Shown here: positions 1-56,258 of the stretch, one piece after another | How positions within the stretch are numbered: the stretch's first letter is position 1 | Layout: every line of letters begins with the position of its first letter | DNA from: a virus | Length of the DNA: 56,258 nt | Direction: 5' to 3' (one strand) | IMG/VR virus record: IMGVR_UViG_3300046170_000034 | Coordinates: 1-56,258 of that record | Position numbers and translations under genes: made by a program | The notes under the pieces: model-generated | What the model saw: the letters and a program-made list of their open reading frames with translations, nothing else | What the model was told of the DNA's origin: nothing | Database searches by the model: none

Positions 1-35
1 TTGATAAATTCATTGGCATGTATTATTGTTTGGGT

Positions 36-1520
36 ATGAGCTTAGAACTAGACACGATCCCCGAAGACGACCTACGAGAAATGCTTCTGCTAGAAGAACA
101 GCTAAAGCGTTTGGAAACCCGCGACTTAGCGCGTGAAAGCTTTATGCACTACGTAAATCATGTCTACGATGGGTTCATAGTTGGTCGTCACCATAAAATC
201 ATTGCGGAAAAACTAGAAAGGATTGCTTCGGGTGACTTGAAGCGCCTGATAGTGAACATGCCGCCTCGACATTCCAAGTCAGAATTTGCGTCCTATTTGA
301 TGCCTTCGTGGTTCTTGGGTCGAAATCCTAAGTTAAAAATCATTCAGGCTACCATGAACACTGAACTTGCTGTAAGATTCGGTCGTAAAGTTCGTGACTT
401 GATCGCTGACCCTGTATATGCGGAAGTCTTTCCGAAAACGGACTTGAAACAGGATTCCCAAGCTGCTGGTCGGTGGGAGACTAGCGCGGGGGGTGAATAC
501 TTTGCCGCTGGGGTGGGCGCGGCAATGACTGGCCGTGGTGGCGATTTGATTATCATTGATGATCCGCACTCGGAGCAGGACGCATTATCGTCTACTGCCT
601 ACGATAGAACCTATGAGTGGTACACATCTGGTCCGCGACAGCGTCTTCAGCCGGGCGGCGCCATTATTATTGTTCAGACTAGGTGGTCAAAGAAGGATTT
701 GACTGGTCGGTTACTGCAAGCGCAGGGTAACGACATCATGTCTGACCAGTGGGAGGTCGTAGAATTTCCGGCCATCATGCCATCTGACCAGCCGTTATGG
801 CCAGAATTCTGGAAGAAGGAAGAATTATTAAAGGTCAAAGCTTCGTTGTCCCCGGGCAAATGGAATGCGCAGTGGCAACAGAATCCTGTGTCCGAAGAAA
901 CTGCGATGATAAAGCGCGAGTGGTGGCAGGAGTGGGAGCACGAAGATATTCCGAAGCTTGACTATATTATTCAGTCTTATGATACTGCGTTCAGCAAGAA
1001 AGAGACTGCTGACTACAGTGCGATAACTACATGGGGTGTGTTTGAGCCTCACAGCAACGGCGAGCAGCATTTGATTATGTTGGATGCTAAGAAGGGTCGT
1101 TGGAATTTTCCTGAACTCAAGACCATAGCACAGGAAGAATACGAGTATTGGGAACCGGATATGATGCTGATTGAGGCAAAAGCGTCTGGTACACCTTTGG
1201 CTGACGAGATGAGGTTACTGAACCTTCCTGTCCTGACATTTAGCCCCGGTCGTAAGAAGGGGGGCGGTGGAATGGATAAAACCACACGCATGCATATGGC
1301 TTCGCCTATATTTGAGGGTGGTAAGGTTTGGTATCCTGCTGGCAAGAGGTTTGCTGAAGACGTGATCGAGGAGGTTGCTTCTTTTCCTAATGGCGATCAT
1401 GATGACTTTTGTGATAGTATGACAATGGCTCTGATGCGTTTTCGCCAAGGGGGCTTTATTAGTTTGAACGGAGAAGAACTTGAGGACTGGGCACCGACGC
1501 GCAACAGGGAATATTACTAA
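36..1520 (+). CDS. terL: Terminase large subunit (packaging ATPase and nuclease)
   Basis: Motor that pumps DNA into the prohead and cuts the concatemer. Counting from the Met at 36, a Walker A-like PPRHSKSE lies at residues 76-83, Walker B LIIIDDP at 171-177, and RNase H-fold nuclease aspartates at D316 (SYDTAF) and D326 (ADYSA), with a final acidic cluster DHDDFCDS near 454-461. The length of 494 aa is normal for the family. An in-frame ATG at 18 is an alternative start; neither has a clear Shine-Dalgarno sequence, and 36 gives the more usual N-terminus. The small subunit is not adjacent: its candidate is at 52534, separated by leftward genes if the molecule is circular. Confidence 0.96.
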   Translation: MSLELDTIPEDDLREMLLLEEQLKRLETRDLARESFMHYVNHVYDGFIVGRHHKIIAEKLERIASGDLKRLIVNMPPRHSKSEFASYLMPSWFLGRNPKLKIIQATMNTELAVRFGRKVRDLIADPVYAEVFPKTDLKQDSQAAGRWETSAGGEYFAAGVGAAMTGRGGDLIIIDDPHSEQDALSSTAYDRTYEWYTSGPRQRLQPGGAIIIVQTRWSKKDLTGRLLQAQGNDIMSDQWEVVEFPAIMPSDQPLWPEFWKKEELLKVKASLSPGKWNAQWQQNPVSEETAMIKREWWQEWEHEDIPKLDYIIQSYDTAFSKKETADYSAITTWGVFEPHSNGEQHLIMLDAKKGRWNFPELKTIAQEEYEYWEPDMMLIEAKASGTPLADEMRLLNLPVLTFSPGRKKGGGGMDKTTRMHMASPIFEGGKVWYPAGKRFAEDVIEEVASFPNGDHDDFCDSMTMALMRFRQGGFISLNGEELEDWAPTRNREYY

Positions 1521-1598
1521 GCCCAAGGTTCGGCTAGTTCCCAATCGGTTTTCAAAGATCTTGCTTCCTGAGAAGAAGAAACCCACGAGGATTGCGTA

Positions 1599-3365
1599 AT
1601 GGCACAACTCACACCTACTGAACAGCGTGCGTTATTTGCTCAAGGCTTTAAGAAGCGCATGGGTAACTTGGCTGGCGTGGGTGATCGGATTGCTACTGAC
1701 GTGCCGAAGATTGCTTCGGGGTTAGTAAAGGAAGAGATCTTTGGCTTGCCGGGTTTAGTTGGTGATTTAATCGTTCCGGCGATGAGTGCCACAGGACCGC
1801 TGGCTCTTGATCCTGCTGCCCAACAAGCTTCGGAAAAGTTTCAAGAAGAGTTTGGTGCTAGTGGTTTAGCCCAAAAGGCTGGCGTTGAGTTATCGGATGA
1901 GTTTCTGGATGCAGAGGGTAACGTGCGTCCGGAGATGATTGGTCGTCTTCTGGCACCCGGTGCCCTATACGCCAAGACCGCTGGCCTAGCTGGTCTTTTC
2001 AAACAAGCTGTTACAAAGACCAAGGCCCGAGGTTCGGGGATCGAGAAGAAGGGTACTGGAACCGCGCAGCTTGATTCTTCGCCCTCGGACCTTGAACCTT
2101 CAGACGAGATTATGGATTATGTTAGGCGTCAGCAAACTCCTGATGCTATTAAGGATCTTGTGAGTCCTGATGCTAGTGAGTCGGCTACTTACTTTTTGCA
2201 GGATGCCAGAAAGTCGGACGAACTTTTAGACACTGTATCGCCTGACACTCTTAGTGCTATTCAAGGTAAGTTAAAAGAAGATTCAAATATCTTTGTGGCA
2301 GATCATCTTGGTATAAAGGTAGAGGACCTGACTCCTGATACCCCTGTGACTGTGTATCGTGTTGGTGATATTAAAGAAGGCGAGGTTCAGTCTTTCAGTT
2401 TAGATTCAAATATTGGTCGTCAAACATTGCCGGGGCAGAGCCTGAGAGAGCGTCAGGGAAAAACTACTCAGGCTACGAACAAATACACCGTAAGAGCGGG
2501 GGATATTTTAGCGTCGCCTGAGTCAACGGTGCCGGGAATCTCAAGCTTAAATGAAAAAGAAATCTTAATAGATGGTTCTAGCGTTAAGTCTGTTGCACCA
2601 AAAAAAGACGTCCTCGAGGGCGAGGTTGTAGGTGGCAAGTCTGACAAGTACACAAAGCTACAGAAGCAGGCTGACGAAGCTCGAACCTCGGAACTTAGCG
2701 ACGCCAAGACTTTGCAGATGGAGATTCAGGGGGTAACTGATGCTTTTGACGTAGCGGCGGCGAAGAAGTTAGATGCTACGTTTGAGATGATAGGTCGTCA
2801 GATGGGCGAGGATGCGCCGTACACATCTAAAGATTTCACTGACAATGTGATTGACGAGTTCGAGGGTGCTATTGATCAGGGTATGAGCCGTGCTGATGCG
2901 TTGATAGATGCTGTTCGGGTAACTACGGACAATTACAACAGAACGTTTAACGCTGACTTGTTTAACACAGAAGACATTTTGTCTGATTTATCTAAGGGTA
3001 TAAACGAGGATTTTGGTTTTGATGCGGCGTTGGATGCTCGGCGTGCGGGGCAGGCCAACCGTGCGGCATTGGAACAGCAGTTGAAAAACGCTGAGTCTGT
3101 AACACGGCGTGCTGATGCGGCGGCTAGTCAGGCTGAGTTAGAGCGTTTGGCTGGAGTAACTGACGACATGACGCCTGACGAGGTGTTTCAGGCGATATCT
3201 AATTATGCAGGTAAGGATCAGGCTGGCATATCTGGTGCTGGCATACCGCAGCCGAAACGTCCACAGCTTCGGGTTATTAGTGACAACACCCCTGTAAAGA
3301 AGGCCGCTGGCGGCAAGGTTGACCTACGGTCTGGCATTGGTAACGTATTTAAGTTATATTCGTAA
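1599..3365 (+). CDS. Virion-associated protein with putative ADP-ribosyltransferase-like domain
   Basis: A 588-aa protein between the terminase and the portal, with no family I can name. The N-terminal 140 residues are hydrophobic and glycine-rich (GLPGLVGDLIVPAMSA). Residues about 245-330 read like an R-S-E class ADP-ribosyltransferase: TVYRVGD with Arg254, SFSLDS at 265-270, KYTVRAGDIL at 295-304, and NEKEILI at 318-324 supplying an E-x-E motif. The rest is charged and helical, ending in a G-K-V-rich tail. If the domain is real, a co-packaged protein could modify host targets on entry, as known for T4 Alt or MuF-linked ARTs. The gene starts after an 78-nt gap and is followed by the portal gene 22 nt later. 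The coding call is firm, the function is inference from motif spacing. Confidence 0.85.
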   Translation: MAQLTPTEQRALFAQGFKKRMGNLAGVGDRIATDVPKIASGLVKEEIFGLPGLVGDLIVPAMSATGPLALDPAAQQASEKFQEEFGASGLAQKAGVELSDEFLDAEGNVRPEMIGRLLAPGALYAKTAGLAGLFKQAVTKTKARGSGIEKKGTGTAQLDSSPSDLEPSDEIMDYVRRQQTPDAIKDLVSPDASESATYFLQDARKSDELLDTVSPDTLSAIQGKLKEDSNIFVADHLGIKVEDLTPDTPVTVYRVGDIKEGEVQSFSLDSNIGRQTLPGQSLRERQGKTTQATNKYTVRAGDILASPESTVPGISSLNEKEILIDGSSVKSVAPKKDVLEGEVVGGKSDKYTKLQKQADEARTSELSDAKTLQMEIQGVTDAFDVAAAKKLDATFEMIGRQMGEDAPYTSKDFTDNVIDEFEGAIDQGMSRADALIDAVRVTTDNYNRTFNADLFNTEDILSDLSKGINEDFGFDAALDARRAGQANRAALEQQLKNAESVTRRADAAASQAELERLAGVTDDMTPDEVFQAISNYAGKDQAGISGAGIPQPKRPQLRVISDNTPVKKAAGGKVDLRSGIGNVFKLYS

Positions 3366-3387
3366 AAGATAAACAAGGAGCCTTTTA

Positions 3388-5772
3388 ATGGCACTACCAC
3401 CACAGATGGTTGACATGGCAATGGGCGCTGGCGGACCAGCGAACATGATGCCTGAAGAAATACAAGTAGAGTTACCTGCCGAGGATCAACTACCTGATGG
3501 CATAGAACTTGTGGGCGAAGAACAGGGGTTCGAGATCCAAACTGAGATGTACGATCACAGTGCTAATTTAGCCGAGGTTCTTGATGATTCCGAACTTGGT
3601 TCTTTGTCCTCGGACCTTCGTGACAAGGTTGACGATGATCGTGAGTCTCGGTCTGATTGGGAAGATGCCATATCGAGTGGTATGAAGCTACTGGGTGTTA
3701 ACTACGAGGAGCGTAGTGCTCCGTTCTTGGGTGCTAGTGGTGTTCACCATCCGTTACTTAGTGAGGCTGTTACGCAGTTTCAGGCGCAGGCATACAAAGA
3801 GATGATACCTGCTGGCGGACCTGTGAAGACGAACATAGCTGGCACACCTGACGCGGCTCGTGAAGATCAAGCCCAGCGTGTAAAAGATTTTATGAACTAT
3901 CAGGTTACGGAAGTGATGGAAGAGTTTGATCCTGACACGGATCAGATGTTGTTCTATCTACCGCTGACAGGTTCTACATTTAAGAAAGTATATCAGGACG
4001 CAGGCAAGGATCGTGCTGTATCCAAGTTCATTCCTGCTGATGATTTGATTGTACCTTATTCTGCATCTGACTTGGGCACTGCCGAGCGTGTGACACATGT
4101 TGTTCGCATGACTGAGAACGAGCTGCGCAAGATGCAGGTTGCGGGTGTTTATCGTGACATTGAACTACAGGCATCGGATGAGGAAGATGACAGACCTATT
4201 AAACAAACTGAAGATGAGCTTCAAGGCGTTCGTCCATCGTATTCGGATGACGTATATACCTTACTTGAAATCCACACTGACCTTGACCTTGATGGTTTTG
4301 AGGATATGGATCCGCAAGGCGAGCCAACTGGTATTAAGCTTCCCTACATCGTCACTCTGGACGATGCTTCGGGAAAGGTATTATCGATTGTGCGTAATTA
4401 TCGGGAAGTGGATCCCCTAAAGAAAAAGCGCCAATACTTCGTTCACTATAAGTTTTTGCCCGGCTTTGGCTTTTATGGCTTTGGTTTGTTGCATACAATA
4501 GGGGGTTTGTCTCGTGCCGCGACTTCGATTCTTAGACAACTCATCGATGCGGGGACGCTCTCTAATCTCCCTGCTGGTTTTAAAGCCCGTGGCGTTCGTA
4601 TTCGCAATGATGATGAACCGCTTAGTCCCGGCGAGTTTCGTGATATTGATGCTCCCGGTGGTGATCTTCGGAATGCTCTTATGCCCCTTCCATACAAGGA
4701 ACCTTCTGGGACACTTGCTCAATTACTGGGCGTTATCGTCGATTCAGGCCGGAGATTTGCACAGGTTGCAGACGCAAAAATTGCCGACGTCAACTCACAA
4801 GCCCCAGTCGGAACAACCGTTGCACTGATCGAGCAAGGCTCGAAGATCATATCAAGCATTCACAAGCGTTTGCACTATGCCCAGAAGCAAGAGTTCCGTT
4901 TGCTGGCGCAGGTATTCAGCGACAATCCAATGCCGTATCCATACTTTGTCGGGCAGAACATGCCTGCTGAGATTATGGCGCAGGACTTTGATGGTCGTGT
5001 TGATGTGTTGCCTGCCAGTGACCCGTCAATATTTTCTATGTCACAGCGTTTGTCGCTAGCACAGACACAGTTGCAGTTGGCTCAAGCCGCACCGCAGATG
5101 CATAACATGTACGAAGCCTATCGTCGTATGTACGATGCGTTGGATGTGAAGAACATCGACGGTATTCTGCCAGTGCCACAGCCGCCGCAACCTATTGATC
5201 CAGCTACAGAGAACGCAAACTCTGTAAAAGGTATGCCGCCACAGGCATTTCCACAACAGGATCATGAGTCACACATCATGGCGCACTCTATGTTCTTGTC
5301 GTCACCAGTTGCGTCTGCCAACCCGCAGGGTTTCTTGTTGTTGCAGGCTCACGTACAGGAGCACGTATCTATGCTGGCACGGGATCAGATCATGGCGTTC
5401 TTCGAGAATGCGGCGCAACAGGCGCAGGCACAAGGTGAGCCAGTTCCGCAGGTAGCTCCAGAAGTAATTGAGTCTGCTGTTGCCCAGCAGGTCACAGAGA
5501 TCATGAAGCAGATCATGCCTATGGTACAACCACCCCAGCAAGAGGATCCGTTGGTTGCGATCCGTCAGCAGGAGTTGCAGAACGATACGCAGGAAATACA
5601 GCGTAAGATGCAAAATGACTCTATGGACTTCCAGATTGATCAGGCCAAGCTACAGCAACAGTATGAACTGGCACAGCAACGCCAAGGATTGCAGGAGCAA
5701 ATAGCGGGTGATCGTAACGATGTTAATATCTATCGTATTAACACACAGGCGGCATTAAGTAAGGATCGGTAA
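3388..5772 (+). CDS. Portal protein (head-tail connector)
   Basis: Dodecameric vertex ring through which DNA enters and leaves the capsid. The protein is 794 aa, in the size range of P22-like portals. The central part carries portal-like stretches such as FLGASGVHHPLLSEAV and FIPADDLIVPYSASDLGTAERVTH, in which an incoming substrate is read as a bacteriophage portal of the marine podovirus kind. The last 100 or so residues are Gln-rich and helical (coiled-coil barrel or crown). An SD (AAGGAG) precedes the ATG. It follows the terminase block and its stop overlaps the next start (TAATG), consistent with one operon. Confidence 0.9.
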   Translation: MALPPQMVDMAMGAGGPANMMPEEIQVELPAEDQLPDGIELVGEEQGFEIQTEMYDHSANLAEVLDDSELGSLSSDLRDKVDDDRESRSDWEDAISSGMKLLGVNYEERSAPFLGASGVHHPLLSEAVTQFQAQAYKEMIPAGGPVKTNIAGTPDAAREDQAQRVKDFMNYQVTEVMEEFDPDTDQMLFYLPLTGSTFKKVYQDAGKDRAVSKFIPADDLIVPYSASDLGTAERVTHVVRMTENELRKMQVAGVYRDIELQASDEEDDRPIKQTEDELQGVRPSYSDDVYTLLEIHTDLDLDGFEDMDPQGEPTGIKLPYIVTLDDASGKVLSIVRNYREVDPLKKKRQYFVHYKFLPGFGFYGFGLLHTIGGLSRAATSILRQLIDAGTLSNLPAGFKARGVRIRNDDEPLSPGEFRDIDAPGGDLRNALMPLPYKEPSGTLAQLLGVIVDSGRRFAQVADAKIADVNSQAPVGTTVALIEQGSKIISSIHKRLHYAQKQEFRLLAQVFSDNPMPYPYFVGQNMPAEIMAQDFDGRVDVLPASDPSIFSMSQRLSLAQTQLQLAQAAPQMHNMYEAYRRMYDALDVKNIDGILPVPQPPQPIDPATENANSVKGMPPQAFPQQDHESHIMAHSMFLSSPVASANPQGFLLLQAHVQEHVSMLARDQIMAFFENAAQQAQAQGEPVPQVAPEVIESAVAQQVTEIMKQIMPMVQPPQQEDPLVAIRQQELQNDTQEIQRKMQNDSMDFQIDQAKLQQQYELAQQRQGLQEQIAGDRNDVNIYRINTQAALSKDR

Positions 5773-5966
5773 TGTTTGAGGCTGTTGTATTAGCGTGTGC
5801 ACTTAACGTCGCTAATTCGTGCGTCAAATTTACGGATACATACGGTCCTTATACTACTAAAGAAGAGTGTGACATAAGAGTGGTTTACATGCTGGCTGAT
5901 ATAAGGCAGATGGCACCTGTTCCACATAGATATAAAGCTATGTGCGTGTATGGAGAGACAACATAA
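5772..5966 (+). CDS. Small cysteine-containing protein with hydrophobic N-terminus
   Basis: A 64-aa protein of unknown role. It has a short hydrophobic start (MFEAVVLACALNV), then the pattern Y-T-T-K-E-E-C and a last Cys near the C-terminus (MCVYGE). The same design (hydrophobic start, aromatic-x-x-K-E-C, distal Cys) appears in the genes at 13669 and 48565, so these may be distant relatives, perhaps exported and disulfide-bonded. Its ATG overlaps the portal stop and its own stop overlaps the holin start, so it is translationally coupled on both sides. Confidence 0.75.
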   Translation: MFEAVVLACALNVANSCVKFTDTYGPYTTKEECDIRVVYMLADIRQMAPVPHRYKAMCVYGETT

Positions 5967-6349
5967 TGATAGCGGCGTTGATAGGTCCTATATCTTCTTT
6001 AGCCAGTACATGGCTACAGGGTAAGGTCGAAGAGAAGAAGGCAGTGTCTGCAACCAAGGTTGCCAAGGCGCAGGCTGAAGCTGTTGTCATGCAGAAGAAA
6101 GCCACAGGCGAGATCGACTGGGATCTTGAGATGGCAAAAAGTAAAAGCAACTCGTGGGCTGACGAGTGGCTAGTAATTTTGTTTAGCATACCACTGATCT
6201 TGGCGTTTATTCCCGGTATGGAGGAGGTTGTCGCAAATGGCTTCGCCCAACTCAATTCAATGCCTGAATGGTATCAATATTCCTTGGGCGTTATCGTTGC
6301 CGCTTCTTTTGGTGTGCGTAGCGCAACTAAATTCTTCGGGAAGAAGTAG
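5966..6349 (+). CDS. Holin, 3-TM type (GTA-holin-like)
   Basis: Pore-forming membrane protein for lysis. From the ATG at 5966 (SD GGAGAG at 5952-5957, overlapping the previous stop as TAATG) it is 127 aa. Recognisable features of the three-TM holin family described for gene transfer agents are the helical N-terminal part with alternating Ala/Lys, the conserved D-W-D-L-E-M-A motif, S-W-x-D-E-W before a first hydrophobic segment (about 65-85), and PEWYQYSLGVIVAASFG near the end. An in-frame ATG at 5942 exists but lies within the upstream gene. The endolysin is far away at 37641. Confidence 0.8.
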   Translation: MIAALIGPISSLASTWLQGKVEEKKAVSATKVAKAQAEAVVMQKKATGEIDWDLEMAKSKSNSWADEWLVILFSIPLILAFIPGMEEVVANGFAQLNSMPEWYQYSLGVIVAASFGVRSATKFFGKK

Positions 6350-6406
6350 TGTATTACATGTGGGACATGAACAACAGAACAACGGAAGAGCAGGCGAGGA
6401 AGAATC

Positions 6407-6613
6407 GTGACAGAACTAACAATGGAAAGATTTCTACGGTGGAGGATACTACCTCGCTTTATGATGCTGATGATGTCGATATCAGCGTGGCGAGTAGTGG
6501 AGTGGTTCATGCTCCTGCCGGATCCGACGACACAGCAGTCGGCACTGGTAAGTGTAGTCACGGGGGCCATGACAGGTGCATTTGCGGTATGGTTGAACAC
6601 GGAAAAGAGTTAG
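6407..6613 (+). CDS. Small two-helix membrane protein
   Basis: A 68-aa conserved phage membrane protein of unknown function. It starts with GTG at 6407 preceded by GCGAGGA with 6-nt spacing. Two hydrophobic stretches are visible: residues about 14-32 (R-F-M-M-L-M-M-S-I-S-A-W) and 44-62 (ALVSVVTGAMTGAFAVW), linked by the polar P-D-P-T-T-Q-Q. Its position right after the holin suggests a lysis accessory or inner-membrane role. A longer overlapping frame (6349-6618) exists but has no protein-like composition, so this frame is preferred. Confidence 0.7.
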   Translation: MTELTMERFLRWRILPRFMMLMMSISAWRVVEWFMLLPDPTTQQSALVSVVTGAMTGAFAVWLNTEKS

Positions 6614-6617
6614 TCTA

Positions 6618-6971
6618 ATGGCAAAACCTAGAGCAGCGCAGTTCGGAAAAGATATTGGTGTCTCGACTAGCGAGGCAAAACAGCTTATAAATAAAGGTAG
6701 AAGCCGCAGGGATGGTGGCTCCGTCATAATGGAGAATAACATGAACAAAATGAAATATGAAAAAGGCGGAGCAAGCAAGAAGCCGACCGTCCTACCAAAG
6801 TCAAAGCCAAGCAAAGGCGATATGAACGAAAGCAAAAGGGTAGCTCCTAGTCTTCGTGAGATCGAAGACGATGAAAAGGCTCCTAAAGTTAAGGCCAAGG
6901 ACGGTAAGTACATGTCTTGCCGTGGTATGGGTGCCGCTATTCAAGGTGGTAAGTTCGAAGGAACAAAGTAA
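6618..6971 (+). CDS. Small basic hypothetical protein
   Basis: A 117-aa Lys/Gly-rich protein (pI clearly basic) with no recognised domain. The central part is low complexity (K-P-S-K-G-D-M) and the C-terminus has S-C-R-G-M-G-A-A-I-Q-G-G-K-F, an ending that I associate with small marine phage proteins. It sits in the late operon directly before a 345-aa unknown protein with no intergenic gap. It may be a minor virion component. Confidence 0.65.
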   Translation: MAKPRAAQFGKDIGVSTSEAKQLINKGRSRRDGGSVIMENNMNKMKYEKGGASKKPTVLPKSKPSKGDMNESKRVAPSLREIEDDEKAPKVKAKDGKYMSCRGMGAAIQGGKFEGTK

Positions 6972-8009
6972 ATGGATAGTCGCTTTGATGCCTATGGTGA
7001 TACTTCTGCTCCCGCTGACGCTAACGATGGTTTTTCAAACGCTAGTGTGCAAGGCGGTGATAATCGTAATGATCCAGCGACAGAGCAACAGCTAGGTATT
7101 GTTCGTAACGACCAAGGTCAAGTAACCAACCCCTATGGTAACGAGGGTTTCTTTTCTCGTGTTCTAGGCATCGACCCATCAAGTATCAGCTATAATAATC
7201 TTCTTGGACAGGGCACGCTGGAAGGAATAGCAAGCCTCAATGTCGATAGGTATAACAATCCTTATGCCAGCACTAATGTCCTGAACGCCCCAGTGGGTGG
7301 AAACCAAACCGCAGGTACTCTTCGCTCTGGTGTTTCGGCTGGTGACCCAACTCGTTTTGGTGAAGTACGCGCACAACGACAGCCTATGACTGGAACTGAG
7401 ATGACAGCCAGAGGTCTAGCTTCCTTATTTGGTGGCCCGATGATGGGGCCAGCGCTTATGAGTATGCGAGATGATCCCGTGGCCATTCAAGGTAGCCAGT
7501 TTTACGACCCAAAGCTTGACCCCGAAAGTGAACTGTACGAAGGCAGCGGAATGCTGGGGTCTTTGATGGCTCCGCTTACAGGTGGTGTAACAGCTAGTGA
7601 TGTGTCGAGCAATGTTTCACCTATGATGGAAAGAGTGAGGGATATGTTCAGCACAGGCTCAGACATATCTAAGCCTAACTTGAGCGTTGATATTGGCGCT
7701 GCGGGCTTGGGTGTAGATCCAATGAAAACTTTACCCGCGTTTGGATCTGAAAGAGAAGCTTATGGAGATCGCCTGTCTAAAGATCCAGCCATAGGTGATC
7801 AAGCGTTTTTAGACTACGAACTTATGTCTCCAGCACAGATGCTTGAAGCGAGTAAGGGCTTTATGAATCCTAAAGGCTCCGAAGAGTATGATCCCAACAG
7901 GCGCAGTATCACACCCACTTTTAAGAACCCAGACTTTGATCGGGGTGGTAGGACAATGGGTCTAGAATACAGTATTCCTCTTCAAGATTTATTCAATAGA
8001 GTAGTGTGA
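6972..8009 (+). CDS. Hypothetical protein, 345 aa
   Basis: No recognised family. The protein is acidic, rich in Gly, Asp, Asn and Pro, with no membrane segment and little predicted helix; it looks like an extended or intrinsically disordered virion or assembly factor. It begins one base after the previous stop and ends one base before the next gene, so it belongs to the same late transcript between the lysis genes and the capsid genes. Confidence 0.7.
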   Translation: MDSRFDAYGDTSAPADANDGFSNASVQGGDNRNDPATEQQLGIVRNDQGQVTNPYGNEGFFSRVLGIDPSSISYNNLLGQGTLEGIASLNVDRYNNPYASTNVLNAPVGGNQTAGTLRSGVSAGDPTRFGEVRAQRQPMTGTEMTARGLASLFGGPMMGPALMSMRDDPVAIQGSQFYDPKLDPESELYEGSGMLGSLMAPLTGGVTASDVSSNVSPMMERVRDMFSTGSDISKPNLSVDIGAAGLGVDPMKTLPAFGSEREAYGDRLSKDPAIGDQAFLDYELMSPAQMLEASKGFMNPKGSEEYDPNRRSITPTFKNPDFDRGGRTMGLEYSIPLQDLFNRVV

Positions 8010-8010
8010 C

Positions 8011-8538
8011 ATGAAAATAGAAATCAAACTAATCCCTGATGGATTGGACTTATCAAAAGAAATTCAAGATGGCACTCCTGTAGACAAGATGCAGGGGGAG
8101 TGCCCCGCCGCAACTCAAGACCTAGATTTAAATCTTGAGAACAGGCAGAACGCCATTGATGAGTATGGCTATGGCCCGTTAAATCCAAACCTTGATGACA
8201 CTGGCAAGAACGATAGTTTCTGGCAGAAGATAGCGGACACATTCAATGCATCCATAGAGGCCGCAAAAGATAGTCGTTGTGGTAACTGTGCTGCTTTTAA
8301 TCTAACGTCAAAGATAAAAGATTGCATTGCTGAAGGCATCGGCATGAATGATGGGACAGATCCATATGCATCTGTGGATGCGGGAGACATAGGCTACTGT
8401 CAATTCATAAAGTTCAAGTGCGCTTCCATGCGTGTTTGTAATGCTTGGGTTTCTGGTGGGCCAATAACTGATAGAAAGATAAATGGTAATGGTAATGATT
8501 ACGCGCCTGAAGAGGCTTTTGGCGGTTCTGTTAGCTAG
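8011..8538 (+). CDS. Six-cysteine domain protein
   Basis: A 175-aa protein with an unstructured N-terminal half and a compact cysteine domain: C90-x2-C93, C105, then GYC130, C137 and C143 followed by W146 and GG. The C-x2-C ... G-Y-C-x6-C-x5-C-x-A-W layout recalls small iron-sulfur proteins of the HiPIP fold or a disulfide/zinc knuckle, but this is only a resemblance. It lies in the head gene region upstream of the co-chaperonin. Its last 44 bases overlap the 34-aa frame at 8495. Confidence 0.75.
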   Translation: MKIEIKLIPDGLDLSKEIQDGTPVDKMQGECPAATQDLDLNLENRQNAIDEYGYGPLNPNLDDTGKNDSFWQKIADTFNASIEAAKDSRCGNCAAFNLTSKIKDCIAEGIGMNDGTDPYASVDAGDIGYCQFIKFKCASMRVCNAWVSGGPITDRKINGNGNDYAPEEAFGGSVS

Positions 8539-8599
8539 AATAATTAACCCCGTCCTTAACAGATGCGACTGCCAGCCAACACATTGTGACTGTGAGTAG
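8495..8599 (+). CDS. Tiny C-x-C protein, 34 aa
   Basis: ATG at 8495 opens a 34-codon frame overlapping the end of the previous gene. It encodes a basic amphipathic or membrane-binding helix (KRLLAVLLARIINPVL) followed by a cysteine tail C-D-C-Q-P-T-H-C-D-C-E. The paired C-x-C motifs are too organised for a chance frame, and the frame fills an otherwise empty interval before the gene at 8603. A metal-binding or lipidated lysis-related peptide is possible. There is no strong SD, only translational coupling. Confidence 0.55.
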   Translation: MITRLKRLLAVLLARIINPVLNRCDCQPTHCDCE

Positions 8600-8602
8600 T
8601 TA

Positions 8603-8812
8603 ATGGATGCTATACAATTTATAACAAGGTATAAAAGAACCTTGCAGAATCGCGTGGATGACATTAGCATCTCCGTGACAAGCGGCGGAGTTTCCGATAT
8701 GGAGACTTACCGTTCTATGATAGGTGAGATTCAGGGACTTACCTATGCGTTAGATGAACTTCAAACCCTGCTAAAAAAGGATGATTATGACGAAGACCCT
8801 ATTCGTACCTGA
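8603..8812 (+). CDS. Small helical hypothetical protein, 69 aa
   Basis: A helical, acidic 69-aa protein without recognised domain: an amphipathic first helix (IQFITRYKRTLQNRVDD), a glycine turn, and a second helix (EIQGLTYALDELQTLL). Two-helix proteins of this kind just upstream of capsid genes are common in phages; the role is unknown. It overlaps the start of the GroES-like gene by 26 bases, suggesting coupled translation. Confidence 0.7.
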   Translation: MDAIQFITRYKRTLQNRVDDISISVTSGGVSDMETYRSMIGEIQGLTYALDELQTLLKKDDYDEDPIRT

Positions 8813-9221
8813 CCATATTATGCGGCAACAGCGAGCTAAGAAAAAAGCTGAAGAAGAAGCCAAACAAAAACCCCTTACAGAAAGAATCCCACAGCCAACA
8901 GGTTGGCGCATACTCGTCATGCCGTATAAAGGCAAAGACGTTTCTGAGGGCGGTGTTATCATACCAGATCAAGCAAAAGACCGAGAAGCACGGGGCACTG
9001 TTGTAGCCTATGTGGTTAAGGTTGGTCCGCTTGCGTATCAAGATCCCGACAAATTCGGTGCGGAATCCGAACCTTGGTGTAAAGAAGGTGATTGGATTTG
9101 TATTGGTCGGTATTCCGGGTCTCGCTTTAATATAGAAGGCGGTGAGGTTCGCATCATCAATGACGATGAGGTCATTGCAACCATTGTCGATCCAGACGAC
9201 ATAAAGACATACGGAGCGTAG
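8787..9221 (+). CDS. GroES-like co-chaperonin (Cpn10 family)
   Basis: Probable lid protein that works with the host GroEL to fold capsid proteins. From the ATG at 8787 it is 144 aa. After a lysine-rich N-terminal extension of about 40 residues comes the Cpn10 barrel: GWRILVMPYK, SEGGVIIPD in the mobile-loop region, ARGTVVAYVVKVGP, the acidic WCKEGDWICIG strand and the end IINDDEVIATI. Bacterial GroES is about 97 aa, so this version is enlarged by the N-terminal extension and an inserted loop. Phage-encoded co-chaperonins (T4 gp31, marine phages) support capsid assembly, which fits its place just before scaffold and capsid. Confidence 0.85.
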   Translation: MTKTLFVPDHIMRQQRAKKKAEEEAKQKPLTERIPQPTGWRILVMPYKGKDVSEGGVIIPDQAKDREARGTVVAYVVKVGPLAYQDPDKFGAESEPWCKEGDWICIGRYSGSRFNIEGGEVRIINDDEVIATIVDPDDIKTYGA

Positions 9222-9222
9222 T

Positions 9223-10104
9223 ATGCAAAATCTAGCTGAACAAGAAGAGATCGAGGTCGTAGAGACCGAGGAAGTTCAAGAAGTCCCTGTTGAACAGGCG
9301 GCGGAAGAACCTGAAAAGGAAGAAGCCACTGATAAACCAGCCGAGGAGCTTGAGGAATACTCAGACTCTGTTAAGCGTCGTATCAGTAAGCTTACAAATC
9401 GTTTCCGTGAAGAAGAGCGCCAGCGTCAAGCGGCGGTTGAATATGCGGAATCTGTAAAAAAGCAGAACGATGAATTAAAGTCTCGCTTGAATAAGCTGGA
9501 CGAATCCTATGTGGGTGAGTTTGGTAATCGAGTAGAGTCTGATGTTGTTGCCGCTAAAGAAGCGTACAGGAAAGCGTATGAAGACGGTGATTCTGATGCT
9601 ATGTTTGATGCACAGCAAAAGATTAGCCAGCTTGCACTAGAGCAGGCAAGATACGCAGAAGCAAAACGTCGTAATGAAGAGCGTGTTGCCGCCCCACAGG
9701 AAGAACAGCAAGCTCCACAACAGCCTGTCCAACAGCAAGCTCCGGCAAAGCCGGATGTCAAAGCCGAGGACTGGGCGTCTAAGAATGAATGGTTTGGCCA
9801 AGATCAGACGATGACGTATGCCGCTTTTGGCGTACATCGTCAGCTTATTGAGGACGAAGGGTTTGACCCGACGTCAGATGAGTATTATACTGAGCTTGAC
9901 AAAAGAATTCGCACTGAGTTTCCGCACAAGTTTCAGGAAGCAAAGCGCGATTCAGGACCCAGAGTCGCTTCTGCTGAGTCCACGGCTTCAAAGTCGTCGT
10001 CACCAAAGGGGCGCAGAACAGTCAAATTGACTCCTTCGCAGATTGCTATTGCGAAACGGTTGAATGTTCCGCTCGAAGAATATGCAAAACACGTAAAGGA
10101 TTAA
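9223..10104 (+). CDS. Head scaffolding protein
   Basis: A 293-aa internal scaffold candidate. The first 55 residues are extremely acidic (runs of E with V and P), residues 55-170 form long charged coiled coil (KRRISKLTNRFREEERQR), a Gln/Pro linker follows, and the C-terminus is basic (SSPKGRRTVKLTPSQIA), as expected for a scaffold that binds the inner capsid surface. It is placed directly upstream of the capsid genes, the classic position. No protease domain is visible. Confidence 0.85.
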   Translation: MQNLAEQEEIEVVETEEVQEVPVEQAAEEPEKEEATDKPAEELEEYSDSVKRRISKLTNRFREEERQRQAAVEYAESVKKQNDELKSRLNKLDESYVGEFGNRVESDVVAAKEAYRKAYEDGDSDAMFDAQQKISQLALEQARYAEAKRRNEERVAAPQEEQQAPQQPVQQQAPAKPDVKAEDWASKNEWFGQDQTMTYAAFGVHRQLIEDEGFDPTSDEYYTELDKRIRTEFPHKFQEAKRDSGPRVASAESTASKSSSPKGRRTVKLTPSQIAIAKRLNVPLEEYAKHVKD

Positions 10105-10108
10105 AATT

Positions 10109-10567
10109 ATGGCTGAAAGAACTAAACGCGAAGCAGAGACACGCGCAACTACCCAACGGCGTAAGCCTTGGGCACCACCTTCTAACTTGGCGGCACCAGA
10201 TGCACCAGCAGGTTATAAGCATCGTTGGATCAGAACTTCCATTCGTGGAGAGGAAGATAAGACGAATGTACATTCCAAGCTGCGTGAGGGATGGGAACCA
10301 GTTCGAGCGGATGAGTATCCGGACGAAGTGAACCGCTATCCAGTGTTGGAAGAGGGTAAGAACGCAGGGGTGATTGGCGTAGGCGGACTAATGCTATGTC
10401 GCATCCCCGAAGAAACGGTAGAGGAAAGAACTGAATATTATCGGGATCAGACCCGCAACCAAATGAAGGCCGTTGACGAAAACCTGATGAGGGAACAACA
10501 TCCCTCGATGCCTATCCATAACGATAGGAAAAGTGATGTATCATTCGGTGGCCGACGAGATCGTTAG
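10109..10567 (+). CDS. Conserved virion-associated hypothetical protein
   Basis: A 152-aa protein between scaffold and capsid. It has a basic start, then the recognisable stretch PPSNLAAPDAPAGYKHRWIR and a helical part with VHSKLREGWEPVRADEYP. I know this arrangement from scaffold-adjacent proteins in marine phages but no function. It is soluble, with no membrane segment. It begins four bases after the scaffold stop. Confidence 0.75.
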   Translation: MAERTKREAETRATTQRRKPWAPPSNLAAPDAPAGYKHRWIRTSIRGEEDKTNVHSKLREGWEPVRADEYPDEVNRYPVLEEGKNAGVIGVGGLMLCRIPEETVEERTEYYRDQTRNQMKAVDENLMREQHPSMPIHNDRKSDVSFGGRRDR

Positions 10568-10596
10568 CCATCTAACATAGAGAGAAAGGTAGCATT

Positions 10597-11211
10597 ATGG
10601 CAAATGTCAATGTTGCGTTCGGCTTAAAGCCGATCAATAACGCAGGTAGCACACCAGCTACAGGCGGCACAAATGCATACCTCATCGCTAGCAATGCGTC
10701 AGCAATCTATCAGGGTTCTGCGGTAAAGGCAGTAAACGGTGGCTCAATTGCCATTGGTTCTGCATCCGGAGACACTGTAGCATTTCTAGGTGTATTCGCT
10801 GGTTGTGAGTATGTATCTTCGACTACAGGAAAGAAAGTCTTTTCAAACTTTTGGCCGGGTTCAGGTGCCGATACAGATTTCGATATTATCGGATTTGTGT
10901 ACGACAACCCGCTCCAGCGCTTTTTAGTTTGTACAGACGCCACTTTCACAAATCAGGCAACTGCTGAAGCAGCCATCTTTGAGAACTCACAGTTCAATAG
11001 TGGTGCTGGCGGTAGCACAACAACAGGTATCTCCAACGCTCAGTTGGATGTAGCTACTTTGGACTCATCAAACGCATCTCTTCCTTTGAAGATTGTGGGC
11101 ATCGGTACTGATGCTGATAATGAGGACTACGCAGCTGCTGGACTTCCTGTGATTGTGATGATCAATAACCATGCACTGCTTCAGGCTGATTCTGAAGCGG
11201 CAATTTCTTAG
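10597..11211 (+). CDS. Putative capsid-associated (decoration-like) protein
   Basis: A 204-aa beta-rich protein, heavy in Gly, Ala, Ser and Thr with few charges, a composition typical of exterior virion proteins. It has SD AGAGAAAGG before its ATG and lies 12 bases upstream of the major capsid gene. A decoration or head-stabilising role is inferred from position and composition only. Confidence 0.75.
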   Translation: MANVNVAFGLKPINNAGSTPATGGTNAYLIASNASAIYQGSAVKAVNGGSIAIGSASGDTVAFLGVFAGCEYVSSTTGKKVFSNFWPGSGADTDFDIIGFVYDNPLQRFLVCTDATFTNQATAEAAIFENSQFNSGAGGSTTTGISNAQLDVATLDSSNASLPLKIVGIGTDADNEDYAAAGLPVIVMINNHALLQADSEAAIS

Positions 11212-11223
11212 GGAGGCTAACTA

Positions 11224-12135
11224 ATGGCTATTTCTCGCGCACAACTCGCCAAAGAACTAGAGCCGGGTCTTAACGCTCTCTTTGGTATGGAATATGGTCG
11301 CTACGAAGGCCAGCATGCAGAAATCTTCGACACAGAGTCATCTGACCGTGCGTTTGAAGAAGAAGTAATGCTGTCAGGTTTCGGTGCCGCTCCTGTTAAA
11401 CAGGAAGGTTCAGGAATCGCTTATGACGATGCGAACGAGGCTTATACCGCTCGGTATAACCACGAGACCGTTGCTATGGGCTTCTCGATCACAGAAGAAG
11501 CAGTAGAGGACAACCTCTATGACCGTCTTGGTGCTCGCTATACTCGTGCTCTTGCACGTTCTATGGCACACACTAAGCAGGTTAAAGCTGCATCTGTCCT
11601 TAACAACGGCTTTGCCGCTGGCGCATTTGCTGGTGGTGATGGTGTAGCTCTTATGGCTACTAACCATCCGCTCACAAACGGTGGCACATTCGCCAACGAG
11701 CCGGGCACTGCCGCTGACCTTAACGAAACTTCACTCGAAGACGCATTGATCAGCATCGCTGGTTTTGTTGATGAGCGTGGTTTGGTTATTGCTCTTAAAG
11801 GAATGAAGCTGATTGTTCCACGTCAACTGCAATTCGTTGCAGAGCGTCTGCTTGTATCTAACCTTCGCGTTGGTACTGCGGACAACGATGTAAACGCCAT
11901 CAAGTCATCTGGAATGCTTCCAGAAGGTTACGTAGTCAACGACTACCTGACAGACACTGATGCGTTCTTCATCAAGACTGACGCACCGAACGGCTTTAAG
12001 CACTTCGAGCGTATGCCTTTGGCGACTAACATGGATCCAGATTTCGATACTGGCAACATGCGCTTCAAGGCTCGTGAGCGTTACAGCTTCGGCTTTAGCG
12101 ATCCACGCGCTGTGTTCGGTTCACCGGGCGCCTAG
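11224..12135 (+). CDS. Major capsid protein
   Basis: Main shell protein, 303 aa, HK97-type fold expected. Visible hallmarks are the N-terminal helix, an E-loop-like region with YNHETVAMGFSITEEAVEDN, ARALARSMAHTKQ-like spine helix sequence, VDERGLVIALKGMKLIVP in the P domain, and an F-x-F ending of the A domain (RFKARERYSFGFSDPRAVFGS), similar to gpT-type capsid subunits. SD is GGGAGG. The gene is followed directly by a strong terminator, which fits a highly expressed gene ending a transcription unit. Confidence 0.93.
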   Translation: MAISRAQLAKELEPGLNALFGMEYGRYEGQHAEIFDTESSDRAFEEEVMLSGFGAAPVKQEGSGIAYDDANEAYTARYNHETVAMGFSITEEAVEDNLYDRLGARYTRALARSMAHTKQVKAASVLNNGFAAGAFAGGDGVALMATNHPLTNGGTFANEPGTAADLNETSLEDALISIAGFVDERGLVIALKGMKLIVPRQLQFVAERLLVSNLRVGTADNDVNAIKSSGMLPEGYVVNDYLTDTDAFFIKTDAPNGFKHFERMPLATNMDPDFDTGNMRFKARERYSFGFSDPRAVFGSPGA

Positions 12136-12154
12136 TGAAGACACAAAGATAATT

Positions 12155-12184
12155 AAAGGGCGGCTTTGCAGTCGCCCTTTTTTT
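12155..12184 (+). terminator. Rho-independent terminator after the capsid gene
   Basis: AAAGGGCGGC at 12155-12164 pairs with GTCGCCCTTT at 12171-12180 (one G-U pair), loop TTTGCA, followed by a run of T. It lies 20 bases after the capsid stop codon. Confidence 0.9.
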
Positions 12185-12193
12185 ATGTATAAT
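12165..12193 (+). promoter_or_regulatory. Putative sigma70-like promoter for the tail genes
   Basis: A perfect TATAAT at 12188-12193 lies 17 nt downstream of TTTGCA at 12165-12170 (4 of 6 match to TTGACA). The -35 element is in the loop of the capsid terminator, so stop and restart signals overlap. This would restart transcription of the tail block right after termination. Confidence 0.55.
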
Positions 12194-12206
12194 AAAGCAT
12201 CCCTGA

Positions 12207-12225
12207 CAGCCTCATGGTGAGGCTG
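12207..12225 (+). other. Leader stem-loop before the tail genes
   Basis: CAGCCTCA at 12207-12214 pairs perfectly with TGAGGCTG at 12218-12225 around a TGG loop. It lies in the 5' leader between the putative promoter and the SD AGGAGA of the next gene, and could stabilise the mRNA 5' end. Confidence 0.6.
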
Positions 12226-12250
12226 ACATTAGCCACGACAGGAGAATTAA

Positions 12251-12712
12251 ATGGCTACGACTACTTTCTCCGGACCTATTAAGGCCGGAACCATCAAGAA
12301 CACAACAGGTTCAACTCTTGGCTCAAACATTGCCAACGTTGGTCAGGTTGTTATGGCTCAGACATTTTCAGTAGATCTTTCAGGCGGCGCTGTTGCGGCC
12401 TCAGTCACTGACGTTGTTATTCCAGCAAACTCTCAGATCATTGACTGTGTAATCGACGTAATTACTGCGGCGAACACTGCAACTAACCTTAGTGTCGGTG
12501 ACACTGTTGGTGGTGCGGCTACAGTCGTGAACACATTTGCAATCGGGACAACTGCTGGTCGTAAGTATCCAACAACTCAGGCTGGCGCTGCATTGGCTTG
12601 GCAGGACACAGGTACAGCGGACATCCGCTTGACTGTTACTGGCTCTGCCGCAACAAACGCAGGTCTTGTTCGCGTTACTATCCTTTATCAGCAGAACAAC
12701 AACCTAGCTTAG
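12251..12712 (+). CDS. Putative virion structural (decoration-like) protein
   Basis: A 153-aa beta-rich protein (Ala, Thr, Gly, Val make up most of it) with almost no charged residues. It is the first gene after the promoter at 12188. Composition and place point to a virion surface protein; no family recognised. SD AGGAGA precedes the ATG. Confidence 0.75.
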   Translation: MATTTFSGPIKAGTIKNTTGSTLGSNIANVGQVVMAQTFSVDLSGGAVAASVTDVVIPANSQIIDCVIDVITAANTATNLSVGDTVGGAATVVNTFAIGTTAGRKYPTTQAGAALAWQDTGTADIRLTVTGSAATNAGLVRVTILYQQNNNLA

Positions 12713-12724
12713 TAGGAGGGCGGA

Positions 12725-12997
12725 ATGGCTGCTTCTATTACAGCAAAGACTGCCACAGCTACAGGAACATTGCAGGGCGGTAGAACTCGTCTAAAGGCTT
12801 TCTATGTAAAGACAGCCTCTAGTGGTTCACCTGCGGCTGTGTTTAAAAACGGGAGCGGCGGTGCAACATTGTTGTCTATGGTGTTTCACACATCGGATGA
12901 CAATCAAATCACCATTCCTGACCACGGTATGATCTTCGAGGATGAGTGTCATGTAACGCTCACAAACGTAGATTCTATAACTGGGTTTTTTGGCTAA
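12725..12997 (+). CDS. Small putative virion protein, 90 aa
   Basis: A 90-aa beta-sandwich-like protein (TLQGGRTRLKAFYVKT, GATLLSMVFHTSD) resembling the small tail or capsid surface proteins found after decoration genes. SD GGAGGG. The stop overlaps the next start as TAATG. Function not known. Confidence 0.7.
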   Translation: MAASITAKTATATGTLQGGRTRLKAFYVKTASSGSPAAVFKNGSGGATLLSMVFHTSDDNQITIPDHGMIFEDECHVTLTNVDSITGFFG

Positions 12998-13260
12998 TGG
13001 CTAAAAAGAAGACAGTTAGTCTTTCGGTGAAGCGGGGGGAAAAACTTCCCGCTTCCAAAGGCGCAGGTCTTACAGCCAAGGGTCGGGCTAAATACAATCG
13101 TGCCACGGGGTCAAAGTTAAAAGCTCCACAGCCGGGTGGCGGCAAGCGTAAAAAATCGTATTGTTCTCGCTCTGCTGGTCAGATGAAGATGCATGGAATT
13201 AGTTGCAAGAAGACGCCTAAAAAACGTATTTGCGCGGCGAGAAGAAGGTGGAAGTGCTAA
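12997..13260 (+). CDS. Small very basic conserved protein
   Basis: An 87-aa Lys/Arg-rich protein. Its core LTAKGRAKYNRATGSKLKAP followed by C-S-R-S-A-G-Q-M and the end KRICAARRRWKC belongs to a small uncharacterised family seen in marine phages and bacteria. Three or four cysteines in basic surroundings suggest nucleic-acid or metal binding, possibly packaged with DNA. Start at 12997 overlaps the preceding stop; the longer frame from 12946 lies inside the previous gene. Confidence 0.75.
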   Translation: MAKKKTVSLSVKRGEKLPASKGAGLTAKGRAKYNRATGSKLKAPQPGGGKRKKSYCSRSAGQMKMHGISCKKTPKKRICAARRRWKC

Positions 13261-13460
13261 TGGACAAAATCATGCCTGTGGCTTTACTTGGGTTCCTTGG
13301 TTGGATCGGAATAGAAGTCACTCAGCTAAAGACAGATACGGCGGTTGTTGCTCAAAAGGTAACAGAAAACCACCGCATGTTGTCGGTGCTTTGGGATGAT
13401 TTTATAAAGGAGAAACGAAATGGCCATCTCGCGTGGTTCAATGGAGAAACAAGTGAGTAA
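13260..13460 (+). CDS. Small single-TM protein
   Basis: A 66-aa protein with one hydrophobic helix at residues 5-18 (MPVALLGFLGWIGIEV) followed by a coiled-coil-like stretch (TDTAVVAQKVTENHRMLSVL). The layout resembles small holin-like or inner-membrane spanin-like proteins, but no family match is claimed. ATG overlaps the preceding stop (TAATG). Confidence 0.65.
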   Translation: MDKIMPVALLGFLGWIGIEVTQLKTDTAVVAQKVTENHRMLSVLWDDFIKEKRNGHLAWFNGETSE

Positions 13461-13638
13461 GAGTGGATCAAAAGATGCATGTTACAGCAAGGTTAAACGC
13501 CGTTATAAGGTCTTCCCGTCAGCGTATGCAAGCGGGGCAATCGCCAAGTGTCGTAAAGTCGGTGCAAAAAACTGGGGAAATAAAACCAAAAAAGCATCAG
13601 GCGGAACATACAAGTACAGAACAACCAAGGTATATTGA
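13420..13638 (+). CDS. Small basic conserved protein (YKVFPSAYASG type)
   Basis: A 72-aa Lys-rich protein with the conserved core C-Y-S-K-V-K-R-R-Y-K-V-F-P-S-A-Y-A-S-G-A and C-R-K-V-G-A-K-N-W, a motif I recognise from small phage proteins of unknown function. A good SD (AAAGGAG) precedes the ATG at 13420, which lies inside the end of the previous gene. Confidence 0.75.
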   Translation: MAISRGSMEKQVSKSGSKDACYSKVKRRYKVFPSAYASGAIAKCRKVGAKNWGNKTKKASGGTYKYRTTKVY

Positions 13639-13668
13639 TAGCGGCATCTGTCGCATGAAACCTATGTG

Positions 13669-13896
13669 ATGGCTGATGTATTTTTACTTCTTGTGTATTT
13701 AGGTACGGGAGATCTTAGAAAATTAGAAAGCGCAGACATGTATTTTTACTCGGTTAAAGAGTGTAACTACTTTGCGTCTCAGGTCACTAAACGGTTTGGT
13801 AATTACAGTTACAAAGATTATTTAGATCCAAAGGACAGAGCTACTGCGTATTGTGTTCCAAGAAGAATAGATTCAAAGGAAGTAAAGGTTTACTAG
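13669..13896 (+). CDS. Small cysteine protein with hydrophobic N-terminus
   Basis: A 75-aa protein with a hydrophobic start (MADVFLLLVYLGTG), the pattern Y-S-V-K-E-C near the middle and a second Cys (AYCVPRR) near the end. It shares this architecture with the genes at 5772 and 48565. A GTG at 13666 is an alternative start. Export and a disulfide are possible; function unknown. Confidence 0.65.
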   Translation: MADVFLLLVYLGTGDLRKLESADMYFYSVKECNYFASQVTKRFGNYSYKDYLDPKDRATAYCVPRRIDSKEVKVY

Positions 13897-13897
13897 C

Positions 13898-14590
13898 ATG
13901 GAACCAATTACCACAGCGTTAGCAGGCATAGCACTCGTCAAAGGAGCCACAGATGCAATTAAATCTGCTATCGGAACCTGTAATGATATTTCCGAAATTG
14001 CTGGCTACATAGACAATTTATTTGAGGGTCAGTCTCAAGTAAACAAAGAGCGCAATAAAAAAAGTGGTGTTAGCGCGATGGATGGCATTGGCGGCGTAGC
14101 ATCTGAAATGATTGATGCTAAGTTAGCCCAAGAAAAATTATACGAAGTTAGCATGCTTGTTGATCTTCGGTTTGGCAGTGGTACTTGGAAAGCTATCGTT
14201 GAAGAAAGAGCAAGACGTTTACAAGCCGTTAAGGAAAGACAGAAACAAATGGCGTTAGAAAAAGCGGCTCAACGTAAAGAAATTTTTGATGGGCTGACCA
14301 TGCTGTTTTATTTAATTATGGGCATCATTGCCTTTGGCTTAATAGCTGTCGTTGCCTTTAAGGCATCTGCGGCTAATCAAAGAATGGTAACTTGCAGACT
14401 TGCCGCCACAGAAAAAATCTCTAAGACACAAATAATGTGCTTTTATGAAGGTGCCAACAACACGCAGGAAAACCACACAACAGAACTTTATCTTGGTTGT
14501 CAACGGCAGTATGCTTGTAAATATAATCCAAATCCATCAGGGGCGTCTCTGAAGGAAACTATGGAAAGCATAAAAGGAGCACTTGATTAA
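13898..14590 (+). CDS. Putative membrane-anchored virion or lysis protein
   Basis: A 230-aa protein with a helical cytoplasmic N-terminal part, a long basic coiled coil (RARRLQAVKERQKQM), one clear TM helix at about residues 133-152 (FYLIMGIIAFGLIAVVAF), and a C-terminal domain with four cysteines (C-R-L, MCF, GCQ, ACK) that would be periplasmic. The single-TM, cysteine-rich exterior design could fit an entry or lysis function. Unknown family. Confidence 0.7.
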   Translation: MEPITTALAGIALVKGATDAIKSAIGTCNDISEIAGYIDNLFEGQSQVNKERNKKSGVSAMDGIGGVASEMIDAKLAQEKLYEVSMLVDLRFGSGTWKAIVEERARRLQAVKERQKQMALEKAAQRKEIFDGLTMLFYLIMGIIAFGLIAVVAFKASAANQRMVTCRLAATEKISKTQIMCFYEGANNTQENHTTELYLGCQRQYACKYNPNPSGASLKETMESIKGALD

Positions 14591-14868
14591 TGGCTGTAAG
14601 AAAGACGAAAAAAGGTGCCGCACTTAAACGATGGTTCAAAGAAGACTGGAAAGACGTCAGTACGGGAAAAGCGTGTGGCCGTGGCAAGGGTGAAAAACGG
14701 GGTACTCCATATTGTCGCCCCAGTAAACGAGTTTCCTCGAAAACCCCGAAAACCTCAAGTGAAATGACAAGTGCAGAAAAGCGTAGTAGAATAGCGCAGA
14801 AGAAAAGACTTGGTCAGCCAGCGGGTAAGCCAAGACGTGTTAAATCATTAAAGAGAAGGAAAAAGTAA
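14590..14868 (+). CDS. Small basic conserved protein (RWFKEDW type)
   Basis: A 92-aa strongly basic protein. The motif RWFKEDWKDVSTGKACGR followed by P-Y-C-R-P-S-K-R-V-S marks a small uncharacterised family shared by phages and bacteria. The C-terminal third is Lys/Arg-rich and probably nucleic-acid binding. TAATG overlap with both neighbours indicates tight coupling. Confidence 0.75.
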   Translation: MAVRKTKKGAALKRWFKEDWKDVSTGKACGRGKGEKRGTPYCRPSKRVSSKTPKTSSEMTSAEKRSRIAQKKRLGQPAGKPRRVKSLKRRKK

Positions 14869-15098
14869 TGTCACATTGTTCTCCCCGTAAAGCTATGGGC
14901 GGTGCTATGAATATGCCCACTCGCAACACCAAAGCTCCAAGTCGCACTCGTTTTAAGATGGGCGGCGGTAACTTCCCTGACGTTGATGGTAGCGGAGACG
15001 TTACTATGAAAGATGTTTTAATCAAACGTGGTGTAATAGACAAGCAGGGCAAGAAGGTCAAAAAAGGTCATGGCGGCACACATAGAAAGAAAAAGTAA
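14868..15098 (+). CDS. Small protein with EF-hand-like calcium loop
   Basis: A 76-aa basic protein containing a 12-residue loop D38-V-D-G-S-G-D-V-T-M-K-D49 with acidic or hydroxyl residues at positions 1, 3, 5, 7 and 12, the canonical EF-hand/dockerin spacing. The start has one Cys and the end is Lys-rich (GGTHRKKK). A calcium-stabilised virion protein is a reasonable guess for a marine phage. The loop is visible; binding is inferred. Confidence 0.7.
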   Translation: MSHCSPRKAMGGAMNMPTRNTKAPSRTRFKMGGGNFPDVDGSGDVTMKDVLIKRGVIDKQGKKVKKGHGGTHRKKK

Positions 15099-15767
15099 AT
15101 GGCAACTTCAGGTTCACGAGACTTTGATCTCGACGTAGCAGAAATAATCGAAGAAGCATATGAGCGGTGCGGTTTAGAATTACGCACTGGTTATGATGCT
15201 CGTTCGGCACGTAGATCAATGAACTTGATGTTCGCTGACTGGGCTAACCGTGGTCTTAATTTATGGACAGTCAAGCAAGCCACACAAGCTTTGACTCAAG
15301 GCACAGCAACGTACACGTTCACCGCTGACTACACCGATCTTCTTGACGTTGTTGTTCGCCGTAGTGGCACCGACTTTGAACTAAGTCGCATGTCTCGAAG
15401 TGAGTACCTTAACACACCTAATAAAACTACACAGGGTCGTCCTAGTCAGTTTTACTATAACAGGCAGGTTTCCCCTGAAGTCACATTATGGCCCACTCCT
15501 GAAAACTCCACAGACACATTGGTATATTATTATGTTCAACGGATTGAAGATGTCGATGCTTTGGTTAACACAACAGATGCACCGTTTAGGTTTTTGCCCT
15601 GCATGGTTGCAGGTCTTGCGTACTATACTGCTCTTAAAAAAGCACCGGAACGGGTGCAGCTTCTAAAGAACCTGTACGAAGAAGAGTTCCAACGTGCGGC
15701 GGACGAGGACGAAGATCGTGTGGCACTGAAGCTACAGCCTAGTGTGCAGTATTTGAGGGTTAACTAA
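15099..15767 (+). CDS. Head-tail adaptor (tail tubular A / gp4-like)
   Basis: A 222-aa protein with helical N-terminus (VAEIIEEAYERCGLELRTG), the motif ARRSMNLMFADWANRGLNLW and a beta-rich middle with Y-Y-V-Q-R-I-E-D-V-D, ending in a helix of the type YEEEFQRAADEDEDR. These features are typical of the adaptor that closes the portal in podoviruses. It is the first of three neck-type genes in a row with overlapping stops and starts. Confidence 0.75.
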   Translation: MATSGSRDFDLDVAEIIEEAYERCGLELRTGYDARSARRSMNLMFADWANRGLNLWTVKQATQALTQGTATYTFTADYTDLLDVVVRRSGTDFELSRMSRSEYLNTPNKTTQGRPSQFYYNRQVSPEVTLWPTPENSTDTLVYYYVQRIEDVDALVNTTDAPFRFLPCMVAGLAYYTALKKAPERVQLLKNLYEEEFQRAADEDEDRVALKLQPSVQYLRVN

Positions 15768-16273
15768 TGGCTAGATACGCATCAGGCAAAGATGCTTGGG
15801 GGTTCTCAGATAGATCTGGGTTCCGCTACAGGCTTGCTGACATGCGTGTGGAATGGGATGGCTTGAAGGTAGGTCCGGATGAATACGATCCAAAGCATCC
15901 ACAACTAACACCCCCAAATGTAGGACCTGATCCACAGGCTTTGCATGACCCACGACCTGATCAAAGGGTCGAAGTTGCTGTCGAGGTTTTACTAGACTCA
16001 AACGCTTTTTCATCAGGGACAGCGGGCACAGCCACAATAACGGTGATACAGCGTTCTCATGGACGTAGCACGTCGGATACTGTAAGATTCCGCAAGGTTG
16101 AAGCCTTTGACGGGTTTACTGAGGCTGTGTTGGAAAACTCTAGCGGGTATTCAATAACTGTTGTTGATGTTAATACATACACATTCTCAGCTTCGTCAGG
16201 CACTGCAACCACAGGAAATGTACGTGGTGGCGGCGACAATGCAACTGCTGGGCCTGTCACTCTGGAGAATTAA
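15767..16273 (+). CDS. Conserved neck or tail protein
   Basis: A 168-aa protein starting MARYASGKDAWGFSDRSGFRYR and W-D-G-L-K-V-G-P-D-E-Y-D-P-K-H-P-Q, an N-terminal signature shared by tail-region proteins of many marine phages. The C-terminal half is Ser/Thr/Gly-rich and beta-structured, probably a surface domain. It lies between two adaptor-like proteins. Exact role unknown. Confidence 0.75.
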   Translation: MARYASGKDAWGFSDRSGFRYRLADMRVEWDGLKVGPDEYDPKHPQLTPPNVGPDPQALHDPRPDQRVEVAVEVLLDSNAFSSGTAGTATITVIQRSHGRSTSDTVRFRKVEAFDGFTEAVLENSSGYSITVVDVNTYTFSASSGTATTGNVRGGGDNATAGPVTLEN

Positions 16274-16924
16274 ATGAGCTACACTTTTGCACAATTAAAG
16301 ACAGCGATTCAGGATTACACAGAGAACACCGAGTCTTCTTTTGTGACGAACCTTCCTACGTTTATTAAGAATGCTGAAACTCGTATATTCAAGCTTGTCG
16401 ATCTTGAGCTTTTTAGGAAGAACGCTACCAGTTCGATGTCCACTGGCGGTGATCCATTTCTGTCTGTTCCATCCGATTATTTAGCGTCTTTTTCATTGTC
16501 TATTACAGTTAGTAGTGAAAAGCAGTTCTTGTTGCAAAAGGACGTGAACTTCGTGCAGGAGTACAATCCCAACCCTGCTACAACGGGCGTTCCTAAATAC
16601 TACGCCTTTTTCGATATTGATAACTTTATTGTGGCACCAACACCCGATAGTGCCTATCCAGTAGAATTACATTATTATTATAAGCCTACATCATTAACAG
16701 CAGGCTCAGATTCTGGTACAACATGGTTGAGCGAAAACGCTCCTAATGCCATGCTTTACGGTTCGCTTGTAGAAGCATATACTTACATGAAGGGTGAACA
16801 GGATATGCTTACTATGTATGAGAAGCAGTTCACAGAAGCACTAACTCGGATCAAGGATCTGGCAGAGGCCAGAGAAAACAGCGATGCGTATCGCAGGGGC
16901 TTACCAGACAGACCCCGTTCATAA
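16274..16924 (+). CDS. Putative tail adaptor or neck protein
   Basis: A 216-aa protein with helical start (FAQLKTAIQDYTENTESSFV), the pattern NLPTFIKNAETRIFKLVDLELF and a C-terminal helix (TEALTRIKDLAEARENSDAY), similar in design to the adaptor at 15099 and to tail tubular A proteins. It probably forms a ring of the neck or tail tube. SD of the following gene (AAGGAG) lies right after its stop. Confidence 0.72.
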   Translation: MSYTFAQLKTAIQDYTENTESSFVTNLPTFIKNAETRIFKLVDLELFRKNATSSMSTGGDPFLSVPSDYLASFSLSITVSSEKQFLLQKDVNFVQEYNPNPATTGVPKYYAFFDIDNFIVAPTPDSAYPVELHYYYKPTSLTAGSDSGTTWLSENAPNAMLYGSLVEAYTYMKGEQDMLTMYEKQFTEALTRIKDLAEARENSDAYRRGLPDRPRS

Positions 16925-16934
16925 GGAGTAAACG

Positions 16935-17363
16935 ATGGCAACATCAAACGCAGCAACCACCTATCTCGAACACGAAATATTGCAGTTCTTGTTTAAAAAT
17001 AACACGGAAAGCTTTGCTAGCCCGGGCGACAGCATTTATATTGGCCTTGCCACTGCTGTTAGCAGTGCAGAGGGTGGCAGTGTGACAGAGGCTACCTTTG
17101 GAAACTATGCCAGACAACAGGTAGCTGCATCAGCTTGGACAGTTCCAGCCGTTAGCACGGATACTCAGACAGCTACTAACTCAGCTAATGTTGAGTTTCC
17201 AGCGTCTAGCGGAACCAGCAACACGATCACACACGCCTTCGTAGCAGATGCCTCTTCAAGCGGTAATATACTGTTTGTAGGTGCTTTGGACGCTAACAAG
17301 ACAATCGCAACAGGTGATATATTCCGTATCAATGCAGGTAACTTTTCAATAGAATTGAAGTAA
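16935..17363 (+). CDS. Tail fibre-like structural protein
   Basis: A 142-aa beta-rich protein. The segment GDSIYIGLATAVSSAEGGSV with G-N-Y-A-R-Q-Q-V-A is a recurrent phage tail-fibre-type motif. It opens the fibre region and is probably a fibre base or decoration. SD AAGGAG at 16923-16928. Confidence 0.72.
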   Translation: MATSNAATTYLEHEILQFLFKNNTESFASPGDSIYIGLATAVSSAEGGSVTEATFGNYARQQVAASAWTVPAVSTDTQTATNSANVEFPASSGTSNTITHAFVADASSSGNILFVGALDANKTIATGDIFRINAGNFSIELK

Positions 17364-17364
17364 C

Positions 17365-18231
17365 ATGGCACTTGTTCTTAGAGATCGTGTAAAAGAAACG
17401 ACTACAACCACAGGAACTGGCACATATACATTAGCTGGGGCAATGACTGGGTTTGAGTCTTTTGGTAGCGTGGGTAACAGTAACACCACCTATTATGGAT
17501 GTAGTGATGGCACCAACTTTGAGGTTGGTATCGGCACATACACGGCTTCTGGAACTACGCTGGCAAGAACCGCGATTCTGCAATCCAGTAACAGCGACAA
17601 CGCTGTTAGCTGGGGATCTGGCACGAAGACTATTTTCTGCACACTCCCTGCGGAAAAGATGTCGTTCCTTGATGCGAGTGGTAACTTAGTAGCCGCTAAC
17701 GGTAGCGCGTTGACAGCACTCAACGCCAGTAACATAGCCTCTGGTACGGTTGCTAATGCGAGACTTGATCAACAACTACAGGATGTGGCGGGTCTGGCTG
17801 TCACAAACGGTAACTTTGTAGTTGGTGATGGCAGTAACTTTGTGGCGGAGTCTGGCGCAACAGCTAGAACAAGTTTGGGTTTAGGAACTGCGGCTGTTTT
17901 AGACACAGGTATATCAAACACCAATGTACCTAAGTTTACATCTGGCGTGGCGGATGATGACTTTTTACGTGTAAACGGCACAGATATAGAGGGTAGATCT
18001 GCGGCGGAAGTGCTGTCAGATATTGGTGGTCAGGCATCACTGACATTTGGCATATCTAACACCAACGCGGTGAAGATAGACAGTGCATCGGTTGCAGACG
18101 ATGAGTACGCAAGATTTACATCAAGTGGGCTAGAAAGTAGATCCACATCAGAAGTGCTGTCAGATATTGGTGGTACAACAGCTACTGATGCGGCTAACGA
18201 GGCGACAGCTTTAGCGATAGCCTTGGGCTAA
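17365..18231 (+). CDS. Tail fibre protein with internal repeats
   Basis: A 288-aa low-charge, Ser/Thr/Gly-rich fibre. A block TVANARLDQQLQDVAGLAV is nearly identical to one in the fibre at 26016, and the C-terminal half contains two copies of a repeat (ADDDFLRVNGTDIEGRS... / ADDEYARFTSSGLESRS..., each ending EVLSDIGG). Such repeats are typical of trimeric fibre shafts. One base separates it from the previous stop. Confidence 0.8.
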   Translation: MALVLRDRVKETTTTTGTGTYTLAGAMTGFESFGSVGNSNTTYYGCSDGTNFEVGIGTYTASGTTLARTAILQSSNSDNAVSWGSGTKTIFCTLPAEKMSFLDASGNLVAANGSALTALNASNIASGTVANARLDQQLQDVAGLAVTNGNFVVGDGSNFVAESGATARTSLGLGTAAVLDTGISNTNVPKFTSGVADDDFLRVNGTDIEGRSAAEVLSDIGGQASLTFGISNTNAVKIDSASVADDEYARFTSSGLESRSTSEVLSDIGGTTATDAANEATALAIALG

Positions 18232-18243
18232 AGGAGAAGAAGA

Positions 18244-18591
18244 ATGGCTAACACTTTTAAGGTGATCACGAAGGCTGGCGTAACATCTCTGGATGTTATC
18301 TATACTGCCGCTGGTAGCACCACGACGGTTGTACTTGGTTTGATATTGGGTAACACAACCACGAGTCAGATTACATCAACTGTAACATTAAACACGGACA
18401 CAGCTAATCGGTCAGGGGCAAACAACGAAGCCAACCAAGCTGTTGAACTTGTGACTAACGCACCTATCCCAGCGGCTTCTTCATTGGAAATGCTTGCAGG
18501 TAACAAGGTAGTGCTTGAAACAACCGATGAAATTAAAGTCTCAGCTACAGGTGCTGTTGACGTAGCCTTATCAGTGATGGAGATAACCTAA
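18244..18591 (+). CDS. Small fibre-associated structural protein
   Basis: A 115-aa beta-rich protein, Thr/Ala/Val-rich, in the fibre region. SD GGAGAAGA precedes the ATG at 18244 and its stop overlaps the next start. No family name; probably a virion surface component. Confidence 0.65.
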   Translation: MANTFKVITKAGVTSLDVIYTAAGSTTTVVLGLILGNTTTSQITSTVTLNTDTANRSGANNEANQAVELVTNAPIPAASSLEMLAGNKVVLETTDEIKVSATGAVDVALSVMEIT

Positions 18592-19040
18592 TGCCGTATC
18601 TTGGTGAGAAAGTCCCCGCTAACTTTCAATCCGTCCCGGCAGTTCAGAGGTTCAACGGTGACGGTAGCGATACAACATTTACACTAAACACAACCGTTTC
18701 ATCCGTGCAGGATGTTTTGGTTTCTGTGGATGGTGTTATTCAGGATAGCGCGGCGTACACAATACCGGATGGCGTGACGCTGACATTTACTGCCGCCCCT
18801 TCCTCTGGCACGGGTAATATCTTTGTTAATTACAATGCACCGCAGGTAGGCACTGTTACACCAGCCGCCGAGAACAAAGGCAACTTTAAGGCAGGTGGTT
18901 TATTCCGTACCAACGCACAAACCCTTACAGCAAATACAACCATCCTTGCTACAGAAAACGCCAATGTAACTGGTCCGTTTACTGTGGCTAGTGGTGTTAC
19001 ATTAACCGTTGAAAGCGGTGGGACATTGGTGACGCTATGA
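18591..19040 (+). CDS. Tail fibre module protein (MPYLG type)
   Basis: A 149-aa protein starting MPYLGEKVPANFQ and carrying a T7 gp17-like beta domain (GDGSDTTFTLNTTVSSVQDVLVSVDG) with a Gly/Val-rich end. It is related in N-terminal style to the protein at 22491 (MPYIGK...), so this fibre unit seems duplicated. Its end overlaps the next start by 4 nt. Confidence 0.75.
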   Translation: MPYLGEKVPANFQSVPAVQRFNGDGSDTTFTLNTTVSSVQDVLVSVDGVIQDSAAYTIPDGVTLTFTAAPSSGTGNIFVNYNAPQVGTVTPAAENKGNFKAGGLFRTNAQTLTANTTILATENANVTGPFTVASGVTLTVESGGTLVTL

Positions 19041-19483
19041 GTACGTTATTAGCAGATACAATTAGAAAAACTGGTGGCAGTTCTGGCGTGGATATCAGAA
19101 TTAAAAATAATTCTGTGTATGAGTCAGAAGGCGGCACAAGTGTTACTCAAAATATGGTGCAAAGTCTAAACAAGGGCTGGGCATCTGTACAAAAATATTC
19201 TTCTAATATTAGCGTTTTTGACTCACTCAATGTTTCGTCAGGAGTCGATGATGGCGTGGGTCACACTACCCTAAATTGGTCAAACAATATGTCAGCGGCT
19301 GGGCATTATGCGGCGGGTGGAATGTCATCTGACCAAAATTATATGTGTGCTAATCAAGGTAGAACTGCGGCGGCAGGAACTGCTCTTACTACTTCCAGTG
19401 GTGCATTTTCTACAGTTAGTGATGCTGGCGCAGACAAAGATTCAAATGTGAATCTTATGGTGATTATGGGAGACCTAGCATGA
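19037..19483 (+). CDS. Small fibre cassette, copy A (ends in GDLA)
   Basis: A 148-aa protein of a local family. Members share a start of the type M-x-x-L-x-x-D-T-I, a core like K-G-W-A ... F-D-S-L-N-V-S-S-G-x-D-D-G-x-G, a variable distal part, and the ending G-D-L-A. This copy is the most divergent of the five (others at 20391, 22949, 23306, 23728). Likely a fibre tip or a fibre-decorating module; function unproven. Its stop overlaps the next start (ATGA). Confidence 0.75.
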   Translation: MSTLLADTIRKTGGSSGVDIRIKNNSVYESEGGTSVTQNMVQSLNKGWASVQKYSSNISVFDSLNVSSGVDDGVGHTTLNWSNNMSAAGHYAAGGMSSDQNYMCANQGRTAAAGTALTTSSGAFSTVSDAGADKDSNVNLMVIMGDLA

Positions 19484-20391
19484 GTGAAGTAAAGACAAAT
19501 AAAATCAGCAGTCTTGCTAGTAACAACAACATCACGATTGACCCTGATGGCACTGGCAACACGATTGTTGCGTCGGGCAACGTGGGCATCGGGACTGCAA
19601 CACCATCCAGTTACAACAGTGGTGCAGATGATTTAGTTCTAGCCACCACAGGCGCAACTGGTATCACTATTGCTTCTGGCACAAGCAACAATGGTTCTTT
19701 GTTTTTTGCTGATGGTACTTCTGGTGCAGACCAATATCGCGGTTATATCCAGTATGAGCAAACCAATAATGCTATGGCTTTTGGAACTAACGGTGCTGAA
19801 CGGATGCGTATTGATTCGGGAGGCAATTTACTTATCGGACGCACAAATACAAATAACAACAATGGTGGTCATTATATTACAAGTGGTTATGCTTATCTTG
19901 AACGAAATAATGACTTACCACTTTACTTAAACAGGTTTGGTAGTGACGGAACGATTGCTCAATTCCGTAGGCAAGATTCAGTTGTTGGAAGCATTTCTGT
20001 AACTAGTTCAGGCACTGCCTTTAACACATCCTCAGACTACCGCCTCAAAGAAAATGTTACTTATGATTGGGACGCAACAACAAGACTAAAGCAACTAAAG
20101 CCAGCCCGTTTTAACTTCATTGTTAATGCAGATACCACAGTCGATGGCTTTCTTGCACATGAAGTCTCAAGCATAATTCCCGAAGCGATTAGTGGTACTA
20201 AAGATGAAGTTGAAGTGTGGAAGGACGGTGAAGAACTGCCCGATGGCGTTTCGGCTGGCGATAACAAGCTAGATGCTGATGGCAATACTATTCCTGTAAT
20301 GCAGGGGATAGACCAGTCCAAACTCGTCCCATTGTTGGTCAAGACCATCCAAGAATTAGAAGCGCGTATCACCGCACTGGAGGCTGAATAA
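19480..20391 (+). CDS. Tail fibre with peptidase S74 intramolecular chaperone
   Basis: A 303-aa trimeric fibre whose C-terminal domain (about 183-303) is the endosialidase-type chaperone (S74): SSDYRLK at 184-190 gives the Ser185-Asp186 cleavage pair, followed by FLAHEVSSIIPEAISG, GIDQSKLVPLLVKTIQELEARI. The chaperone assembles the trimer and cuts itself off. The N-terminus has GNVGIGTATPS and ERMRIDSGGN repeats common to such fibres. A second, paralogous S74 fibre is at 21655. Confidence 0.88.
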   Translation: MSEVKTNKISSLASNNNITIDPDGTGNTIVASGNVGIGTATPSSYNSGADDLVLATTGATGITIASGTSNNGSLFFADGTSGADQYRGYIQYEQTNNAMAFGTNGAERMRIDSGGNLLIGRTNTNNNNGGHYITSGYAYLERNNDLPLYLNRFGSDGTIAQFRRQDSVVGSISVTSSGTAFNTSSDYRLKENVTYDWDATTRLKQLKPARFNFIVNADTTVDGFLAHEVSSIIPEAISGTKDEVEVWKDGEELPDGVSAGDNKLDADGNTIPVMQGIDQSKLVPLLVKTIQELEARITALEAE

Positions 20392-20792
20392 TGGCACTAG
20401 GTAAAATCAAAGCAGATACCCTAGAACACAGCACCGCAGGGTCGCTGGATACAAAGTTCGTTGTAGAAGGTAGTGCGAAGGCTTGGTTAAACCTGAATGG
20501 TACAGGAACAATAGCTATTCGTGACAGCTTCAATGTAAGTGGTGTTTCGGATGGCGGCACTGGAAACTATACGACCAGTTTCACCGCATCTTTTAGCAAC
20601 GCTAATTACTCACATAGTCATACAAACATAACAAACGATGGTCAGTACGGTTTTACAATAGACAGTTCTTTCGCACAGGCGACGGGGTCTGTTTTGCAAA
20701 GAAACGGCTACTGGTCTGGTGTTTCAGGTGAAAACGGGTCTAGCGGCGATTCTTTGTATTTCAATATTCAAGAGTTTGGAGACCTAGCATAA
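20391..20792 (+). CDS. Small fibre cassette, copy B (ends in GDLA)
   Basis: A 133-aa member of the local family: start with I-K-A-D-T-L, core AKAWLNLNGTGTIAIRDSFN then V-S-G-V-S-D-G-G-T-G-N-Y, variable segment, ending E-F-G-D-L-A. TAATG overlap on both ends. Placed between the first S74 fibre and two assembly-type genes. Confidence 0.78.
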   Translation: MALGKIKADTLEHSTAGSLDTKFVVEGSAKAWLNLNGTGTIAIRDSFNVSGVSDGGTGNYTTSFTASFSNANYSHSHTNITNDGQYGFTIDSSFAQATGSVLQRNGYWSGVSGENGSSGDSLYFNIQEFGDLA

Positions 20793-21262
20793 TGCAGACA
20801 CCTGAGTTTCAAGGCACACACCTATTCGACCGACTATGTTGGGCAAAGGAAAACCTAGAAGGTCATCAGTCTGACTATCGCGTAGTGTATGAGGACAGTG
20901 TAGATGAATGTGCAAAGATACTGGTTCCTGACCCTAACTGGATGGCGTGTGCGCTACAGGGCGGTATCCTGCCTCCTGTCGAAGTGTATTGGGAGTTAGC
21001 AAAGGATGAGGCACAACCAGACTTCAAGAAGCATACTCGTGGCTACCTGTTACATGACACCAAGCCTATTGATGCTTTAACCGAAGAACAGGCGATTGAA
21101 TACTTAATTATGAAAGACTGCCCACAATCCGTATGGAAAGAGTGGGATAGCGGCAATAAGCCAAAACTGGTAATATGCCGTAAGGAACAGCTTCCAGCGA
21201 CTCGTGAGTGGCGCAATGCTTGGAAGATCACTGAAGAACTAGCCACAGAACAAGCTGCCTAA
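20792..21262 (+). CDS. Putative tail fibre assembly protein
   Basis: A 156-aa soluble, acidic protein, not fibre-like in composition: FDRLCWAKENLEGHQSDYR, NWMACALQGGILPPVEVYW and near the end REWRNAWK. The R-E-W-R-N-A-W type motif and the position amid fibres suggest a chaperone or fibre assembly factor, but the family is uncertain. Confidence 0.65.
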   Translation: MQTPEFQGTHLFDRLCWAKENLEGHQSDYRVVYEDSVDECAKILVPDPNWMACALQGGILPPVEVYWELAKDEAQPDFKKHTRGYLLHDTKPIDALTEEQAIEYLIMKDCPQSVWKEWDSGNKPKLVICRKEQLPATREWRNAWKITEELATEQAA

Positions 21263-21273
21263 AGGAGAAACCA

Positions 21274-21642
21274 ATGGCAACATATATCGTAGACAAGGAC
21301 GGGAACCAGATCGATGCTTCCACGGCTACCGTTCCAACAGACCGTCACTTTCGCGGTGCGTGGTCATTGAGCGGAACAGTTATATCCGAGGATATGGATG
21401 CCGCTAAAACTATCTTCCGTGACAAAATCCGTGAAGTGCGCACATCACTGCTTGCAGCAGAGGACGTAGTGTACATGAAGGCACTTGAAGCTGACGATAC
21501 TTCTGCAAAGTCAGCCTCTGTAGCCAAGAAGAATGCACTACGCAACGCACCAGCGGCATCGGCTATTACAAGTGCTGACACAATTGCTAAATTAAAAGCA
21601 GCTTGGGATACGGCTGTACTTGGCGATAGCCCATACGCATAA
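21274..21642 (+). CDS. Putative tail fibre assembly or chaperone protein
   Basis: A 122-aa helical protein with DRHFRGAWSLSGTVISEDMD, a helix KTIFRDKIREVRTSLLAAED and the end LRNAPAAS..I..A.TIA. The pattern 'I-R-E-x-R ... L-R-N-A-P' is typical of phage fibre assembly proteins. SD AAGGAGA. Located directly upstream of the second S74 fibre. Confidence 0.65.
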   Translation: MATYIVDKDGNQIDASTATVPTDRHFRGAWSLSGTVISEDMDAAKTIFRDKIREVRTSLLAAEDVVYMKALEADDTSAKSASVAKKNALRNAPAASAITSADTIAKLKAAWDTAVLGDSPYA

Positions 21643-21654
21643 GGGAGATAGACT

Positions 21655-22491
21655 GTGGCGTTAACTAAAGTAGGAAAAGAAGGTGTAACTGGAATTTCTA
21701 ATTCTAGTAATGCTACAGCTATTACCATTGATTCGTCAGAGAATGTGGGAATTGGAAAATCCACTAGCATTGCAGATAGAGTGCATATTGAAAAATCTGG
21801 TGCAAACTGTTTGCTATCAGTCGCAAGAACCAGCGATGGTGCGGCTGGTCGCTTGGTCATGCAACACACTGACACTGTTGGTGCTTTACAAACTACAGGC
21901 TCTGTGCCTTTACTATTTGGTACTGCTGATACTGAACGGATGCGTATTTTAGCCGATGGTAGAACTACTATAGGCCATAATGCGGCTATCAACATTTCTA
22001 TTCTTGGAATTTCAAATAGAAATGCCACCAGTGACAGAATGTTTGCTGTTCATAATGCAGGTGGAACAAGCGGTTACTTCAACCAGATAGCATTTCGGAA
22101 TAACGCTGACAGCGCAACTATCGGTGAAATTGTAAGAGTTAATGACGCATCTGTTTCTTACAACACAACATCAGACTACAGGCTTAAAACCGCAGTCAAC
22201 TACACTTGGGATGCAACCACACGACTAAAGCAACTAAAGCCAGCTAGGTTTGAGTGGATTGTTGATGGCGATGATGCTGTTCCTGTGGACGGGTTCTTAG
22301 CGCATGAAGCGCAGACCGTTGTACCAGAGGCCGTTACTGGCACACACAATGAAGTTGATGACGATGGTAACGCAGTCATGCAAGGGATAGACCAATCCAA
22401 AATCGTCCCACTGCTGGTCAAGAGCCTACAGGAAGCCATCACTAAGATTGAAACGCTTGAGACTAAAGTTCAAGCACTAGAGGACGCATAA
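21655..22491 (+). CDS. Second tail fibre with peptidase S74 domain
   Basis: A 278-aa fibre starting with GTG at 21655 (SD GGGAGA). The C-terminal S74 chaperone has TSDYRLK at 172-178 (Ser173-Asp174), GFLAHEAQTVVPEAVTG and GIDQSKIVPLLVKSLQEAI. It is a clear paralogue of the fibre at 19480 in the C-terminal half, with a different N-terminal shaft. Two such fibres in one phage suggest alternative receptor binding. Confidence 0.88.
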   Translation: MALTKVGKEGVTGISNSSNATAITIDSSENVGIGKSTSIADRVHIEKSGANCLLSVARTSDGAAGRLVMQHTDTVGALQTTGSVPLLFGTADTERMRILADGRTTIGHNAAINISILGISNRNATSDRMFAVHNAGGTSGYFNQIAFRNNADSATIGEIVRVNDASVSYNTTSDYRLKTAVNYTWDATTRLKQLKPARFEWIVDGDDAVPVDGFLAHEAQTVVPEAVTGTHNEVDDDGNAVMQGIDQSKIVPLLVKSLQEAITKIETLETKVQALEDA

Positions 22492-22952
22492 TGCCCTACA
22501 TAGGTAAATCCCCAGAGTTCGGTGTACGTAACCGTTTCGTATATCAGGCCACAGCAGGGCAGACTAGCTTCTCTGGTAGTGATGCTGACTCTAAGGTACT
22601 TACCTATCAAGATGGTCTGTACATGGACGTGTATCAGAACGGTGTACTACTCAAGCCGGGAACAGACTACACTGCCACTACAGGCACAACAGTCGTACTG
22701 GTCACAGGTGCATCATCAGGTGACGTAGTTGAGATGGTAGCCTACGATGTGTTCTCTGTAGCCAACAGCTACACAGTGACAGAGAGTGACACACGCTACC
22801 CATTCAAAGGTAACAACAGCATCATCCGCTTGAATGGTCAAAGCATAACGGCAGACATTACTATTGATGCAGATGAGAACGGCGTGAGTGCAGGTCCGAT
22901 TACGCAGGACAATGCCACCGTCACTGTTAACGGATATTGGAGTATCGTATGA
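22491..22952 (+). CDS. Tail fibre module protein (MPYIG type)
   Basis: A 153-aa beta-rich protein starting MPYIGKSPEFGVRNRFVYQA and containing GLYMDVYQNGVLLKPGTDYT, a widespread marine phage fibre motif. It is related in design to the protein at 18591. ATGA overlap with the broken cassette that follows. Confidence 0.78.
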   Translation: MPYIGKSPEFGVRNRFVYQATAGQTSFSGSDADSKVLTYQDGLYMDVYQNGVLLKPGTDYTATTGTTVVLVTGASSGDVVEMVAYDVFSVANSYTVTESDTRYPFKGNNSIIRLNGQSITADITIDADENGVSAGPITQDNATVTVNGYWSIV

Positions 22953-23306
22953 CCAGCGTATTGAATGTAGATAGCATTGCGGCAAAGGACGGTACATCTG
23001 CTGTAACGCTAGACTAAGCAGACTGCGGCTAAAGCATTTGTAGAAGCAAACGATGCCGCCGCATTTTCAAAAAGTTTTAACATTTCTGCTGGTTCAGACG
23101 ATGGAACAGGAGACTATAGCTACAGTTTTATTAATAATTTAGACAGTGCAGATATGGTGGCAAATATTACTTGTGCGCAAAATGCTAACGCCATAGGTGT
23201 TAACAACGGCAGGGCAGCAGGTTCTTTTGATGTTAAGATGTTTACTGATGCTGGTTCGCTTGTAGACAGAGACCATAGCTGTGTAATTCACGGAGACCTT
23301 GCATAA
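22949..23306 (+). pseudogene. Small fibre cassette, copy C, single-base frame break
   Basis: ATG at 22949 gives 22 codons (MTSVLNVDSIAAKDG...) and stops at TAA 23015-23017. The +1 frame continues without stops from 23016 (KQTAAKAFVEAND...) through SKSFNISAGSDDGTGDY to the family ending H-G-D-L-A at 23306. The joined product of about 118 aa matches the other cassettes throughout, so one extra base near 23013 separates two halves of one gene. Real decay, assembly error and recoding are all possible. Confidence 0.75.
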
Positions 23307-23728
23307 TGGCTAGTCAACTCAAAGTAGATACAATCACAGGAGTAACCACGGCTGGTTCTATTAGCGTGACAGGTGAAGGCAACTCAACCACAACTAATCT
23401 GCAACAGGGATTAACGAAGGCGTGGAATCACTTTGATGGTACTGGCACTGTTGCTATAGATAATTCGTTTAACGTTAGTTCTTTGATAGATTCCACTACA
23501 GGTCAATATGCTAGTGCTTTCACTAATAATATGTCATCAACACAATACCCAAACACAGGTCATTCAAGGCATGATGGTGGTGTTAATGCTTTGTTTTCTA
23601 CCTCTAACAAAGACGATTACCCGCCAATTACAAGCAGTTGTGGGATAGATAGTTTTTCTTCAGATGGAAATCAAAACCAAGTAGATAGTGACCAGATGTC
23701 GCAAGTTATTCACGGAGACCTAGCATAA
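23306..23728 (+). CDS. Small fibre cassette, copy D (ends in GDLA)
   Basis: A 140-aa cassette: SQLKVDTITG start, core KAWNHFDGTGTVAIDNSFNV, variable distal part rich in Ser/Asn/Asp, ending V-I-H-G-D-L-A like copy C. TAATG overlaps on both sides. Confidence 0.8.
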   Translation: MASQLKVDTITGVTTAGSISVTGEGNSTTTNLQQGLTKAWNHFDGTGTVAIDNSFNVSSLIDSTTGQYASAFTNNMSSTQYPNTGHSRHDGGVNALFSTSNKDDYPPITSSCGIDSFSSDGNQNQVDSDQMSQVIHGDLA

Positions 23729-24099
23729 TGGCAAGCGAACTTAGAGTAAACACATTAAAGGATGCCTCTGGTAACAACAGCATTGCTACTAGCTTTGTTG
23801 CAGGGGGCAGTGCGAAGGCTTGGGTGAACTTTGATGGTACTGCATCTGGTGCGGCGGCAAGAGATTCATTTAATGTTTCTGGGATGACAGATAATGGTAC
23901 AGGCGACTACACTGTCACATATTCATCTGCTTTATCAGACGCTAATTATTCCACACCATCATCCGCATACAACAGATTTGTAGGTGTTACTGGCGCGGCT
24001 AGACAGACTGCATCTGCTTGTAGACTAGACTGTATTACCACCAGCGCAAATTCAGATTACTCTGTAATCAATGTCGGTATGTTAGGAGACCTCGCATGA
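23728..24099 (+). CDS. Small fibre cassette, copy E (ends in GDLA)
   Basis: A 123-aa cassette: ASELRVNTLKD start, core AKAWVNFDGTASGAAARDSF then N-V-S-G-M-T-D-N-G-T-G-D-Y-T, ending M-L-G-D-L-A. Most similar in its core to copy B. Overlaps the next start (ATGA). Confidence 0.8.
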   Translation: MASELRVNTLKDASGNNSIATSFVAGGSAKAWVNFDGTASGAAARDSFNVSGMTDNGTGDYTVTYSSALSDANYSTPSSAYNRFVGVTGAARQTASACRLDCITTSANSDYSVINVGMLGDLA

Positions 24100-25133
24100 G
24101 TAAAGCCGCAGAACTAGCCGCACTGATTGGTTCGCAGTCGGCGTTGTCGGACAGGAACCTGATTATCAACGGCGCTATGCAGGTGGCGCAACGTGGTACG
24201 TCAAGTACAGGATTTGTAGGTGCGTCTAGCTATTTAACTGTTGATAGATTTAAGTTAGAAAACGGAAGTAGCGGAACTTTCACAGTTACACAAGCTACTG
24301 ATGCCCCTACAGGATTTGCAAACAGCCTCAAGTTTGATTGCACAACAGCAGATGCAAGCCCTGATTATTTTTTAATTGTGCATCGTATGGAAGGGCAAAA
24401 CCTTCAACATCTACAAAAGGGGACATCTTCTGCCAAAAAGACTACATTATCTTTTCATGTGAAGTCTAACAAAACAGGGACGTATCAAGTCAATCTTAGG
24501 GATGTGGATAATAGCCGACTCATAGGTGCTACTTATTCTATATCTTCTGCTAATACTTGGGAGAAAAAGATTGTAACCTTTGCTGGGGATACGTCAGGAG
24601 TGTTAGGTAATGATAATGGTAATTCTCTGTCTCTTGAGTGGTGGCTTGCTTCTGGTTCAACCTACAATAGCGGCGCAGTTCCAACAGCTTGGGAAGCCAT
24701 AGCTAACGGCGACAGAGCCGCAGGGTTAAATGTAGCCATTGGTGCAAGCACAGATGATGAATTTCTTATCACTGGCGTCCAGCTTGAAATCGGCGAACAG
24801 GCCACGTTTTTTGAACATCGGTCGTTTGGCGATGAACTACAACTCTGTAAACGCTATTTTCAAGTACATGATGATATGCAACTTAGAGGAAATCCTGACG
24901 GGGGCTTTGAAAGGATTGAAATATACTGTCCGTTAGGTGTCTCAATGAGAGCAAATCCGTCAAGAGGAGTGATAACAGAAGGAAACAGCACTAACATTCG
25001 TAGTTCTACTACCACATATTCAGGTTTTGTTTTAGCAAATAGAACGGCTGGATGCACTCTTTCTTTAGAGTCAAACAGTGCTGGATTAGCGTCTTTTGAC
25101 AATAGGACTGAATCACTGGATGCGGAGTTATAA
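24096..25133 (+). CDS. Tail fibre with carbohydrate-binding-like beta-sandwich
   Basis: A 345-aa fibre or receptor-binding protein. It begins with a short helix and then a domain recurrent in marine phage fibres: NLIINGAMQVAQRGTSS, YLTVDRFKLENGSSG, EGQNLQHLQKGTSSAKKTTL, VKSNKTGTYQVNLRD, LSLEWWLASGS, FLITGVQLEIGEQATFFEHR. The jelly-roll-like pattern resembles carbohydrate-binding modules. Probably contacts the host surface. Confidence 0.82.
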   Translation: MSKAAELAALIGSQSALSDRNLIINGAMQVAQRGTSSTGFVGASSYLTVDRFKLENGSSGTFTVTQATDAPTGFANSLKFDCTTADASPDYFLIVHRMEGQNLQHLQKGTSSAKKTTLSFHVKSNKTGTYQVNLRDVDNSRLIGATYSISSANTWEKKIVTFAGDTSGVLGNDNGNSLSLEWWLASGSTYNSGAVPTAWEAIANGDRAAGLNVAIGASTDDEFLITGVQLEIGEQATFFEHRSFGDELQLCKRYFQVHDDMQLRGNPDGGFERIEIYCPLGVSMRANPSRGVITEGNSTNIRSSTTTYSGFVLANRTAGCTLSLESNSAGLASFDNRTESLDAEL

Positions 25134-25300
25134 TGATGAATATTACATCAGCAAAATATTTAAATAACGATAGTAAAGTAATTATTATTGTTGCAGAGGG
25201 GCAAAAATTGTTTGTCCCACTAGACCCAGCCAACCGCCACTACGCAGAAATCATGCGTCAGGTGGACGCTGGCGAGTTGACTATAGCCGATGCTGACTGA
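25133..25300 (+). CDS. Tiny tail-associated protein, 55 aa
   Basis: A 55-aa protein fully coupled to its neighbours (TAATG before, TGATG after). After KVIIIVAEGQKLFVPLDPAN comes R-H-Y-A-E-I-M-R-Q-V-D-A-G-E-L, a motif widely found in short proteins encoded among phage tail fibres. Function unknown; conservation of the motif makes this a real gene despite its size. Confidence 0.75.
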   Translation: MMNITSAKYLNNDSKVIIIVAEGQKLFVPLDPANRHYAEIMRQVDAGELTIADAD

Positions 25301-26015
25301 TGTTTGGTGAACTGGCATTATCTGAAAGAGCATTAGCCGCGCAAGGAATTATAGAGTTCGGCGTAGCTGAGATGATCGGTACGTCTAGTAAGGCGTCCGT
25401 GGCATCTGGTATAATGTCCGGTGTTATAGATGCGTCGGCCAACTTTACGCAGTCTACCAACGCGATGTTTATAGCTAGTAATACCTCTACACAGATAGCT
25501 AGCTTTACCCAAAGCACTGATGCTTTGAGGGCAAGAACAGCAACCGCAGAACTTGAGTCTGTGTTTGTACAGTCTTCAACCGCTGCGCTAGTTCGCAAGC
25601 GGCGTATCAACACAGATCGCTAGCTTTACGCAATCGGCAGATGTCTCGTTGATTGCATCGGGCATAGCTGAGATGAGCTTTAACTTTACGCAGTCATCGG
25701 CGGCTATTAATATTCGCATCCGGTGTGGTTATACAGGACTTTAACTTTACTCAGTCCGTTACTCCATCTGTAGTATTTTCTACATCTGTAGATATAGAGT
25801 CATTATTTACTCAGTCTGTTCTTGGTGGGTTGCTTGAATTTGGTGTGGCAGAAATGAGCGCATCATTTATAATGACCGCAGATGGTCGCATATTATGGGA
25901 ACAGATTATACCTACTGGCACCGAAAACTGGACGACAATTTCGCATACAGGTGATACATGGACACCAATCAACGCTAGTGGTACAATCGAGCAATGGACG
26001 GAAAAGGTGGTCTAA
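25300..26015 (+). pseudogene. FTQS-repeat fibre protein broken by two frame changes
   Basis: One ancestral gene of about 238 aa seen in three frames. Frame A (25300-25623) and the following frames share repeats of the type A/N-x-F-T-Q-S spaced by about 20 residues, seven or so in total. Frame A to B changes near C25594 and frame B to C near C25715; skipping these single bases restores VASGVSTQIASFTQS and INIASGVVIQDFNFTQS. The C-terminus (ILWEQIIPTGTENWTTISHT, GTIEQWTEKVV) is a known type of marine phage fibre ending. Both breaks sit at the same place of the repeat (TTCGCA). Confidence 0.75.
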
Positions 26016-27146
26016 ATGGCTAGTACATTTACAGCAAATAGTGGCATAGAAAAACCCGGCTCCGGCGAACAGGCTGGAACGTGGGGATCCACAACAAACG
26101 CAAACTTTGATATTATTGATCGTGTGTCTAACGGCGTAGGTGCGATTACCCTATCTGGTACAACGCACACGCTAACCACAACTGATGGTGCGTTATCCGA
26201 CGGACATTACAAGGTGCTGGTTCTTGGCGGATCTCCCAGTGGCACAAACACTGTTACGATCAGTCCCAACGATCAGGACAAGTTGTACTTTGTACATAAC
26301 ACAACAAACCAATCTGTTACTTTTACGCAAGGCAGTGGTGGAAACGTAACTGTAGAAGCGGCAAAAACAAAAATTATATTTGCTGATGGCGCAGGAAGCG
26401 GTGCAAAAGTCACTGACTTTACCGCGATTATGCAGTTTACATTGGATGCCGCAAACCTAACAGGGACTATTGCTAACGCTCGTCTTGATCAGCAATTGCA
26501 AGATGTTGCTGGGCTAGCGGTTACAGACGGTAATATAATTGTAGGCAACGGAAGCAACTTTGTAGCTGAGAATGGATCTACAGCGAGAACATCATTAGGT
26601 GTGGCAATAGGCAGTGATGTTCAAGCGCATGACGCAGACTTAGATGCAATAGCTGGTCTTACATCCGCCGCTAACAAAGGTATTCAGTTTACAGGTTCCG
26701 GATCTGCTGGAACATATGATTTAACTGCCGCAGGTAAAGCTTTGCTAGACGATGCTGATGCCGCCGCACAAAGAACAACGCTAGGTCTTGGCTCTGCCGC
26801 CACTTTAACAGCGGGAACTTCCGCTAATAACGCAGTTCAACTTGACGGCTCTGCTAAATTACCTGCTCTTGACGGATCACAACTAACAGGTATATCGGAC
26901 TTAAAGTCGGCAGGAGCGGTGGGTGCATACGCTATTATATGGTCTAATAACGGGGGCAACGGCGTTGCAATAGGAAATACTTTTACTGCGCCCGGAAACC
27001 TCAATGTAATAATGGTTTCCGCAAGTGGAAATGTGCTCGTAGATACGCCGTACATTGCAAATGGAACTTGGCGGGTTATGAGCGGTGAGTTAAGTAATAA
27101 TAGTGGCACTACTGATAACCGTGCATTATGCCAACGAATCTCGTAG
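26016..27146 (+). CDS. Tail fibre protein
   Basis: A 376-aa fibre starting with the common GIEKPGSGEQAGTWGSTTNA attachment-type N-terminus. A shaft block TIANARLDQQLQDVAGLAV is shared with the fibre at 17365, followed by shaft-like Ala/Gly/Leu repeats and a distal beta domain (ITVSASGNVLVDTPYIANG-like). It starts directly after the broken repeat gene. Confidence 0.82.
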   Translation: MASTFTANSGIEKPGSGEQAGTWGSTTNANFDIIDRVSNGVGAITLSGTTHTLTTTDGALSDGHYKVLVLGGSPSGTNTVTISPNDQDKLYFVHNTTNQSVTFTQGSGGNVTVEAAKTKIIFADGAGSGAKVTDFTAIMQFTLDAANLTGTIANARLDQQLQDVAGLAVTDGNIIVGNGSNFVAENGSTARTSLGVAIGSDVQAHDADLDAIAGLTSAANKGIQFTGSGSAGTYDLTAAGKALLDDADAAAQRTTLGLGSAATLTAGTSANNAVQLDGSAKLPALDGSQLTGISDLKSAGAVGAYAIIWSNNGGNGVAIGNTFTAPGNLNVIMVSASGNVLVDTPYIANGTWRVMSGELSNNSGTTDNRALCQRIS

Positions 27147-27155
27147 GAGATTAAC

Positions 27156-29294
27156 TTGCCTCTTACAAAGTTACAGTTTAAGCCGGGTATCAACAGAGAT
27201 GTTACTTCGTATAGCAACGAAGGTGGGTGGTATGACTGCGATAAGATACGCTTTCGCTTTGGCTACCCTGAGAAAATGGGCGGCTGGGAAAAGTATTTGT
27301 CCAGCACCTACCTCGGGTCTGCTCGTGCCTTGCACAACTGGATCGCGTTAGATGGCTCTAACTACTTAGGTATAGGCACACATCTTAAATACTACATTGA
27401 AGAAGGTCAGACCCTAAACGACATAACGCCTATCAGAGCTACCACAAGTGCAGGTGACGTTACCTTTTCAGCTACAAACGGCAGTAAAACAATTGCTGTA
27501 GCTGATGTAAACCACGGTGCTGATCAAGGTGCCTTTGTAACTTTTTCTGATGCGGCCTCTTTGGGCGGCACAGTTACCGCCGCAGTTCTAAACACAGAAC
27601 ACACAATCACCCGTGTTGTTAATGGAAGCAACTATGAAATAGAAGTTACCGCCGCCGCTAATGGTAGTGACACAGGTAACGGTGGGTCAAGCACCGTGGG
27701 CGTATATCAGATTAACGCTGGCTTGGATTCTGCTGTCGGTGGAACTGGGTGGGGTGCAGGCTCGTATGGTGGTACTACAACCTCGGGCCTTGTTACCACT
27801 CTTAATGAAGACCTAGACGACAGCGAGACCACTATTACTGTCACCAGTGGCACTGGCATCGCAGCTAATGATGTAATCTTAATCGAAGAAGAACTAATCA
27901 AGGTCGGCGGCGTGTCTACCAATGATCTAACGGGGTGTACTCGTGGTCACTTAGGTACAACTGCGGTAACGCATTCTAATGGTCTTACCGTTCAGCTAGC
28001 GGTAGGTAATGCAAACGCCAGCAGTGACTTTACTGGGTGGGGAGTAGCTTCTGCTGGTGGTCTTACGACTACTACTCAGATACGTTTGTGGTCACACGAC
28101 AACTTTGGCGAAGACCTACTTATAAATCCTCGTGACAGCCTTATATTTTATTGGGACAGAACCAACAGCACTAGCACCAGAGCCATTGAATTAAGCACTA
28201 TTACAGGAACAAAAACAAGTGTTCCCACCAAGGTCAAGCAGGTGCTTGTTTCTGATCAGGACAGGCACGTTATTGCATTTGGCTCTGACGGTTTGGGTGC
28301 AAACTCTGGTGCCACACAGGGCGATGGTGTGCAAGATCCATTGCTTATTCGTTTTTCTAGTCAAGAGAATCCTATCGACTGGTTCCCGTCTGCCACCAAT
28401 ACAGCAGGCGACCTTCGCCTTGGTGCAGGCTCTACCTTTGTACAAGCTGTAGAAACCAAGCGTGAGATCCTAGTTTGGACGGACACCGCCCTTACTTCTA
28501 TGCGTTTTATTGGCCCGCCATTTACCTTTGGCCTACAACAGCTAGCCTCGAACATTACTATTGCAGGTCCTAATGCAGCGGTAGGAACCGAGGACGTTGT
28601 ATTCTGGATGGGCATCGATACATTCTACATCTACGCTGGTCAGACACAGCAATTACCTTGTTCTGTAAAGGACTATGTGTTCACCGACTTTAACATTGAG
28701 CAACGCGAGAAAGTATTTGCGGGTGTTAACTCAGAGTTTTCAGAGGTGTTCTGGTTCTACCCATCAGCAGGAAGCGTGGATAACGACAAGTATGTTGTGT
28801 ACAACTACGCAGAAAAAGTGTGGTACTACGGTGATCTATCACGAACTGCTTGGATTGACCGAGGCACTAAGTTCTACCCCGTGGCCGCTGGTGGTCAGTA
28901 CCTATACAACCACGAGTTTGGATACGATGACGACGGGTCAGCAATGAATTCGTATATCGAGTCTGCGGCAATCGACATCGGTGATGGTGATAAGTTTGCA
29001 TATATAAGCAAGCTAATACCTGACCTGACATTTGTTGGATCTACAGCACTTAGCAGTCCACAGGCAACCTTTACCGTCAAAGCACGTAACTTCCCCGGTG
29101 CTTCGTTTGACGCAGACACAGTGTCCGGTGATGCAGTTCGCACAGCATCGTCTCCTGTTGAGACATACACTAACCAATTGTTCTTGAGGGCTAGAGGTAG
29201 ATCTTTTGCGCTCCGAGTGTCGGCTGATGCCGTGGGTGCAAAATGGAAGCTGGGTAGTCCACGTATTGACATTCGCCAAGACGGGAGACGCTAG
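27156..29294 (+). CDS. Tail protein (tail tube/nozzle type)
   Basis: A 712-aa protein with TTG start and SD GTAGGAGA. The N-terminus (KLQFKPGINRDVTSYSNEGG, WYDCDKIRFRFGYPEK) and later IDWFPSATNTAGDLRLGAGS, FVQAVETKREILVWTD mark a large structural protein that in marine podoviruses lies after the fibre genes, comparable in size to tail tubular protein B / P22 gp10 nozzle. It probably forms the distal tail tube. Confidence 0.8.
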   Translation: MPLTKLQFKPGINRDVTSYSNEGGWYDCDKIRFRFGYPEKMGGWEKYLSSTYLGSARALHNWIALDGSNYLGIGTHLKYYIEEGQTLNDITPIRATTSAGDVTFSATNGSKTIAVADVNHGADQGAFVTFSDAASLGGTVTAAVLNTEHTITRVVNGSNYEIEVTAAANGSDTGNGGSSTVGVYQINAGLDSAVGGTGWGAGSYGGTTTSGLVTTLNEDLDDSETTITVTSGTGIAANDVILIEEELIKVGGVSTNDLTGCTRGHLGTTAVTHSNGLTVQLAVGNANASSDFTGWGVASAGGLTTTTQIRLWSHDNFGEDLLINPRDSLIFYWDRTNSTSTRAIELSTITGTKTSVPTKVKQVLVSDQDRHVIAFGSDGLGANSGATQGDGVQDPLLIRFSSQENPIDWFPSATNTAGDLRLGAGSTFVQAVETKREILVWTDTALTSMRFIGPPFTFGLQQLASNITIAGPNAAVGTEDVVFWMGIDTFYIYAGQTQQLPCSVKDYVFTDFNIEQREKVFAGVNSEFSEVFWFYPSAGSVDNDKYVVYNYAEKVWYYGDLSRTAWIDRGTKFYPVAAGGQYLYNHEFGYDDDGSAMNSYIESAAIDIGDGDKFAYISKLIPDLTFVGSTALSSPQATFTVKARNFPGASFDADTVSGDAVRTASSPVETYTNQLFLRARGRSFALRVSADAVGAKWKLGSPRIDIRQDGRR

Positions 29295-29524
29295 TGTCAA
29301 GCAACCAGATAGCACCGCCTAGACTACCGGAAGCACCCGCAGATTATTCTGTCCAGTATATGCAAGACTTAATCCGTACATTAGAACTGTTTATCGCACA
29401 GGAACGGAACCCCGGGGAGCTTCGCGGAACAAAAATAACATTAACGGCGTTGCCTACATCGGCAACTGGACTTGAGGCTGGAGCACTGTATAATGACAGT
29501 GGCACTGTAAAGGTAGTAACCTAA
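29294..29524 (+). CDS. Small virion-associated protein, 76 aa
   Basis: GTG start at 29294 overlapping the previous stop. The sequence PPRLPEAPADYSVQYMQDLI then R-T-L-E-L-F-I-A-Q is a familiar short tail protein in marine phages. The following stop overlaps the next ATG. Function unknown. Confidence 0.7.
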   Translation: MSSNQIAPPRLPEAPADYSVQYMQDLIRTLELFIAQERNPGELRGTKITLTALPTSATGLEAGALYNDSGTVKVVT

Positions 29525-30318
29525 TGGGACTGTTTAGCAAAATCACTGATATGGTAAAAGAAGCGGCACCCGTTATTGGTGGTGTCGTTGGTTTTGGAAT
29601 GGGTGGTTCAATCGGTGCGGCTATCGGATCTGGGATCGGGGGTCTTGCTTCTGGTCAAGAGGTTAACGAAGCTTTGAGAACAGCCGCTATTGGCGGCGCA
29701 CTGGGTTTAGGAGCAGAAGGTTTAGGTTTTAGTAAGGCCGCAAAAGGCGGCTTCTTACCTCAGATGCCGGGTGCAGCGTTGCCGCAGGCCGCCACACAAA
29801 TAGCTAATTTACCGCCTGAATTAACAACGGGTCAATTTAACGGCTCTGTTCAACCGTCGATGTTCGACAAAGCTCTTGGTTTTGCCAAAGAAAACCCATT
29901 CATAACCGCTGGTGGAATCGGTGCGCTAGCCATGTTAGGATCAACGGCCAAGGAAGAAGAAGCGGCAGGAAACTTGCGTCCATTTGCTGAAGGTAAAGTT
30001 ATTTCTACGCCCGTTACTACGCGAGAAGGCAGACGCCTTGATCTATCTAACCCAGAAGATCTTGCCTTGTATAAAGAAGACAAAGCCCAGTTCCTAGATC
30101 CGGAGTTCGAGTATTCCGAAAATGAACTAAGGCGCTATTATCATGGTGGTGAGGTATCGGGTCCCGGTACTGGGACCTCGGACTCTGTAGAAGCTATGCT
30201 ATCTGACGGAGAATTTGTAATGACAGCCCAAGCTGTTCGTGGTGCAGGTGATGGAGATAGGGATATCGGAGCGGCACGAATGTATGATATGATGGCTGAA
30301 TTGGAGGCACAAGCGTAA
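29524..30318 (+). CDS. Internal virion protein, glycine-zipper type
   Basis: A 264-aa protein with a long Gly/Ala-rich N-terminal membrane-interacting stretch (PVIGGVVGFGMGGSIGAAIG) and the C-terminal signature SVEAMLSDGEFVMTAQAVRG seen in marine phage virion proteins. It is the first of four probable ejection proteins in order (264, 299, 717, 1416 aa), reminiscent of the T7 internal core set. Confidence 0.75.
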   Translation: MGLFSKITDMVKEAAPVIGGVVGFGMGGSIGAAIGSGIGGLASGQEVNEALRTAAIGGALGLGAEGLGFSKAAKGGFLPQMPGAALPQAATQIANLPPELTTGQFNGSVQPSMFDKALGFAKENPFITAGGIGALAMLGSTAKEEEAAGNLRPFAEGKVISTPVTTREGRRLDLSNPEDLALYKEDKAQFLDPEFEYSENELRRYYHGGEVSGPGTGTSDSVEAMLSDGEFVMTAQAVRGAGDGDRDIGAARMYDMMAELEAQA

Positions 30319-31217
30319 TGGCAGTTCAAACCGTAGAGCAGATAGCAAGACTTCCTGAGTTTCAGGAACAGTACCTTGCTGACTTATTGAAACAGGCAAC
30401 CACCGTATCTGAAACAGGTATGCCGTATGCCCCTGCCCAGCTAGCAGATTTAGACACCCTCCAGCAAAAGGCTATCACAGCGGGTGATAAAGGTGTTGGC
30501 TCATACGTTCCCTTCCTACAGCAAGGTCAGGCGGCTATTGAGGGCGGGATTGCCACAGCAGGCGGTGCTCCAGTTACGGGCACGTCGTACCAACAGTTTA
30601 TGGATCCGTATCTTGAGGACGTGGTTCAGCAACAATATGCCGACATTGCAGAGCAGGGTGCCGTTCAGCAGAATCAACTCGGTGCTAGTGCCGTTGGAGC
30701 GGGAGCCTTTGGTGGATCTCGTCAGGCCGTGGCACAGGGACAGATAGCTGGTGATGTGCTAGAGCAACAGGCTCGCACAGGTTCACAGCTTCGTACCGCA
30801 GGTTTTGCACAGGCACAGCAGTTAGCCCAGCAACAAGCACAACAGAAGCTACAGCAGGCACAGCTACAGGGTGCTCTGGGTCAAGGCATTGCAGGTCTGG
30901 GTCAGCTTGGTCAGCAGATGGCTGGTCAGGACATCAACACACTGCTAGGATTGGGCGGACTACAGCAACAGCAGACACAGCAGGGTCTGAATCTGGCACA
31001 GCAGAATGCACTAGCACAACAGCAGTTGCCGTTCCAGCAGGTTGGCTTCTTGTCAGATATCTTCCAAGGTGTTCCAGCATTGCAGTCAACATACAGCACC
31101 ACACAAACACCGGGACCTAGCGCAACATCACAGTTGCTAGGACTTGGGATCGCGGGTCTAGGTGCGGCAGGTCAAGCCAAAGGGTTTGGAAATCTGCTTA
31201 ATTTCGGGAGATCGTAA
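30318..31217 (+). CDS. Gln-rich internal virion protein
   Basis: A 299-aa helical protein, strikingly rich in Gln, Ala and Gly, especially from about residue 140 to 250 (QQLAQQQAQQKLQQAQLQG). It resembles small ejection or tail-lumen proteins of podoviruses. ATG overlaps the preceding stop and its stop overlaps the next ATG. Confidence 0.72.
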   Translation: MAVQTVEQIARLPEFQEQYLADLLKQATTVSETGMPYAPAQLADLDTLQQKAITAGDKGVGSYVPFLQQGQAAIEGGIATAGGAPVTGTSYQQFMDPYLEDVVQQQYADIAEQGAVQQNQLGASAVGAGAFGGSRQAVAQGQIAGDVLEQQARTGSQLRTAGFAQAQQLAQQQAQQKLQQAQLQGALGQGIAGLGQLGQQMAGQDINTLLGLGGLQQQQTQQGLNLAQQNALAQQQLPFQQVGFLSDIFQGVPALQSTYSTTQTPGPSATSQLLGLGIAGLGAAGQAKGFGNLLNFGRS

Positions 31218-33370
31218 TGAACCCTATGAACCGTAGAATGTTCCGAGATCCGATGGCCGCTCGTCAGGCGTCGGGTATTCTTGCGTCATCACCGCAGTTG
31301 GCTAATGTAGTTCAACAGCGCCAGCCTGTACGTATGCAGGCAGGTGGATCACAAGAGATTGCTGTCTTGGCACAAGCGGCGGGTCAGGGTGACATGAGTG
31401 CCGTTGCTAAACTACAAAGCATTGCTTCAAGCAACACAACTCCTGCCGCTCTACGTAGCGCGGCGGCAGAAGTTCTAAACCTTCCAAGCATTAGCAGAAT
31501 TGCAAACCAAAAGCAGTATGCCAAAGATTTCTTTTCTAGCATTCGCAAGGGGCCGGAGAGTCAGGTAAACGTAGGTGTTGCAGGAATAGATAACAGCGGT
31601 TCGTTCATAACGGCTGGCGTTAACCCTAATGCGTTATCAAATGTTTTGTCTGATGCTACAGGTCGTAAGCCGGGAACAAATGTTTTGGGTAAGTCTCCTG
31701 AGTCTCAGGTTGATATAGGCACTTCTGGTATTGCAAATATTGCAGATCAAAAGCAATACGCTAAAGATTTCTTTTCCAGCATTAGAAACACGCCAGCAAG
31801 CATACAAGACAGAACGGCTTCATTGCCTATGACTAGAAAAGACATGTTGGCTAAAACTGAAAAGTTTAGGCAAGACAAACAAAACATAGCGGCGGCAAAT
31901 CAAATGGAATTAGATCCATTTGTTAAAGCGGCCATCGCCCAAAGGTTAGAAAACCAAGCTAATGTAATGGGCACTGCTCAAGACAGCGAGTTCATGGGTG
32001 CCAACACATCAGTTAATCCCACAGATCGTTTGGTGGATAGTTCCGGAGCCGTAAGTGTTATTCCAGAAGAGCGCCTAAGACTGGATGCCGCACCAGCAAA
32101 AACAGTTGCAGAAAGAATCGCTGAAGCGAAAGCGGCTCAAGAAGCATTAGCACCAAAAACAAGTACGGGCACAAACACAGCAGAAGACACTGTTACAACT
32201 GTTACAGCGCCGACGGTGGGTAAGAAGAAAGACGCAACTGTTACAGCGCCGACGGTGGGTAAGAAGAAAGACGCAACTGTTAAAAAAACCGGAGACGCAG
32301 TTGTTATTCCAGAAGAGCGTCTAAGACTGGATGCGGCAACGGCAGAGGATCCACCTAAAAAGAAAGCTGGTGAACGAACACTGAAGGAAGTGTTGGATAG
32401 CTTTTCTAATCTTCCAACGAAAGAACAGAAAAAAGGTGTTGCTGAACCTTCAAAGAAACAACGAGTCGAAGAAGAATACAATATTCTGAAAGATTTGATT
32501 GGTTCTGAAAAAGCAGAGGATATACGCACGAGCGCAAACTACAATCTGATTATGACAGGTCTTATGATTGCCGCTGGCGAGGATCCAAACGCGCTTGTGA
32601 ATATAGCTAAAGGTTCAGCCGCTGGATTAGCAGGGTATGGCGAAGCTATAGGAGAAGCCGCCAAAGAAGAAAACGCAGAAGACAGAGCATTGAAAATTCA
32701 GGCTGCATCGACTGTTACTCGTCGGATGGAAACAGAGGCGGCTAACAAATTTACCACTTCTGAGCGAGAGGCTAATCAAATTTTCCGCGCTAATGAAACC
32801 GATAGACTAGCTATAATTAATGATTTTGCGGCAACAAAGGACCGCGATTGGCGTGGACTTGAGAACCAAAAAGGCATCGATGCCACCGCCGCGCAAAACA
32901 AAGCCAACAGGCAATTACAGGCTGATATTGCTAACGCGACAAATGCTAGGCAAATTAAACTTGCAAAGGATAACTATGCCTTTTCAGCCGAGCAGGCTAG
33001 GCAGGGAAGATTGTTTGATCTAAACAAGCTTTCAATAACCACAGAAATTGCGGCACAGGCACGTATCGACGAACAAGAATTCCGTAGGGAACTTGCTGAG
33101 ATACCAACGGGTACTCAAGCTATATACGAGAAATACTTAACTCCCGAGCAGGTTGTTACTGCACTAACACGAAAAGGTAATTTAGGTGAAATGCTTTCAC
33201 CTCCGAGCAGAGGTCGATTCCAAAGCGAATTTTTGAAAGACGAAAACAGAGTGATTAAAGCAACCGATCAAATATCGCAAGGACTAGGTATAGAGCCAGA
33301 TGCCGTTACTGACGTCATGATCATGAAATTTGCTGGTAACATATATGATCAGTCAGGAATCAGCGGTTAA
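31217..33370 (+). CDS. Putative internal virion protein, 717 aa
   Basis: A large, mostly helical and charged protein with internal duplications: QKQYAKDFFSSIR occurs twice near the N-terminus, VIPEERLRLDAA occurs twice in the middle, and a 39-bp DNA unit encoding VTAPTVGKKKDAT is tandemly repeated at 32201-32278. The C-terminal 250 residues are long helices. Position before the 1416-aa protein suggests an ejection protein; no enzymatic domain recognised. Confidence 0.75.
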   Translation: MNPMNRRMFRDPMAARQASGILASSPQLANVVQQRQPVRMQAGGSQEIAVLAQAAGQGDMSAVAKLQSIASSNTTPAALRSAAAEVLNLPSISRIANQKQYAKDFFSSIRKGPESQVNVGVAGIDNSGSFITAGVNPNALSNVLSDATGRKPGTNVLGKSPESQVDIGTSGIANIADQKQYAKDFFSSIRNTPASIQDRTASLPMTRKDMLAKTEKFRQDKQNIAAANQMELDPFVKAAIAQRLENQANVMGTAQDSEFMGANTSVNPTDRLVDSSGAVSVIPEERLRLDAAPAKTVAERIAEAKAAQEALAPKTSTGTNTAEDTVTTVTAPTVGKKKDATVTAPTVGKKKDATVKKTGDAVVIPEERLRLDAATAEDPPKKKAGERTLKEVLDSFSNLPTKEQKKGVAEPSKKQRVEEEYNILKDLIGSEKAEDIRTSANYNLIMTGLMIAAGEDPNALVNIAKGSAAGLAGYGEAIGEAAKEENAEDRALKIQAASTVTRRMETEAANKFTTSEREANQIFRANETDRLAIINDFAATKDRDWRGLENQKGIDATAAQNKANRQLQADIANATNARQIKLAKDNYAFSAEQARQGRLFDLNKLSITTEIAAQARIDEQEFRRELAEIPTGTQAIYEKYLTPEQVVTALTRKGNLGEMLSPPSRGRFQSEFLKDENRVIKATDQISQGLGIEPDAVTDVMIMKFAGNIYDQSGISG
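32201..32278 (+). repeat. Tandem 39-bp in-frame duplication
   Basis: Two identical 39-bp units (32201-32239 and 32240-32278) starting GTTACAGCGCCGACGG. The unit length is a multiple of three, so the reading frame is kept and 13 residues are duplicated. Identity implies a recent event. Confidence 0.9.
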
Positions 33371-33390
33371 AACTTAGTTGGAGGCGGCCT

Positions 33391-36300
33391 GTGGAAGAAG
33401 ATGATCTTTTCAAGGGATTGATTGATGACCCCGTAGCAGACGAGGGTCTTACAGAAGATTCTCTTTTTGAGGGTCTTGTGGATGGAGCCGTCATGGCTCC
33501 TGCACAACCGGAAGTGGCCGACGAGCAAGACGAGGGCGTAGTTCAAGAGGCTATAGAAGGCGCAATTTCTGGACTTATAGCTATACCTCAAGGGATTCTA
33601 GAACTTGGTGCTATTGGTGTAGATCTTGCGGCGGGAACCAGTCTTTCATCTGCTGTGACAGAAAAAGCAGAAGGTCTAAGAGAATACTTAGGTCTCGATC
33701 CTACTGGTCTTGTTGGTAAAGGCACGGAAGCTATCTTTCAATATGCCATTCCCGGTCTTGGAGCCGCAGGCGTTGTAAGTAAACTTAGTAAGGTAGGAAG
33801 ACTATCCAAAGCTTTAGGAAAAGGTAAGGCGTCACCATTAAAAAACAAAGACGGTACACTAGGGTTAACACGCGGAGAAAAGCTTGGCCTTGGTGCACAG
33901 CAAGTTGCCGCCGCAGGTCTAGCTGATGCTGTTGTGGCTACTGACGGTACAACTACTATTGCAGACTTCTTTGAGGGCGGTCCCACACAAACTGATCAAG
34001 AAATAGGGTTGGCAGGTCGTGAAGAGGCGCTTCGCAGGTTAACCAATAAATTATCCGTGGGTGCAGAGGGCGCTGCGGCAACTATAGTTGCACCAGCAAT
34101 TCTTGCCGGAACCGCAAATGTAGCAGGTCGTGCACTTACTCAAGACACTATAGCTGGTGTTACCAACCCACTTGCAAAAGGTGTTCAGCTAGCGGCAAAG
34201 ACTACTATCAAAGGCGGTCAAAAAGTAAAAAAAGTTTTTGATGACGCAGAAGCGGATCGTATATTCCGCCCTGAACAACAGGGTGCTCTGGGTCAGGGAC
34301 TAGCTGGGTTGTCATCTATATTTAGATACAGAAGTTTTCTTCCTGAAAGAATTGCGGAACAGCGTTCTTTAATTTCTGGTGATGTAGAAGCTCAGATCAA
34401 AGGTGCTAAGTCTGTGCTTGCTGGTCTAGATAAAGAGATAGATGTTGTTTTAAAAGAAGCCGCAAAAGTTACATCAAAAAAAGACTCGCCACTTATCCGT
34501 CAAAAGATTTTTACTAACCTCGAAGAGTTTATGACAGGGCCTACCAAGGAAGCCAGACTTCGTGCCTTTGACGAACTGCCTGAAAACGTACAGCTTAAAG
34601 CAACTGAAATGCGTAAGCTTGTCGATAGGTTAAGTAACGACGTATTAAATAGTAACTACGTAAAGTCTTTAGATGGGGTTTCCGGGAAAAAAGGTTCGGG
34701 GATCACGGACATGGGAGCTGCGCTCAGATCCGAAATCGAGGAAAACTTAAATAAGTATCTTCGTCGTCGCTACCGCATCTTTGAAGACGCTAAATATGTG
34801 CCAACGGAAGAATCTATTGAGGCTGGTATAAAAGGATTTATGGGCAGTAAGCGTCAGACAATTAAAGAACTGTCGCGCCTTGTTAATAATAAAGCAGTTC
34901 CTGCTGAAAACAGAGCGGGACTGATGGAAAAGTACGGCCTAATTGGCGACCTTGATGACCCCACTAGCTTTAGGCTTGTGGGTGACGAGGTAACTCCAGA
35001 GCAAGCAAAGCAAGCTGTAGATGAATTCATAAAAAGACACCGCCCAAGAACAAGCAAAGGTCAAACTACTTTTACCTCTAGAGTAGAAGAGTTTGGGATC
35101 CAGCCCGGCATGTTTAAACAGCGCATGCAAAGGTCAGACTTTAAACGCGCACTACTGGGTGAGGTGTCAGACACTAGAGAAGCATTTCTTGGAACTGTGT
35201 CTGATCTAGCTGAGTTTCGTGCTGTTGATGACTACTTTGGCAGTATCGCAAATGCTTCTAGATCAAGTGAAAACATGAGTAAGTTTTTTGTGTCACCAGA
35301 AAAACTTCGACTTATGAATCCCGATGAATTAGACAACTACGTAGTTTTAGGCAAGGGCGATGACGTAGGAGACTCTGCGTGGGGGTCTTTGCAAGGCTTC
35401 GCTGTTCCTAACGCTTTGTATAACGACATGACCCGCTTGGTTATAAATGACATGGGCACGTCCGGTAACCTTGCAAGAAAAGCATACTCCGGATTCCTGC
35501 GATTAAAGTCGGGAGCGCAATACGCAAAGACTGTTTTATCTTTTACCACGCAAATACGTAACGTAACCTCTGCCGGACTTATGGCTTTGGCTCAAGGTAA
35601 TGTTGGTAAAGGCGCCAACCTCGGTGAATCCGTTCGTCTTGTGATGGATGACATCTTCGACATGAAACCAGAAGATGCGTTACGAGAACTACAGGAAGTG
35701 CAGGCTCTTGGTGTTACAGGAACGCAAGCAGAGTTACGAGAACTACAGGATCTTATCAAAAAAGGTCTAGGCTTTACCGAAGACGCGACTGTCGATGGGG
35801 TAAAGGTGGGTCGTAAGTTTGGCTCCTCGCTAACAGATAGCACGCTTGGTTCGTTTATATCCAAAACAGGAAAGGTTGCTCAGAACTTATATCAGGGCGG
35901 TGACGACGTTTGGAAAATATACAACTACAAGTTTGAGCAAAATAAGTTACGTAATGCTTTACGTTCGGAGACTTTGGAAAACCAGTACAAGGCACTCAAC
36001 GGGGCACCCGTTCAGCAGGGTACGGAAATAACCTCTGACATGGTAAACCGAGCATATAAAGAAGAAGCTGCACGGATCGTAAGAAATACAGTTCCTAACT
36101 ATAACCTAGCTCCAGAGGCCATACGCGGTCTTCGTAAACTACCTGTCGGTAACTTTATCACTTTTCCATACGAGATTCTTCGGACAGGTGTTAACACCAT
36201 TTCTCGTGCGGTTGATGAACTTGCTAGTGACAATGCCGCTATCAGGCAAATAGGATTGCGTCGCATAACCGGAGCCATGTCAACCTACGCTATTGCTCCT

Positions 36301-37641
36301 ATGACGTTGAAGAACTATGCGCATGAAGTTAGTGGTGTTTCAGAAGATGAGCTAGATGCATACCAAAGATCTATCGCCATGCCTTGGGAACGTAACGCAC
36401 GTTTGATTCCTACTGGGCGAGATGAAAATGGTTTACCTACATACATTAATTACAGCTACACAAACCCATATGACCTACTTGAAAAAATAGCTGTTGCTGC
36501 GTTTAACAAAACAGAAGAAGGTAGACTACAAGGTAAACCCAGTGCTCAGATAGTCTTTGAGGCAGCGCAGGCTCCTTTTGCCGAGTTGTTTGCCCCGTTT
36601 ACAGAAGAGTCTATTATAACAGGTAAGATACGTGACGTTTTGGATCCTGAGTCGGAAACTTTAGGTGTCCGTCAGTTGGCTCAGTTAGCAGGTGGTAGAG
36701 CAGGTAATACAATAACTGGTGCTCGAGTTTATAACCCCGAAGATTCCGCTGGAGATAAATTAGCAAAAAGTTTTGCTCATGTAATCGATGGAGTAATGCC
36801 GGGCAGTTCGCCAATTGATGTGCGGTCAGGTGAAGTTGAACTCAGTAGATTTGCTCGCGCCTTCTTAAATGACACAGGACTGTCGGAAGAGTTTAATATC
36901 TCGCCCAAAGACAGAGCCGGGCTAGAGCTAGACTTGTCGGAAGAGTTAGCACGAGTTATTAGTGGTGTAGGCGAACGAAAGATTGACGCCCCTGTAGGTC
37001 TTAGATTTAAGGGGTTTGAGTTTGGGCGTGCAAGACAAAATGCAAAGAACATTGTAAACACAGTAGCTAATCGTAGAAACGTAGTTAGCTCTGATCTAGT
37101 TGATGCGTACCGCGCATCAGAGGAAGCAACCTTCCGTGTTCAGAATCAAATGTTTAGTCTAATAGAAGACATGAAGAAGATCGGTATGTCTCGAGGACAA
37201 ATCAGAAAAACGTTGAAGAACGCTAATGTATCCGGAATAACCGAGATACTACAAGGTCGGTATGTACCTCCTAAAATTACTAGTGTTATAACAGGGAACA
37301 TGCGTCGCAACGAAACGATAGATCAATACAGAAAGGCTAGACCCGAGATCGAAAAAATTAGAAGAGAGGCGCGGTCTCGTAAGTTTGGTGTTGCTGAAGA
37401 AGAAACTTCAGTATCCGTTAGTGCTCCTGTAGCTCAGACAGAGGACGCGCTGTTTGAAGGACTGCTAGATAATGTAGCACCTGTATCACAGGCTCCAGCA
37501 AGTACGACCTCGAACCTCGGAACTTTACCTGCGGCATCAGGCCAGTCAAGTGCAGCCGCAAGAACAAACCCTGCACTTCTTGGTGGTGGCAACCCGCTTG
37601 ATATATTAAAGAATCTAGTGATTGCTCAGAGGAATCCATAA
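33391..37641 (+). CDS. Giant internal virion (ejection) protein, 1416 aa
   Basis: GTG start with SD GGAGG at 33380-33384. The protein is long, helical, with an Ala/Gly hydrophobic region near 55-130 and no catalytic motif that I can assign. A short motif of the type L-F-x-G-L-h-D occurs at both ends: DLFKGLIDD and SLFEGLVDG at residues about 5-31 and ALFEGLLDN near 1350. Size and placement match the largest internal virion proteins of podoviruses, which thread through the envelope at infection. Confidence 0.8.
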   Translation: MEEDDLFKGLIDDPVADEGLTEDSLFEGLVDGAVMAPAQPEVADEQDEGVVQEAIEGAISGLIAIPQGILELGAIGVDLAAGTSLSSAVTEKAEGLREYLGLDPTGLVGKGTEAIFQYAIPGLGAAGVVSKLSKVGRLSKALGKGKASPLKNKDGTLGLTRGEKLGLGAQQVAAAGLADAVVATDGTTTIADFFEGGPTQTDQEIGLAGREEALRRLTNKLSVGAEGAAATIVAPAILAGTANVAGRALTQDTIAGVTNPLAKGVQLAAKTTIKGGQKVKKVFDDAEADRIFRPEQQGALGQGLAGLSSIFRYRSFLPERIAEQRSLISGDVEAQIKGAKSVLAGLDKEIDVVLKEAAKVTSKKDSPLIRQKIFTNLEEFMTGPTKEARLRAFDELPENVQLKATEMRKLVDRLSNDVLNSNYVKSLDGVSGKKGSGITDMGAALRSEIEENLNKYLRRRYRIFEDAKYVPTEESIEAGIKGFMGSKRQTIKELSRLVNNKAVPAENRAGLMEKYGLIGDLDDPTSFRLVGDEVTPEQAKQAVDEFIKRHRPRTSKGQTTFTSRVEEFGIQPGMFKQRMQRSDFKRALLGEVSDTREAFLGTVSDLAEFRAVDDYFGSIANASRSSENMSKFFVSPEKLRLMNPDELDNYVVLGKGDDVGDSAWGSLQGFAVPNALYNDMTRLVINDMGTSGNLARKAYSGFLRLKSGAQYAKTVLSFTTQIRNVTSAGLMALAQGNVGKGANLGESVRLVMDDIFDMKPEDALRELQEVQALGVTGTQAELRELQDLIKKGLGFTEDATVDGVKVGRKFGSSLTDSTLGSFISKTGKVAQNLYQGGDDVWKIYNYKFEQNKLRNALRSETLENQYKALNGAPVQQGTEITSDMVNRAYKEEAARIVRNTVPNYNLAPEAIRGLRKLPVGNFITFPYEILRTGVNTISRAVDELASDNAAIRQIGLRRITGAMSTYAIAPMTLKNYAHEVSGVSEDELDAYQRSIAMPWERNARLIPTGRDENGLPTYINYSYTNPYDLLEKIAVAAFNKTEEGRLQGKPSAQIVFEAAQAPFAELFAPFTEESIITGKIRDVLDPESETLGVRQLAQLAGGRAGNTITGARVYNPEDSAGDKLAKSFAHVIDGVMPGSSPIDVRSGEVELSRFARAFLNDTGLSEEFNISPKDRAGLELDLSEELARVISGVGERKIDAPVGLRFKGFEFGRARQNAKNIVNTVANRRNVVSSDLVDAYRASEEATFRVQNQMFSLIEDMKKIGMSRGQIRKTLKNANVSGITEILQGRYVPPKITSVITGNMRRNETIDQYRKARPEIEKIRREARSRKFGVAEEETSVSVSAPVAQTEDALFEGLLDNVAPVSQAPASTTSNLGTLPAASGQSSAAARTNPALLGGGNPLDILKNLVIAQRNP

Positions 37642-38090
37642 TGAACATAGATGTATTACGTAAAGAGATAGCCGAAGACGAAGGCTGTAAGTACGAAATT
37701 TATTTAGACCATCTAGGTCTGGAAACAACGGGCATTGGCCATCTGATCCTCGAAGGCGAGCCAGAGTATGGCAAACCCGTGGGTACAGTGGTCGAGCAAG
37801 ATCGTGTCAACCAGCTATTCAAGCTTGACATGGCGATCACGATTGACGAGTGCAAAGTTTTGTACGACGACTTCGATGATCTGTCAGAAGAGTGCCAGCA
37901 TATCATTGCGAACATGATGTTCAATATGGGTAGACCCCGCCTGTCTAAGTTCAAAGGCATGAAAGCGGCAGTCGATGCCCGCGACTTCAAACGCGCAAGC
38001 GAGGAAATGGTCGATTCGAGGTGGTACACGCAGGTAACTAACCGCGCAAGGCGTTTGGTCAACCGTATGCGGGCACTTGCAACCGACTGA
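37641..38090 (+). CDS. Endolysin, T4-type lysozyme (GH24)
   Basis: Muramidase of 149 aa that cuts peptidoglycan at lysis. The catalytic triad spacing of T4 lysozyme (Glu11, Asp20, Thr26) is reproduced by Glu14 (DEG), Asp23 (YLDHLG) and Thr29 (TTGIGH). The C-terminal half has the family pattern MMFNMGRPRLSKFKG and SRWYTQVTNRARRLVNRMR. No signal peptide, so release needs the holin, the candidate being at 5966. The start overlaps the stop of the 1416-aa gene. It is the last rightward gene of the block. Confidence 0.92.
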   Translation: MNIDVLRKEIAEDEGCKYEIYLDHLGLETTGIGHLILEGEPEYGKPVGTVVEQDRVNQLFKLDMAITIDECKVLYDDFDDLSEECQHIIANMMFNMGRPRLSKFKGMKAAVDARDFKRASEEMVDSRWYTQVTNRARRLVNRMRALATD

Positions 38091-38114
38091 AATCATTAAA
38101 TAATAATACGGCCT

Positions 38115-38142
38115 CACGTCGAGTTCGTTTAGACTCGACGTG
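38115..38142. terminator. Stem-loop between convergent blocks
   Basis: CACGTCGAGT (38115-38124) pairs perfectly with ACTCGACGTG (38133-38142), loop of 8. It separates the rightward late genes from the leftward polymerase gene. There is no U-tract on either side, so a bidirectional barrier or mRNA end is likely but not certain. Confidence 0.6.
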
Positions 38143-38176
38143 TGGTAGTACCTTCACCTCGACGAGAGACGAAGTT

Positions 38177-40141
38177 TTATCCGACCTCACCCCAGTTGTC
38201 GCCCATTTCTGCATCGACCTTGAACGGAACCTTCAGATCAGGGACACATGTCTCCATGATCTCGACAATCCGTTCGGCTTGCCCCGGATCTTCGACATTG
38301 AAACACAGTTCATCATGCACTGTTAGCATCGGTAGCAGTCCCTCGGCGTAGCAATCGACCATCGCCTTCTTTGTCTGGTCAGCACTCGAACCTTGGATCA
38401 GCTTGTTCAACGCCTTGTATGTAAAGGCCGGGCGAATCCTGCCTACACCACCGTATTCCTTTGCCGCCGCTTCTAGTGGCAGTGGCTTGGTGTATCCATA
38501 TGACTTAGGTTCCCATAGATCAAAGCGGCACTTGCGACCAAGCATAGTGCGGATGTGACCGAACTTCTCTGCTTGTTTCGCAGCCATGTCAGCAATGCCC
38601 TTAACGAACGGAACCTTCTCATGGTAGTTGGCAAGTAGTACCTTTGCTTCTTCCTCGGTTATGTCCATGACACCAGCAAGTTTCTTCCTGCCCATGCCGT
38701 ACATGATACCAAGGTTAACAGTCTTGGCTTCCTTACGAGTAATGCCTGCAAGATCTGCTACCATCTGGTGAAAGTCTGCATCATCGTTCTTGTACAGTTC
38801 AACAACCTCGTTGATTGCCGGATGCGGATTCTTTATACTGGCGCAGTAATGTGCCAGCCAGCGAGGCTCCTGTGAGGCGTAGTCAAACGACCCCCACTTG
38901 CAACCTTCCTCTGGTATAAACAACCCACGGATCATAGCCTTTAATTCTGGATCACGGGCAGGGATCTGTTGCAGGTTTGGGTTGCTCGATGAAAAACGAC
39001 CCGTCACAGTACCGCCATCATCTGAACGAAGAGGATTAAATTCACAATGGATACGACCCTTATGCGAATGCTCAAGAATGGTTTCAATAAATGTTGTGTT
39101 GGCTTTGTTAAATTCACGAAGCTTTACTATCTTTGCCGCCAGTGGGTGATGGTGGTTAGAAAGAAACTGTTTTGTAAAGGAAGGCGCATTCGTGCCCTCT
39201 GTCCTATTGTACGGCAACCCAACGGAATCGAACGCCTTTGCTATAGATGTGGCGACCCACGGCTCAATGTAGTGCCCTGTTTCCCCTTTAATTTCCTCAA
39301 GTAGCTGAGTCTCGCGTTTCTTTAATTCCTTACGGGCGACTTGCGCTTTGTCCACATCAACACGCACACCGTTGGTACGCATGTCTAACAAGGGACGAAG
39401 TAACCCAGATTCAAGGTCGAAGATTCCAGTGACCTTATCAGCTACCATGTCTTGACGTAGCCTGTCCCAAAGCTTCAAGGTTACCGCTGCATCCTGCTCG
39501 GCATACGGACCGACAAAGTTACAAGGCATCTTCCACATCTCTGACTTAGGATTGACGCCGAAGTAGTCCGCTGCCTGTTTCAACAGCCGCTCGTTTTTGT
39601 ACTCGCCAAGATATTCGCCAGCCAATGAGTTCAGGTTGTAGTACCTACGATTCTCGTTCAAAAGTGGGGCGGCTATCATAGTGTCGATAATCGGTCCTTG
39701 AACCTCGATTCCTGCCCACCGCATCCAGCCAAGATCATACATTGCATTGTGCATAACCTTTTCGATCTTGGGTGTAGCCATCTGCTTCTTCAGCCAGTTG
39801 ACAACCTTAGACTCAGGGAAGTTTCCACCACCCTCATGTCTAACAGGGTAGTAGCCTATGAAGTCACCAGCCGCCACGGCGTAGCCAATGACGTATCCGT
39901 CATCTCGGCACCAGCCGGGACCTAACCGCATTAGATTCGGGTCTCGCGTTTCCAAGTCAATTGCTATGCGAGAGTACGCCGTTAAATCAGGGAATGACTG
40001 AGGCGGAGACCAGTCTTCTCGAACACCAGCGATAGAGTATTCTTTCATCTCTTCCGCATCTGCTACGTCGTTCTTATCCTTCATCTTCGGATACTCCTCT
40101 CGATGATCGGGATGATCTATAAAATTGTACTGATGACTCAT
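38177..40141 (-). CDS. polA: DNA polymerase I (family A) with 3'-5' exonuclease
   Basis: Replicative polymerase, 654 aa. Exonuclease motifs: IDLETRD (61-67), HNAMYDLGWM (131-140), YAEQDAAVTLKLW (213-225). Polymerase motif A is D420-Y-A-S-Q-E425-P-R; motif B KTVNLGIMYG (473-482); motif C HDE at 609-611. The residue matching E. coli Phe762 is Leu (NLGIMYG), a variant frequent in marine virioplankton. No 5'-nuclease domain. It is the last gene of the leftward replication operon. Confidence 0.96.
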   Translation of the reverse strand: MSHQYNFIDHPDHREEYPKMKDKNDVADAEEMKEYSIAGVREDWSPPQSFPDLTAYSRIAIDLETRDPNLMRLGPGWCRDDGYVIGYAVAAGDFIGYYPVRHEGGGNFPESKVVNWLKKQMATPKIEKVMHNAMYDLGWMRWAGIEVQGPIIDTMIAAPLLNENRRYYNLNSLAGEYLGEYKNERLLKQAADYFGVNPKSEMWKMPCNFVGPYAEQDAAVTLKLWDRLRQDMVADKVTGIFDLESGLLRPLLDMRTNGVRVDVDKAQVARKELKKRETQLLEEIKGETGHYIEPWVATSIAKAFDSVGLPYNRTEGTNAPSFTKQFLSNHHHPLAAKIVKLREFNKANTTFIETILEHSHKGRIHCEFNPLRSDDGGTVTGRFSSSNPNLQQIPARDPELKAMIRGLFIPEEGCKWGSFDYASQEPRWLAHYCASIKNPHPAINEVVELYKNDDADFHQMVADLAGITRKEAKTVNLGIMYGMGRKKLAGVMDITEEEAKVLLANYHEKVPFVKGIADMAAKQAEKFGHIRTMLGRKCRFDLWEPKSYGYTKPLPLEAAAKEYGGVGRIRPAFTYKALNKLIQGSSADQTKKAMVDCYAEGLLPMLTVHDELCFNVEDPGQAERIVEIMETCVPDLKVPFKVDAEMGDNWGEVG

Positions 40142-40419
40142 TATACATTGCTTTCGGGCTTCGATACAATTTCACCAGCGCAAGCCAAGTAGCCGCTACC
40201 ATCTACATAATTGTCTAGGTGACCTGCATTGCTTTTGATACGAGCAACTTTTAACAGGTTCATCATCACACCTACATCAGCGGCGGTTACAGGGTGCCCC
40301 AAATGAATAGTCCAGTACGCAGCGATAGTAGCAAAGTTGTCTTCCATATCCCCGTGATCCGCCGCCCTGTCTTGCGTGACGTAACCAATAGCTGTCTCTA
40401 GTATCTCTGCTCGTTTCAT
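40141..40419 (-). CDS. Small conserved protein (DUF6378-like)
   Basis: About 92 aa from the ATG at 40419, which overlaps the helicase stop as ATGA and has an AGGA SD; an ATG at 40437 is an alternative. Conserved core AADHGDMEDNFATIAAYWTI and DVGVMMNLLKVARIKSN, then HLDNYVDGSGYLACAGEI. Such proteins sit next to phage nucleotide or replication genes; the role is unknown. Immediately upstream of the polymerase gene. Confidence 0.8.
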   Translation of the reverse strand: MKRAEILETAIGYVTQDRAADHGDMEDNFATIAAYWTIHLGHPVTAADVGVMMNLLKVARIKSNAGHLDNYVDGSGYLACAGEIVSKPESNV

Positions 40420-41939
40420 ATCCTGAATCTTTCCCATCCGCTTTCAATAATGTGTAGGTTGTGTCGTGCCCTCGTCGCACCTACATAGAAGGTACGTACT
40501 TCGGAGTCCTGATCTGGACTTTCGGCACATGCTCTGCTGGTTTCCGGTTAGTAGCGCGACGTTATCCGCCTCGCCACCTTTGGCTTTGTGAATCGTCGAT
40601 AGACGGATCCTCGGCTTCGCATCCCCGAGTATCCTCTCCCCACCCCGACGAACTGAGGATATGTAAAGAACTTCCTTCTCCGACACCTTGATTACGTCCG
40701 ACCAGTGTGTCTCTTTGGTAACGAGTAAATTGCACTTCTCGATAATGTCGTCGAGAGTATAAACTTCTTCGGGGTCTAACTTGTTCAAAAGTTTTTTCCC
40801 AGCCCGGGTTATATTCTCCGTTCTCAAAAACTTGCCAAACTCTTTTACTTCCTCGGATGTAAATGTCTCTCCTCTGCATAGCCGTAACCATACCTCCAAC
40901 GCCTTTAATGTGTTCGGGGAAATGGACCATCCGGTGCCCTCACGCCAGAACAGGTAGCCCTGCTCTTTGAGGTCTTGTGCAAGCTTGTTAACGATAAAGT
41001 TTGTTCGTCCAAGTATCAACCACTCACCAGTACGTAGATCCAAGTCCATGATATCATAATGGTACTCAACACTTCCATCATGATCGTTGGGTGCCCAGAC
41101 TTTTTGTTGGCGAATTCCTATACGTTTTACAAGATGTTGCGCGACGTTATACACTTCTCTTGGGAGTCTGTATGATTTATTTAAAACCACCACATCATCA
41201 CATGCGTTCATAAATTCTTCGACGCTAACACCCATCCAAGAATAGATGCATTGATCATCATCGCCAGCGTAATACACGCGCTTGGCTCTCGGTACTAGGA
41301 TCTCTTTTACCATACGCCACTGCAATGGGAACTAAGTCCTGTGCTTCGTCAACAATCAAAAGATCAAGATCAGGTCCCTTCGCTTCCAGCTATGAACTGC
41401 TCGATCATGTCAACAAAGTCCATCTTGTCATGGACGTCCTTGTACCTAGCTAGCGCATTGTTGATAACCTTTAACTGGCTAAGATTTAACCGCCAGTCAT
41501 TGGACTCATGAAACTGTTTTTCAACGCTGATTAACCTTGCCCGAGCAAGGTTAATAACATTTAGGTAAGCATCGCCCTGCTTCCCGCCCGTGAAGATAGG
41601 GTCCATCGTCAACGCGAAGAGAAGCGTGGGAAGGAAAACGGCAGTCCTATCAAACGCTCTAGTTCGTTGTAGTCTGAACCTTTCAACACATCCTTGGTGC
41701 TATTAAGACCAAGGTACTGAAACGCCAGCGAGTGCAGTGTTCTGAAATGTGTTAGATGCTTGGGGTCAATACCAAACTTCTCCACCGCCCTGTCCTTGGC
41801 CTCTGTCGCTGCCTTTTTTACTGAACGACACAAAGCCTATCCGGCTGGGGTTAACGCCATTGCTCAGTGCCTCATCAACTATACCAAGTAACTTGGTCGT
41901 CTTGCCTGTGCCCGGTGGTCCAAAGATAAGTGTTTCCAT
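40416..41939 (-). pseudogene. UvrD/Rep-like DNA helicase with five frame breaks
   Basis: SF1 helicase reconstructed over five frames. The ATG at 41939 opens METLIFGPPGTGKTTKLLGI (Walker A), then FVSFSKK. Breaks lie near 41816 (A6 run), about 41625, 41377 (GGG), 41326 and 40533. The later frames give motif II LIVDEAQDL, QWRMVKEILVP, GDDDQCIYSWMG, STIHKAKGGEADNVALLTG and motif VI VRTFYVGATRARHNLHII. Skipping or adding one base at each place restores a continuous protein of about 505 aa. Intact motifs argue that the gene was functional recently; assembly indels are a serious alternative. Confidence 0.85.
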
Positions 41940-41940
41940 A

Positions 41941-42120
41941 CTAGTCTACCCTCTCGTAGAAATATGGCTCAACAACGTAGCCCAAAAAGTTTTTCTGGTT
42001 TGTTGGACGATCCATACAATTTTCGCAAACGTCGCCATGCTCTAGCATCTTGACTCGGCTGTAGTATGTTTTCCATTTGTGGCCGCAAGTGTCACATAAA
42101 AAGTATGCCGCATAATCCAT
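41941..42120 (-). CDS. Small zinc-ribbon protein, 59 aa
   Basis: A 59-aa protein with C-D-T-C-G-H-K-W-K-T-Y-Y and a second C-x2-C (CENC), then YVVEPYFYERVD. It is a paralogue of the upstream 68-aa protein (C-D-I-C-K-S-K-W-K-V-F-Y, C-Q-V-C, VEPHFYTEVDYDG). Both lie between primase and helicase. One base overlap with its neighbour; the helicase start follows one base after its stop. A role in replication or transcription is possible. Confidence 0.8.
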   Translation of the reverse strand: MDYAAYFLCDTCGHKWKTYYSRVKMLEHGDVCENCMDRPTNQKNFLGYVVEPYFYERVD

Positions 42121-42326
42121 TACGACTTGCCCTCAAGGTCATATCCATCATAGTCCACTTCTGTGTAGAAGTGAGGTTCAACGACAACCATTTTGTCCGT
42201 GCCCCATTGGTTATCGTCAGTGCATACCTGACAGGCATCACCTTTATCCATCGATTTGTGCTTGTTATAAAACACCTTCCATTTGGATTTACATATGTCG
42301 CAGTAAAAGTTAGCTATGTATCCCAT
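42120..42326 (-). CDS. Small zinc-ribbon protein, 68 aa
   Basis: A 68-aa protein with two C-x2-C knuckles (CDIC and CQVC) separated by about 20 residues, K-W-K-V-F-Y after the first and VEPHFYTEVDYDGYD at the end. Tandem paralogue of the 59-aa gene downstream. ATG overlaps the primase stop. Nucleic-acid binding is likely from the ribbon; specific role unknown. Confidence 0.8.
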   Translation of the reverse strand: MGYIANFYCDICKSKWKVFYNKHKSMDKGDACQVCTDDNQWGTDKMVVVEPHFYTEVDYDGYDLEGKS

Positions 42327-43855
42327 TAGAACGGCACCTCGTTATCTTCTATGTGAACGTCAGGTACATCAACCTGACCCTTAAATTCAGGGACGTGCCA
42401 CACACGTATGGTCTTCCACTGACCTTTTGAATCTTTAAAGTTTTTAACGCCGTTTGCCTCTCCGTCAGGGTTCATTTCTTTCAGACGTTCCTGTATCTGC
42501 CCTCTGCTGTATGTGTCAAACTTTGCATTACGTAGGAATTTAATCAAAGACTCGATGCGGAAGAAGGTTAGACCATCCTCTGTCCACGGCTTACCCAATG
42601 ACAGTTCTTCTATGCTAGCCGCTTGCACCCTGCCACCACAGTAGTCTTCAACCAGATCCAAGAACTGACCTTTATACGTAAGTTCTTCCGGAACCTCGAT
42701 CTCACTCATATCAGCCATCATCATTGAAACAAGATCCTGCCAGTCGGCCATCTTCATCATAGGTGGCATGACGCGGATCTGTTCCATACAAGCTTTCTGA
42801 AACTTCTGCGGTGTCTGTAGTTCCTCTGTAATCAGTTCGACACGCTTGCCATCAACGTCACAGAACCAGACTGGTGGCTCTGACTTCACAACGCACAGGC
42901 CAGTAACGTCTACGCTTGCGCTTGCCCCGCCAATGCCATACTTGCGGGTCTTACACAGTGTTCTGTTGCAACGAGACTTGAACGGCTCCTGCTGGCAGGG
43001 AAAGCCGTATTCTTTTTTGTCATGCTGTTGCTGAACTGTCACAACTTCCGCAGCAGGAAGCGGTGGGTCAACGTGTTTAGTGTTGATTTCTTCGAGACGA
43101 GCCTTCCAGTTTTCCGGTTGCTCTTTCTTACAGGCCACGCAAGCACCGAACATTACGGTGTTACGTGTGCCCTCTGGCACACCGTCAGAGAATAGACTCT
43201 GCATGCAGGGTGGCCACTCGTTAAACTCATCGATCTTCTTGCCAAGCGTCAGGTTTACAAAGTCGTCTGGTGTACAGGTTCGATCCTTCACCATCTGAAG
43301 GAACTCGTCGAACGTAGCTTCCTCGCCATCTTCTTTTATGGCGTAGCGCATTGTCTGATCTTGGTCAAAATAAGGCAGGTTGATGAAGTTACCTACATCA
43401 CCACGCTCAACTAGGATCTGCTCTTGCTTGGGGAATATCTCACAGCCGCCATGCCCAAGGAACGCGGATATTTCTCCGGCCTTATCCCTAAACTCACCAG
43501 CGCTGATCTCTTCTGAGAAGAAAAAGAATATGTGTGCCCCGCCAGACTTTGACCGACACACAACAGCAGGAACCTTATTGTCTTGAAGTCTACGATCAAG
43601 AGCAGGTAAATCCAGTGGGTATAAATCAATGTCCAATGCGCCGAAGCTACACTTGTTGTTTGCTTTAATAGGTATAGAACCAACACCCTTCTTTCCCGAA
43701 AGGTGGCCTTGAACTAACTCAATCGTAAGAGGTTGCCTTACAATGAATGACTTAGCTTTTTGTTTCCCGGCTCTGCGTTCTTCTGATATTTGTGTCTGTC
43801 CATGTGCGCCATCGAAGCCGTTAAACGCCGCCATGAACCTTGTGGCTTGATCCAT
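42326..43855 (-). CDS. DNA primase, AEP (PrimPol-like) type
   Basis: Primer synthesis enzyme, 509 aa from ATG 43855, chosen because of the SD GGAG six bases upstream; an ATG at 43867 is the other option. AEP-type catalytic motifs are visible: A-L-D-I-D-L-Y at 73-79 (D-x-D) and RSKSGGAHIFF at 101-111 (the s-G-G-x-H motif), then GGCEIFPKQEQI and FINLPYF. A cysteine cluster (CQQ, CNRTLCKT) lies at about 300-320. The last residues DNEVPF resemble the C-terminal tail of SSB. Confidence 0.85.
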   Translation of the reverse strand: MDQATRFMAAFNGFDGAHGQTQISEERRAGKQKAKSFIVRQPLTIELVQGHLSGKKGVGSIPIKANNKCSFGALDIDLYPLDLPALDRRLQDNKVPAVVCRSKSGGAHIFFFFSEEISAGEFRDKAGEISAFLGHGGCEIFPKQEQILVERGDVGNFINLPYFDQDQTMRYAIKEDGEEATFDEFLQMVKDRTCTPDDFVNLTLGKKIDEFNEWPPCMQSLFSDGVPEGTRNTVMFGACVACKKEQPENWKARLEEINTKHVDPPLPAAEVVTVQQQHDKKEYGFPCQQEPFKSRCNRTLCKTRKYGIGGASASVDVTGLCVVKSEPPVWFCDVDGKRVELITEELQTPQKFQKACMEQIRVMPPMMKMADWQDLVSMMMADMSEIEVPEELTYKGQFLDLVEDYCGGRVQAASIEELSLGKPWTEDGLTFFRIESLIKFLRNAKFDTYSRGQIQERLKEMNPDGEANGVKNFKDSKGQWKTIRVWHVPEFKGQVDVPDVHIEDNEVPF

Positions 43856-43883
43856 TGATATCTCCATCTAGCCTAAAGGTGTA

Positions 43884-43919
43884 TTGAGGGACGCGACAAC
43901 CAAAAAACGCGTCCCTCAA
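43884..43919 (-). other. Strong stem-loop between SSB-like and primase genes
   Basis: TTGAGGGACGCG (43884-43895) pairs perfectly with CGCGTCCCTCAA (43908-43919), a 12-bp stem with a 12-nt loop. On the transcribed strand the loop contains T6 but no U-run follows the stem. It may attenuate or stabilise the transcript. Confidence 0.7.
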
Positions 43920-43924
43920 ACTGG

Positions 43925-44733
43925 CTAGAACGGGATGTCGTCGGTATCCTGCTGGCTAGATGTTGTGTTCTGCATCTCATCAGACGTACCAGCTTGGGTC
44001 TTTACCTCGCCGGACTTGAATGACTGGAAGAAAGAACGTGCGGCCTCGAACGCCGAACCGGGGATCTCCGTTGGCTCAACACGAGTTACCCCGAAGTTAT
44101 ACCACGTACCACGATCATTGCTCTCAGTGACCGCAGTCAAACGCCATGCTGTACCCCACATAGGCGGGTTAAACAAACCGTTAGGACCTTGATACTGAAC
44201 CATGCGCATCTGTGTGTTCCAACGCTTGGACACTTTCAACTGCGTCTTCTTCATGTCACAGATTGCTTGCTGGGTAGCACCAGACTTTGGATCTACAATC
44301 ATGACAAGATGTTGTGCTGAACGCACCAACTCATTACCACTGGGTAACATCTCCGCATTACCCTCGCGTGTAGTGTTGGCAATGTCAGGATGGTTGGCTG
44401 GTATCTCACCTTGGAACCCACCACCAGAGTCACGCAGTGCAAACTCAAGGTACTTCACGGCATAGCCACACGGGATGACAATCACACCGTCGTCACCGTC
44501 CCATGTCTGACCCGTCACTGTGTTGACCAAGTCACCAGCCGACGCGCCCTTAATAAACTTAGGGGTCGTTCTTCTGGATCTCTGGCGACAGTGCTTGCAA
44601 TACCCGTAAGGAACGGGATCTGCATATCCTCTGTACCAATGCTATCCATACCTTCACCAGCAAAAGCGGCCATATCGGCCATGATTGTTGTTGGAAGGGT
44701 TTCTTTCTTTTCTGCTACTGCTGTATCAGCCAT
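43925..44733 (-). pseudogene. Putative ssDNA-binding protein with one frame break
   Basis: ATG at 44733 with SD AAGGAG. The first frame runs MADTAVAEKKETLPTT to ARDPEER, then the sequence changes frame by one base in the C-run at 44562-44565 (minus strand CCCC) and continues PKFIKGASAGDLVNTVTG through to the end of about 269 aa. The C-terminus is QQDTDDIPF, the same acidic DDIPF tip as bacterial SSB. The function is inferred from this tail and from the neighbouring primase; the body does not match the usual OB-fold signature. Breakpoint may be an assembly error. Confidence 0.7.
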
Positions 44734-44735
44734 GT

Positions 44736-45305
44736 CTAACTCCTTGTGATCTTGGCTTCGTTGCCTACAAATACTCCGAACGTATCGAAGTCTAGTTCCT
44801 TGCCGCTTTCGACGCGACCCTTTACCCATGCCTTCAAAGTAGAAGGATGGACGTGTGTCTTTTGCGAAGGCTCAAGGCCATACTGACCTCGAAGATCTTC
44901 CACGACAGCACCTGCCATGTTGTCCTCACCTGCTTTGAATGACACGATGACATCGTTTTTGATGATGTCCGCCTCACCGATTGAACGCAGAAAGGCGAAC
45001 GCCTCGTCGCGCTTGTCCTCGGATATACGCGCATGAACGAACTGACGGACGCTGACCTTGTGGTCATCGACAGTCACGCTATCCATACCCATCTCATTCA
45101 TGAGCATAGGTATGTCTTCCTCGTTCACTTTTCTTTTTTTGAACTTGAGATCTTTCAAATACTGTTCAGTATTCTTGATCTCCTCATCGATCTGAATAGA
45201 TCTGCGGATCAGGTTAGAAAGATCACTAGCACCTTCCTTACCTACCTCGTCAAACTTATCGGCGTTGACAGCCTCTTCTTCAAATAGCGAAAACACATCG
45301 CTCAT
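44736..45305 (-). CDS. Conserved replication-region protein, 189 aa
   Basis: From ATG 45305 (SD AAGGAG). It starts with a short acidic part and a coiled coil (EEIKNTEQYLKDLKFKKRKV), then a domain with DIPMLMNEMGMDSVTVDDHK, AFAFLRSIGEADIIKNDVIV and STLKAWVKGRVESGKELDFD. This arrangement is shared by proteins encoded next to SSB-like genes in several phage genomes, but I cannot assign a function. Two bases separate it from the SSB-like gene. Confidence 0.78.
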   Translation of the reverse strand: MSDVFSLFEEEAVNADKFDEVGKEGASDLSNLIRRSIQIDEEIKNTEQYLKDLKFKKRKVNEEDIPMLMNEMGMDSVTVDDHKVSVRQFVHARISEDKRDEAFAFLRSIGEADIIKNDVIVSFKAGEDNMAGAVVEDLRGQYGLEPSQKTHVHPSTLKAWVKGRVESGKELDFDTFGVFVGNEAKITRS

Positions 45306-45370
45306 CGTACATCTCCTTTCGTACAAAGTTTTTGCCCTTCGGCAGTGAACGGGGTTTGTATCATATTTTT

Positions 45371-45415
45371 ACTAGGGAAATAAACCCATTAAATTCCCTA
45401 GTGGGGACGCAGCCC
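45371..45415 (-). other. Two stem-loops after the RHH gene
   Basis: ACTAGGGAA (45371-45379) pairs with TTCCCTAGT (45394-45402), and GGGG (45403-45406) pairs with CCCC (45413-45416) just downstream of the RHH stop. They separate the RHH gene from the next leftward genes, suggesting an intrinsic attenuator, but no U-tract follows. Confidence 0.45.
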
Positions 45416-45560
45416 CTATGCAGCTTCTTTTCCTGCAATCTGTTTAACCATGTGCGCCACCTGCTTGCTGACACTTCTGTCATTCTTCTCAGCCTAACTG
45501 ACGCAGTATTGTGTAAATATCTATAGACACAGCTATAGATTTCCATTTCGCGCTATCCAT
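45416..45560 (-). pseudogene. Small ribbon-helix-helix repressor-like protein, frame break
   Basis: ATG at 45560 with SD AAGGAG. The frame reads MDSAKWKSIAVSIDIYTILR and stops after QLG; the +1 frame carries on AEKNDRSVSKQVAHMVKQIA to TAG at 45416-45418. Joined, it is about 47 aa with the RHH pattern: a short strand, helix, turn with N-D-R-S-V, and second helix. It is likely an Arc/CopG-type transcription factor. The one-base break is near 45493. Confidence 0.65.
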
Positions 45561-45569
45561 GATTTCTCC

Positions 45570-45598
45570 TTGTGTAAAAACTGTTTGCTCCGTAGAAT
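45570..45598 (+). promoter_or_regulatory. Possible promoter for the rightward nuclease
   Basis: TTGTGT at 45570-45575 and TAGAAT at 45593-45598, spacing 17, lie 34 bases upstream of the nuclease ATG. The match is 3/6 and 5/6. The nuclease is the only rightward gene in this block and needs its own promoter, which supports this weak call. Confidence 0.35.
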
Positions 45599-45631
45599 CT
45601 ATTGGGATTAACCCAGAGGGTCAAGTACCAA

Positions 45632-46075
45632 ATGAGACCAGATCGTAGAATTAGGGACGGTAAAAGATCTGAACTGATTGCCGCCGACTGGTTGCTGTCC
45701 CAAAACTGCTATGTGTACCAACCATTCGTCGAGCAAGGTCCTATAGATTTGATTGCACTTTCTCCGACCGGGGAACTTCTGTGCTTCGATGTTAAAACTG
45801 TTGGCCGTAGAAAAAATGGCTCAATCATTTCTCGTCTCCTTAAAGAACCGCAGCAAAAGCTGGGCGTTCGGTTATTGTATGTTGACCTCGAGACAGGCCA
45901 GTGTGCCCTTGTATCCTCATCAGCTAGAGGCACCGCAGTCAAACTTTCAGAAGAGTGCCCAAAGGGTAGCAGGAAAAAAACGCATCTAATCGTCACTTCG
46001 GCGGGGGGAAAGTTCCAACCATTTCTTCACTTCTTCGCCAAGGGTCTGAGCAGACAACTCGATCTTCCCCTGTAG
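45632..46075 (+). CDS. PD-(D/E)XK family nuclease
   Basis: A 147-aa putative endonuclease. Motif elements: GKRSELIAADWLLSQNCYVY (first helix), GPIDLIAL (Asp) and LLCFDVKTV (D-x-K), the PD-(D/E)XK arrangement of Holliday-resolvase-like nucleases. It runs rightward inside the otherwise leftward replication block, and its last 90 bases overlap the antisense end of the SNF2-like gene, so its native C-terminus is uncertain. ATG 45632 follows AGAGGG. Possible late acquisition or an anti-host function. Confidence 0.7.
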   Translation: MRPDRRIRDGKRSELIAADWLLSQNCYVYQPFVEQGPIDLIALSPTGELLCFDVKTVGRRKNGSIISRLLKEPQQKLGVRLLYVDLETGQCALVSSSARGTAVKLSEECPKGSRKKTHLIVTSAGGKFQPFLHFFAKGLSRQLDLPL

Positions 46076-47445
46076 CGTCTTCACAATGTGCTCGTCCACC
46101 GTATTCTTCGTCATTAGATCTACATACAGAACCGAATGCTTCTGACCAATCCGGTGTGCTCCGATCCTCAGACTGAACCCGAGTCTCAAGATTAAAGTCA
46201 TTGGCATAATAGATCACATTCGTTGCCGCCGTTAACGTAAGTCCATACCCTGCGGTCTGCGGGTTAGCCACAAAGAACCTAGCCTCGCCATGCTGGAATG
46301 ATTGCACCGCATCGATACGATCCTGCTCACTCGTGTCCCCGAAATAACTGACCGTGGAACTCGAACCGTGGATCTTACGTAATGTCTCTGTGATCTTCTT
46401 GATGTCGTAACGAAAGCGCGACCAGATAATAACCTTGCCTGTCATCTCATCTATGCAATCAACCATCGACTGTAGCCGCTTGGTAGGCACCTCAACCATC
46501 TCGCCATCATCGGTCATTACATGGCCACACAGTACCTGCTGAAGCCTGAGTAGCTGTGTCATAGCCGCCGGAGCAGTAACCAAGCCACCGTCCTCTAGGA
46601 TCGCCACTGCGGCAGACTTGATGGACGCATAATAGTCTAGCTGTTGCTCAGTTAGTCCGACATTTCTGGTGGTGTATATCTTGTCCGGCAGATCCAGTGC
46701 TTCCTCTTTGGTCACACGATAAGAGAATGTCCGTAGCTTGTCAGACAGTTCCTCTAAGTTCTTGTACCCGACTATCTGCTGAAATGAATGAGCGCCCATG
46801 CGCTGGGTTCTAGTGATTGCAAACCTGCCCTGAAAAGAATAGTAAGAGTCGTGACCCAGCAGTTTCTTATCCATGAACCCGCATTGTGCATACAGATCTA
46901 GCGGTGACTTTGTAACAGGTGACCCCGTAAGTATGCGCTTATATGTGGCGTCCTGAGAAAGCTTGACCAGAGCCTTCGTTCTCTTGGCCTTGGGGTTCTT
47001 GATTGTAGTTGACTCATCGACAGCAAGAAGGAATGTGCTGTTCTTTGTGAATGCGCCCATGAATTTCGGTAGCTTCGCTGTTGCGAAACCTTCCACGTTC
47101 GCCAGAAAGATGCGCAAGACACCACGCTTCTGCATGCCATCTTTAAGTCTTTCGGCTTGCTTCTTGTTTGGACTCGCACTCCATACATATATCTCACACT
47201 GAATGTTGTCTGGGAAATGAGCCGGTATTTCGCTAATCTCCCAGTTACGGTACACCCCCTTCGGAGCGACGATAACGGCAGTGTCGATCTTACCCTTGTT
47301 CGTATAGCCAGACGATGTTGTCGAGAAGTACCTTGGATTTTCCACAACCCATCTCCATAAAGTACGCATAACTTGTGCGCTCGTGACCTTTTACCAATGC
47401 CTCATGCTGATGCGCATACGGCTCAGTTTTATAATTAAATTTCAT
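45986..47445 (-). pseudogene. SNF2-like DEAD-box helicase with two frame breaks
   Basis: ATG at 47445 (SD AGGTGGAG). The first frame gives MKFNYKTEPYAHQHEALVK and MEMGCGKSKVLL (Walker A at 31-40), stopping after EQG; the next frame continues KIDTAVIVAPKGVYRNW. The break is at a GGG run (47293-47295). DEST box LAVDESTTIKNPKAKRTKAL, motif III TGSPVTKSPLDLYAQ and VIIWSRFRYDIKKI follow. A second break near 46160 precedes RAHRIGQKHSVLYVDLMTKN to the end, motif VI-type. Total about 485 aa. Role probably replication or recombination. Confidence 0.82.
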
Positions 47446-47463
47446 TGTATAGCTCCACCTATA

Positions 47464-47694
47464 TTATTCTTCGTCTTCTTCTCCACCCAACATGATGCCG
47501 AACCTTGCGGCTTCCATGTACCAAAATATCTCGGCCGGGTCGTGAATGGTTGTAACCATCTGCACTGCGCCTTCCTTGTTCTGACCCAATATAATTAAGT
47601 CCTTGAAGTTGTCTGCCGCCAGTTCACATACCTTCGATACTGGCTCCAGCGTTTTCTCTACCTTGTTAGCAGGAAAGCTTATTACATTACTCAT
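47464..47694 (-). CDS. Small conserved protein, 76 aa
   Basis: ATG at 47694. Acidic helical protein with FPANKVEKTLEPVSKVCEL, then MVTTIHDPAEIFWYMEAARF and an acidic tail. I recognise the type (D-P-A-E-I-F-W-Y-M) from marine phage early regions; function unknown. Overlaps the next upstream gene's end by four bases. Confidence 0.7.
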   Translation of the reverse strand: MSNVISFPANKVEKTLEPVSKVCELAADNFKDLIILGQNKEGAVQMVTTIHDPAEIFWYMEAARFGIMLGGEEDEE

Positions 47695-47936
47695 GTTGCG
47701 CATTCTCCTTGACAGCAATCATCTATTACACTTTTACAGCGTGTGCACTGAATATGTCCATGCACTTCCACCCGACCAGAATTCCCGCACCTCGGACATA
47801 CGTCCTTTAGTGACATCTCTAAGCTTAACTCAGACCGACACAACTTTAATTCTATCTCGTTGTTTGTTTTGTACCGTTTGTCAGGCACAACATGATGCTG
47901 GCGAATGCTTCGCCAGTTTGGATCTCGTTGTTTCAT
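47691..47936 (-). CDS. Small zinc-ribbon protein, 81 aa
   Basis: The N-terminal half is basic with HHVVPDKRYKTNNEIELKLC, and the C-terminal half holds a zinc ribbon CPRC...CTRC with G-R-V-E-V-H-G-H between, followed by another Cys-rich tail (DDCCQGEC). Likely nucleic-acid binding. ATG overlaps the upstream gene. Confidence 0.7.
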   Translation of the reverse strand: MKQRDPNWRSIRQHHVVPDKRYKTNNEIELKLCRSELSLEMSLKDVCPRCGNSGRVEVHGHIQCTRCKSVIDDCCQGECAT

Positions 47937-47937
47937 T

Positions 47938-48138
47938 TTATCCCCGCAGCATTCTAGACCATGCGATCATCAACCGACCCTGCTCATCATCATCGGGTGA
48001 ATTTGCAATGACATCATGAACACAGCTATCGATAATTGCCACTGCCTCTGCCCAGTCTATAGGCTCAGAACTAGGTGACGCCGCATTAACGAATGAGGGT
48101 GACACCGTATCTTTCCAGTCTTTCTTTTCCGGACTCAT
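47938..48138 (-). CDS. Small hypothetical protein, 66 aa
   Basis: ATG at 48138. Mostly acidic and helical (DWAEAVAIIDSCVHDVIANS), no domain recognised. Part of the densely packed leftward early cluster. Confidence 0.55.
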   Translation of the reverse strand: MSPEKKDWKDTVSPSFVNAASPSSEPIDWAEAVAIIDSCVHDVIANSPDDDEQGRLMIAWSRMLRG

Positions 48139-48271
48139 TTTTAATCTCCTCAAAGTAACAAGGTGTGCATAACAACTCAGCACCATGATAAACGTCCGCT
48201 CGCGTATCGCATCGCTGACATTTTTTGTTATGATAGATTATGGTGTGGGATCTTGCAAGATCATCCTGCAT
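48086..48271 (-). CDS. Small zinc-ribbon-like protein, 61 aa
   Basis: ATG at 48271. Two C-x2-C pairs (CQRC, CTPC) separated by the segment D-T-R-A-D-V-Y-H-G-A-E, then a basic helix. This is the fourth small zinc-type protein of the leftward block. It overlaps the downstream gene by 53 bases in another frame. Confidence 0.6.
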   Translation of the reverse strand: MQDDLARSHTIIYHNKKCQRCDTRADVYHGAELLCTPCYFEEIKNESGKERLERYGVTLIR

Positions 48272-48344
48272 CCTGCGTCTCCTCATCACGTTTCAAGCTA
48301 CCATTAATCCTGCGCCCCAATAGATTTACCGGGAATTTAGTCAT
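48261..48344 (-). CDS. Possible tiny peptide, 27 aa
   Basis: ATG at 48344 with SD AAGGA encodes MTKFPVNLLGRRINGSLKRD plus a short polar end and stops at 48261. Placed between genes with overlaps on both sides. The good SD and the coupled start argue for translation, but size prevents a firm call. Confidence 0.4.
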   Translation of the reverse strand: MTKFPVNLLGRRINGSLKRDEETQDAG

Positions 48345-48556
48345 TGTTTTTTCCTTGGCGGAATGGCCGAGACTTTTCTCCAACTATCCGTGTAATAACT
48401 GTAACCAACAAGGTCTTCCTTGACGTGGGGACTTTGATACGGCTCTTCAACCAACACCTGACCCATGCCTCTGACGAACTCGATTGTCGCTTCTACTTCC
48501 TCGATCCTCGGATCTGGTTCATATCGTATGGATCTATAGAGTCTACTCACACCCAT
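48341..48556 (-). CDS. Small hypothetical protein, 71 aa
   Basis: ATG at 48556. Sequence MGVSRLYRSIRYEPDPRIEE with later VRGMGQVLVEEPYQSPHVKE and a basic end. No recognised family; predicted soluble. Overlaps the tiny 27-aa frame by four bases. Confidence 0.6.
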   Translation of the reverse strand: MGVSRLYRSIRYEPDPRIEEVEATIEFVRGMGQVLVEEPYQSPHVKEDLVGYSYYTDSWRKVSAIPPRKKQ

Positions 48557-48564
48557 GTTGCACC

Positions 48565-48735
48565 TCACTTATCTACCGTCATACAAATGATACCTTGATT
48601 AACGGGCATTGTCTCACCCCAAGTTAATTCAGTTATGGCGACGTGGCACTGGGCGACGGTGTCGTAGCCGCCCAGTATTTTTGTTTCAAAATCTCCGCTG
48701 CCTAAAGATACAACCAAGACTAGCACCCACTTCAT
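48565..48735 (-). CDS. Small secreted-type two-Cys protein, 56 aa
   Basis: ATG at 48735 overlapping the previous stop. A hydrophobic N-terminus (MKWVLVLVVSLGSGDF) is followed by Y-D-T-V-A-Q-C and a distal Cys (IICMTVDK). The layout parallels the genes at 5772 and 13669. Likely exported; role unknown. Confidence 0.65.
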   Translation of the reverse strand: MKWVLVLVVSLGSGDFETKILGGYDTVAQCHVAITELTWGETMPVNQGIICMTVDK

Positions 48736-49004
48736 TAGTCGTCACCCAACGGAAACCGATTCTTCAAGGCGAAGTAAGCTGACTCCATCTTATTAACATC
48801 GGACATCCACACATCACCGATTTCATTACAGCACTGAACGACACTTTGAAGCACGTCACGAGCCTCTTTGATCGCCTCGCGTTGATCGTCATCCAGATGC
48901 ATAGCCGACACACGCAGTTGCTCATCCCTGTCATCACGTATCTTTTGATAGTGCTCTGCACGTTCTTGATCGGTCATGTTTTCAACCAGTTTATTTCTAC
49001 CCAT
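48735..49004 (-). CDS. Small helical protein, 89 aa
   Basis: An acidic helical protein (MTDQERAEHYQKIRDDRDEQ, then ESAYFALKNRFPLGDD). No domain recognised. The length and spacing match neighbours in the early cluster. Confidence 0.65.
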   Translation of the reverse strand: MGRNKLVENMTDQERAEHYQKIRDDRDEQLRVSAMHLDDDQREAIKEARDVLQSVVQCCNEIGDVWMSDVNKMESAYFALKNRFPLGDD

Positions 49005-49018
49005 AATCTTGCTCCTTA

Positions 49019-49321
49019 TTAGCTGTTGTTCATAAATTTAGTTATGCTAAAATTTTTACCCGTCCGTCGCTTGTACTGGATATTTTTTCTAGGGTTTTCT
49101 GCGTCCTCAACCAGTTCAGGAACATCGGCAAAGGCCACATACAGTGAGCCAAGTGCTTCGCCGAAACCTTCATCGACCTCGGGATAAATAGATATCGAAA
49201 CACCTAAGTCTTCACGAGTAAACTTGACACAAAGATTTTTGACATCAATCCATGTTTCTCTGCCACGCAACCTGTAGTTGAGTATTCCGCAACAAAACAT
49301 CTTCGGTGTATCTTTGTACAC
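49019..49321 (-). CDS. Small hypothetical protein, 100 aa
   Basis: Start GTG at 49321. Contains YRLRGRETWIDVKNLCVKFT, then SISIYPEVDEGFGEALGSLY and FADVPELVEDAENPRKN. Mixed alpha/beta, no known family. A competing ATG frame upstream encodes only 27 codons and is less convincing. Confidence 0.6.
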   Translation of the reverse strand: MYKDTPKMFCCGILNYRLRGRETWIDVKNLCVKFTREDLGVSISIYPEVDEGFGEALGSLYVAFADVPELVEDAENPRKNIQYKRRTGKNFSITKFMNNS

Positions 49322-49324
49322 TAC

Positions 49325-49603
49325 TCATGCTCGCCCCCTTTGCCCTCTGCCAAGACCACCAAAATACTGTGGCTTGCGTCGGGCTGTTGCAAATACACCC
49401 GCCGTAATAAACACACCTGATATCAACAAGGCGTGTGCTATTACACTGATACCGAACACAGTGATAGAACCGACAGACATTCCGAAAATTATGCACCACA
49501 TCCATGCCAGTATTTGCATGACTAGGTGCCGAGTATTGTTATCCGGAATGTAGGACAATGGGTTACGCTTACTGTCCATGATTAGTTTATATAATTTAAT
49601 CAT
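49325..49603 (-). CDS. Small two-TM membrane protein, 92 aa
   Basis: After a polar N-terminus (SKRNPLSYIPDNNTRHLVMQ) two hydrophobic helices follow, about residues 30-50 (ILAWMWCIIFGMSVGSI) and 52-72 (VFGISVIAHALLISGVFITA), then a basic Arg-rich end. It could be an inner-membrane protein acting early in infection. No family assigned. Confidence 0.65.
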   Translation of the reverse strand: MIKLYKLIMDSKRNPLSYIPDNNTRHLVMQILAWMWCIIFGMSVGSITVFGISVIAHALLISGVFITAGVFATARRKPQYFGGLGRGQRGRA

Positions 49604-49754
49604 CGTCCTTGCCCTCTATCAAATCCGCATATTTCCTACGAGCCTCGTGATAGACTTCGATCAGGCTTTCGCCGTGCTTGTCCGTCCATTCTTCAACGGT
49701 CATGTCGATGGCATCTTCTTCCATGTCCATGACCCACGCTTTTACCTTACCCAT
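49596..49754 (-). CDS. Small acidic protein, 52 aa
   Basis: ATG at 49754. Sequence MGKVKAWVMDMEEDAIDMTV with EEWTDKHGESLIEVYHEARR, a helix-rich acidic peptide. Overlaps the next gene start by eight bases and the previous gene end, typical of coupled early genes. Confidence 0.6.
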   Translation of the reverse strand: MGKVKAWVMDMEEDAIDMTVEEWTDKHGESLIEVYHEARRKYADLIEGKDDD

Positions 49755-49977
49755 TTCTACCCCACATTATGTCCATGATTTCTTCCATAGGCTCTGCCAC
49801 AAACCAGCCATACTGATTAGTCACATCAGTTATATGCGTGACCTTGCGGTGCTTATCACCGCGTGTAAGAGTGCGCTCGTACATCGAGAAGCTAGAACCG
49901 ACCAGATAAAGAAGTTCATCGTGATCAGGGTGTAGCGTGGTCTCATCAACCTTCATTAGAACTAAACGTTTTATCAT
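49747..49977 (-). CDS. Small hypothetical protein, 76 aa
   Basis: ATG at 49977, overlapping the previous frame as ATGA. Beta-rich, with LLYLVGSSFSMYERTLTRGD, THITDVTNQYGWFVAEPMEE. No family recognised. Confidence 0.6.
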   Translation of the reverse strand: MIKRLVLMKVDETTLHPDHDELLYLVGSSFSMYERTLTRGDKHRKVTHITDVTNQYGWFVAEPMEEIMDIMWGRNG

Positions 49978-50099
49978 TTTACTTTCCTCATTGGTTTGGA
50001 TAGGGCATCCTTCAACCATGCCCTGTGGTTAATCCGGAGATGAAGAACCCGACTTATTATCGGCTTCTTCAAGGTTATGGTGTGAAGCTTAATCCTCAT
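49974..50099 (-). CDS. Possible small basic peptide, 41 aa
   Basis: ATG at 50099 inside the end of the methyltransferase gene gives MRIKLHTITLKKPIISRVLH and a basic helix ending K-P-M-R-K-V-K, stopping with ATGA overlap to the next gene. Coupling on both sides supports translation, but no conservation can be judged. Confidence 0.4.
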   Translation of the reverse strand: MRIKLHTITLKKPIISRVLHLRINHRAWLKDALSKPMRKVK

Positions 50100-51223
50100 T
50101 ACGCATCCCCTTAAACAAGTGAGCCACCGCATCGATAGTCCAGCCATTGCCAAGCATTTTGTAACGCTGGGTGTTCGACACATGATCAGTGTAACCATCA
50201 GGTATAGTCTGCAACCGCTCACATTCTGTCGGCGTTAGCTTGCGCCATGCAAGCCTCATGTCAGGACTGTAAGCCTCGGGATAACGACCCTCGGGCAGAT
50301 CAGACAACAAGGTATCCTTCTCCACAGTCGATAGGCATCGAGCCTTATCAACCTCATGCACCTCGAGGCATTGTGTGATCGGAACATCCTTGTCGTAATC
50401 CTTACGCACACCATCCTCGTTGATCCGGCGTCCGACAATGGACGCTGGCCATAGAACCTTCGGCTCTAGGTTGCCACCTGATGCCGCCGCCAGAGACGGT
50501 GCCTTGCCATCGGGATGATAGACTCTGCGATTGTAGCCATGACCCTTCAGATCAGCATCAGCGATGTGGCATAAGCCATCCTTGCTGAACACCAACTGTC
50601 GGCGGTTCTTCTGGAAGTAGGTTCTCAGGTTACCACCCTTGAAGTAGTTCGCATCAATGCAATGCGACTTCTCTCTGTCAGTGCACCCATGCTCGAGGAT
50701 GTCACGCAACTTGATACCCCGATCTTCGGGCAAGCCATCAAAGGGAATGTTCGTCCAGTATAGGCGGTGACGGTTCTGCGCCGAAACCAAATTACTATTC
50801 ATGACGATAGGCTCGACACCCATGATCCGCGATATGATGTCCTGACTTTCCTTTTTCATACGCACGTTCTCAAGCAGGAAATACTTTGGCTTGAGTCTTT
50901 TAAATACTTTGGCGAACTCAAAGAATAGTTTGCTTCGAGGGTCATCGAAATTTAACCCTGCCCCTGCAAACGAAAATCCCTGACAAGGTGAGCCACCAAT
51001 CAACAGATCGATCTTGCCTGTAAAGGCAACAGCATTCACCCAGTTGTTGAACCCTGATCCGGTGACGTCGCCAAGTTGCACGATGTCAGGGGTAGTTGGC
51101 CTGACTGACCTTCTTTGCATACTTGTCAATCTCACACGCATAATACTTGGTGACAGGGATGCCAGCACGTTCAAGTGCTAGCCGCCCACATGACATACCG
51201 TCAAACATACTTAGAACTTTCAT
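50089..51223 (-). pseudogene. C5-cytosine DNA methyltransferase with one frame break
   Basis: ATG at 51223 (SD GGAG). First frame: MKVLSMFDGMSCGRLALERA with motif I F-D-G-M-S-C-G, EIDKYAKKV, ending QANYP, then TGA. The +1 frame continues DIVQLGDVTGSGFNNWVNAV with GGSPCQGF (motif IV, catalytic Cys about 80), FLLENVRM (motif VI), QNRHRLYW (VIII) and KMLGNGW (X), about 377 aa. The break follows a CCC codon before TGA (gggg 51089-51092), a context also fit for +1 recoding. The enzyme would methylate phage DNA against restriction. Confidence 0.85.
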
Positions 51224-51417
51224 TGTCCTGCTCCCCCTTTTATCAACTCGTGCTCTAACAAAGCCTTCACGATGCCAGCCTTCCTAGCGTAAAAAAGGGC
51301 ATCATCGCTACCGTCATCAATCTGCTCATCGATGTACCTATCAAGGGCAACCTCGAGCACGTTCCACTGTGGTGCGGTCAATGGCACCGATAATAATTTC
51401 AAAGTATTATCCTTCAT
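51220..51417 (-). CDS. Small helical protein, 65 aa
   Basis: A 65-aa helical protein: LTAPQWNVLEVALDRYIDEQ and ALFYARKAGIVKALLEHELI. The stop overlaps the methyltransferase ATG (ATGA). Unknown function; perhaps regulatory. Confidence 0.65.
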   Translation of the reverse strand: MKDNTLKLLSVPLTAPQWNVLEVALDRYIDEQIDDGSDDALFYARKAGIVKALLEHELIKGGAGQ

Positions 51418-51587
51418 GATGGCACCTCTGTAATATCCAATGTCTCCTGATCATACTTCTCAGGATCACCTGTATGCAGAACTGTGAACTCATTGTTCGC
51501 AACCTCAATGGCATCAGCCTTGTTGGTGGCAAACACGCGAACTGTCTTGGTGACAGTCGCCCTGATTTCAACCTCGTACTCGTTCAT
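51414..51587 (-). CDS. Small hypothetical protein, 57 aa
   Basis: ATG at 51587 gives MNEYEVEIRATVTKTVRVFA, then NKADAIEVANNEFTVLHTGD and DITEVPS. Beta strands with a helix, the shape of small ferredoxin-like or DUF-type domains. Overlaps the following gene as ATGA. Confidence 0.65.
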   Translation of the reverse strand: MNEYEVEIRATVTKTVRVFATNKADAIEVANNEFTVLHTGDPEKYDQETLDITEVPS

Positions 51588-51784
51588 GACTCGCTCCCAT
51601 CAGCAATAAACAGAAAACCCTCGTTGTTGCCTTCGGGATCACAACTGACCTCGATGACCATCGCACCATGCTTGGGGTGAACCAAACCAAATGTCGGAAA
51701 GCCATCGTCACTCGTCCAAAACTTGGCGATCTTAGAGCCTACAAGTTGCTCGTAATACTCATCCTGTACGTTGTGCCTAGACAT
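51584..51784 (-). CDS. Small hypothetical protein, 66 aa
   Basis: ATG at 51784. Contains EYYEQLVGSKIAKFWTSDDG then TFGLVHPKHGAMVIEVSCD. Mixed alpha/beta; no family. Overlaps neighbours by a few bases on both sides. Confidence 0.65.
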   Translation of the reverse strand: MSRHNVQDEYYEQLVGSKIAKFWTSDDGFPTFGLVHPKHGAMVIEVSCDPEGNNEGFLFIADGSES

Positions 51785-52151
51785 TAGCAGACTCCTTACC
51801 AAACCAACGAACAGCCACGTCATGCGTAATGACATAGTTCTTCTCAGTCTTTGAACATTTTACAATGAATGGATTCTTACGTGCACGTTTGCGATAACCG
51901 CCCAACGTGTAGGTGTCGTGCACCTTATCAAGATCAAGCTGATACAGATCAGCACAAGCACGTAAGTCCTGCATCTCAGTTGACTCAGAACCAGCAATCT
52001 TAACCTCAAGCTTGAAGGTAATACGATCATCACGATAAGATGCATTGCCTACATGAAACTCAAGATCAGGTAACCCTGCTCTGAAGAATGTAGATAGATG
52101 CTCATTCAAATCATCACGAACTTTATTCACTACTTGTTTATCGAACGCCAT
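51777..52151 (-). CDS. First gene of leftward operon, 124 aa
   Basis: ATG at 52151 with SD AAGGAG. Alpha/beta protein with FDKQVVNKVRDDLNEHLSTF, then ITFKLEVKIAGSE, and a conserved-looking end DTYTLGGYRKRARKNPFIVK, C-S-K-T-E-K-N-Y-V-I-T-H-D-V-A-V-R-W-F-G. I know this C-terminal pattern from marine phage early genes; function unknown. It heads the replication operon, so it may act early. Confidence 0.72.
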   Translation of the reverse strand: MAFDKQVVNKVRDDLNEHLSTFFRAGLPDLEFHVGNASYRDDRITFKLEVKIAGSESTEMQDLRACADLYQLDLDKVHDTYTLGGYRKRARKNPFIVKCSKTEKNYVITHDVAVRWFGKESANV

Positions 52152-52268
52152 GTCATTACTCCTTTTGACTCGGTTCATGTTTAGTGTTGCTTGGTACTCG
52201 ATTCCCGAACCTCGAACCTTGGTACTTGTTACGGTGAATCCCATGCGGTACACTGTGATATAAGATAC

Positions 52269-52296
52269 CTTATCCTAGCTTATCCCATACATGCAA
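52269..52296 (-). promoter_or_regulatory. Possible leftward early promoter
   Basis: On the minus strand TTGCAT (52296-52291) and GATAAG (52274-52269) are 16 nt apart, upstream of the first gene at 52151. The same TTGCAT box appears in the promoter candidate at 54466-54471. Weak consensus. Confidence 0.3.
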
Positions 52297-52340
52297 GGAT
52301 TATTTTTACGAAAGTGACGTGTATATAGTGTTTTCTACAG

Positions 52341-52449
52341 GAAAAAGTTTTTATAAAAAATTTTTCAAATCTGGTGTATAAGTGTAACGAGTGTAACGAG
52401 TGTTGTTTTCATTACATTATTCTCGTTACACTTCGTTACGTTTATACAC
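52341..52449. promoter_or_regulatory. Candidate origin or operator: AT-rich hairpin and AGTGTAACG inverted repeat
   Basis: Left part: GAAAAA (52341-52346) pairs with TTTTTC (52361-52366) in an all-AT stretch. Right part: GTGTATA plus two AGTGTAACG units and AG (52374-52400) are mirrored by CTCGTTACACTTCGTTACG and TTTATACAC (52422-52449) around a 21-nt centre. Repeated units next to an AT-rich unwinding zone, in the 382-nt divergent space between the replication operon and terS, are the textbook signs of an iteron origin or a repressor operator. Confidence 0.6.
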
Positions 52450-52533
52450 TTCATAGGGTCACGAGTGAGACCGCGAACACTTTTTTGTTTTTGAAAATAA
52501 AAACCCACAGAAAAACCTATAGGAGATTTTGTT

Positions 52534-53079
52534 TTGCCTAATCCTGCTGGACGCCCCTCTGGGCTGACAAACAGACAAAGAGAATTTGCTAGATACTATG
52601 TCGATGGCAGACATAGTAATGCAGAGTGTGCAAGGTTGGCTGGGTATGCCGAAGACTCTGCCGCACAACACGCATCAAAGCTGTTAAACGGAAAGTCATA
52701 CCCGCTTGTTGTCGAGTTGATAAAAGAACTACGACAGGATCGAGAGCGCAAGTATGGTGTCACCCTGCTTGGACAGTTAAAGCGATTGGATGAACTGTCA
52801 CGCAACGCTGAGACCGAAGGGCAATTCTCTGCCGCTATCAACGCTGAGAAGATACGATCCGCTTTAGGTGGTTTAACTATCGACAGGCGAGAGCAACAGC
52901 ATGTCCACCAGCTTGATAAGCTGTCGCGTGAAGAGATTGTCGCACGACTAGCAGACATAAGAAAACAGCACCCAAGCCTAGATGATATGAAGGTTGTTAA
53001 AGATGCCAAAGACAGAGAAAGCACTATCGACCTCATTGAAGCAGAAGTTACCGAAAAAGAGTCATTACCAACGGATTGA
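52534..53079 (+). CDS. terS: Terminase small subunit
   Basis: DNA-recognition subunit for packaging, 181 aa. TTG start with SD AGGAG eight bases upstream. The N-terminal HTH is typical: LTNRQREFARYYVDGRHSNA, E-C-A-R-L-A-G-Y-A. A helical oligomerisation part and a C-terminal basic/acidic tail follow. It lies next to a nuclease gene and about 3.7 kb from terL if the molecule is circular; leftward genes are in between, which is unusual. Confidence 0.85.
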   Translation: MPNPAGRPSGLTNRQREFARYYVDGRHSNAECARLAGYAEDSAAQHASKLLNGKSYPLVVELIKELRQDRERKYGVTLLGQLKRLDELSRNAETEGQFSAAINAEKIRSALGGLTIDRREQQHVHQLDKLSREEIVARLADIRKQHPSLDDMKVVKDAKDRESTIDLIEAEVTEKESLPTD

Positions 53080-53428
53080 AAACCGCGCTGGCGAAGGGAT
53101 GCCGGACGTTTATATGTGCCTCGATGGTGTCCCGATCTGGCTTGAGTTAAAAATAATTAAAAGTAACCGAGTTACGGTTAACAAGTCACAGATTGCGTGG
53201 CATCTTGGGCATTCTCGCTGTAATGGCGTGAGTTTTTTCTTGTTACACGACCCCTCGAAGGGTGATGTACTTTTGTTTGACGGAGGTTTTGCGTTCAAGT
53301 TCCAAGGTTCGGGGATCGATGTCCTGCGTCCTGCGGCTTTATATGATGGTGACTTGAAGGGATTGCCCTGCGTCCTGCGCGCCAAGGCTATAGATGCGTG
53401 GCTCTGCGTCCTGCGTCCTGCGACTTAA
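53003..53428 (+). CDS. VRR-NUC-like endonuclease
   Basis: A 141-aa PD-(D/E)XK enzyme from ATG 53003, overlapping terS by 77 bases. Motif GEGMPDVYMCLDGVPIWLEL gives P-D at 34-35 and E-x-K at 48-50, with a helix KSQIAWHLGHSR after it: the VRR-NUC style of small phage nucleases, probably for packaging or recombination. The last 40 residues after DGGFAFKFQGS are not family-like; they are encoded by the CTGCGTCCTGCG repeats (translated as V-L-R-P and C-V-L-R). The natural end may therefore have been extended. Confidence 0.85.
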   Translation: MPKTEKALSTSLKQKLPKKSHYQRIENRAGEGMPDVYMCLDGVPIWLELKIIKSNRVTVNKSQIAWHLGHSRCNGVSFFLLHDPSKGDVLLFDGGFAFKFQGSGIDVLRPAALYDGDLKGLPCVLRAKAIDAWLCVLRPAT

Positions 53429-53487
53429 TATAAAAAGAGCGCAGGCGCTGGGAAAAAAACAAACAAAAAACCCTGCGTCCTGCGCCC
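53323..53487 (+). repeat. CTGCGTCCTGCG repeat cluster 1
   Basis: Five copies of the 12-mer CTGCGTCCTGCG at 53324, 53368, 53404 (two overlapping) and 53473, all in the same orientation. The first copies lie within the 3' end of the nuclease gene, the last one beyond its stop. Cluster 2 is at 54561-54604. Confidence 0.85.
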
Positions 53488-53521
53488 TAGTTGTCATGGA
53501 GCTAGACAATGATTGAAGTTA

Positions 53522-53542
53522 CCACAGCCTGTGAGGCTGTGG
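53522..53542. terminator. Stem-loop between convergent genes
   Basis: CCACAGCCT (53522-53530) pairs perfectly with AGGCTGTGG (53534-53542), loop GTG. It lies between the end of the nuclease gene and the end of the leftward gene at 53549. No T-tract, but location and stem suggest a bidirectional stop. Confidence 0.55.
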
Positions 53543-53548
53543 CAATGG

Positions 53549-53788
53549 CTAGAATGTGAAATCAGTGTAGACAATGGTGTCTTCTTTTAAGAAAATTTCG
53601 CGGTTCATGTCGTGCCAGTCGGATAGGCTATATTCTGCGACTCGATCTTTGGTTGCGCGGTTCCTGTGATTGATGACATAGACCGCTTTGGCATCAGGCT
53701 TGCGCTTGACAAGGTCGCCTTGGTTCATGTGACGTAATGCGATTGCTCGCATTACGTCCCCGTCTTTGGCTGTTATATATTTTGGCAT
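53549..53788 (-). CDS. Small hypothetical protein, 79 aa
   Basis: A 79-aa protein: MPKYITAKDGDVMRAIALRH, KPDAKAVYVINHRNRATKDR, EYSLSDWHDMNREIFLKEDT. Mixed alpha/beta, basic in the middle, with no known family. The gene starts after the gp88-type gene, whose reconstructed stop is 11 bases upstream. Confidence 0.68.
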   Translation of the reverse strand: MPKYITAKDGDVMRAIALRHMNQGDLVKRKPDAKAVYVINHRNRATKDRVAEYSLSDWHDMNREIFLKEDTIVYTDFTF

Positions 53789-53798
53789 GATGTTTCCC

Positions 53799-54414
53799 CT
53801 AGTGTTGATGATAGGTTACATTGGCAACCGAGCGATCCCAGCATGCGCGACAATCAGCACATTTTCCCGCCCTGCAATGGCGCCGGACATGACCAGCCCT
53901 GCACATTGTCGTCATTGCTTGCGACTGTGCTGGTATTTTGCCAGCCCTGCGACGGTGCACCGTCGATCATATGGGCGGACATTCGCAACGTGACGTTGTC
54001 CGGCAGGTCGCGGGTTTTCAAAACGTCGCCCCATATCTTATATTCACGCGACGGAATCCAATGTATTTTGCTCGGCGTTGCCTCGCATACGTCTAGAATG
54101 TCATTGCACATTTTAACATCGCGCACGTCGCCCGAGTCAAACCAACGGAATTCAACCGGACGCAATCGCATGATTAACCGTGCCATGCGCGGCACGAAAT
54201 CGATAGCGTCGAAGAATTCTTCGCGCCGTTCCATAGCGTTTTTAACATTGGGCATATTGTACATGCCTTTGCATGCGTAACAATTATGGCATGTGCTACC
54301 TTTAATTTTTCTAAGCTTCATACCTACGTTGCATAAATACGCGCTTCGACTAATTGATTTGCAGGGCATTTTGCTGGTGCCCGAAAGCATCTTCATATCA
54401 TCGATCTTGTTCAT
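53799..54414 (-). pseudogene. gp88-family-like cysteine protein with one frame break
   Basis: ATG at 54414. The start has P-C-K-S-I-S-R-S-A-Y-L-C-N-V-G, then GSTCHNCYACKG (Cys 42, 45, 48), VKNAMERREEFFDAIDFVPR and RPVEFRWFDSGDV: the uncharacterised phage family known as gene product 88. The frame stops at 53854 after CPAPLQGGKM; the next frame continues KCADCRACWDRSVANVTYHQ to 53799, a normal family ending. The break is at an A4 run (53862-53865). Reconstructed length about 204 aa. A metal or iron-sulfur protein is plausible. Confidence 0.78.
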
Positions 54415-54443
54415 TTTGTTTTCCTCTCGTTGTTATGCATAGG

Positions 54444-54471
54444 ATTATATAGGATTATCCAGGCTATGCAA
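54444..54471 (-). promoter_or_regulatory. Promoter candidate for the gp88-like gene
   Basis: On the minus strand TTGCAT (54471-54466) and TATAAT (54449-54444) with 16-nt spacing, 30 bases before the ATG. Perfect -10 and a direct repeat GGATTAT nearby. Confidence 0.55.
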
Positions 54472-54560
54472 ACCCAAAAACATGCATGCAGCTTGGTTAA
54501 CCGAATTTTGGTTAACCCGGCCTGCGCGTATCGTCCCGCGTTGCGCCTTTGTATATATCG

Positions 54561-54604
54561 CGCCTGCGTCCTGCGCCCTGCGTCCTGCGCCTGCGTCCTG
54601 CGCC
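54561..54604 (+). repeat. CTGCGTCCTGCG repeat cluster 2
   Basis: Three back-to-back copies of CTGCGTCCTGCG with C or CC spacers, in the same orientation as cluster 1 (53323-53487). They lie in a 200-base non-coding stretch between the leftward terminator at 54614 and the promoter at 54444. Confidence 0.88.
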
Positions 54605-54613
54605 CCTCTATAT

Positions 54614-54648
54614 ATAAAAAGACCCGACAAGCTATAAGCTTGTCGGGT
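54614..54648 (-). terminator. Leftward rho-independent terminator
   Basis: ACCCGACAAGCT (54622-54633) pairs perfectly with AGCTTGTCGGGT (54637-54648), a 12-bp stem with loop ATA, followed on the minus strand by TCTTTTTATATATA. It ends transcription of the genes from 54700 upward. Confidence 0.9.
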
Positions 54649-54699
54649 GAGTCTCAAGGGAGGAATGCACGGTATTACCACCCCGTGCGGTGGATTCTA

Positions 54700-54978
54700 T
54701 TATCCGTTTGGATAGTGCTCGCGCCATTCATCCGTGGCGGCAGACAGTCTGCCGAATTGCCGAATCTCTCCGGCATAGGCGTCTCCGAATTCACCCTCCG
54801 GACAATAGTCGGACGTCGTAAAGGTGAACCACCTTGCATGCTTGTCGGACGCTTCTTTGTCCGGACGCTTGTATGTTTTGAGAATGCACCAAGTGAACCC
54901 CTGATTGCCGCGATAGACGGCGTATGGTTCATACTTGGTGGTCGATTTACCGAATGGGTTTGTTTTACGTTGCGTCAT
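54700..54978 (-). CDS. Conserved hypothetical protein, 92 aa
   Basis: A 92-aa soluble protein: NPFGKSTTKYEPYAVYRGNQ, then TWCILKTYKRPDKEASDKHA and ATDEWREHYPNG. The start is a recognisable small marine phage protein pattern. It is flanked upstream by a palindrome and downstream by the strong terminator. Function unknown. Confidence 0.7.
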   Translation of the reverse strand: MTQRKTNPFGKSTTKYEPYAVYRGNQGFTWCILKTYKRPDKEASDKHARWFTFTTSDYCPEGEFGDAYAGEIRQFGRLSAATDEWREHYPNG

Positions 54979-55006
54979 GTTTTGCTCCTTTATGACTATG
55001 GGGAAA

Positions 55007-55032
55007 GCCTATACCGGATATCCGGTATAGGC
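55007..55032. other. Perfect 26-bp palindrome
   Basis: GCCTATACCGGATATCCGGTATAGGC at 55007-55032 is fully self-complementary (13-bp arms, no loop). It lies between the stop of the gene at 55043 and the SD of the gene at 54978. It could be a transcript stem or a dimeric protein-binding site. Confidence 0.8.
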
Positions 55033-55042
55033 AATAGGTTAT

Positions 55043-55438
55043 TTACTTAACTGAATACTGGCGTTCGGCACGTTGGCCGTGCACGACTGGGCGTTCCGAT
55101 ACGACTGTCACCTCACCCACGCGCTTGATATCGACAAGCAGGGTGGCAACACTCTTTTCAGTTAAACCCAAGAACGTGCTCAATTGCTTCTTGGTAAAGC
55201 TACCTTTACTCATTAGCTCGACGCCTCGCTTGATAGTCGATACACCCATACGAAGCTTTACAGGCTTCTTTACAGGCACCACGTCCGGCACCTTGATCTC
55301 GATATTGTCACCCTCGAGCCAGCACGCGCCGGAAACAATATCATCATGATAGATCCAGACCGTATAGTTTCCGCCGGACGTTGCTTGGATCTCGACCTTA
55401 TTCACGTTCTCATACGTGTTATGTGCATACTTAATCAT
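55043..55438 (-). CDS. Putative HTH regulatory protein
   Basis: Start ATG 55438, SD GGAG; GTG at 55447 is less likely. 131 aa. N-terminal half beta-rich (VEIQATSGGNYTVWIYHDDI), C-terminal half with helix-turn-helix-like SFTKKQLSTFLGLTEKSVAT and L-L-V-D-I-K-R-V-G-E-V-T. Could bind DNA to control the early leftward operon. The downstream palindrome at 55007 may be its site. This is inference. Confidence 0.65.
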   Translation of the reverse strand: MIKYAHNTYENVNKVEIQATSGGNYTVWIYHDDIVSGACWLEGDNIEIKVPDVVPVKKPVKLRMGVSTIKRGVELMSKGSFTKKQLSTFLGLTEKSVATLLVDIKRVGEVTVVSERPVVHGQRAERQYSVK

Positions 55439-55514
55439 TTTATTCACTCCATTGTTTGTTTGACTGTTTCGACCTTCATGGTCTCATCAGCGACGGAACA
55501 ACCGCCGGACAGTC

Positions 55515-55531
55515 GGGGGGCATTGCCCCCC
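55515..55531. other. GC stem-loop after the 77-aa gene
   Basis: GGGGGGC (55515-55521) pairs with GCCCCCC (55525-55531), loop ATT, directly after the stop of the gene at 55537 on the minus strand. No U-tract follows, so attenuation or mRNA end protection is more likely than full termination. Confidence 0.6.
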
Positions 55532-55536
55532 TTCCC

Positions 55537-55770
55537 TTATTTCAAGACAATGTTTTGATCGTCCATCACTTCGATCCAGACCTTGGCGCCACATGATAAC
55601 GGCTTGTCAGGGCTATAGACTAGGCGCATACGACCCTCAATCTCGACCGAATTAGCATATGTATTCGTGTTCCGGTTCTTGACGGTGAACACGGGATCGC
55701 GTTCACCTGTCTTTGCATTGGCACGGATAACGTGCTGATTTACATGAATGCGAGTAATAGCTTTGCGCAT
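55537..55770 (-). CDS. Conserved early protein, 77 aa
   Basis: A 77-aa protein: ITRIHVNQHVIRANAKTGER, D-P-V-F-T-V-K-N-R-N-T-N-T, EIEGRMRLVYSPDKPLSCGA. The N-R-N-T-N-T-Y-A-N-S-V-E segment is characteristic of a small family common in marine phage early regions. Beta-rich. Function unknown. Confidence 0.72.
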   Translation of the reverse strand: MRKAITRIHVNQHVIRANAKTGERDPVFTVKNRNTNTYANSVEIEGRMRLVYSPDKPLSCGAKVWIEVMDDQNIVLK

Positions 55771-55773
55771 GAT

Positions 55774-56019
55774 TTAACCCCTTCTCATTACTGTGTTGCC
55801 AGACTTGATGATCCAGTCACCGTTCGATAGGTCGGCGGATCGAACACCACCCACGCTGAAATCAACGAACGTGATCAGGTTTGGATAGTCATCACTTGGA
55901 CGCTGATCATTCTCGACGACCTGTCCATATGCTTTGCGAATGTCGCCGTTCTTCTTAGTGAATACCATTGTCATGATCCGACCTTTAAGTGCCTTCTTGA
56001 TTGTATCTCTCGTGTTCAT
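55774..56019 (-). CDS. Small SH3/Sm-like-fold protein
   Basis: An 81-aa protein whose N-terminal half, KALKGRIMTMVFTKKNGDIR, resembles the WYL_2/Sm-like SH3-barrel proteins of phages (formerly DUF2693), which carry F-x-K-K-x-G-x-x-R. The rest is FVDFSVGGVRSADLSNGDW. Likely DNA-binding or regulatory. First gene of the leftward early cluster from the promoter at 56050. Confidence 0.65.
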   Translation of the reverse strand: MNTRDTIKKALKGRIMTMVFTKKNGDIRKAYGQVVENDQRPSDDYPNLITFVDFSVGGVRSADLSNGDWIIKSGNTVMRRG

Positions 56020-56049
56020 TTGATTAATCCCTTGTTTGTTTCGTTACAT

Positions 56050-56080
56050 ATTATAATAAGCATATAATCCCATAATTCAA
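56050..56080 (-). promoter_or_regulatory. Leftward promoter at the right end
   Basis: On the minus strand TTGAAT (56080-56075) and a perfect TATAAT (56055-56050), spacing 19 nt, lie 31 bases before the ATG at 56019. The stretch also contains CGTTACA at 56042, matching the repeat unit in the candidate origin at 52374-52449. Confidence 0.5.
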
Positions 56081-56237
56081 GAGATAAAAAGAGATTATCT
56101 CAAATAAAATGCAATTAAATATTCCCAGTTCTGTTAATTAGACGCATTCTAAACTGGCGCGTTGGGGTTACTGGGCGTGATCGCGTATCAGGTTTGCGCT
56201 TGTTCGAGGGGGCACCCCCTTATTTCGGGGGACGGGG

Positions 56238-56243
56238 TTGACA
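56238..56243 (+). promoter_or_regulatory. -35 box TTGACA at the right end of the window
   Basis: A perfect TTGACA. If the ends are joined, a GATAAA at window positions 3-8 lies exactly 17 nt downstream, giving a promoter in front of terL. If the molecule is linear with these ends, this box has no downstream partner. The last 240 bases (56020-56258) hold no gene. Confidence 0.4.
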
Positions 56244-56258
56244 GAATGGCATGGCATG

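What the first reader, a model, noticed from the sequence alone, without database searches (positions are those of the whole stretch)
2331..2580. R-S-E type ADP-ribosyltransferase-like domain in a protein between terminase and portal
Residues 245-330 show YR, SFSLDS and an E-K-E motif in the order and spacing expected of mono-ADP-ribosyltransferases. The gene sits inside the packaging/portal block, where proteins destined to be co-packaged are found. A virion-borne enzyme that modifies host proteins on entry would be an interesting effector.
Basis: partly seen in the sequence, partly recalled or inferred. Interest (0 to 1): 0.7.

Follow-up and report, generated by a model that had tools for sequence, protein, structure and literature searches.

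The report
Swappable ADP-ribosyltransferase-like cassette in phage
A marine phage gene between its DNA-packaging motor and portal genes carries a small, exchangeable domain that looks like a host-modifying enzyme (an ADP-ribosyltransferase), and the same domain sits inside a likely injected virion protein of a related phage.

Summary
The motif is real and the ART reading is probably right. Gene 1599-3365 (588 aa) lies between terminase and portal. R254, S265, E319 and E321 are invariant in eight divergent relatives (chance 7e-4). AlphaFold gives four N-terminal helices followed by strands carrying R, S and E-x-E. Both models' best PDB match is an R-S-E ART, but not significantly. A profile comparison links the domain to T4 ModA/ModB (score 24.8; 70 decoy families reach at most 17.4).

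New points: (1) the domain is a recombination cassette; a phage about 99% identical on both sides carries an unrelated module in its place. (2) In a related phage the same domain is inserted in a homologue of the window's own 1416-aa protein, a family detected in virions elsewhere. (3) It also occurs in an LPD38 polyvalent protein. (4) Slot proteins with variable bodies end in one constant C-terminal tag, GGxVD[LM]R[ST]GIGxxF[KR]xYS, a candidate loading signal.

NAD use, target and virion location are inferred. The R-to-S spacing is shorter than in T4 Mod enzymes, so 'expected spacing' is only partly right. I rate it a new, compact, swappable variant of phage R-S-E ART effectors.

The parts
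18..1520 (+). terminase large subunit (upstream neighbour)
   Evidence: phrog_38 E=1.5e-106; PF17289
1599..3365 (+). 588-aa modular slot protein carrying the ART-like domain
   Evidence: ORF; homologues in IMG/VR
1706..1979 (+). N-terminal segment that is replaced in the otherwise near-identical L003
   Evidence: blastn breakpoints
2070..2617 (+). exchangeable cassette (about residues 158-340) that contains the ART-like domain; replaced by an unrelated module in L004
   Evidence: 99.5% and 98.8% DNA identity on either side, no similarity between
2097..2309 (+). predicted N-terminal helical lobe of the domain (residues 167-237)
   Evidence: AlphaFold2, pLDDT 82-95 over most of it
2358..2360 (+). 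Arg254, predicted NAD-binding arginine on strand 1
   Evidence: invariant in A7
2391..2393 (+). Ser265 of SFS, strand 2
   Evidence: invariant in A7
2553..2561 (+). E319-K320-E321 (E-x-E), predicted catalytic glutamate E321
   Evidence: both Glu invariant in A7
3309..3362 (+). constant C-terminal tag GGKVDLRSGIGNVFKLYS
   Evidence: same tag at the exact C-terminus of 64 slot-protein bodies
3388..5772 (+). portal protein (downstream neighbour)
   Evidence: PF23899 SU10_portal; phrog_1216
33391..37641 (+). 1416-aa virion-type protein; its homologue in L021 carries the ART-like domain as an insert of about 165 aa at the point matching about residues 867-882 here
   Evidence: blastp and global alignment; phrog_22602 virion structural protein

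Best explanation
Residues ~162-335 form a compact R-S-E-class ADP-ribosyltransferase domain, carried as an exchangeable cassette in a modular, polyvalent-like protein encoded between terminase and portal. Arg254 (strand 1) and Ser265 (strand 2) would hold NAD+, and Glu321 of the E-x-E motif would catalyse transfer of ADP-ribose to a host protein or RNA. The protein would be made late, loaded at the head or portal (possibly through its constant C-terminal tag) and delivered with the DNA at the next infection. Shown: motif, conservation, cassette swap, alternative hosting in a virion-type protein. Supported by prediction: fold and homology to T4 Mod ARTs. Inferred: NAD use, target, virion loading and timing.
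For: R254, S265, E319, E321 invariant in eight divergent rows, P=7e-4. dN/dS about 0.13. AlphaFold2 pLDDT 81.5, pTM 0.76, four helices then strands bearing R, S and ExE. Best PDB match of each model is an R-S-E ART: ExoS and YenC3-CTD 6aqk. Best viral fold match (probability 0.98) has YR..SWT..EQE in the same order. Profile score to T4 ModA/ModB 24.8 against at most 17.4 for 70 decoys. Cassette exchange in L004. Same domain inserted in a homologue of a virion protein and present in an LPD38 protein.
Against: No match to an ART family in Pfam, NCBIfam or PDB sequences, though T4 ModA has no Pfam hit either. Fold matches to the PDB are not significant and TM-scores are below 0.3. hhalign probabilities are low (3.7-6.5%) and one setting did not beat shuffles. 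R-to-S spacing is short. No direct evidence for virion location of this protein.
Confidence: 0.6

Rival explanations
1. An active ART that works in the producing cell, late in infection, and is not delivered by the virion: it modifies host factors or counters immunity aimed at packaging components.
For: Late-operon position next to terminase and portal; PMC9503650 names this alternative for ARTs in such contexts. No virion proteomics for this gene.
Against: The same domain is inserted in a homologue of a virion protein in L021; it occurs in an LPD38 polyvalent protein; other slot proteins match an internal virion protein family.
Confidence: 0.2
2. An ART-like fold that has lost or changed catalysis and serves as a binding or structural module of the slot protein.
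For: Unusually short R-to-S connection; strongest conservation includes VGD and other non-catalytic positions.
Against: All four catalytic-type residues are invariant in relatives as low as 41% identical, under purifying selection; a structural module need not keep both Glu of E-x-E.
Confidence: 0.12
3. A different fold; the R, S, E-x-E order is coincidence.
For: Single-sequence motif is weak; PDB fold matches are below significance; no library match.
Against: Profile scores to the T4 Mod family and the Octobien14 gp9 family exceed every decoy and shuffle; both models have an ART as best PDB match; the best viral fold match has the same residues in the same order.
Confidence: 0.08

Closest known systems
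T4 ModA / ModB (Mod family, R-S-E clade)
   Same: Helices before strand 1, YR, S-F-[ST], E-x-E order; profile score above all decoys
   Different: R-to-S 11 against 24-26 residues and S-to-E 56 against 69-74; Mod proteins are stand-alone genes outside the packaging block
T4 Alt (virion-packaged, injected ART)
   Same: Proposed mode of delivery: made late, carried in the virion, acts at entry (PMC5512222)
   Different: No sequence comparison with Alt was made here; virion location of the window protein is not shown
Octobien14 gp9 / phrog_4776 (uncharacterised)
   Same: Best viral fold match; YR, SWT, E-x-E; profile score 23.0
   Different: Stand-alone 231-aa gene upstream of terminase, unknown function, R-to-S 14
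Polyvalent-protein ARTs (Tox-ART-HYD2 / ART-PolyVal)
   Same: ART domain in modular phage proteins encoded with virion genes; here also found in an LPD38 protein
   Different: Those are H-Y-D type; this is R-S-E type, and PMC5512222 says the Alt R-S-E family is not in genuine polyvalent proteins
Pseudoalteromonas phage Y3 WPJ21803.1 (annotated ADP-ribosyltransferase)
   Same: Same large virion-protein backbone as L021 and the window's 1416-aa protein
   Different: Its N-terminus reads VLYHGSP, an H-type ART by my reading, not R-S-E

Membership tests
R-S-E clade of the ART superfamily | Arg on strand 1, usually after an aromatic residue | tested here: met
   R254 invariant, preceded by Y or F
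R-S-E clade of the ART superfamily | S-x-[ST] motif on strand 2 | tested here: met
   S265 invariant; SFS, SYT or STT
R-S-E clade of the ART superfamily | [EQ]-x-E followed by a hydrophobic strand | tested here: met
   E319 and E321 invariant, followed by I/V-L/I-I
R-S-E clade of the ART superfamily | Split beta-sheet core with helical lobe | tested here: inconclusive
   Predicted elements in the right order; top PDB matches are ARTs but not significant, TM below 0.3
R-S-E clade of the ART superfamily | Sequence homology to a proven member | tested here: inconclusive
   Score to ModA/ModB above 70 decoys, but low hhalign probability and one setting not separated from shuffles
R-S-E clade of the ART superfamily | NAD+ hydrolysis or ADP-ribose transfer | not testable with these tools
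   needs purified protein
Polyvalent proteins (virion-injected) | Several domains of unrelated activity in one polypeptide | tested here: inconclusive
   Window protein has one recognisable enzymatic-type domain; relatives carry other modules, L024 has LPD38, L054 an LPD23-like stretch
Polyvalent proteins (virion-injected) | Encoded with portal-terminase genes | tested here: met
   Between terminase and portal
Polyvalent proteins (virion-injected) | Packaged in the virion and injected | not testable with these tools
   Only indirect: backbone relative phi18:3 gp123 found by MS/MS

The most novel reading that the evidence does not exclude
The terminase-portal slot is an exchangeable effector bay: interchangeable bodies, one of them this compact R-S-E ART cassette, are joined to a constant C-terminal tag (GGxVD[LM]R[ST]GIGxxF[KR]xYS) that docks them to the portal or head for delivery, so the tag acts as a natural cargo-loading signal.
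Probability: 0.3. Interest if true: 0.75.

Novelty: new variant of a known kind. Interest (0 to 1): 0.55.

Why it matters
It extends virion-type ART effectors to a minimal R-S-E cassette, in uncultured marine phages, that recombines in and out of a fixed genomic slot and can also sit inside a large virion protein. Near-identical phages with and without the cassette are a natural experiment on what the effector does. The constant C-terminal tag on otherwise variable proteins makes the question of how phages choose cargo for delivery directly testable.

Tried and rejected
Pfam, NCBIfam, PHROGs and PDB sequence searches with the protein or domain gave no ART family; the MamI endonuclease hit (E=0.17-0.22) and phrog_17736 (E=0.002, outside the domain) were set aside as weak. 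tblastn of the protein and of the domain against named phages gave nothing. A first AlphaFold alignment with misaligned distant rows gave a poorer model (pLDDT 72.7); cutting those rows to the core raised it to 81.5. The strict motif also hits the 1416-aa protein at residue 703; with nothing beyond the pattern it was taken as chance. A first hhalign run (-M first) to T4 Mod was not separated from shuffles; with -M 50, the setting that reproduces the comparison tool's scores, it was. Pairwise alignments to Octobien14 gp9 were mostly insignificant. A coincidental motif was considered and given 0.08.

Full report
OBSERVATION. The ORF at 1599-3365 (588 aa) contains Y253-R254, S265-F266-S267 and E319-K320-E321 at the stated place. 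It lies between a terminase large subunit and an SU10-type portal. As a bare motif this is weak: a strict pattern appears in 0.75% of shuffles of the protein and a loose one in 12%. The window is an IMG/VR virus record with no host given; its portal is closest to those of Pelagibacter phage HTVC027P and similar marine phages (about 52% identity).

CONSERVATION. Scans of IMG/VR found slot homologues (L002, L003, L006-L011, L031/L032) and two remote kinds: L021-L023, with the domain inside a 1506-aa protein, and L024, inside a 1656-aa protein with LPD38. In the eight-row alignment A7, 15 of 83 core columns are invariant, and R254, S265, E319 and E321 are all among them (P = 7e-4). The similarity of L021 to the window domain is far above shuffles (122 against a maximum of 69); L024 is just above (77 against 73). 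dN/dS between the window and L006 or L008 is about 0.13.

FOLD. AlphaFold2 on A7 gives mean pLDDT 81.5 and pTM 0.76: four helices (residues 167-237), then strands carrying R254, S265 and, after an intervening strand pair, E321. [quoted passage not shown] Neither is significant alone and TM-scores are below 0.3. The only gene of that length in the record is gp9, and it reads IYRGHD..GLSWTLS..GEQEIVV.

PROFILE TEST. The T4 ModA/ModB family, whose T4 members are known ARTs, was aligned from T4 and four relatives (A8). hhalign scores A7-A8 at 24.8 and A7-Octobien14 family at 23.0. Seventy decoy profiles from the window and T4 reach at most 17.4 (mean 12.0, sd 2.0), and no column shuffle of 150 reaches either score. 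Reported probabilities remain low (6.5% and 3.7%), which I put down to shallow alignments; only 16 of the 70 decoys have three or more sequences, and one alternative setting did not separate signal from shuffles. I treat this as good but not conclusive support. Lack of a Pfam hit is uninformative, since T4 ModA also has none.

CASSETTE. L004 is 99.5% identical to the window over 1-2069 and 98.8% from 2618, while 2070-2617 is replaced by an unrelated module that matches phrog_30118. The ART-like domain is thus a complete exchange unit of about 180 residues. L003 differs in a separate N-terminal segment (1706-1979).

SECOND LOCATION. L021's 1506-aa protein is 41-48% identical to the window's own 1416-aa protein (33391-37641) on both sides of an insert of roughly 165 residues that contains the domain; the window protein has only a short linker there. 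The window protein matches phrog_22602, virion structural protein. Cellulophaga phage phi18:3 gp123, of the same family, was annotated from MS/MS proteomics, and Pseudoalteromonas phage Y3's member is annotated ADP-ribosyltransferase, with an H-type ART-like N-terminus by my reading. This is the best, though indirect, evidence that the domain travels in virions.

TAG. The window protein ends GGKVDLRSGIGNVFKLYS. A DNA pattern for the inner part found 67 stretches. In all 69 ORFs with the motif (a few contigs counted twice) it lies 6-7 residues from the end. In the 64 bodies compared, F, Y and S at positions -5, -2 and -1 are constant although not part of the pattern. A portal homologue lies downstream in 65 of the 69; the other four contigs end within about 0.7 kb. 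Thirty distinct DNA sequences encode 21 distinct peptides, so constraint appears to be on the protein. Of 2016 pairs of bodies, 783 share no detectable similarity, though chains of shared modules connect nearly all of them. Bodies include an LPD23-like stretch and matches to an internal virion protein family. L009 and L031 end in a variant (GG.V..SGIGA.AREVM). A loading signal is my inference; conservation through recombination at gene ends is the plain alternative.

MECHANISM. Most likely: late synthesis, loading near the portal or head, delivery with DNA, and NAD+-dependent modification of a host macromolecule. Published precedent: T4 Alt is packaged and injected (PMC5512222), and ARTs encoded near terminase and portal are read as packaged (PMC9503650). 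[quoted passage not shown] an R-S-E-like domain in an LPD38 protein and in a shuffled slot protein is therefore a variant. Shown: sequence, conservation, cassette exchange, second location. Predicted: fold and ART homology. Inferred: activity, target, virion location, timing.

CONFIDENCE. ART fold about 0.8; active enzyme about 0.65; virion delivery about 0.55; the account as a whole 0.6 as the best of the four considered.

Noticed in passing
window 3309-3362; L047-L110: Constant C-terminal tag GGxVD[LM]R[ST]GIGxxF[KR]xYS at the exact end of slot proteins with otherwise variable bodies, encoded upstream of the portal; candidate cargo-loading signal.
   Followed up: partly
L004 3531-4264; L053; L068: The module that replaces the ART-like cassette in L004 (KAYKLF..RPGWH..AEVEVP, phrog_30118, unknown function) is also found in other slot proteins with the tag.
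   Followed up: partly
L008 850-1335: Module after the ART-like domain holds a GHEGRHR motif that looks ParB-like by eye; no Pfam match.
   Followed up: no
L009, L031 (slot proteins of 1411-1443 aa): Long slot proteins share a VNEIQSN region C-terminal to the ART-like domain, reminiscent of an EIQSD-type module of phage multidomain proteins (from memory); no Pfam match.
   Followed up: no
window 8781-9221: Phage-encoded GroES-like co-chaperonin (phrog_3188 E=2e-17), also present at the same place in HTVC027P and relatives.
   Followed up: no
L024 4822-9789: 1656-aa LPD38 protein that combines the ART-like domain with a C-terminal region that looks like a lytic transglycosylase by eye.
   Followed up: no

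Follow-up and report, generated by a model that had tools for sequence, protein, structure and literature searches.

The tail fibre region of the window (the whole stretch of DNA that was analysed, IMG/VR record IMGVR_UViG_3300046170_000034, 56,258 nucleotides) probably encodes an addressable multi-tip receptor-recognition array, in which the slots are fixed and the tips are exchangeable. The array is carried by a marine phage, which its tail genes suggest to be of the short-tailed type.

Fixed slots and their contents

The region was compared with a sample of about 95 related contigs, among them that of Puniceispirillum phage HMO-2011. This sample favours one lineage as part of it was fetched by similarity to the AD2 gene of the window; one search query was a consensus-like cassette sequence, and the genome search was run with G36. 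The comparison showed that the array has seven slots at fixed places, arranged around two fibre anchors of the T7 type (AD1 and AD2), and the gene order in the relatives is AD1, slots 1-3, G36, G35, slot 4, AD2, slots 5-7 and terminal fibre. The corresponding genes of the window are as follows.

18591..19040 (+): AD1, fibre anchor/adaptor 1, T7 gp17 N-terminal type (PF03906); HMO-2011 gp41, 82% identity
19037..19483 (+): slot 1, copy A, GDLA cassette (PHROG 11355), tag ~19037-19096; position of HMO-2011 gp40
19480..20391 (+): slot 2, S74 (self-cleaving chaperone) fibre (PF13884), tag MSEVKTNK
20391..20792 (+): slot 3, copy B, GDLA cassette (PHROG 11355), tag ~20391-20450; HMO-2011 gp37
20792..21262 (+): G36, conserved gene closing the first triplet; 91% identity to HMO-2011 gp36
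21274..21642 (+): G35, conserved gene weakly similar to tail assembly chaperones (PHROG 20196; Phage_tail_APC below cut-off); 73% identity to HMO-2011
21655..22491 (+): slot 4, S74 fibre (PF13884), tag MALTKV, GTG start; GDLA cassette gp34 in HMO-2011
22491..22952 (+): AD2, fibre anchor/adaptor 2, assigned by a fold match; HMO-2011 gp33, 95% identity
22949..23306 (+): slot 5, copy C, GDLA cassette with a +1 frameshift, TAA 23015-23017; intact in HMO-2011 gp32
23306..23728 (+): slot 6, copy D, GDLA cassette (PHROG 11355), tag ~23306-23365
23728..24099 (+): slot 7, copy E, GDLA cassette (PHROG 11355), tag ~23728-23787; AlphaFold2 model
24096..25133 (+): terminal fibre (FN, position 8), tag MSKAAELAALIG (PHROG 4492, tail fiber); 52% identity to HMO-2011

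A first-pass annotation had described five GDLA copies that share the core K-A-W ... F-D-G-T-G ..., are chained by ATGA/TAATG junctions and are interleaved with two S74 fibres. The core and the junctions are as described, and both S74 fibres (genes 19480 and 21655) are real, scoring above the PF13884 cut-off; in other phages, their slots are filled by GDLA cassettes. Copies A, B, D and E are intact ORFs ending in GDLA, but copy C is broken: the frame starting at 22949 stops after 22 aa at TAA 23015-23017, and the remainder (23013-23306), which ends in HGDLA, lies in the +1 frame. Copy C is the sole broken cassette among the 429 examined, and its frameshift, unless it is a rare lesion, is an error of the assembly. 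An exact scan of IMG/VR around the lesion gave no match, and the only contig that is nearly identical to the window (L086) stops at position 20946. AD1, AD2, G36, G35 and the terminal fibre belong to the same unit as the cassettes, which the annotation had not said.

The assignment of the anchors to the T7 gp17 type was made for AD1 by a sequence match to PF03906 (25.7 bits, cut-off 25.2, E 1e-5; Pfam) and for AD2 by fold alone. The AD2 model, which is of moderate quality (pLDDT 73, pTM 0.51), matched the N-terminal domains of portal-tail fibres in a fold search (best match 9efk of LME-1, E 1.6e-4). G36 is putatively involved in assembly.

The segment between AD1 and G36 (20792) contains three cassettes in 36 of the 46 contigs, and that between AD2 and the terminal fibre (24096) in 30 of the 34. 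Three cassettes also precede G36 in cyanophages and prophages, with prophage-like loci of this kind present in Methylocystaceae, Microvirga and Cohaesibacteraceae assemblies. Each complete array among the ~95 related contigs has five to seven GDLA copies, because slots 2, 4 and 6 can take other fibre families (S74, C1q and others). Slot 2 of the relatives contains a GDLA cassette, a C1q or another fibre, and the position of slot 6 in HMO-2011 is taken by a C1q fibre and a small gene. The most varied slot is slot 4, for which nine body families were found across the relatives, among them GDLA, S74, the terminal-fibre type and many others. As a separate observation, the Cohaesibacteraceae MAG contig L258 carries two cassette clusters, with three cassettes before G36 and four further on, and these mostly end in GRLA, GNLA or similar instead of GDLA.

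The GDLA ending is not due to chance, because 439 of 11,567 ORFs in 243 loci end in this way, where composition would lead one to expect 0.27, and every one of the 439 is a member of the cassette family. A translated search with copy E retrieved copies B, D, A and C with E-values of 1.7e-17, 2.7e-9, 3.0e-4 and 7.1e-4, respectively. PHROG 11355 (tail fiber protein) matches copies A, B, D and E at 4e-9 to 7e-18, and is matched by 141 of the 142 aligned cassettes; no Pfam family was found for the cassettes, nor a consistent Pfam domain across these 142. The AlphaFold2 model of copy E, based on the 142-sequence alignment (pLDDT 84.9, pTM 0.72), has an extended N-terminus, a short helix (21-27) and then strands, the last of which ends just ahead of GDLA. 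We read these strands as a predicted beta-sandwich. Viral fold matches of copy E reach E 1e-9 and include the long tail fibres of Syn5 and ACG-2014f. Taken together, the PHROG tail family, the matches to fibre-domain folds and the hypervariable distal region bear out the earlier view that these are paralogous tail fibres with strongly divergent distal parts. A PDB fold search with the tip returned nothing at E < 0.001 (best match, Cyanophage Pam1 tailspike, E 0.07), a sequence search of the tip against solved structures gave no convincing relative, and the lectin folds SLL-2 and Helix aspersa agglutinin were set aside as very weak matches (E 1.9-3.8).

Slot tags and the GDLA end

To each cassette a slot was assigned from its neighbouring genes, and the tags were not used for this. 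In 300 cassettes, the N-terminal ~20 residues are slot-specific, with an identity of 0.623 within a slot versus 0.192 between slots. The corresponding values are 0.391 and 0.370 for the core, and 0.123 and 0.121 for the distal part. By tag, 95% of the cassettes have their nearest neighbour in their own slot, versus a permuted maximum of 28%. Moreover, unrelated bodies in one slot (2, 4 or 6) have a tag identity of 0.439, and related bodies in different slots one of 0.111, with a permuted maximum of 0.216. This tag/body test is conservative, because single linkage placed the GDLA and S74 bodies in a common family. Contig L243 was left out of it and kept in the 300-cassette comparison; a pair with 100% identity within this contig was discarded as a counting artefact, one ORF having been assigned to two slots. 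Third-base identity in the tags (0.58-0.67) is barely above that of control genes (0.53-0.54), so selection on the tags is mainly at the protein level. In the freshwater cyanophages Mel-JY33 and Nsp-JY18, tag identities are 0.82, 0.77 and 0.86 on the diagonal versus 0.14-0.36 off it, and the non-tag parts have an identity of 0.29-0.36 throughout. These two phages replicate the slot-tag pattern independently.

The end of the cassettes has a second function: it is in part the ribosome-binding site of the next gene, as follows from the codon bias of its Gly and Asp residues and from the spacing of the GGAGA motif. The sites in the window are as follows.

23714..23728 (+): one such embedded site, GGAGAC in the G-D codons before the next ATG
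19469, 20778, 23292 and 24085 (+): further GGAGAC sites, G-D codons

GGA encodes the terminal Gly in 284 of 288 cases and GAC the terminal Asp in 266 of 288, versus 24% and 32%, respectively, elsewhere in the same genes. GGAGA is present in 374 of 394 junctions between a cassette and the next gene, at a median of 9 nt upstream of the next start, and about 94% of the cassettes (410 of 437) have a 1- or 4-base start overlap with their neighbour. Unrelated bodies in the same slots bring their own GGAGG, GAGGA or GGAGA. The Leu residue of GDLA is constant and its codon is variable, which suggests an additional protein constraint on this end.

In the mechanism that we propose, AD1 and AD2, two T7-type adaptors, would anchor the array to the tail. 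Each small fibre protein begins with a slot-specific peptide of ~10-20 residues, followed by a predicted short helix and an interchangeable tip, a predicted beta-sandwich with a hypervariable distal part. Because the tag is conserved, we suggest that it would dock each subunit at a separate site on a conserved fibre or tail part. The tip probably binds the host receptor, and the small fibres would be trimeric components of the virion.

It is also conceivable that the modules are stacked head to tail and form one or two long fibres, in which the tag of each module binds the GDLA end of the preceding one; the array would then be a fragmented form of the single long fibre of other phages. In the corresponding region, the HMO-2011-type Roseobacter phages CRP-1 and CRP-235 do have a single long fibre (1081 and 1420 aa) that contains an AD2-like domain, and the terminal gene of the window has its match in the C-terminal portion of a fibre family of 1096 aa (PHROG 4492, positions 775-1075 of 1096). 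However, docking on a conserved component is likelier than stacking on a neighbour, as the tag of a slot stays the same when the protein before it switches from GDLA to S74, C1q or another family; the body of the neighbour is apparently not recognised. In addition, the fixation of the G-D codons extends to their synonymous sites, so that the ribosome-binding site partly explains the constant end. We consider head-to-tail stacking unlikely. That each anchor recurrently has three cassettes with different tags could further indicate heterotrimeric tips, with three paralogues on one trimeric anchor forming three receptor-binding faces per tip that are reshuffled by cassette exchange; this arrangement seems quite improbable to us.

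The tags might also have no role in docking, being a translation-start sequence or leftover homology that merely forms a recombination border beside the ribosome-binding site. They are indeed located exactly at translation starts, and they form islands of DNA similarity between relatives. Yet their third-base identity is close to the level of ordinary conserved genes and much lower than full conservation of the DNA would give, their amino acids persist ahead of unrelated bodies, and the same tag rule holds in the very distant cyanophages. We regard this explanation as very unlikely, and retain docking by the tag as the preferred reading.

Exchange of cassettes

Distal domains that are 88-100% identical are found in different slots behind different tags, which is direct evidence of cassette shuffling. 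The breakpoints of these exchanges are at aa 22-45, and the DNA downstream is 92-97% identical to the end; the DNA similarity of exchanged pairs extends from a few residues upstream of K-A-W to the stop codon. When the window is compared with its relatives, islands of similarity are present at the junctions and similarity vanishes in between. Tips are swapped between slots and between phages, in the proposed mechanism by recombination at two shared borders, the first located just upstream of K-A-W and the second being the GGAGACCTNGCA stretch, which encodes GDLA and doubles as the ribosome-binding site of the next gene.

The first-pass annotation had instead viewed the array as expandable, its cassettes multiplying by tandem duplication and then diverging. 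All cassettes are homologous, and two contigs (L193 and L195) have four cassettes instead of three after AD1, as might be expected in such a case. However, the number of slots is nearly constant, and there is no sign of recent duplication, because the paralogues of a single phage resemble each other no more than they resemble those of other phages (core identity 0.376 vs 0.370). Both expansions carry the tags of other slots (6, 7 and 8), which moved as a block and do not represent a fresh duplication. What varies is the content of the slots, and the variation corresponds to exchange. Tandem duplication is therefore largely refuted for recent evolution and, most unlikely as an account of the present array, can describe only the ancient origin of the slots. 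Likewise, the earlier expectation that an expandable array would not have the same fixed set without variation is borne out for content and fails for position, as the positions are fixed and the content varies. We observed separately that in L193 and L195, at ~7053-8574, the tags of slots 6 and 7 and of the terminal fibre lie behind AD1, with a GDLA body behind the terminal-fibre tag.

An invertible tail fibre segment of the Mu/P1 type was rejected, as no inverted repeats of at least 20 nt are present in 18200-25400. The 27 window ORFs scanned with Pfam did not include a reverse transcriptase gene, as would be part of a diversity-generating retroelement.

Distribution of the array and comparison with known systems

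The window was compared with 28 kb of HMO-2011 (14-42 kb of NC_021864), and within this stretch only the array genes are closely related. The tail adaptors share 26% identity, for two adjoining genes the match is limited to short stretches, and the capsid genes of the window have no match in these 28 kb. The window has an SU10-type portal and adaptor, and HMO-2011 a P22-type coat. The array therefore appears to move between phages whose backbones differ. Elsewhere in the window we noted a gene for a GroES-like co-chaperonin (PHROG 3188; 8781-9221) in the head region, and a C-5 cytosine DNA methylase gene (PF00145; 50089-51174, - strand). A primase related to the AEP domain of TOTE conflict systems (PF22548; 42326-43867, - strand) is located near Pam3 gp34- and gp33-like genes and a family A DNA polymerase (38177-40141).

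The gp28-gp41 cluster of HMO-2011 (NC_021864) has the same slot order and tags, with AD1, G36, G35 and AD2 being 73-95% identical to those of the window. It differs in that slots 2, 4 and 6 have other bodies, and its genes are annotated as separate tail fibre and hypothetical genes. The PHROG 11355 entry reads only "tail fiber protein" and does not mention slot tags or the exchange of cassettes. It is already known that HMO-2011 has tail fibre genes and that host-recognition genes vary in marine phages. In work on metaviromic islands of marine phages, such genes, including C1q fibres, form a variable part of the genome (PMC3909814); that study describes under-recruiting genes and no addressed multi-slot array, and its text does not mention HMO-2011. 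In the literature searched, which did not cover the original HMO-2011 paper, we found no description of fixed slots, slot tags or movement of tips.

The branched complex of the Ackermannviridae (TSP1-4) combines several receptor-binding proteins that have a conserved N-terminal docking part and an exchangeable C-terminal part; up to four tailspikes are joined by gp10-like XD domains, and homologous recombination takes place at their conserved 5' ends (PMC11414711). A conserved N-terminus followed by an exchangeable, putatively receptor-binding part is also found in the array of the window, as a pattern in the sequences. The array differs from that complex in having seven or eight small proteins, tags of ~20 residues and tips that move between slots, and in using mostly one tip family common to many slots. 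A Pfam search of 142 cassettes did not find gp10-like XD domains, and the N-terminus of CBA120 TSP4 turned up solely as a weak fold match to AD2. The array would work like the Ackermannviridae complex, but we do not classify it as a member because gp10-like domains were not found.

Host-recognition equipment seems to travel as one island between otherwise different phages, judged from the 28 kb compared with HMO-2011. For annotators, the slot tags provide a rule by which such genes, many of them now called hypothetical, can be recognised and put in order. Phages of the HMO-2011 type reportedly rank with the most abundant ones in the ocean, and closely related members infect bacteria of two different orders (PMC6918029). 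Tips that change at fixed positions would give a simple genetic route to host switching, with the particle unchanged.

Follow-up and report, generated by a model that had tools for sequence, protein, structure and literature searches.

Oriented heptad arrays between the VRR-NUC-like nuclease and terminase genes of a phage and its relatives: a putative recognition array

Why does a phage genome hold one short word in 2 separate clusters beside its terminase genes, always in the same orientation? The window analyzed here, which is an entire viral record of 56,258 bases, contains 8 exact copies of CTGCGTCCTGCG, all on the + strand (Table 1), with 0.00 copies expected from 100 dinucleotide shuffles. 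This confirms the 2 same-orientation clusters reported in a preliminary description, which had proposed a selfish minisatellite, a binding array, or a recombination hotspot. The 12-mer is real, but the underlying unit, as resolved by TRF, is the heptad CTGCGTC, and the 12-mer corresponds to 2 cores in register. A copy with 1 mismatch was additionally found at 54571, and 11 matches with at most 1 mismatch occur in the window, 2 of them outside the clusters (0.19 expected). One such copy, at 48266, corresponds to the related site previously noted at 48265-48279; it is solitary and far from the clusters and may well be due to chance. While the first cluster had been placed inside the nuclease gene, this holds for only 4 of its 5 copies, as the copy at 53473 lies past the stop codon. 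The second cluster is indeed gene-free, located between the start of GP88 and the end of a 92-aa ORF at 54700, and the ORF coordinates agree that the 2 clusters bracket GP88 and a 79-aa ORF.

Genes around the arrays

The nuclease ORF owes its final approximately 35 residues to array 1 and its surroundings, and the structural model combines a high-confidence core with a tail of pLDDT below 50 (residues 111-128). Across 45 aligned sequences, E8, E29, G35, D38, E51, K53, and Q66 are invariant (common motifs E, E, G-x-PD, ELK, and Q), and the PD-(D/E)XK catalytic set is present. The window protein alone has no Pfam match at E ≤ 0.1, yet the family profile matches the solved VRR_NUC structure 4qbo (E 6e-4), and the fold of the model is nearest to Hjc resolvases (E 7e-4; 4qbn at E 0.022); we therefore refer to the protein as VRR-NUC-like. 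It shares its catalytic residues and predicted fold with VRR-NUC and archaeal Hjc-type resolvases, beside which we know of no array. The TerS profile matches the SF6/SPP1-type small terminases 4zc3 (E 3e-8), 3zqp (3.8e-8), and 2cmp (1.9e-7), i.e., small terminases of the pac (headful) type. A sequence search with TerL gave no solved relative; the AlphaFold model of GP88 (pLDDT 83.5) matched no solved fold at E ≤ 0.001, and the 79-aa ORF is without a family match.

Table 1. Features of the array-bearing locus and related genes in the window.
Feature	Position	Strand	Basis or remark
TerL (terminase large subunit)	18..1520	+	Bounds the array-bearing interval downstream when the map is read as a circle; strand of the arrays
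Portal	3388-5772		
TerS (terminase small subunit), SF6/SPP1-type, Terminase_2	52534..53079	+	Overlaps VRR-NUC-like ORF
VRR-NUC/Hjc-like nuclease ORF (phrog_2165)	52994..53428	+	Profile match, invariant residues, fold
CTGCGTCCTGCG, exact copies	53324, 53368, 53404, 53411, 53473, 54564, 54578, 54591	+	Exact-match count
Array 1, coding part	53324..53422	+	4 exact 12-mers (CTGCG-N-Y cores) in the 3'-terminal part of the VRR-NUC-like gene; same place in relatives
Array 1, fifth copy	53473..53484	+	Beyond the stop codon of the VRR-NUC-like gene
79-aa ORF	53549..53788	-	Between the arrays; only 15 of the 351 loci have a homologue
GP88 (PF17338)	53854..54414	-	Between the arrays; frameshift-shortened compared to relatives
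Array 2	54564..54602	+	Heptad run between ORFs; copy number differs among near-identical relatives
Terminator-like hairpin	54622..54648	-	Adjoins array 2

The part corresponding to the C-terminus of GP88 in relatives lies in another frame of the window (53799-53960, - strand), owing to a frameshift or a sequencing error. Moreover, helicase genes, each intact as one ORF in the related genome G002, are broken into several at 40444-41939 and 45986-47445 (both - strand), which suggests frameshift errors in the window contig. Other features include a C5-cytosine DNA methyltransferase gene (PF00145; 50089-51174, - strand), AGTGTAACG repeats upstream of TerS (52381-52403), and a perfect 39-bp tandem repeat (32196-32282) within a 717-aa ORF. 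A promoter and terminator scan found little besides the hairpin listed in Table 1. The near-complete contigs of the window, G002, and G005 share one circular gene order but have their ends at different genes, a pattern that both circularly permuted and terminal-repeat phages would show. The closest cultivated relatives by TerL are the Pelagibacter phages HTVC027P (61.7%) and HTVC023P (52.7%).

Occurrence, strand, and layout in relatives

A 19-mer comprising 3 cores was found in 43 viral stretches, most of which carry clusters in matching places and orientation. We distinguish A-type arrays, with a CTGCG core (lineage of the window), from B-type arrays, with a GCTTG core (pelagiphage lineage); scans allowing any spacer yielded, among the matches listed, at least 119 of the CTGCGNC type and at least 120 of the GCTTGNN type. 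Furthermore, loci were selected by protein and blind to the repeat, using the best 80 of 97 VRR-NUC, the best 80 of 596 TerL, and the best 80 of 570 TerS loci, and periods 4 to 13 were compared after removal of redundancy and short flanks. Period 7 was strongest in 41/42 of the VRR-selected regions 3' of the VRR-NUC gene (versus 7/27 controls), in 16/52 TerS-selected loci (versus 8/34 controls; z ≥ 5 for 9/52 and 1/34, respectively), and in 15 of 46 TerL-selected loci (controls, 0 of 39; z ≥ 5 in 4/46 versus 0/39). According to these counts, the arrays are strong in close relatives and in the pelagiphage branch and become weaker or absent further out.

One universal heptad was considered and rejected, as distant relatives carry other words (TTCGGGT, CGGGNTT, CCGTGNN, and others) and weaker period-7 runs. 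A strand test on these other words was too noisy (17 same, 22 opposite; 12 loci), and our claims are therefore restricted to the CTGCG and GCTTG types. Among individual relatives, L600, L616, and L584 harbor the heptads TTCGGGT, CGGGNTT, and GGGTTTC 3' of the VRR-NUC gene, with a G-rich, telomere-like look, and in phage DSL-LC04 (L167), TerL is immediately preceded by a period-7 tract whose unit resembles CCGTGNN (11713-11768). HTVC023P (L165) has no heptads at 7571-7669 and 10028-10191; these clusters, one after TerS and one after the VRR-NUC gene, consist of 33- and 58-bp direct repeats on the same strand. A host-derived repeat was likewise rejected: at least 120 cellular stretches contain the 19-mer (median GC 0.66), and none of 120 carries VRR-NUC, TerS, GP88, or TerL, so these occurrences are treated as unrelated to the phage arrays. 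A long array of the same heptad is present on an Oceanicella contig (L114, 4061-4205) without the phage genes tested.

Across 318 distinct VRR-NUC loci (2.52 Mb), 483 array clusters lie on the strand of the VRR-NUC gene (279 CTGCG-type and 204 GCTTG-type) and 0 on the opposite one; many of these loci were found via the repeat, but both strands were searched, so that the strand was not selected. Nearly all clusters (482/483; 279/279 CTGCG-type and 203/204 GCTTG-type) fall within -400 to +3500 of the end of the VRR-NUC gene. In both types, the 3' end of this gene marks the beginning of the first array, and 2 or 3 clusters occupy the segment between VRR-NUC and TerL. TerL is on the strand of VRR-NUC in 113/113 loci and GP88 on the opposite strand in 154/154, while TerS is on the VRR-NUC strand in 136/136 A-type loci and on the opposite strand in 95/97 B-type loci. 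In the TerS-selected set, 58 of 63 loci have VRR-NUC no more than 1.2 kb from TerS, i.e., it is nearly a core gene. The resulting layout, TerS-VRR-array-GP88-array-TerL, places the arrays in or adjoining the terminase genes, as is expected of a pac site. Whole records contained an A-type core pair in 25 of 30 cases; G016 has 1 core pair on the opposite strand, 21 kb away, and 2 records (G020 and G021; loci L008 and L038) have core pairs without VRR-NUC.

In HTVC027P, the strongest short-period repeat genome-wide (periods 5 to 30) is the period-7 tract at this locus. Compared to the window, the replication arm of this phage together with TerS is inverted relative to the VRR-GP88-TerL-structural arm, with the breakpoint between TerS and VRR-NUC, and despite this inversion the arrays remain with VRR-NUC and TerL. 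This speaks against replication-origin iterons, in which an initiator would bind the heptads near the junction of the replication and structural arms. Such an origin would fit the direct repeats in a single orientation as well as the switch of gene direction and GC skew near 52 kb, with the cumulative skew minimum around the contig ends, and the origins of SPP1 likewise combine direct repeats with an AT-rich element (PMC6316719). However, the skew simply tracks gene direction, and no initiator was recognized among the proteins common to the window and HTVC027P. Taken with the inversion, this makes an origin unlikely.

Selection on the core and variation in copy number

Both unit types, CTGCG-N-Y and GCTTG-NN, combine a conserved 5-bp core and a 7-bp pitch with free spacer bases. 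Core-to-core spacing is 7 bp in 801 cases for CTGCG (next commonest 8 bp, 170) and in 1,276 cases for GCTTG (next commonest 14 bp, 96). The sixth base of CTGCG-N-N-CTGCG is evenly used (C199, T188, G216, A198), the seventh is mostly a pyrimidine (C735, T55, G11), and in GCTTG-NN both spacer positions are free. In orthologous A-type arrays (400 ordered pairs), mismatch amounts to 0.031-0.055 in the core versus 0.345 and 0.183 in the 2 spacer positions and 0.256 in the flanks; in B-type arrays (168 pairs), it is 0.020-0.056 versus 0.379 and 0.432, with 0.278 in the flanks. It should be noted that units were defined on 1 sequence of each pair, which somewhat favors a conserved core in both comparisons.

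The part of array 1 that is translated allows protein and DNA to be distinguished. Here, L-R-P-A is written CTG-CGN-CCT-GCG, and among the VRR-selected loci, considering only those with LRPA at this position, CTG, CCT, and GCG are each used in 27/27, while the third base of the arginine codon is free (T13, A10, C3, G1). In 12 TerS- or TerL-selected loci, CTG was found 7 times and TTG 5 times, with CCT in 10 and GCG in 11; background usage of CTG, CCT, and GCG is 0.27, 0.28, and 0.19, respectively. Because synonymous positions are frozen except for the spacer base, selection acts on the DNA word rather than on the encoded protein. Shared positions in relatives, which the preliminary description would have taken as a sign of only an old coding feature, are indeed common, but the coding explanation is contradicted by these codons. 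We consider it highly probable that the repeats are a selected, strand-fixed, fixed-pitch recognition array, and the earlier idea of a binding array is thus well supported by fixed pitch and strand, purifying selection confined to the core, and synonymous constraint.

How copies arise appears to differ between the types. Of 863 pairs of neighboring B-type spacers, 36 are identical, fewer than the 67 expected by chance, and B-type arrays are therefore not recent tandem duplications. In A-type arrays from protein-selected loci, adjacent spacers are identical in 38 of 57 pairs (15 expected), and comparison of near-identical relatives, as had been recommended, revealed that cluster 2 gains or loses copies, whereas in cluster 1 the arrangement of cores barely changes; these patterns indicate that slippage acts in A-type arrays. 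Runs are mostly 2.7 units long in the A-type (174 of 194 runs counted) and reach 12.7 units in the B-type. Moreover, spacers of clusters 1 and 2 are alike within a genome (cosine 0.795 versus 0.54 between genomes, 0 of 5,000 permutations; 78 non-redundant loci, with relatedness left in). The selfish minisatellite suggested before thus retains slippage and copy-number change in the lineage of the window and fails for the B-type. As an overall explanation, a functionless slippage minisatellite or plain coding feature is highly improbable, considering the free spacers, the frozen core, the absolute strand, and the synonymous constraint.

Candidate partners and role of the arrays

Which protein might read the array was addressed by correlating array type with protein identity. 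The partial correlation across 145 loci was 0.58 for VRR-NUC given TerS and 0.06 for TerS given VRR-NUC, and for the distal cluster alone (75 loci) it was 0.48 and 0.10, respectively; these values are identity-based and do not fully remove phylogeny and rate differences. The correlation with VRR-NUC mostly reflects the split between A and B and disappears when cluster 2 is considered within A alone (23 loci), and linkage to the adjacent VRR-NUC gene could be a part-source of it. At ≥80% identity, array classes are discordant in 271 of 1,802 TerS pairs and in 14 of 634 VRR-NUC pairs, with 7 "weak" loci left out and bearing in mind that equal identity thresholds do not represent equal divergence. 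A counter-example to TerS is L531, whose TerS is 93% identical to a B-type one, while its 10.6 kb of sequence contain no GCTTG array and no GP88. The word therefore does not follow TerS as expected of a pac site, which disfavors a simple TerS-read site and makes VRR-NUC the likelier specific partner. We know of no reason why a structure-specific Hjc-like nuclease should read a word. From the sequence comparisons, the likelier candidate partner is the VRR-NUC-like protein with its Hjc-like fold, either alone or together with an SPP1-type TerS ring. According to PMC4737164, pac DNA is believed to be wrapped around SF6/SPP1 TerS rings, which comprise 8 to 11 HTH domains, and the lone SF6 DNA-binding domain has little sequence specificity and a measured site size of 3 to at most 6 bp; by analogy, this size would be compatible with 1 contact per heptad.

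The genes between the arrays were compared across a non-redundant set of 118 VRR-TerL intervals. Most of these have, as their first gene past array 1, GP88 (family F0, with 70 members when all slots are counted) or a member of another Cys-rich family (F2, F21, F31, F34), of which F31 and F34 match GP88, F21 matches DUF7227, and F2, F34, and F21 all match phrog_2554; later slots are variable. Genes between the clusters are exchanged, but the breakpoints are not focused on the arrays: among pairs of loci that differ by an exchanged middle and both carry arrays (4 of 424 were dropped for lacking arrays), breakpoints lie ≤60 bp from an array in 106/420 on the left and 12/420 on the right, compared to 16% of random positions. 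A recombination hotspot, the third of the earlier proposals, was thus rejected as the main role. The same breakpoints count against a self-propagating nuclease module, in which VRR-NUC, arrays, and GP88 would move together and the arrays would be its target or the homology that drives exchange. The start of the first array at the end of the VRR-NUC gene, the tracking of VRR-NUC by array type, the prevalence of GP88 or GP88/DUF7227-like proteins in the first slot, and the joint absence of arrays and GP88 from L531 agree with such a module; however, VRR-NUC is nearly a core gene beside TerS, and a self-target would be cut, so that we regard it as quite improbable.

In form, the closest match is omega (ParB)/parS of pSM19035, which likewise consists of contiguous non-palindromic 7-bp repeats at several sites per replicon (PMC9499535); each parS site places 7 to 10 repeats across a promoter, and the reader is a ribbon-helix-helix protein acting with ParA. 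A comparable scaffold, operator, or centromere-like array for a small DNA-binding protein would be in line with array 2 lying upstream of GP88. However, the phage runs are often shorter, with the prevailing 2.7 units of the A-type below the 4 contiguous repeats needed by parS (B-type runs reach 12.7 units), and array 1 is flanked by convergent genes, a setting in which no promoter operator would be expected. Furthermore, among the shared or neighboring proteins examined, which include part of the window ORFs, neither a ribbon-helix-helix ParB with ParA nor another small regulator was found. An array of this kind is therefore also unlikely.

The explanation we favor, although with less than even confidence, is that the repeats are a putative oriented, fixed-pitch recognition array of a terminase/VRR-NUC module, most likely serving DNA processing or the start of packaging. 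An oligomeric phage-encoded protein would bind the heptads with 1 subunit each, which would fix pitch and strand while leaving the spacer free; the array would mark where concatemeric replicated DNA is recognized and processed and packaging starts, which would then proceed in a fixed direction towards TerL. For comparison, the cut in SPP1 is surrounded by pacL and pacR, to which TerS binds (PMC6316719). The SPP1/SF6 pac likewise comprises direct repeats near terS, and the phage TerS belongs to the same profile family. However, the SPP1 pac overlaps the start of terS, whereas the phage arrays lie 3' of the VRR-NUC gene, hold their strand when TerS flips, and track VRR-NUC rather than TerS. Two further points stand against a packaging array: the arrays extend over more than 1 kb and 2 or 3 intergenic regions, exceeding any pac site we know of, and they are not universal, with z ≥ 5 at period 7 in only 4 of the 46 TerL-selected regions. 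The P1 pac is reportedly built of clustered hexamers, i.e., short words in 2 clusters at the packaging locus; the 2-cluster arrangement of short words is alike, while unit, spacing, and scale differ.

A more specific version of this recognition array is possible but doubtful: a small Hjc/VRR-NUC-like nuclease may own a cognate array with a 5-bp core and 7-bp pitch that sets in where its own gene ends and reappears past GP88. Core and enzyme would co-diversify, with CTGCG, GCTTG, and probably further words as cores, and the module would direct polarized DNA processing at the terminase locus of a large clade of marine podovirus-like phages. No description of such an array was found in the open-access literature. 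If the favored recognition-array explanation is right, an abundant group of marine phages, including SAR11 phages, would gain a visible recognition site beside the terminase genes, a region in which signals for packaging are otherwise difficult to locate. The design of random spacers at fixed pitch would set the geometry of the reader to 1 contact per 7 bp, and the 2 natural core alphabets, CTGCG and GCTTG, with their cognate proteins would make specificity swaps testable. Moreover, GP88, a family without known function, would gain a constant genomic partner.
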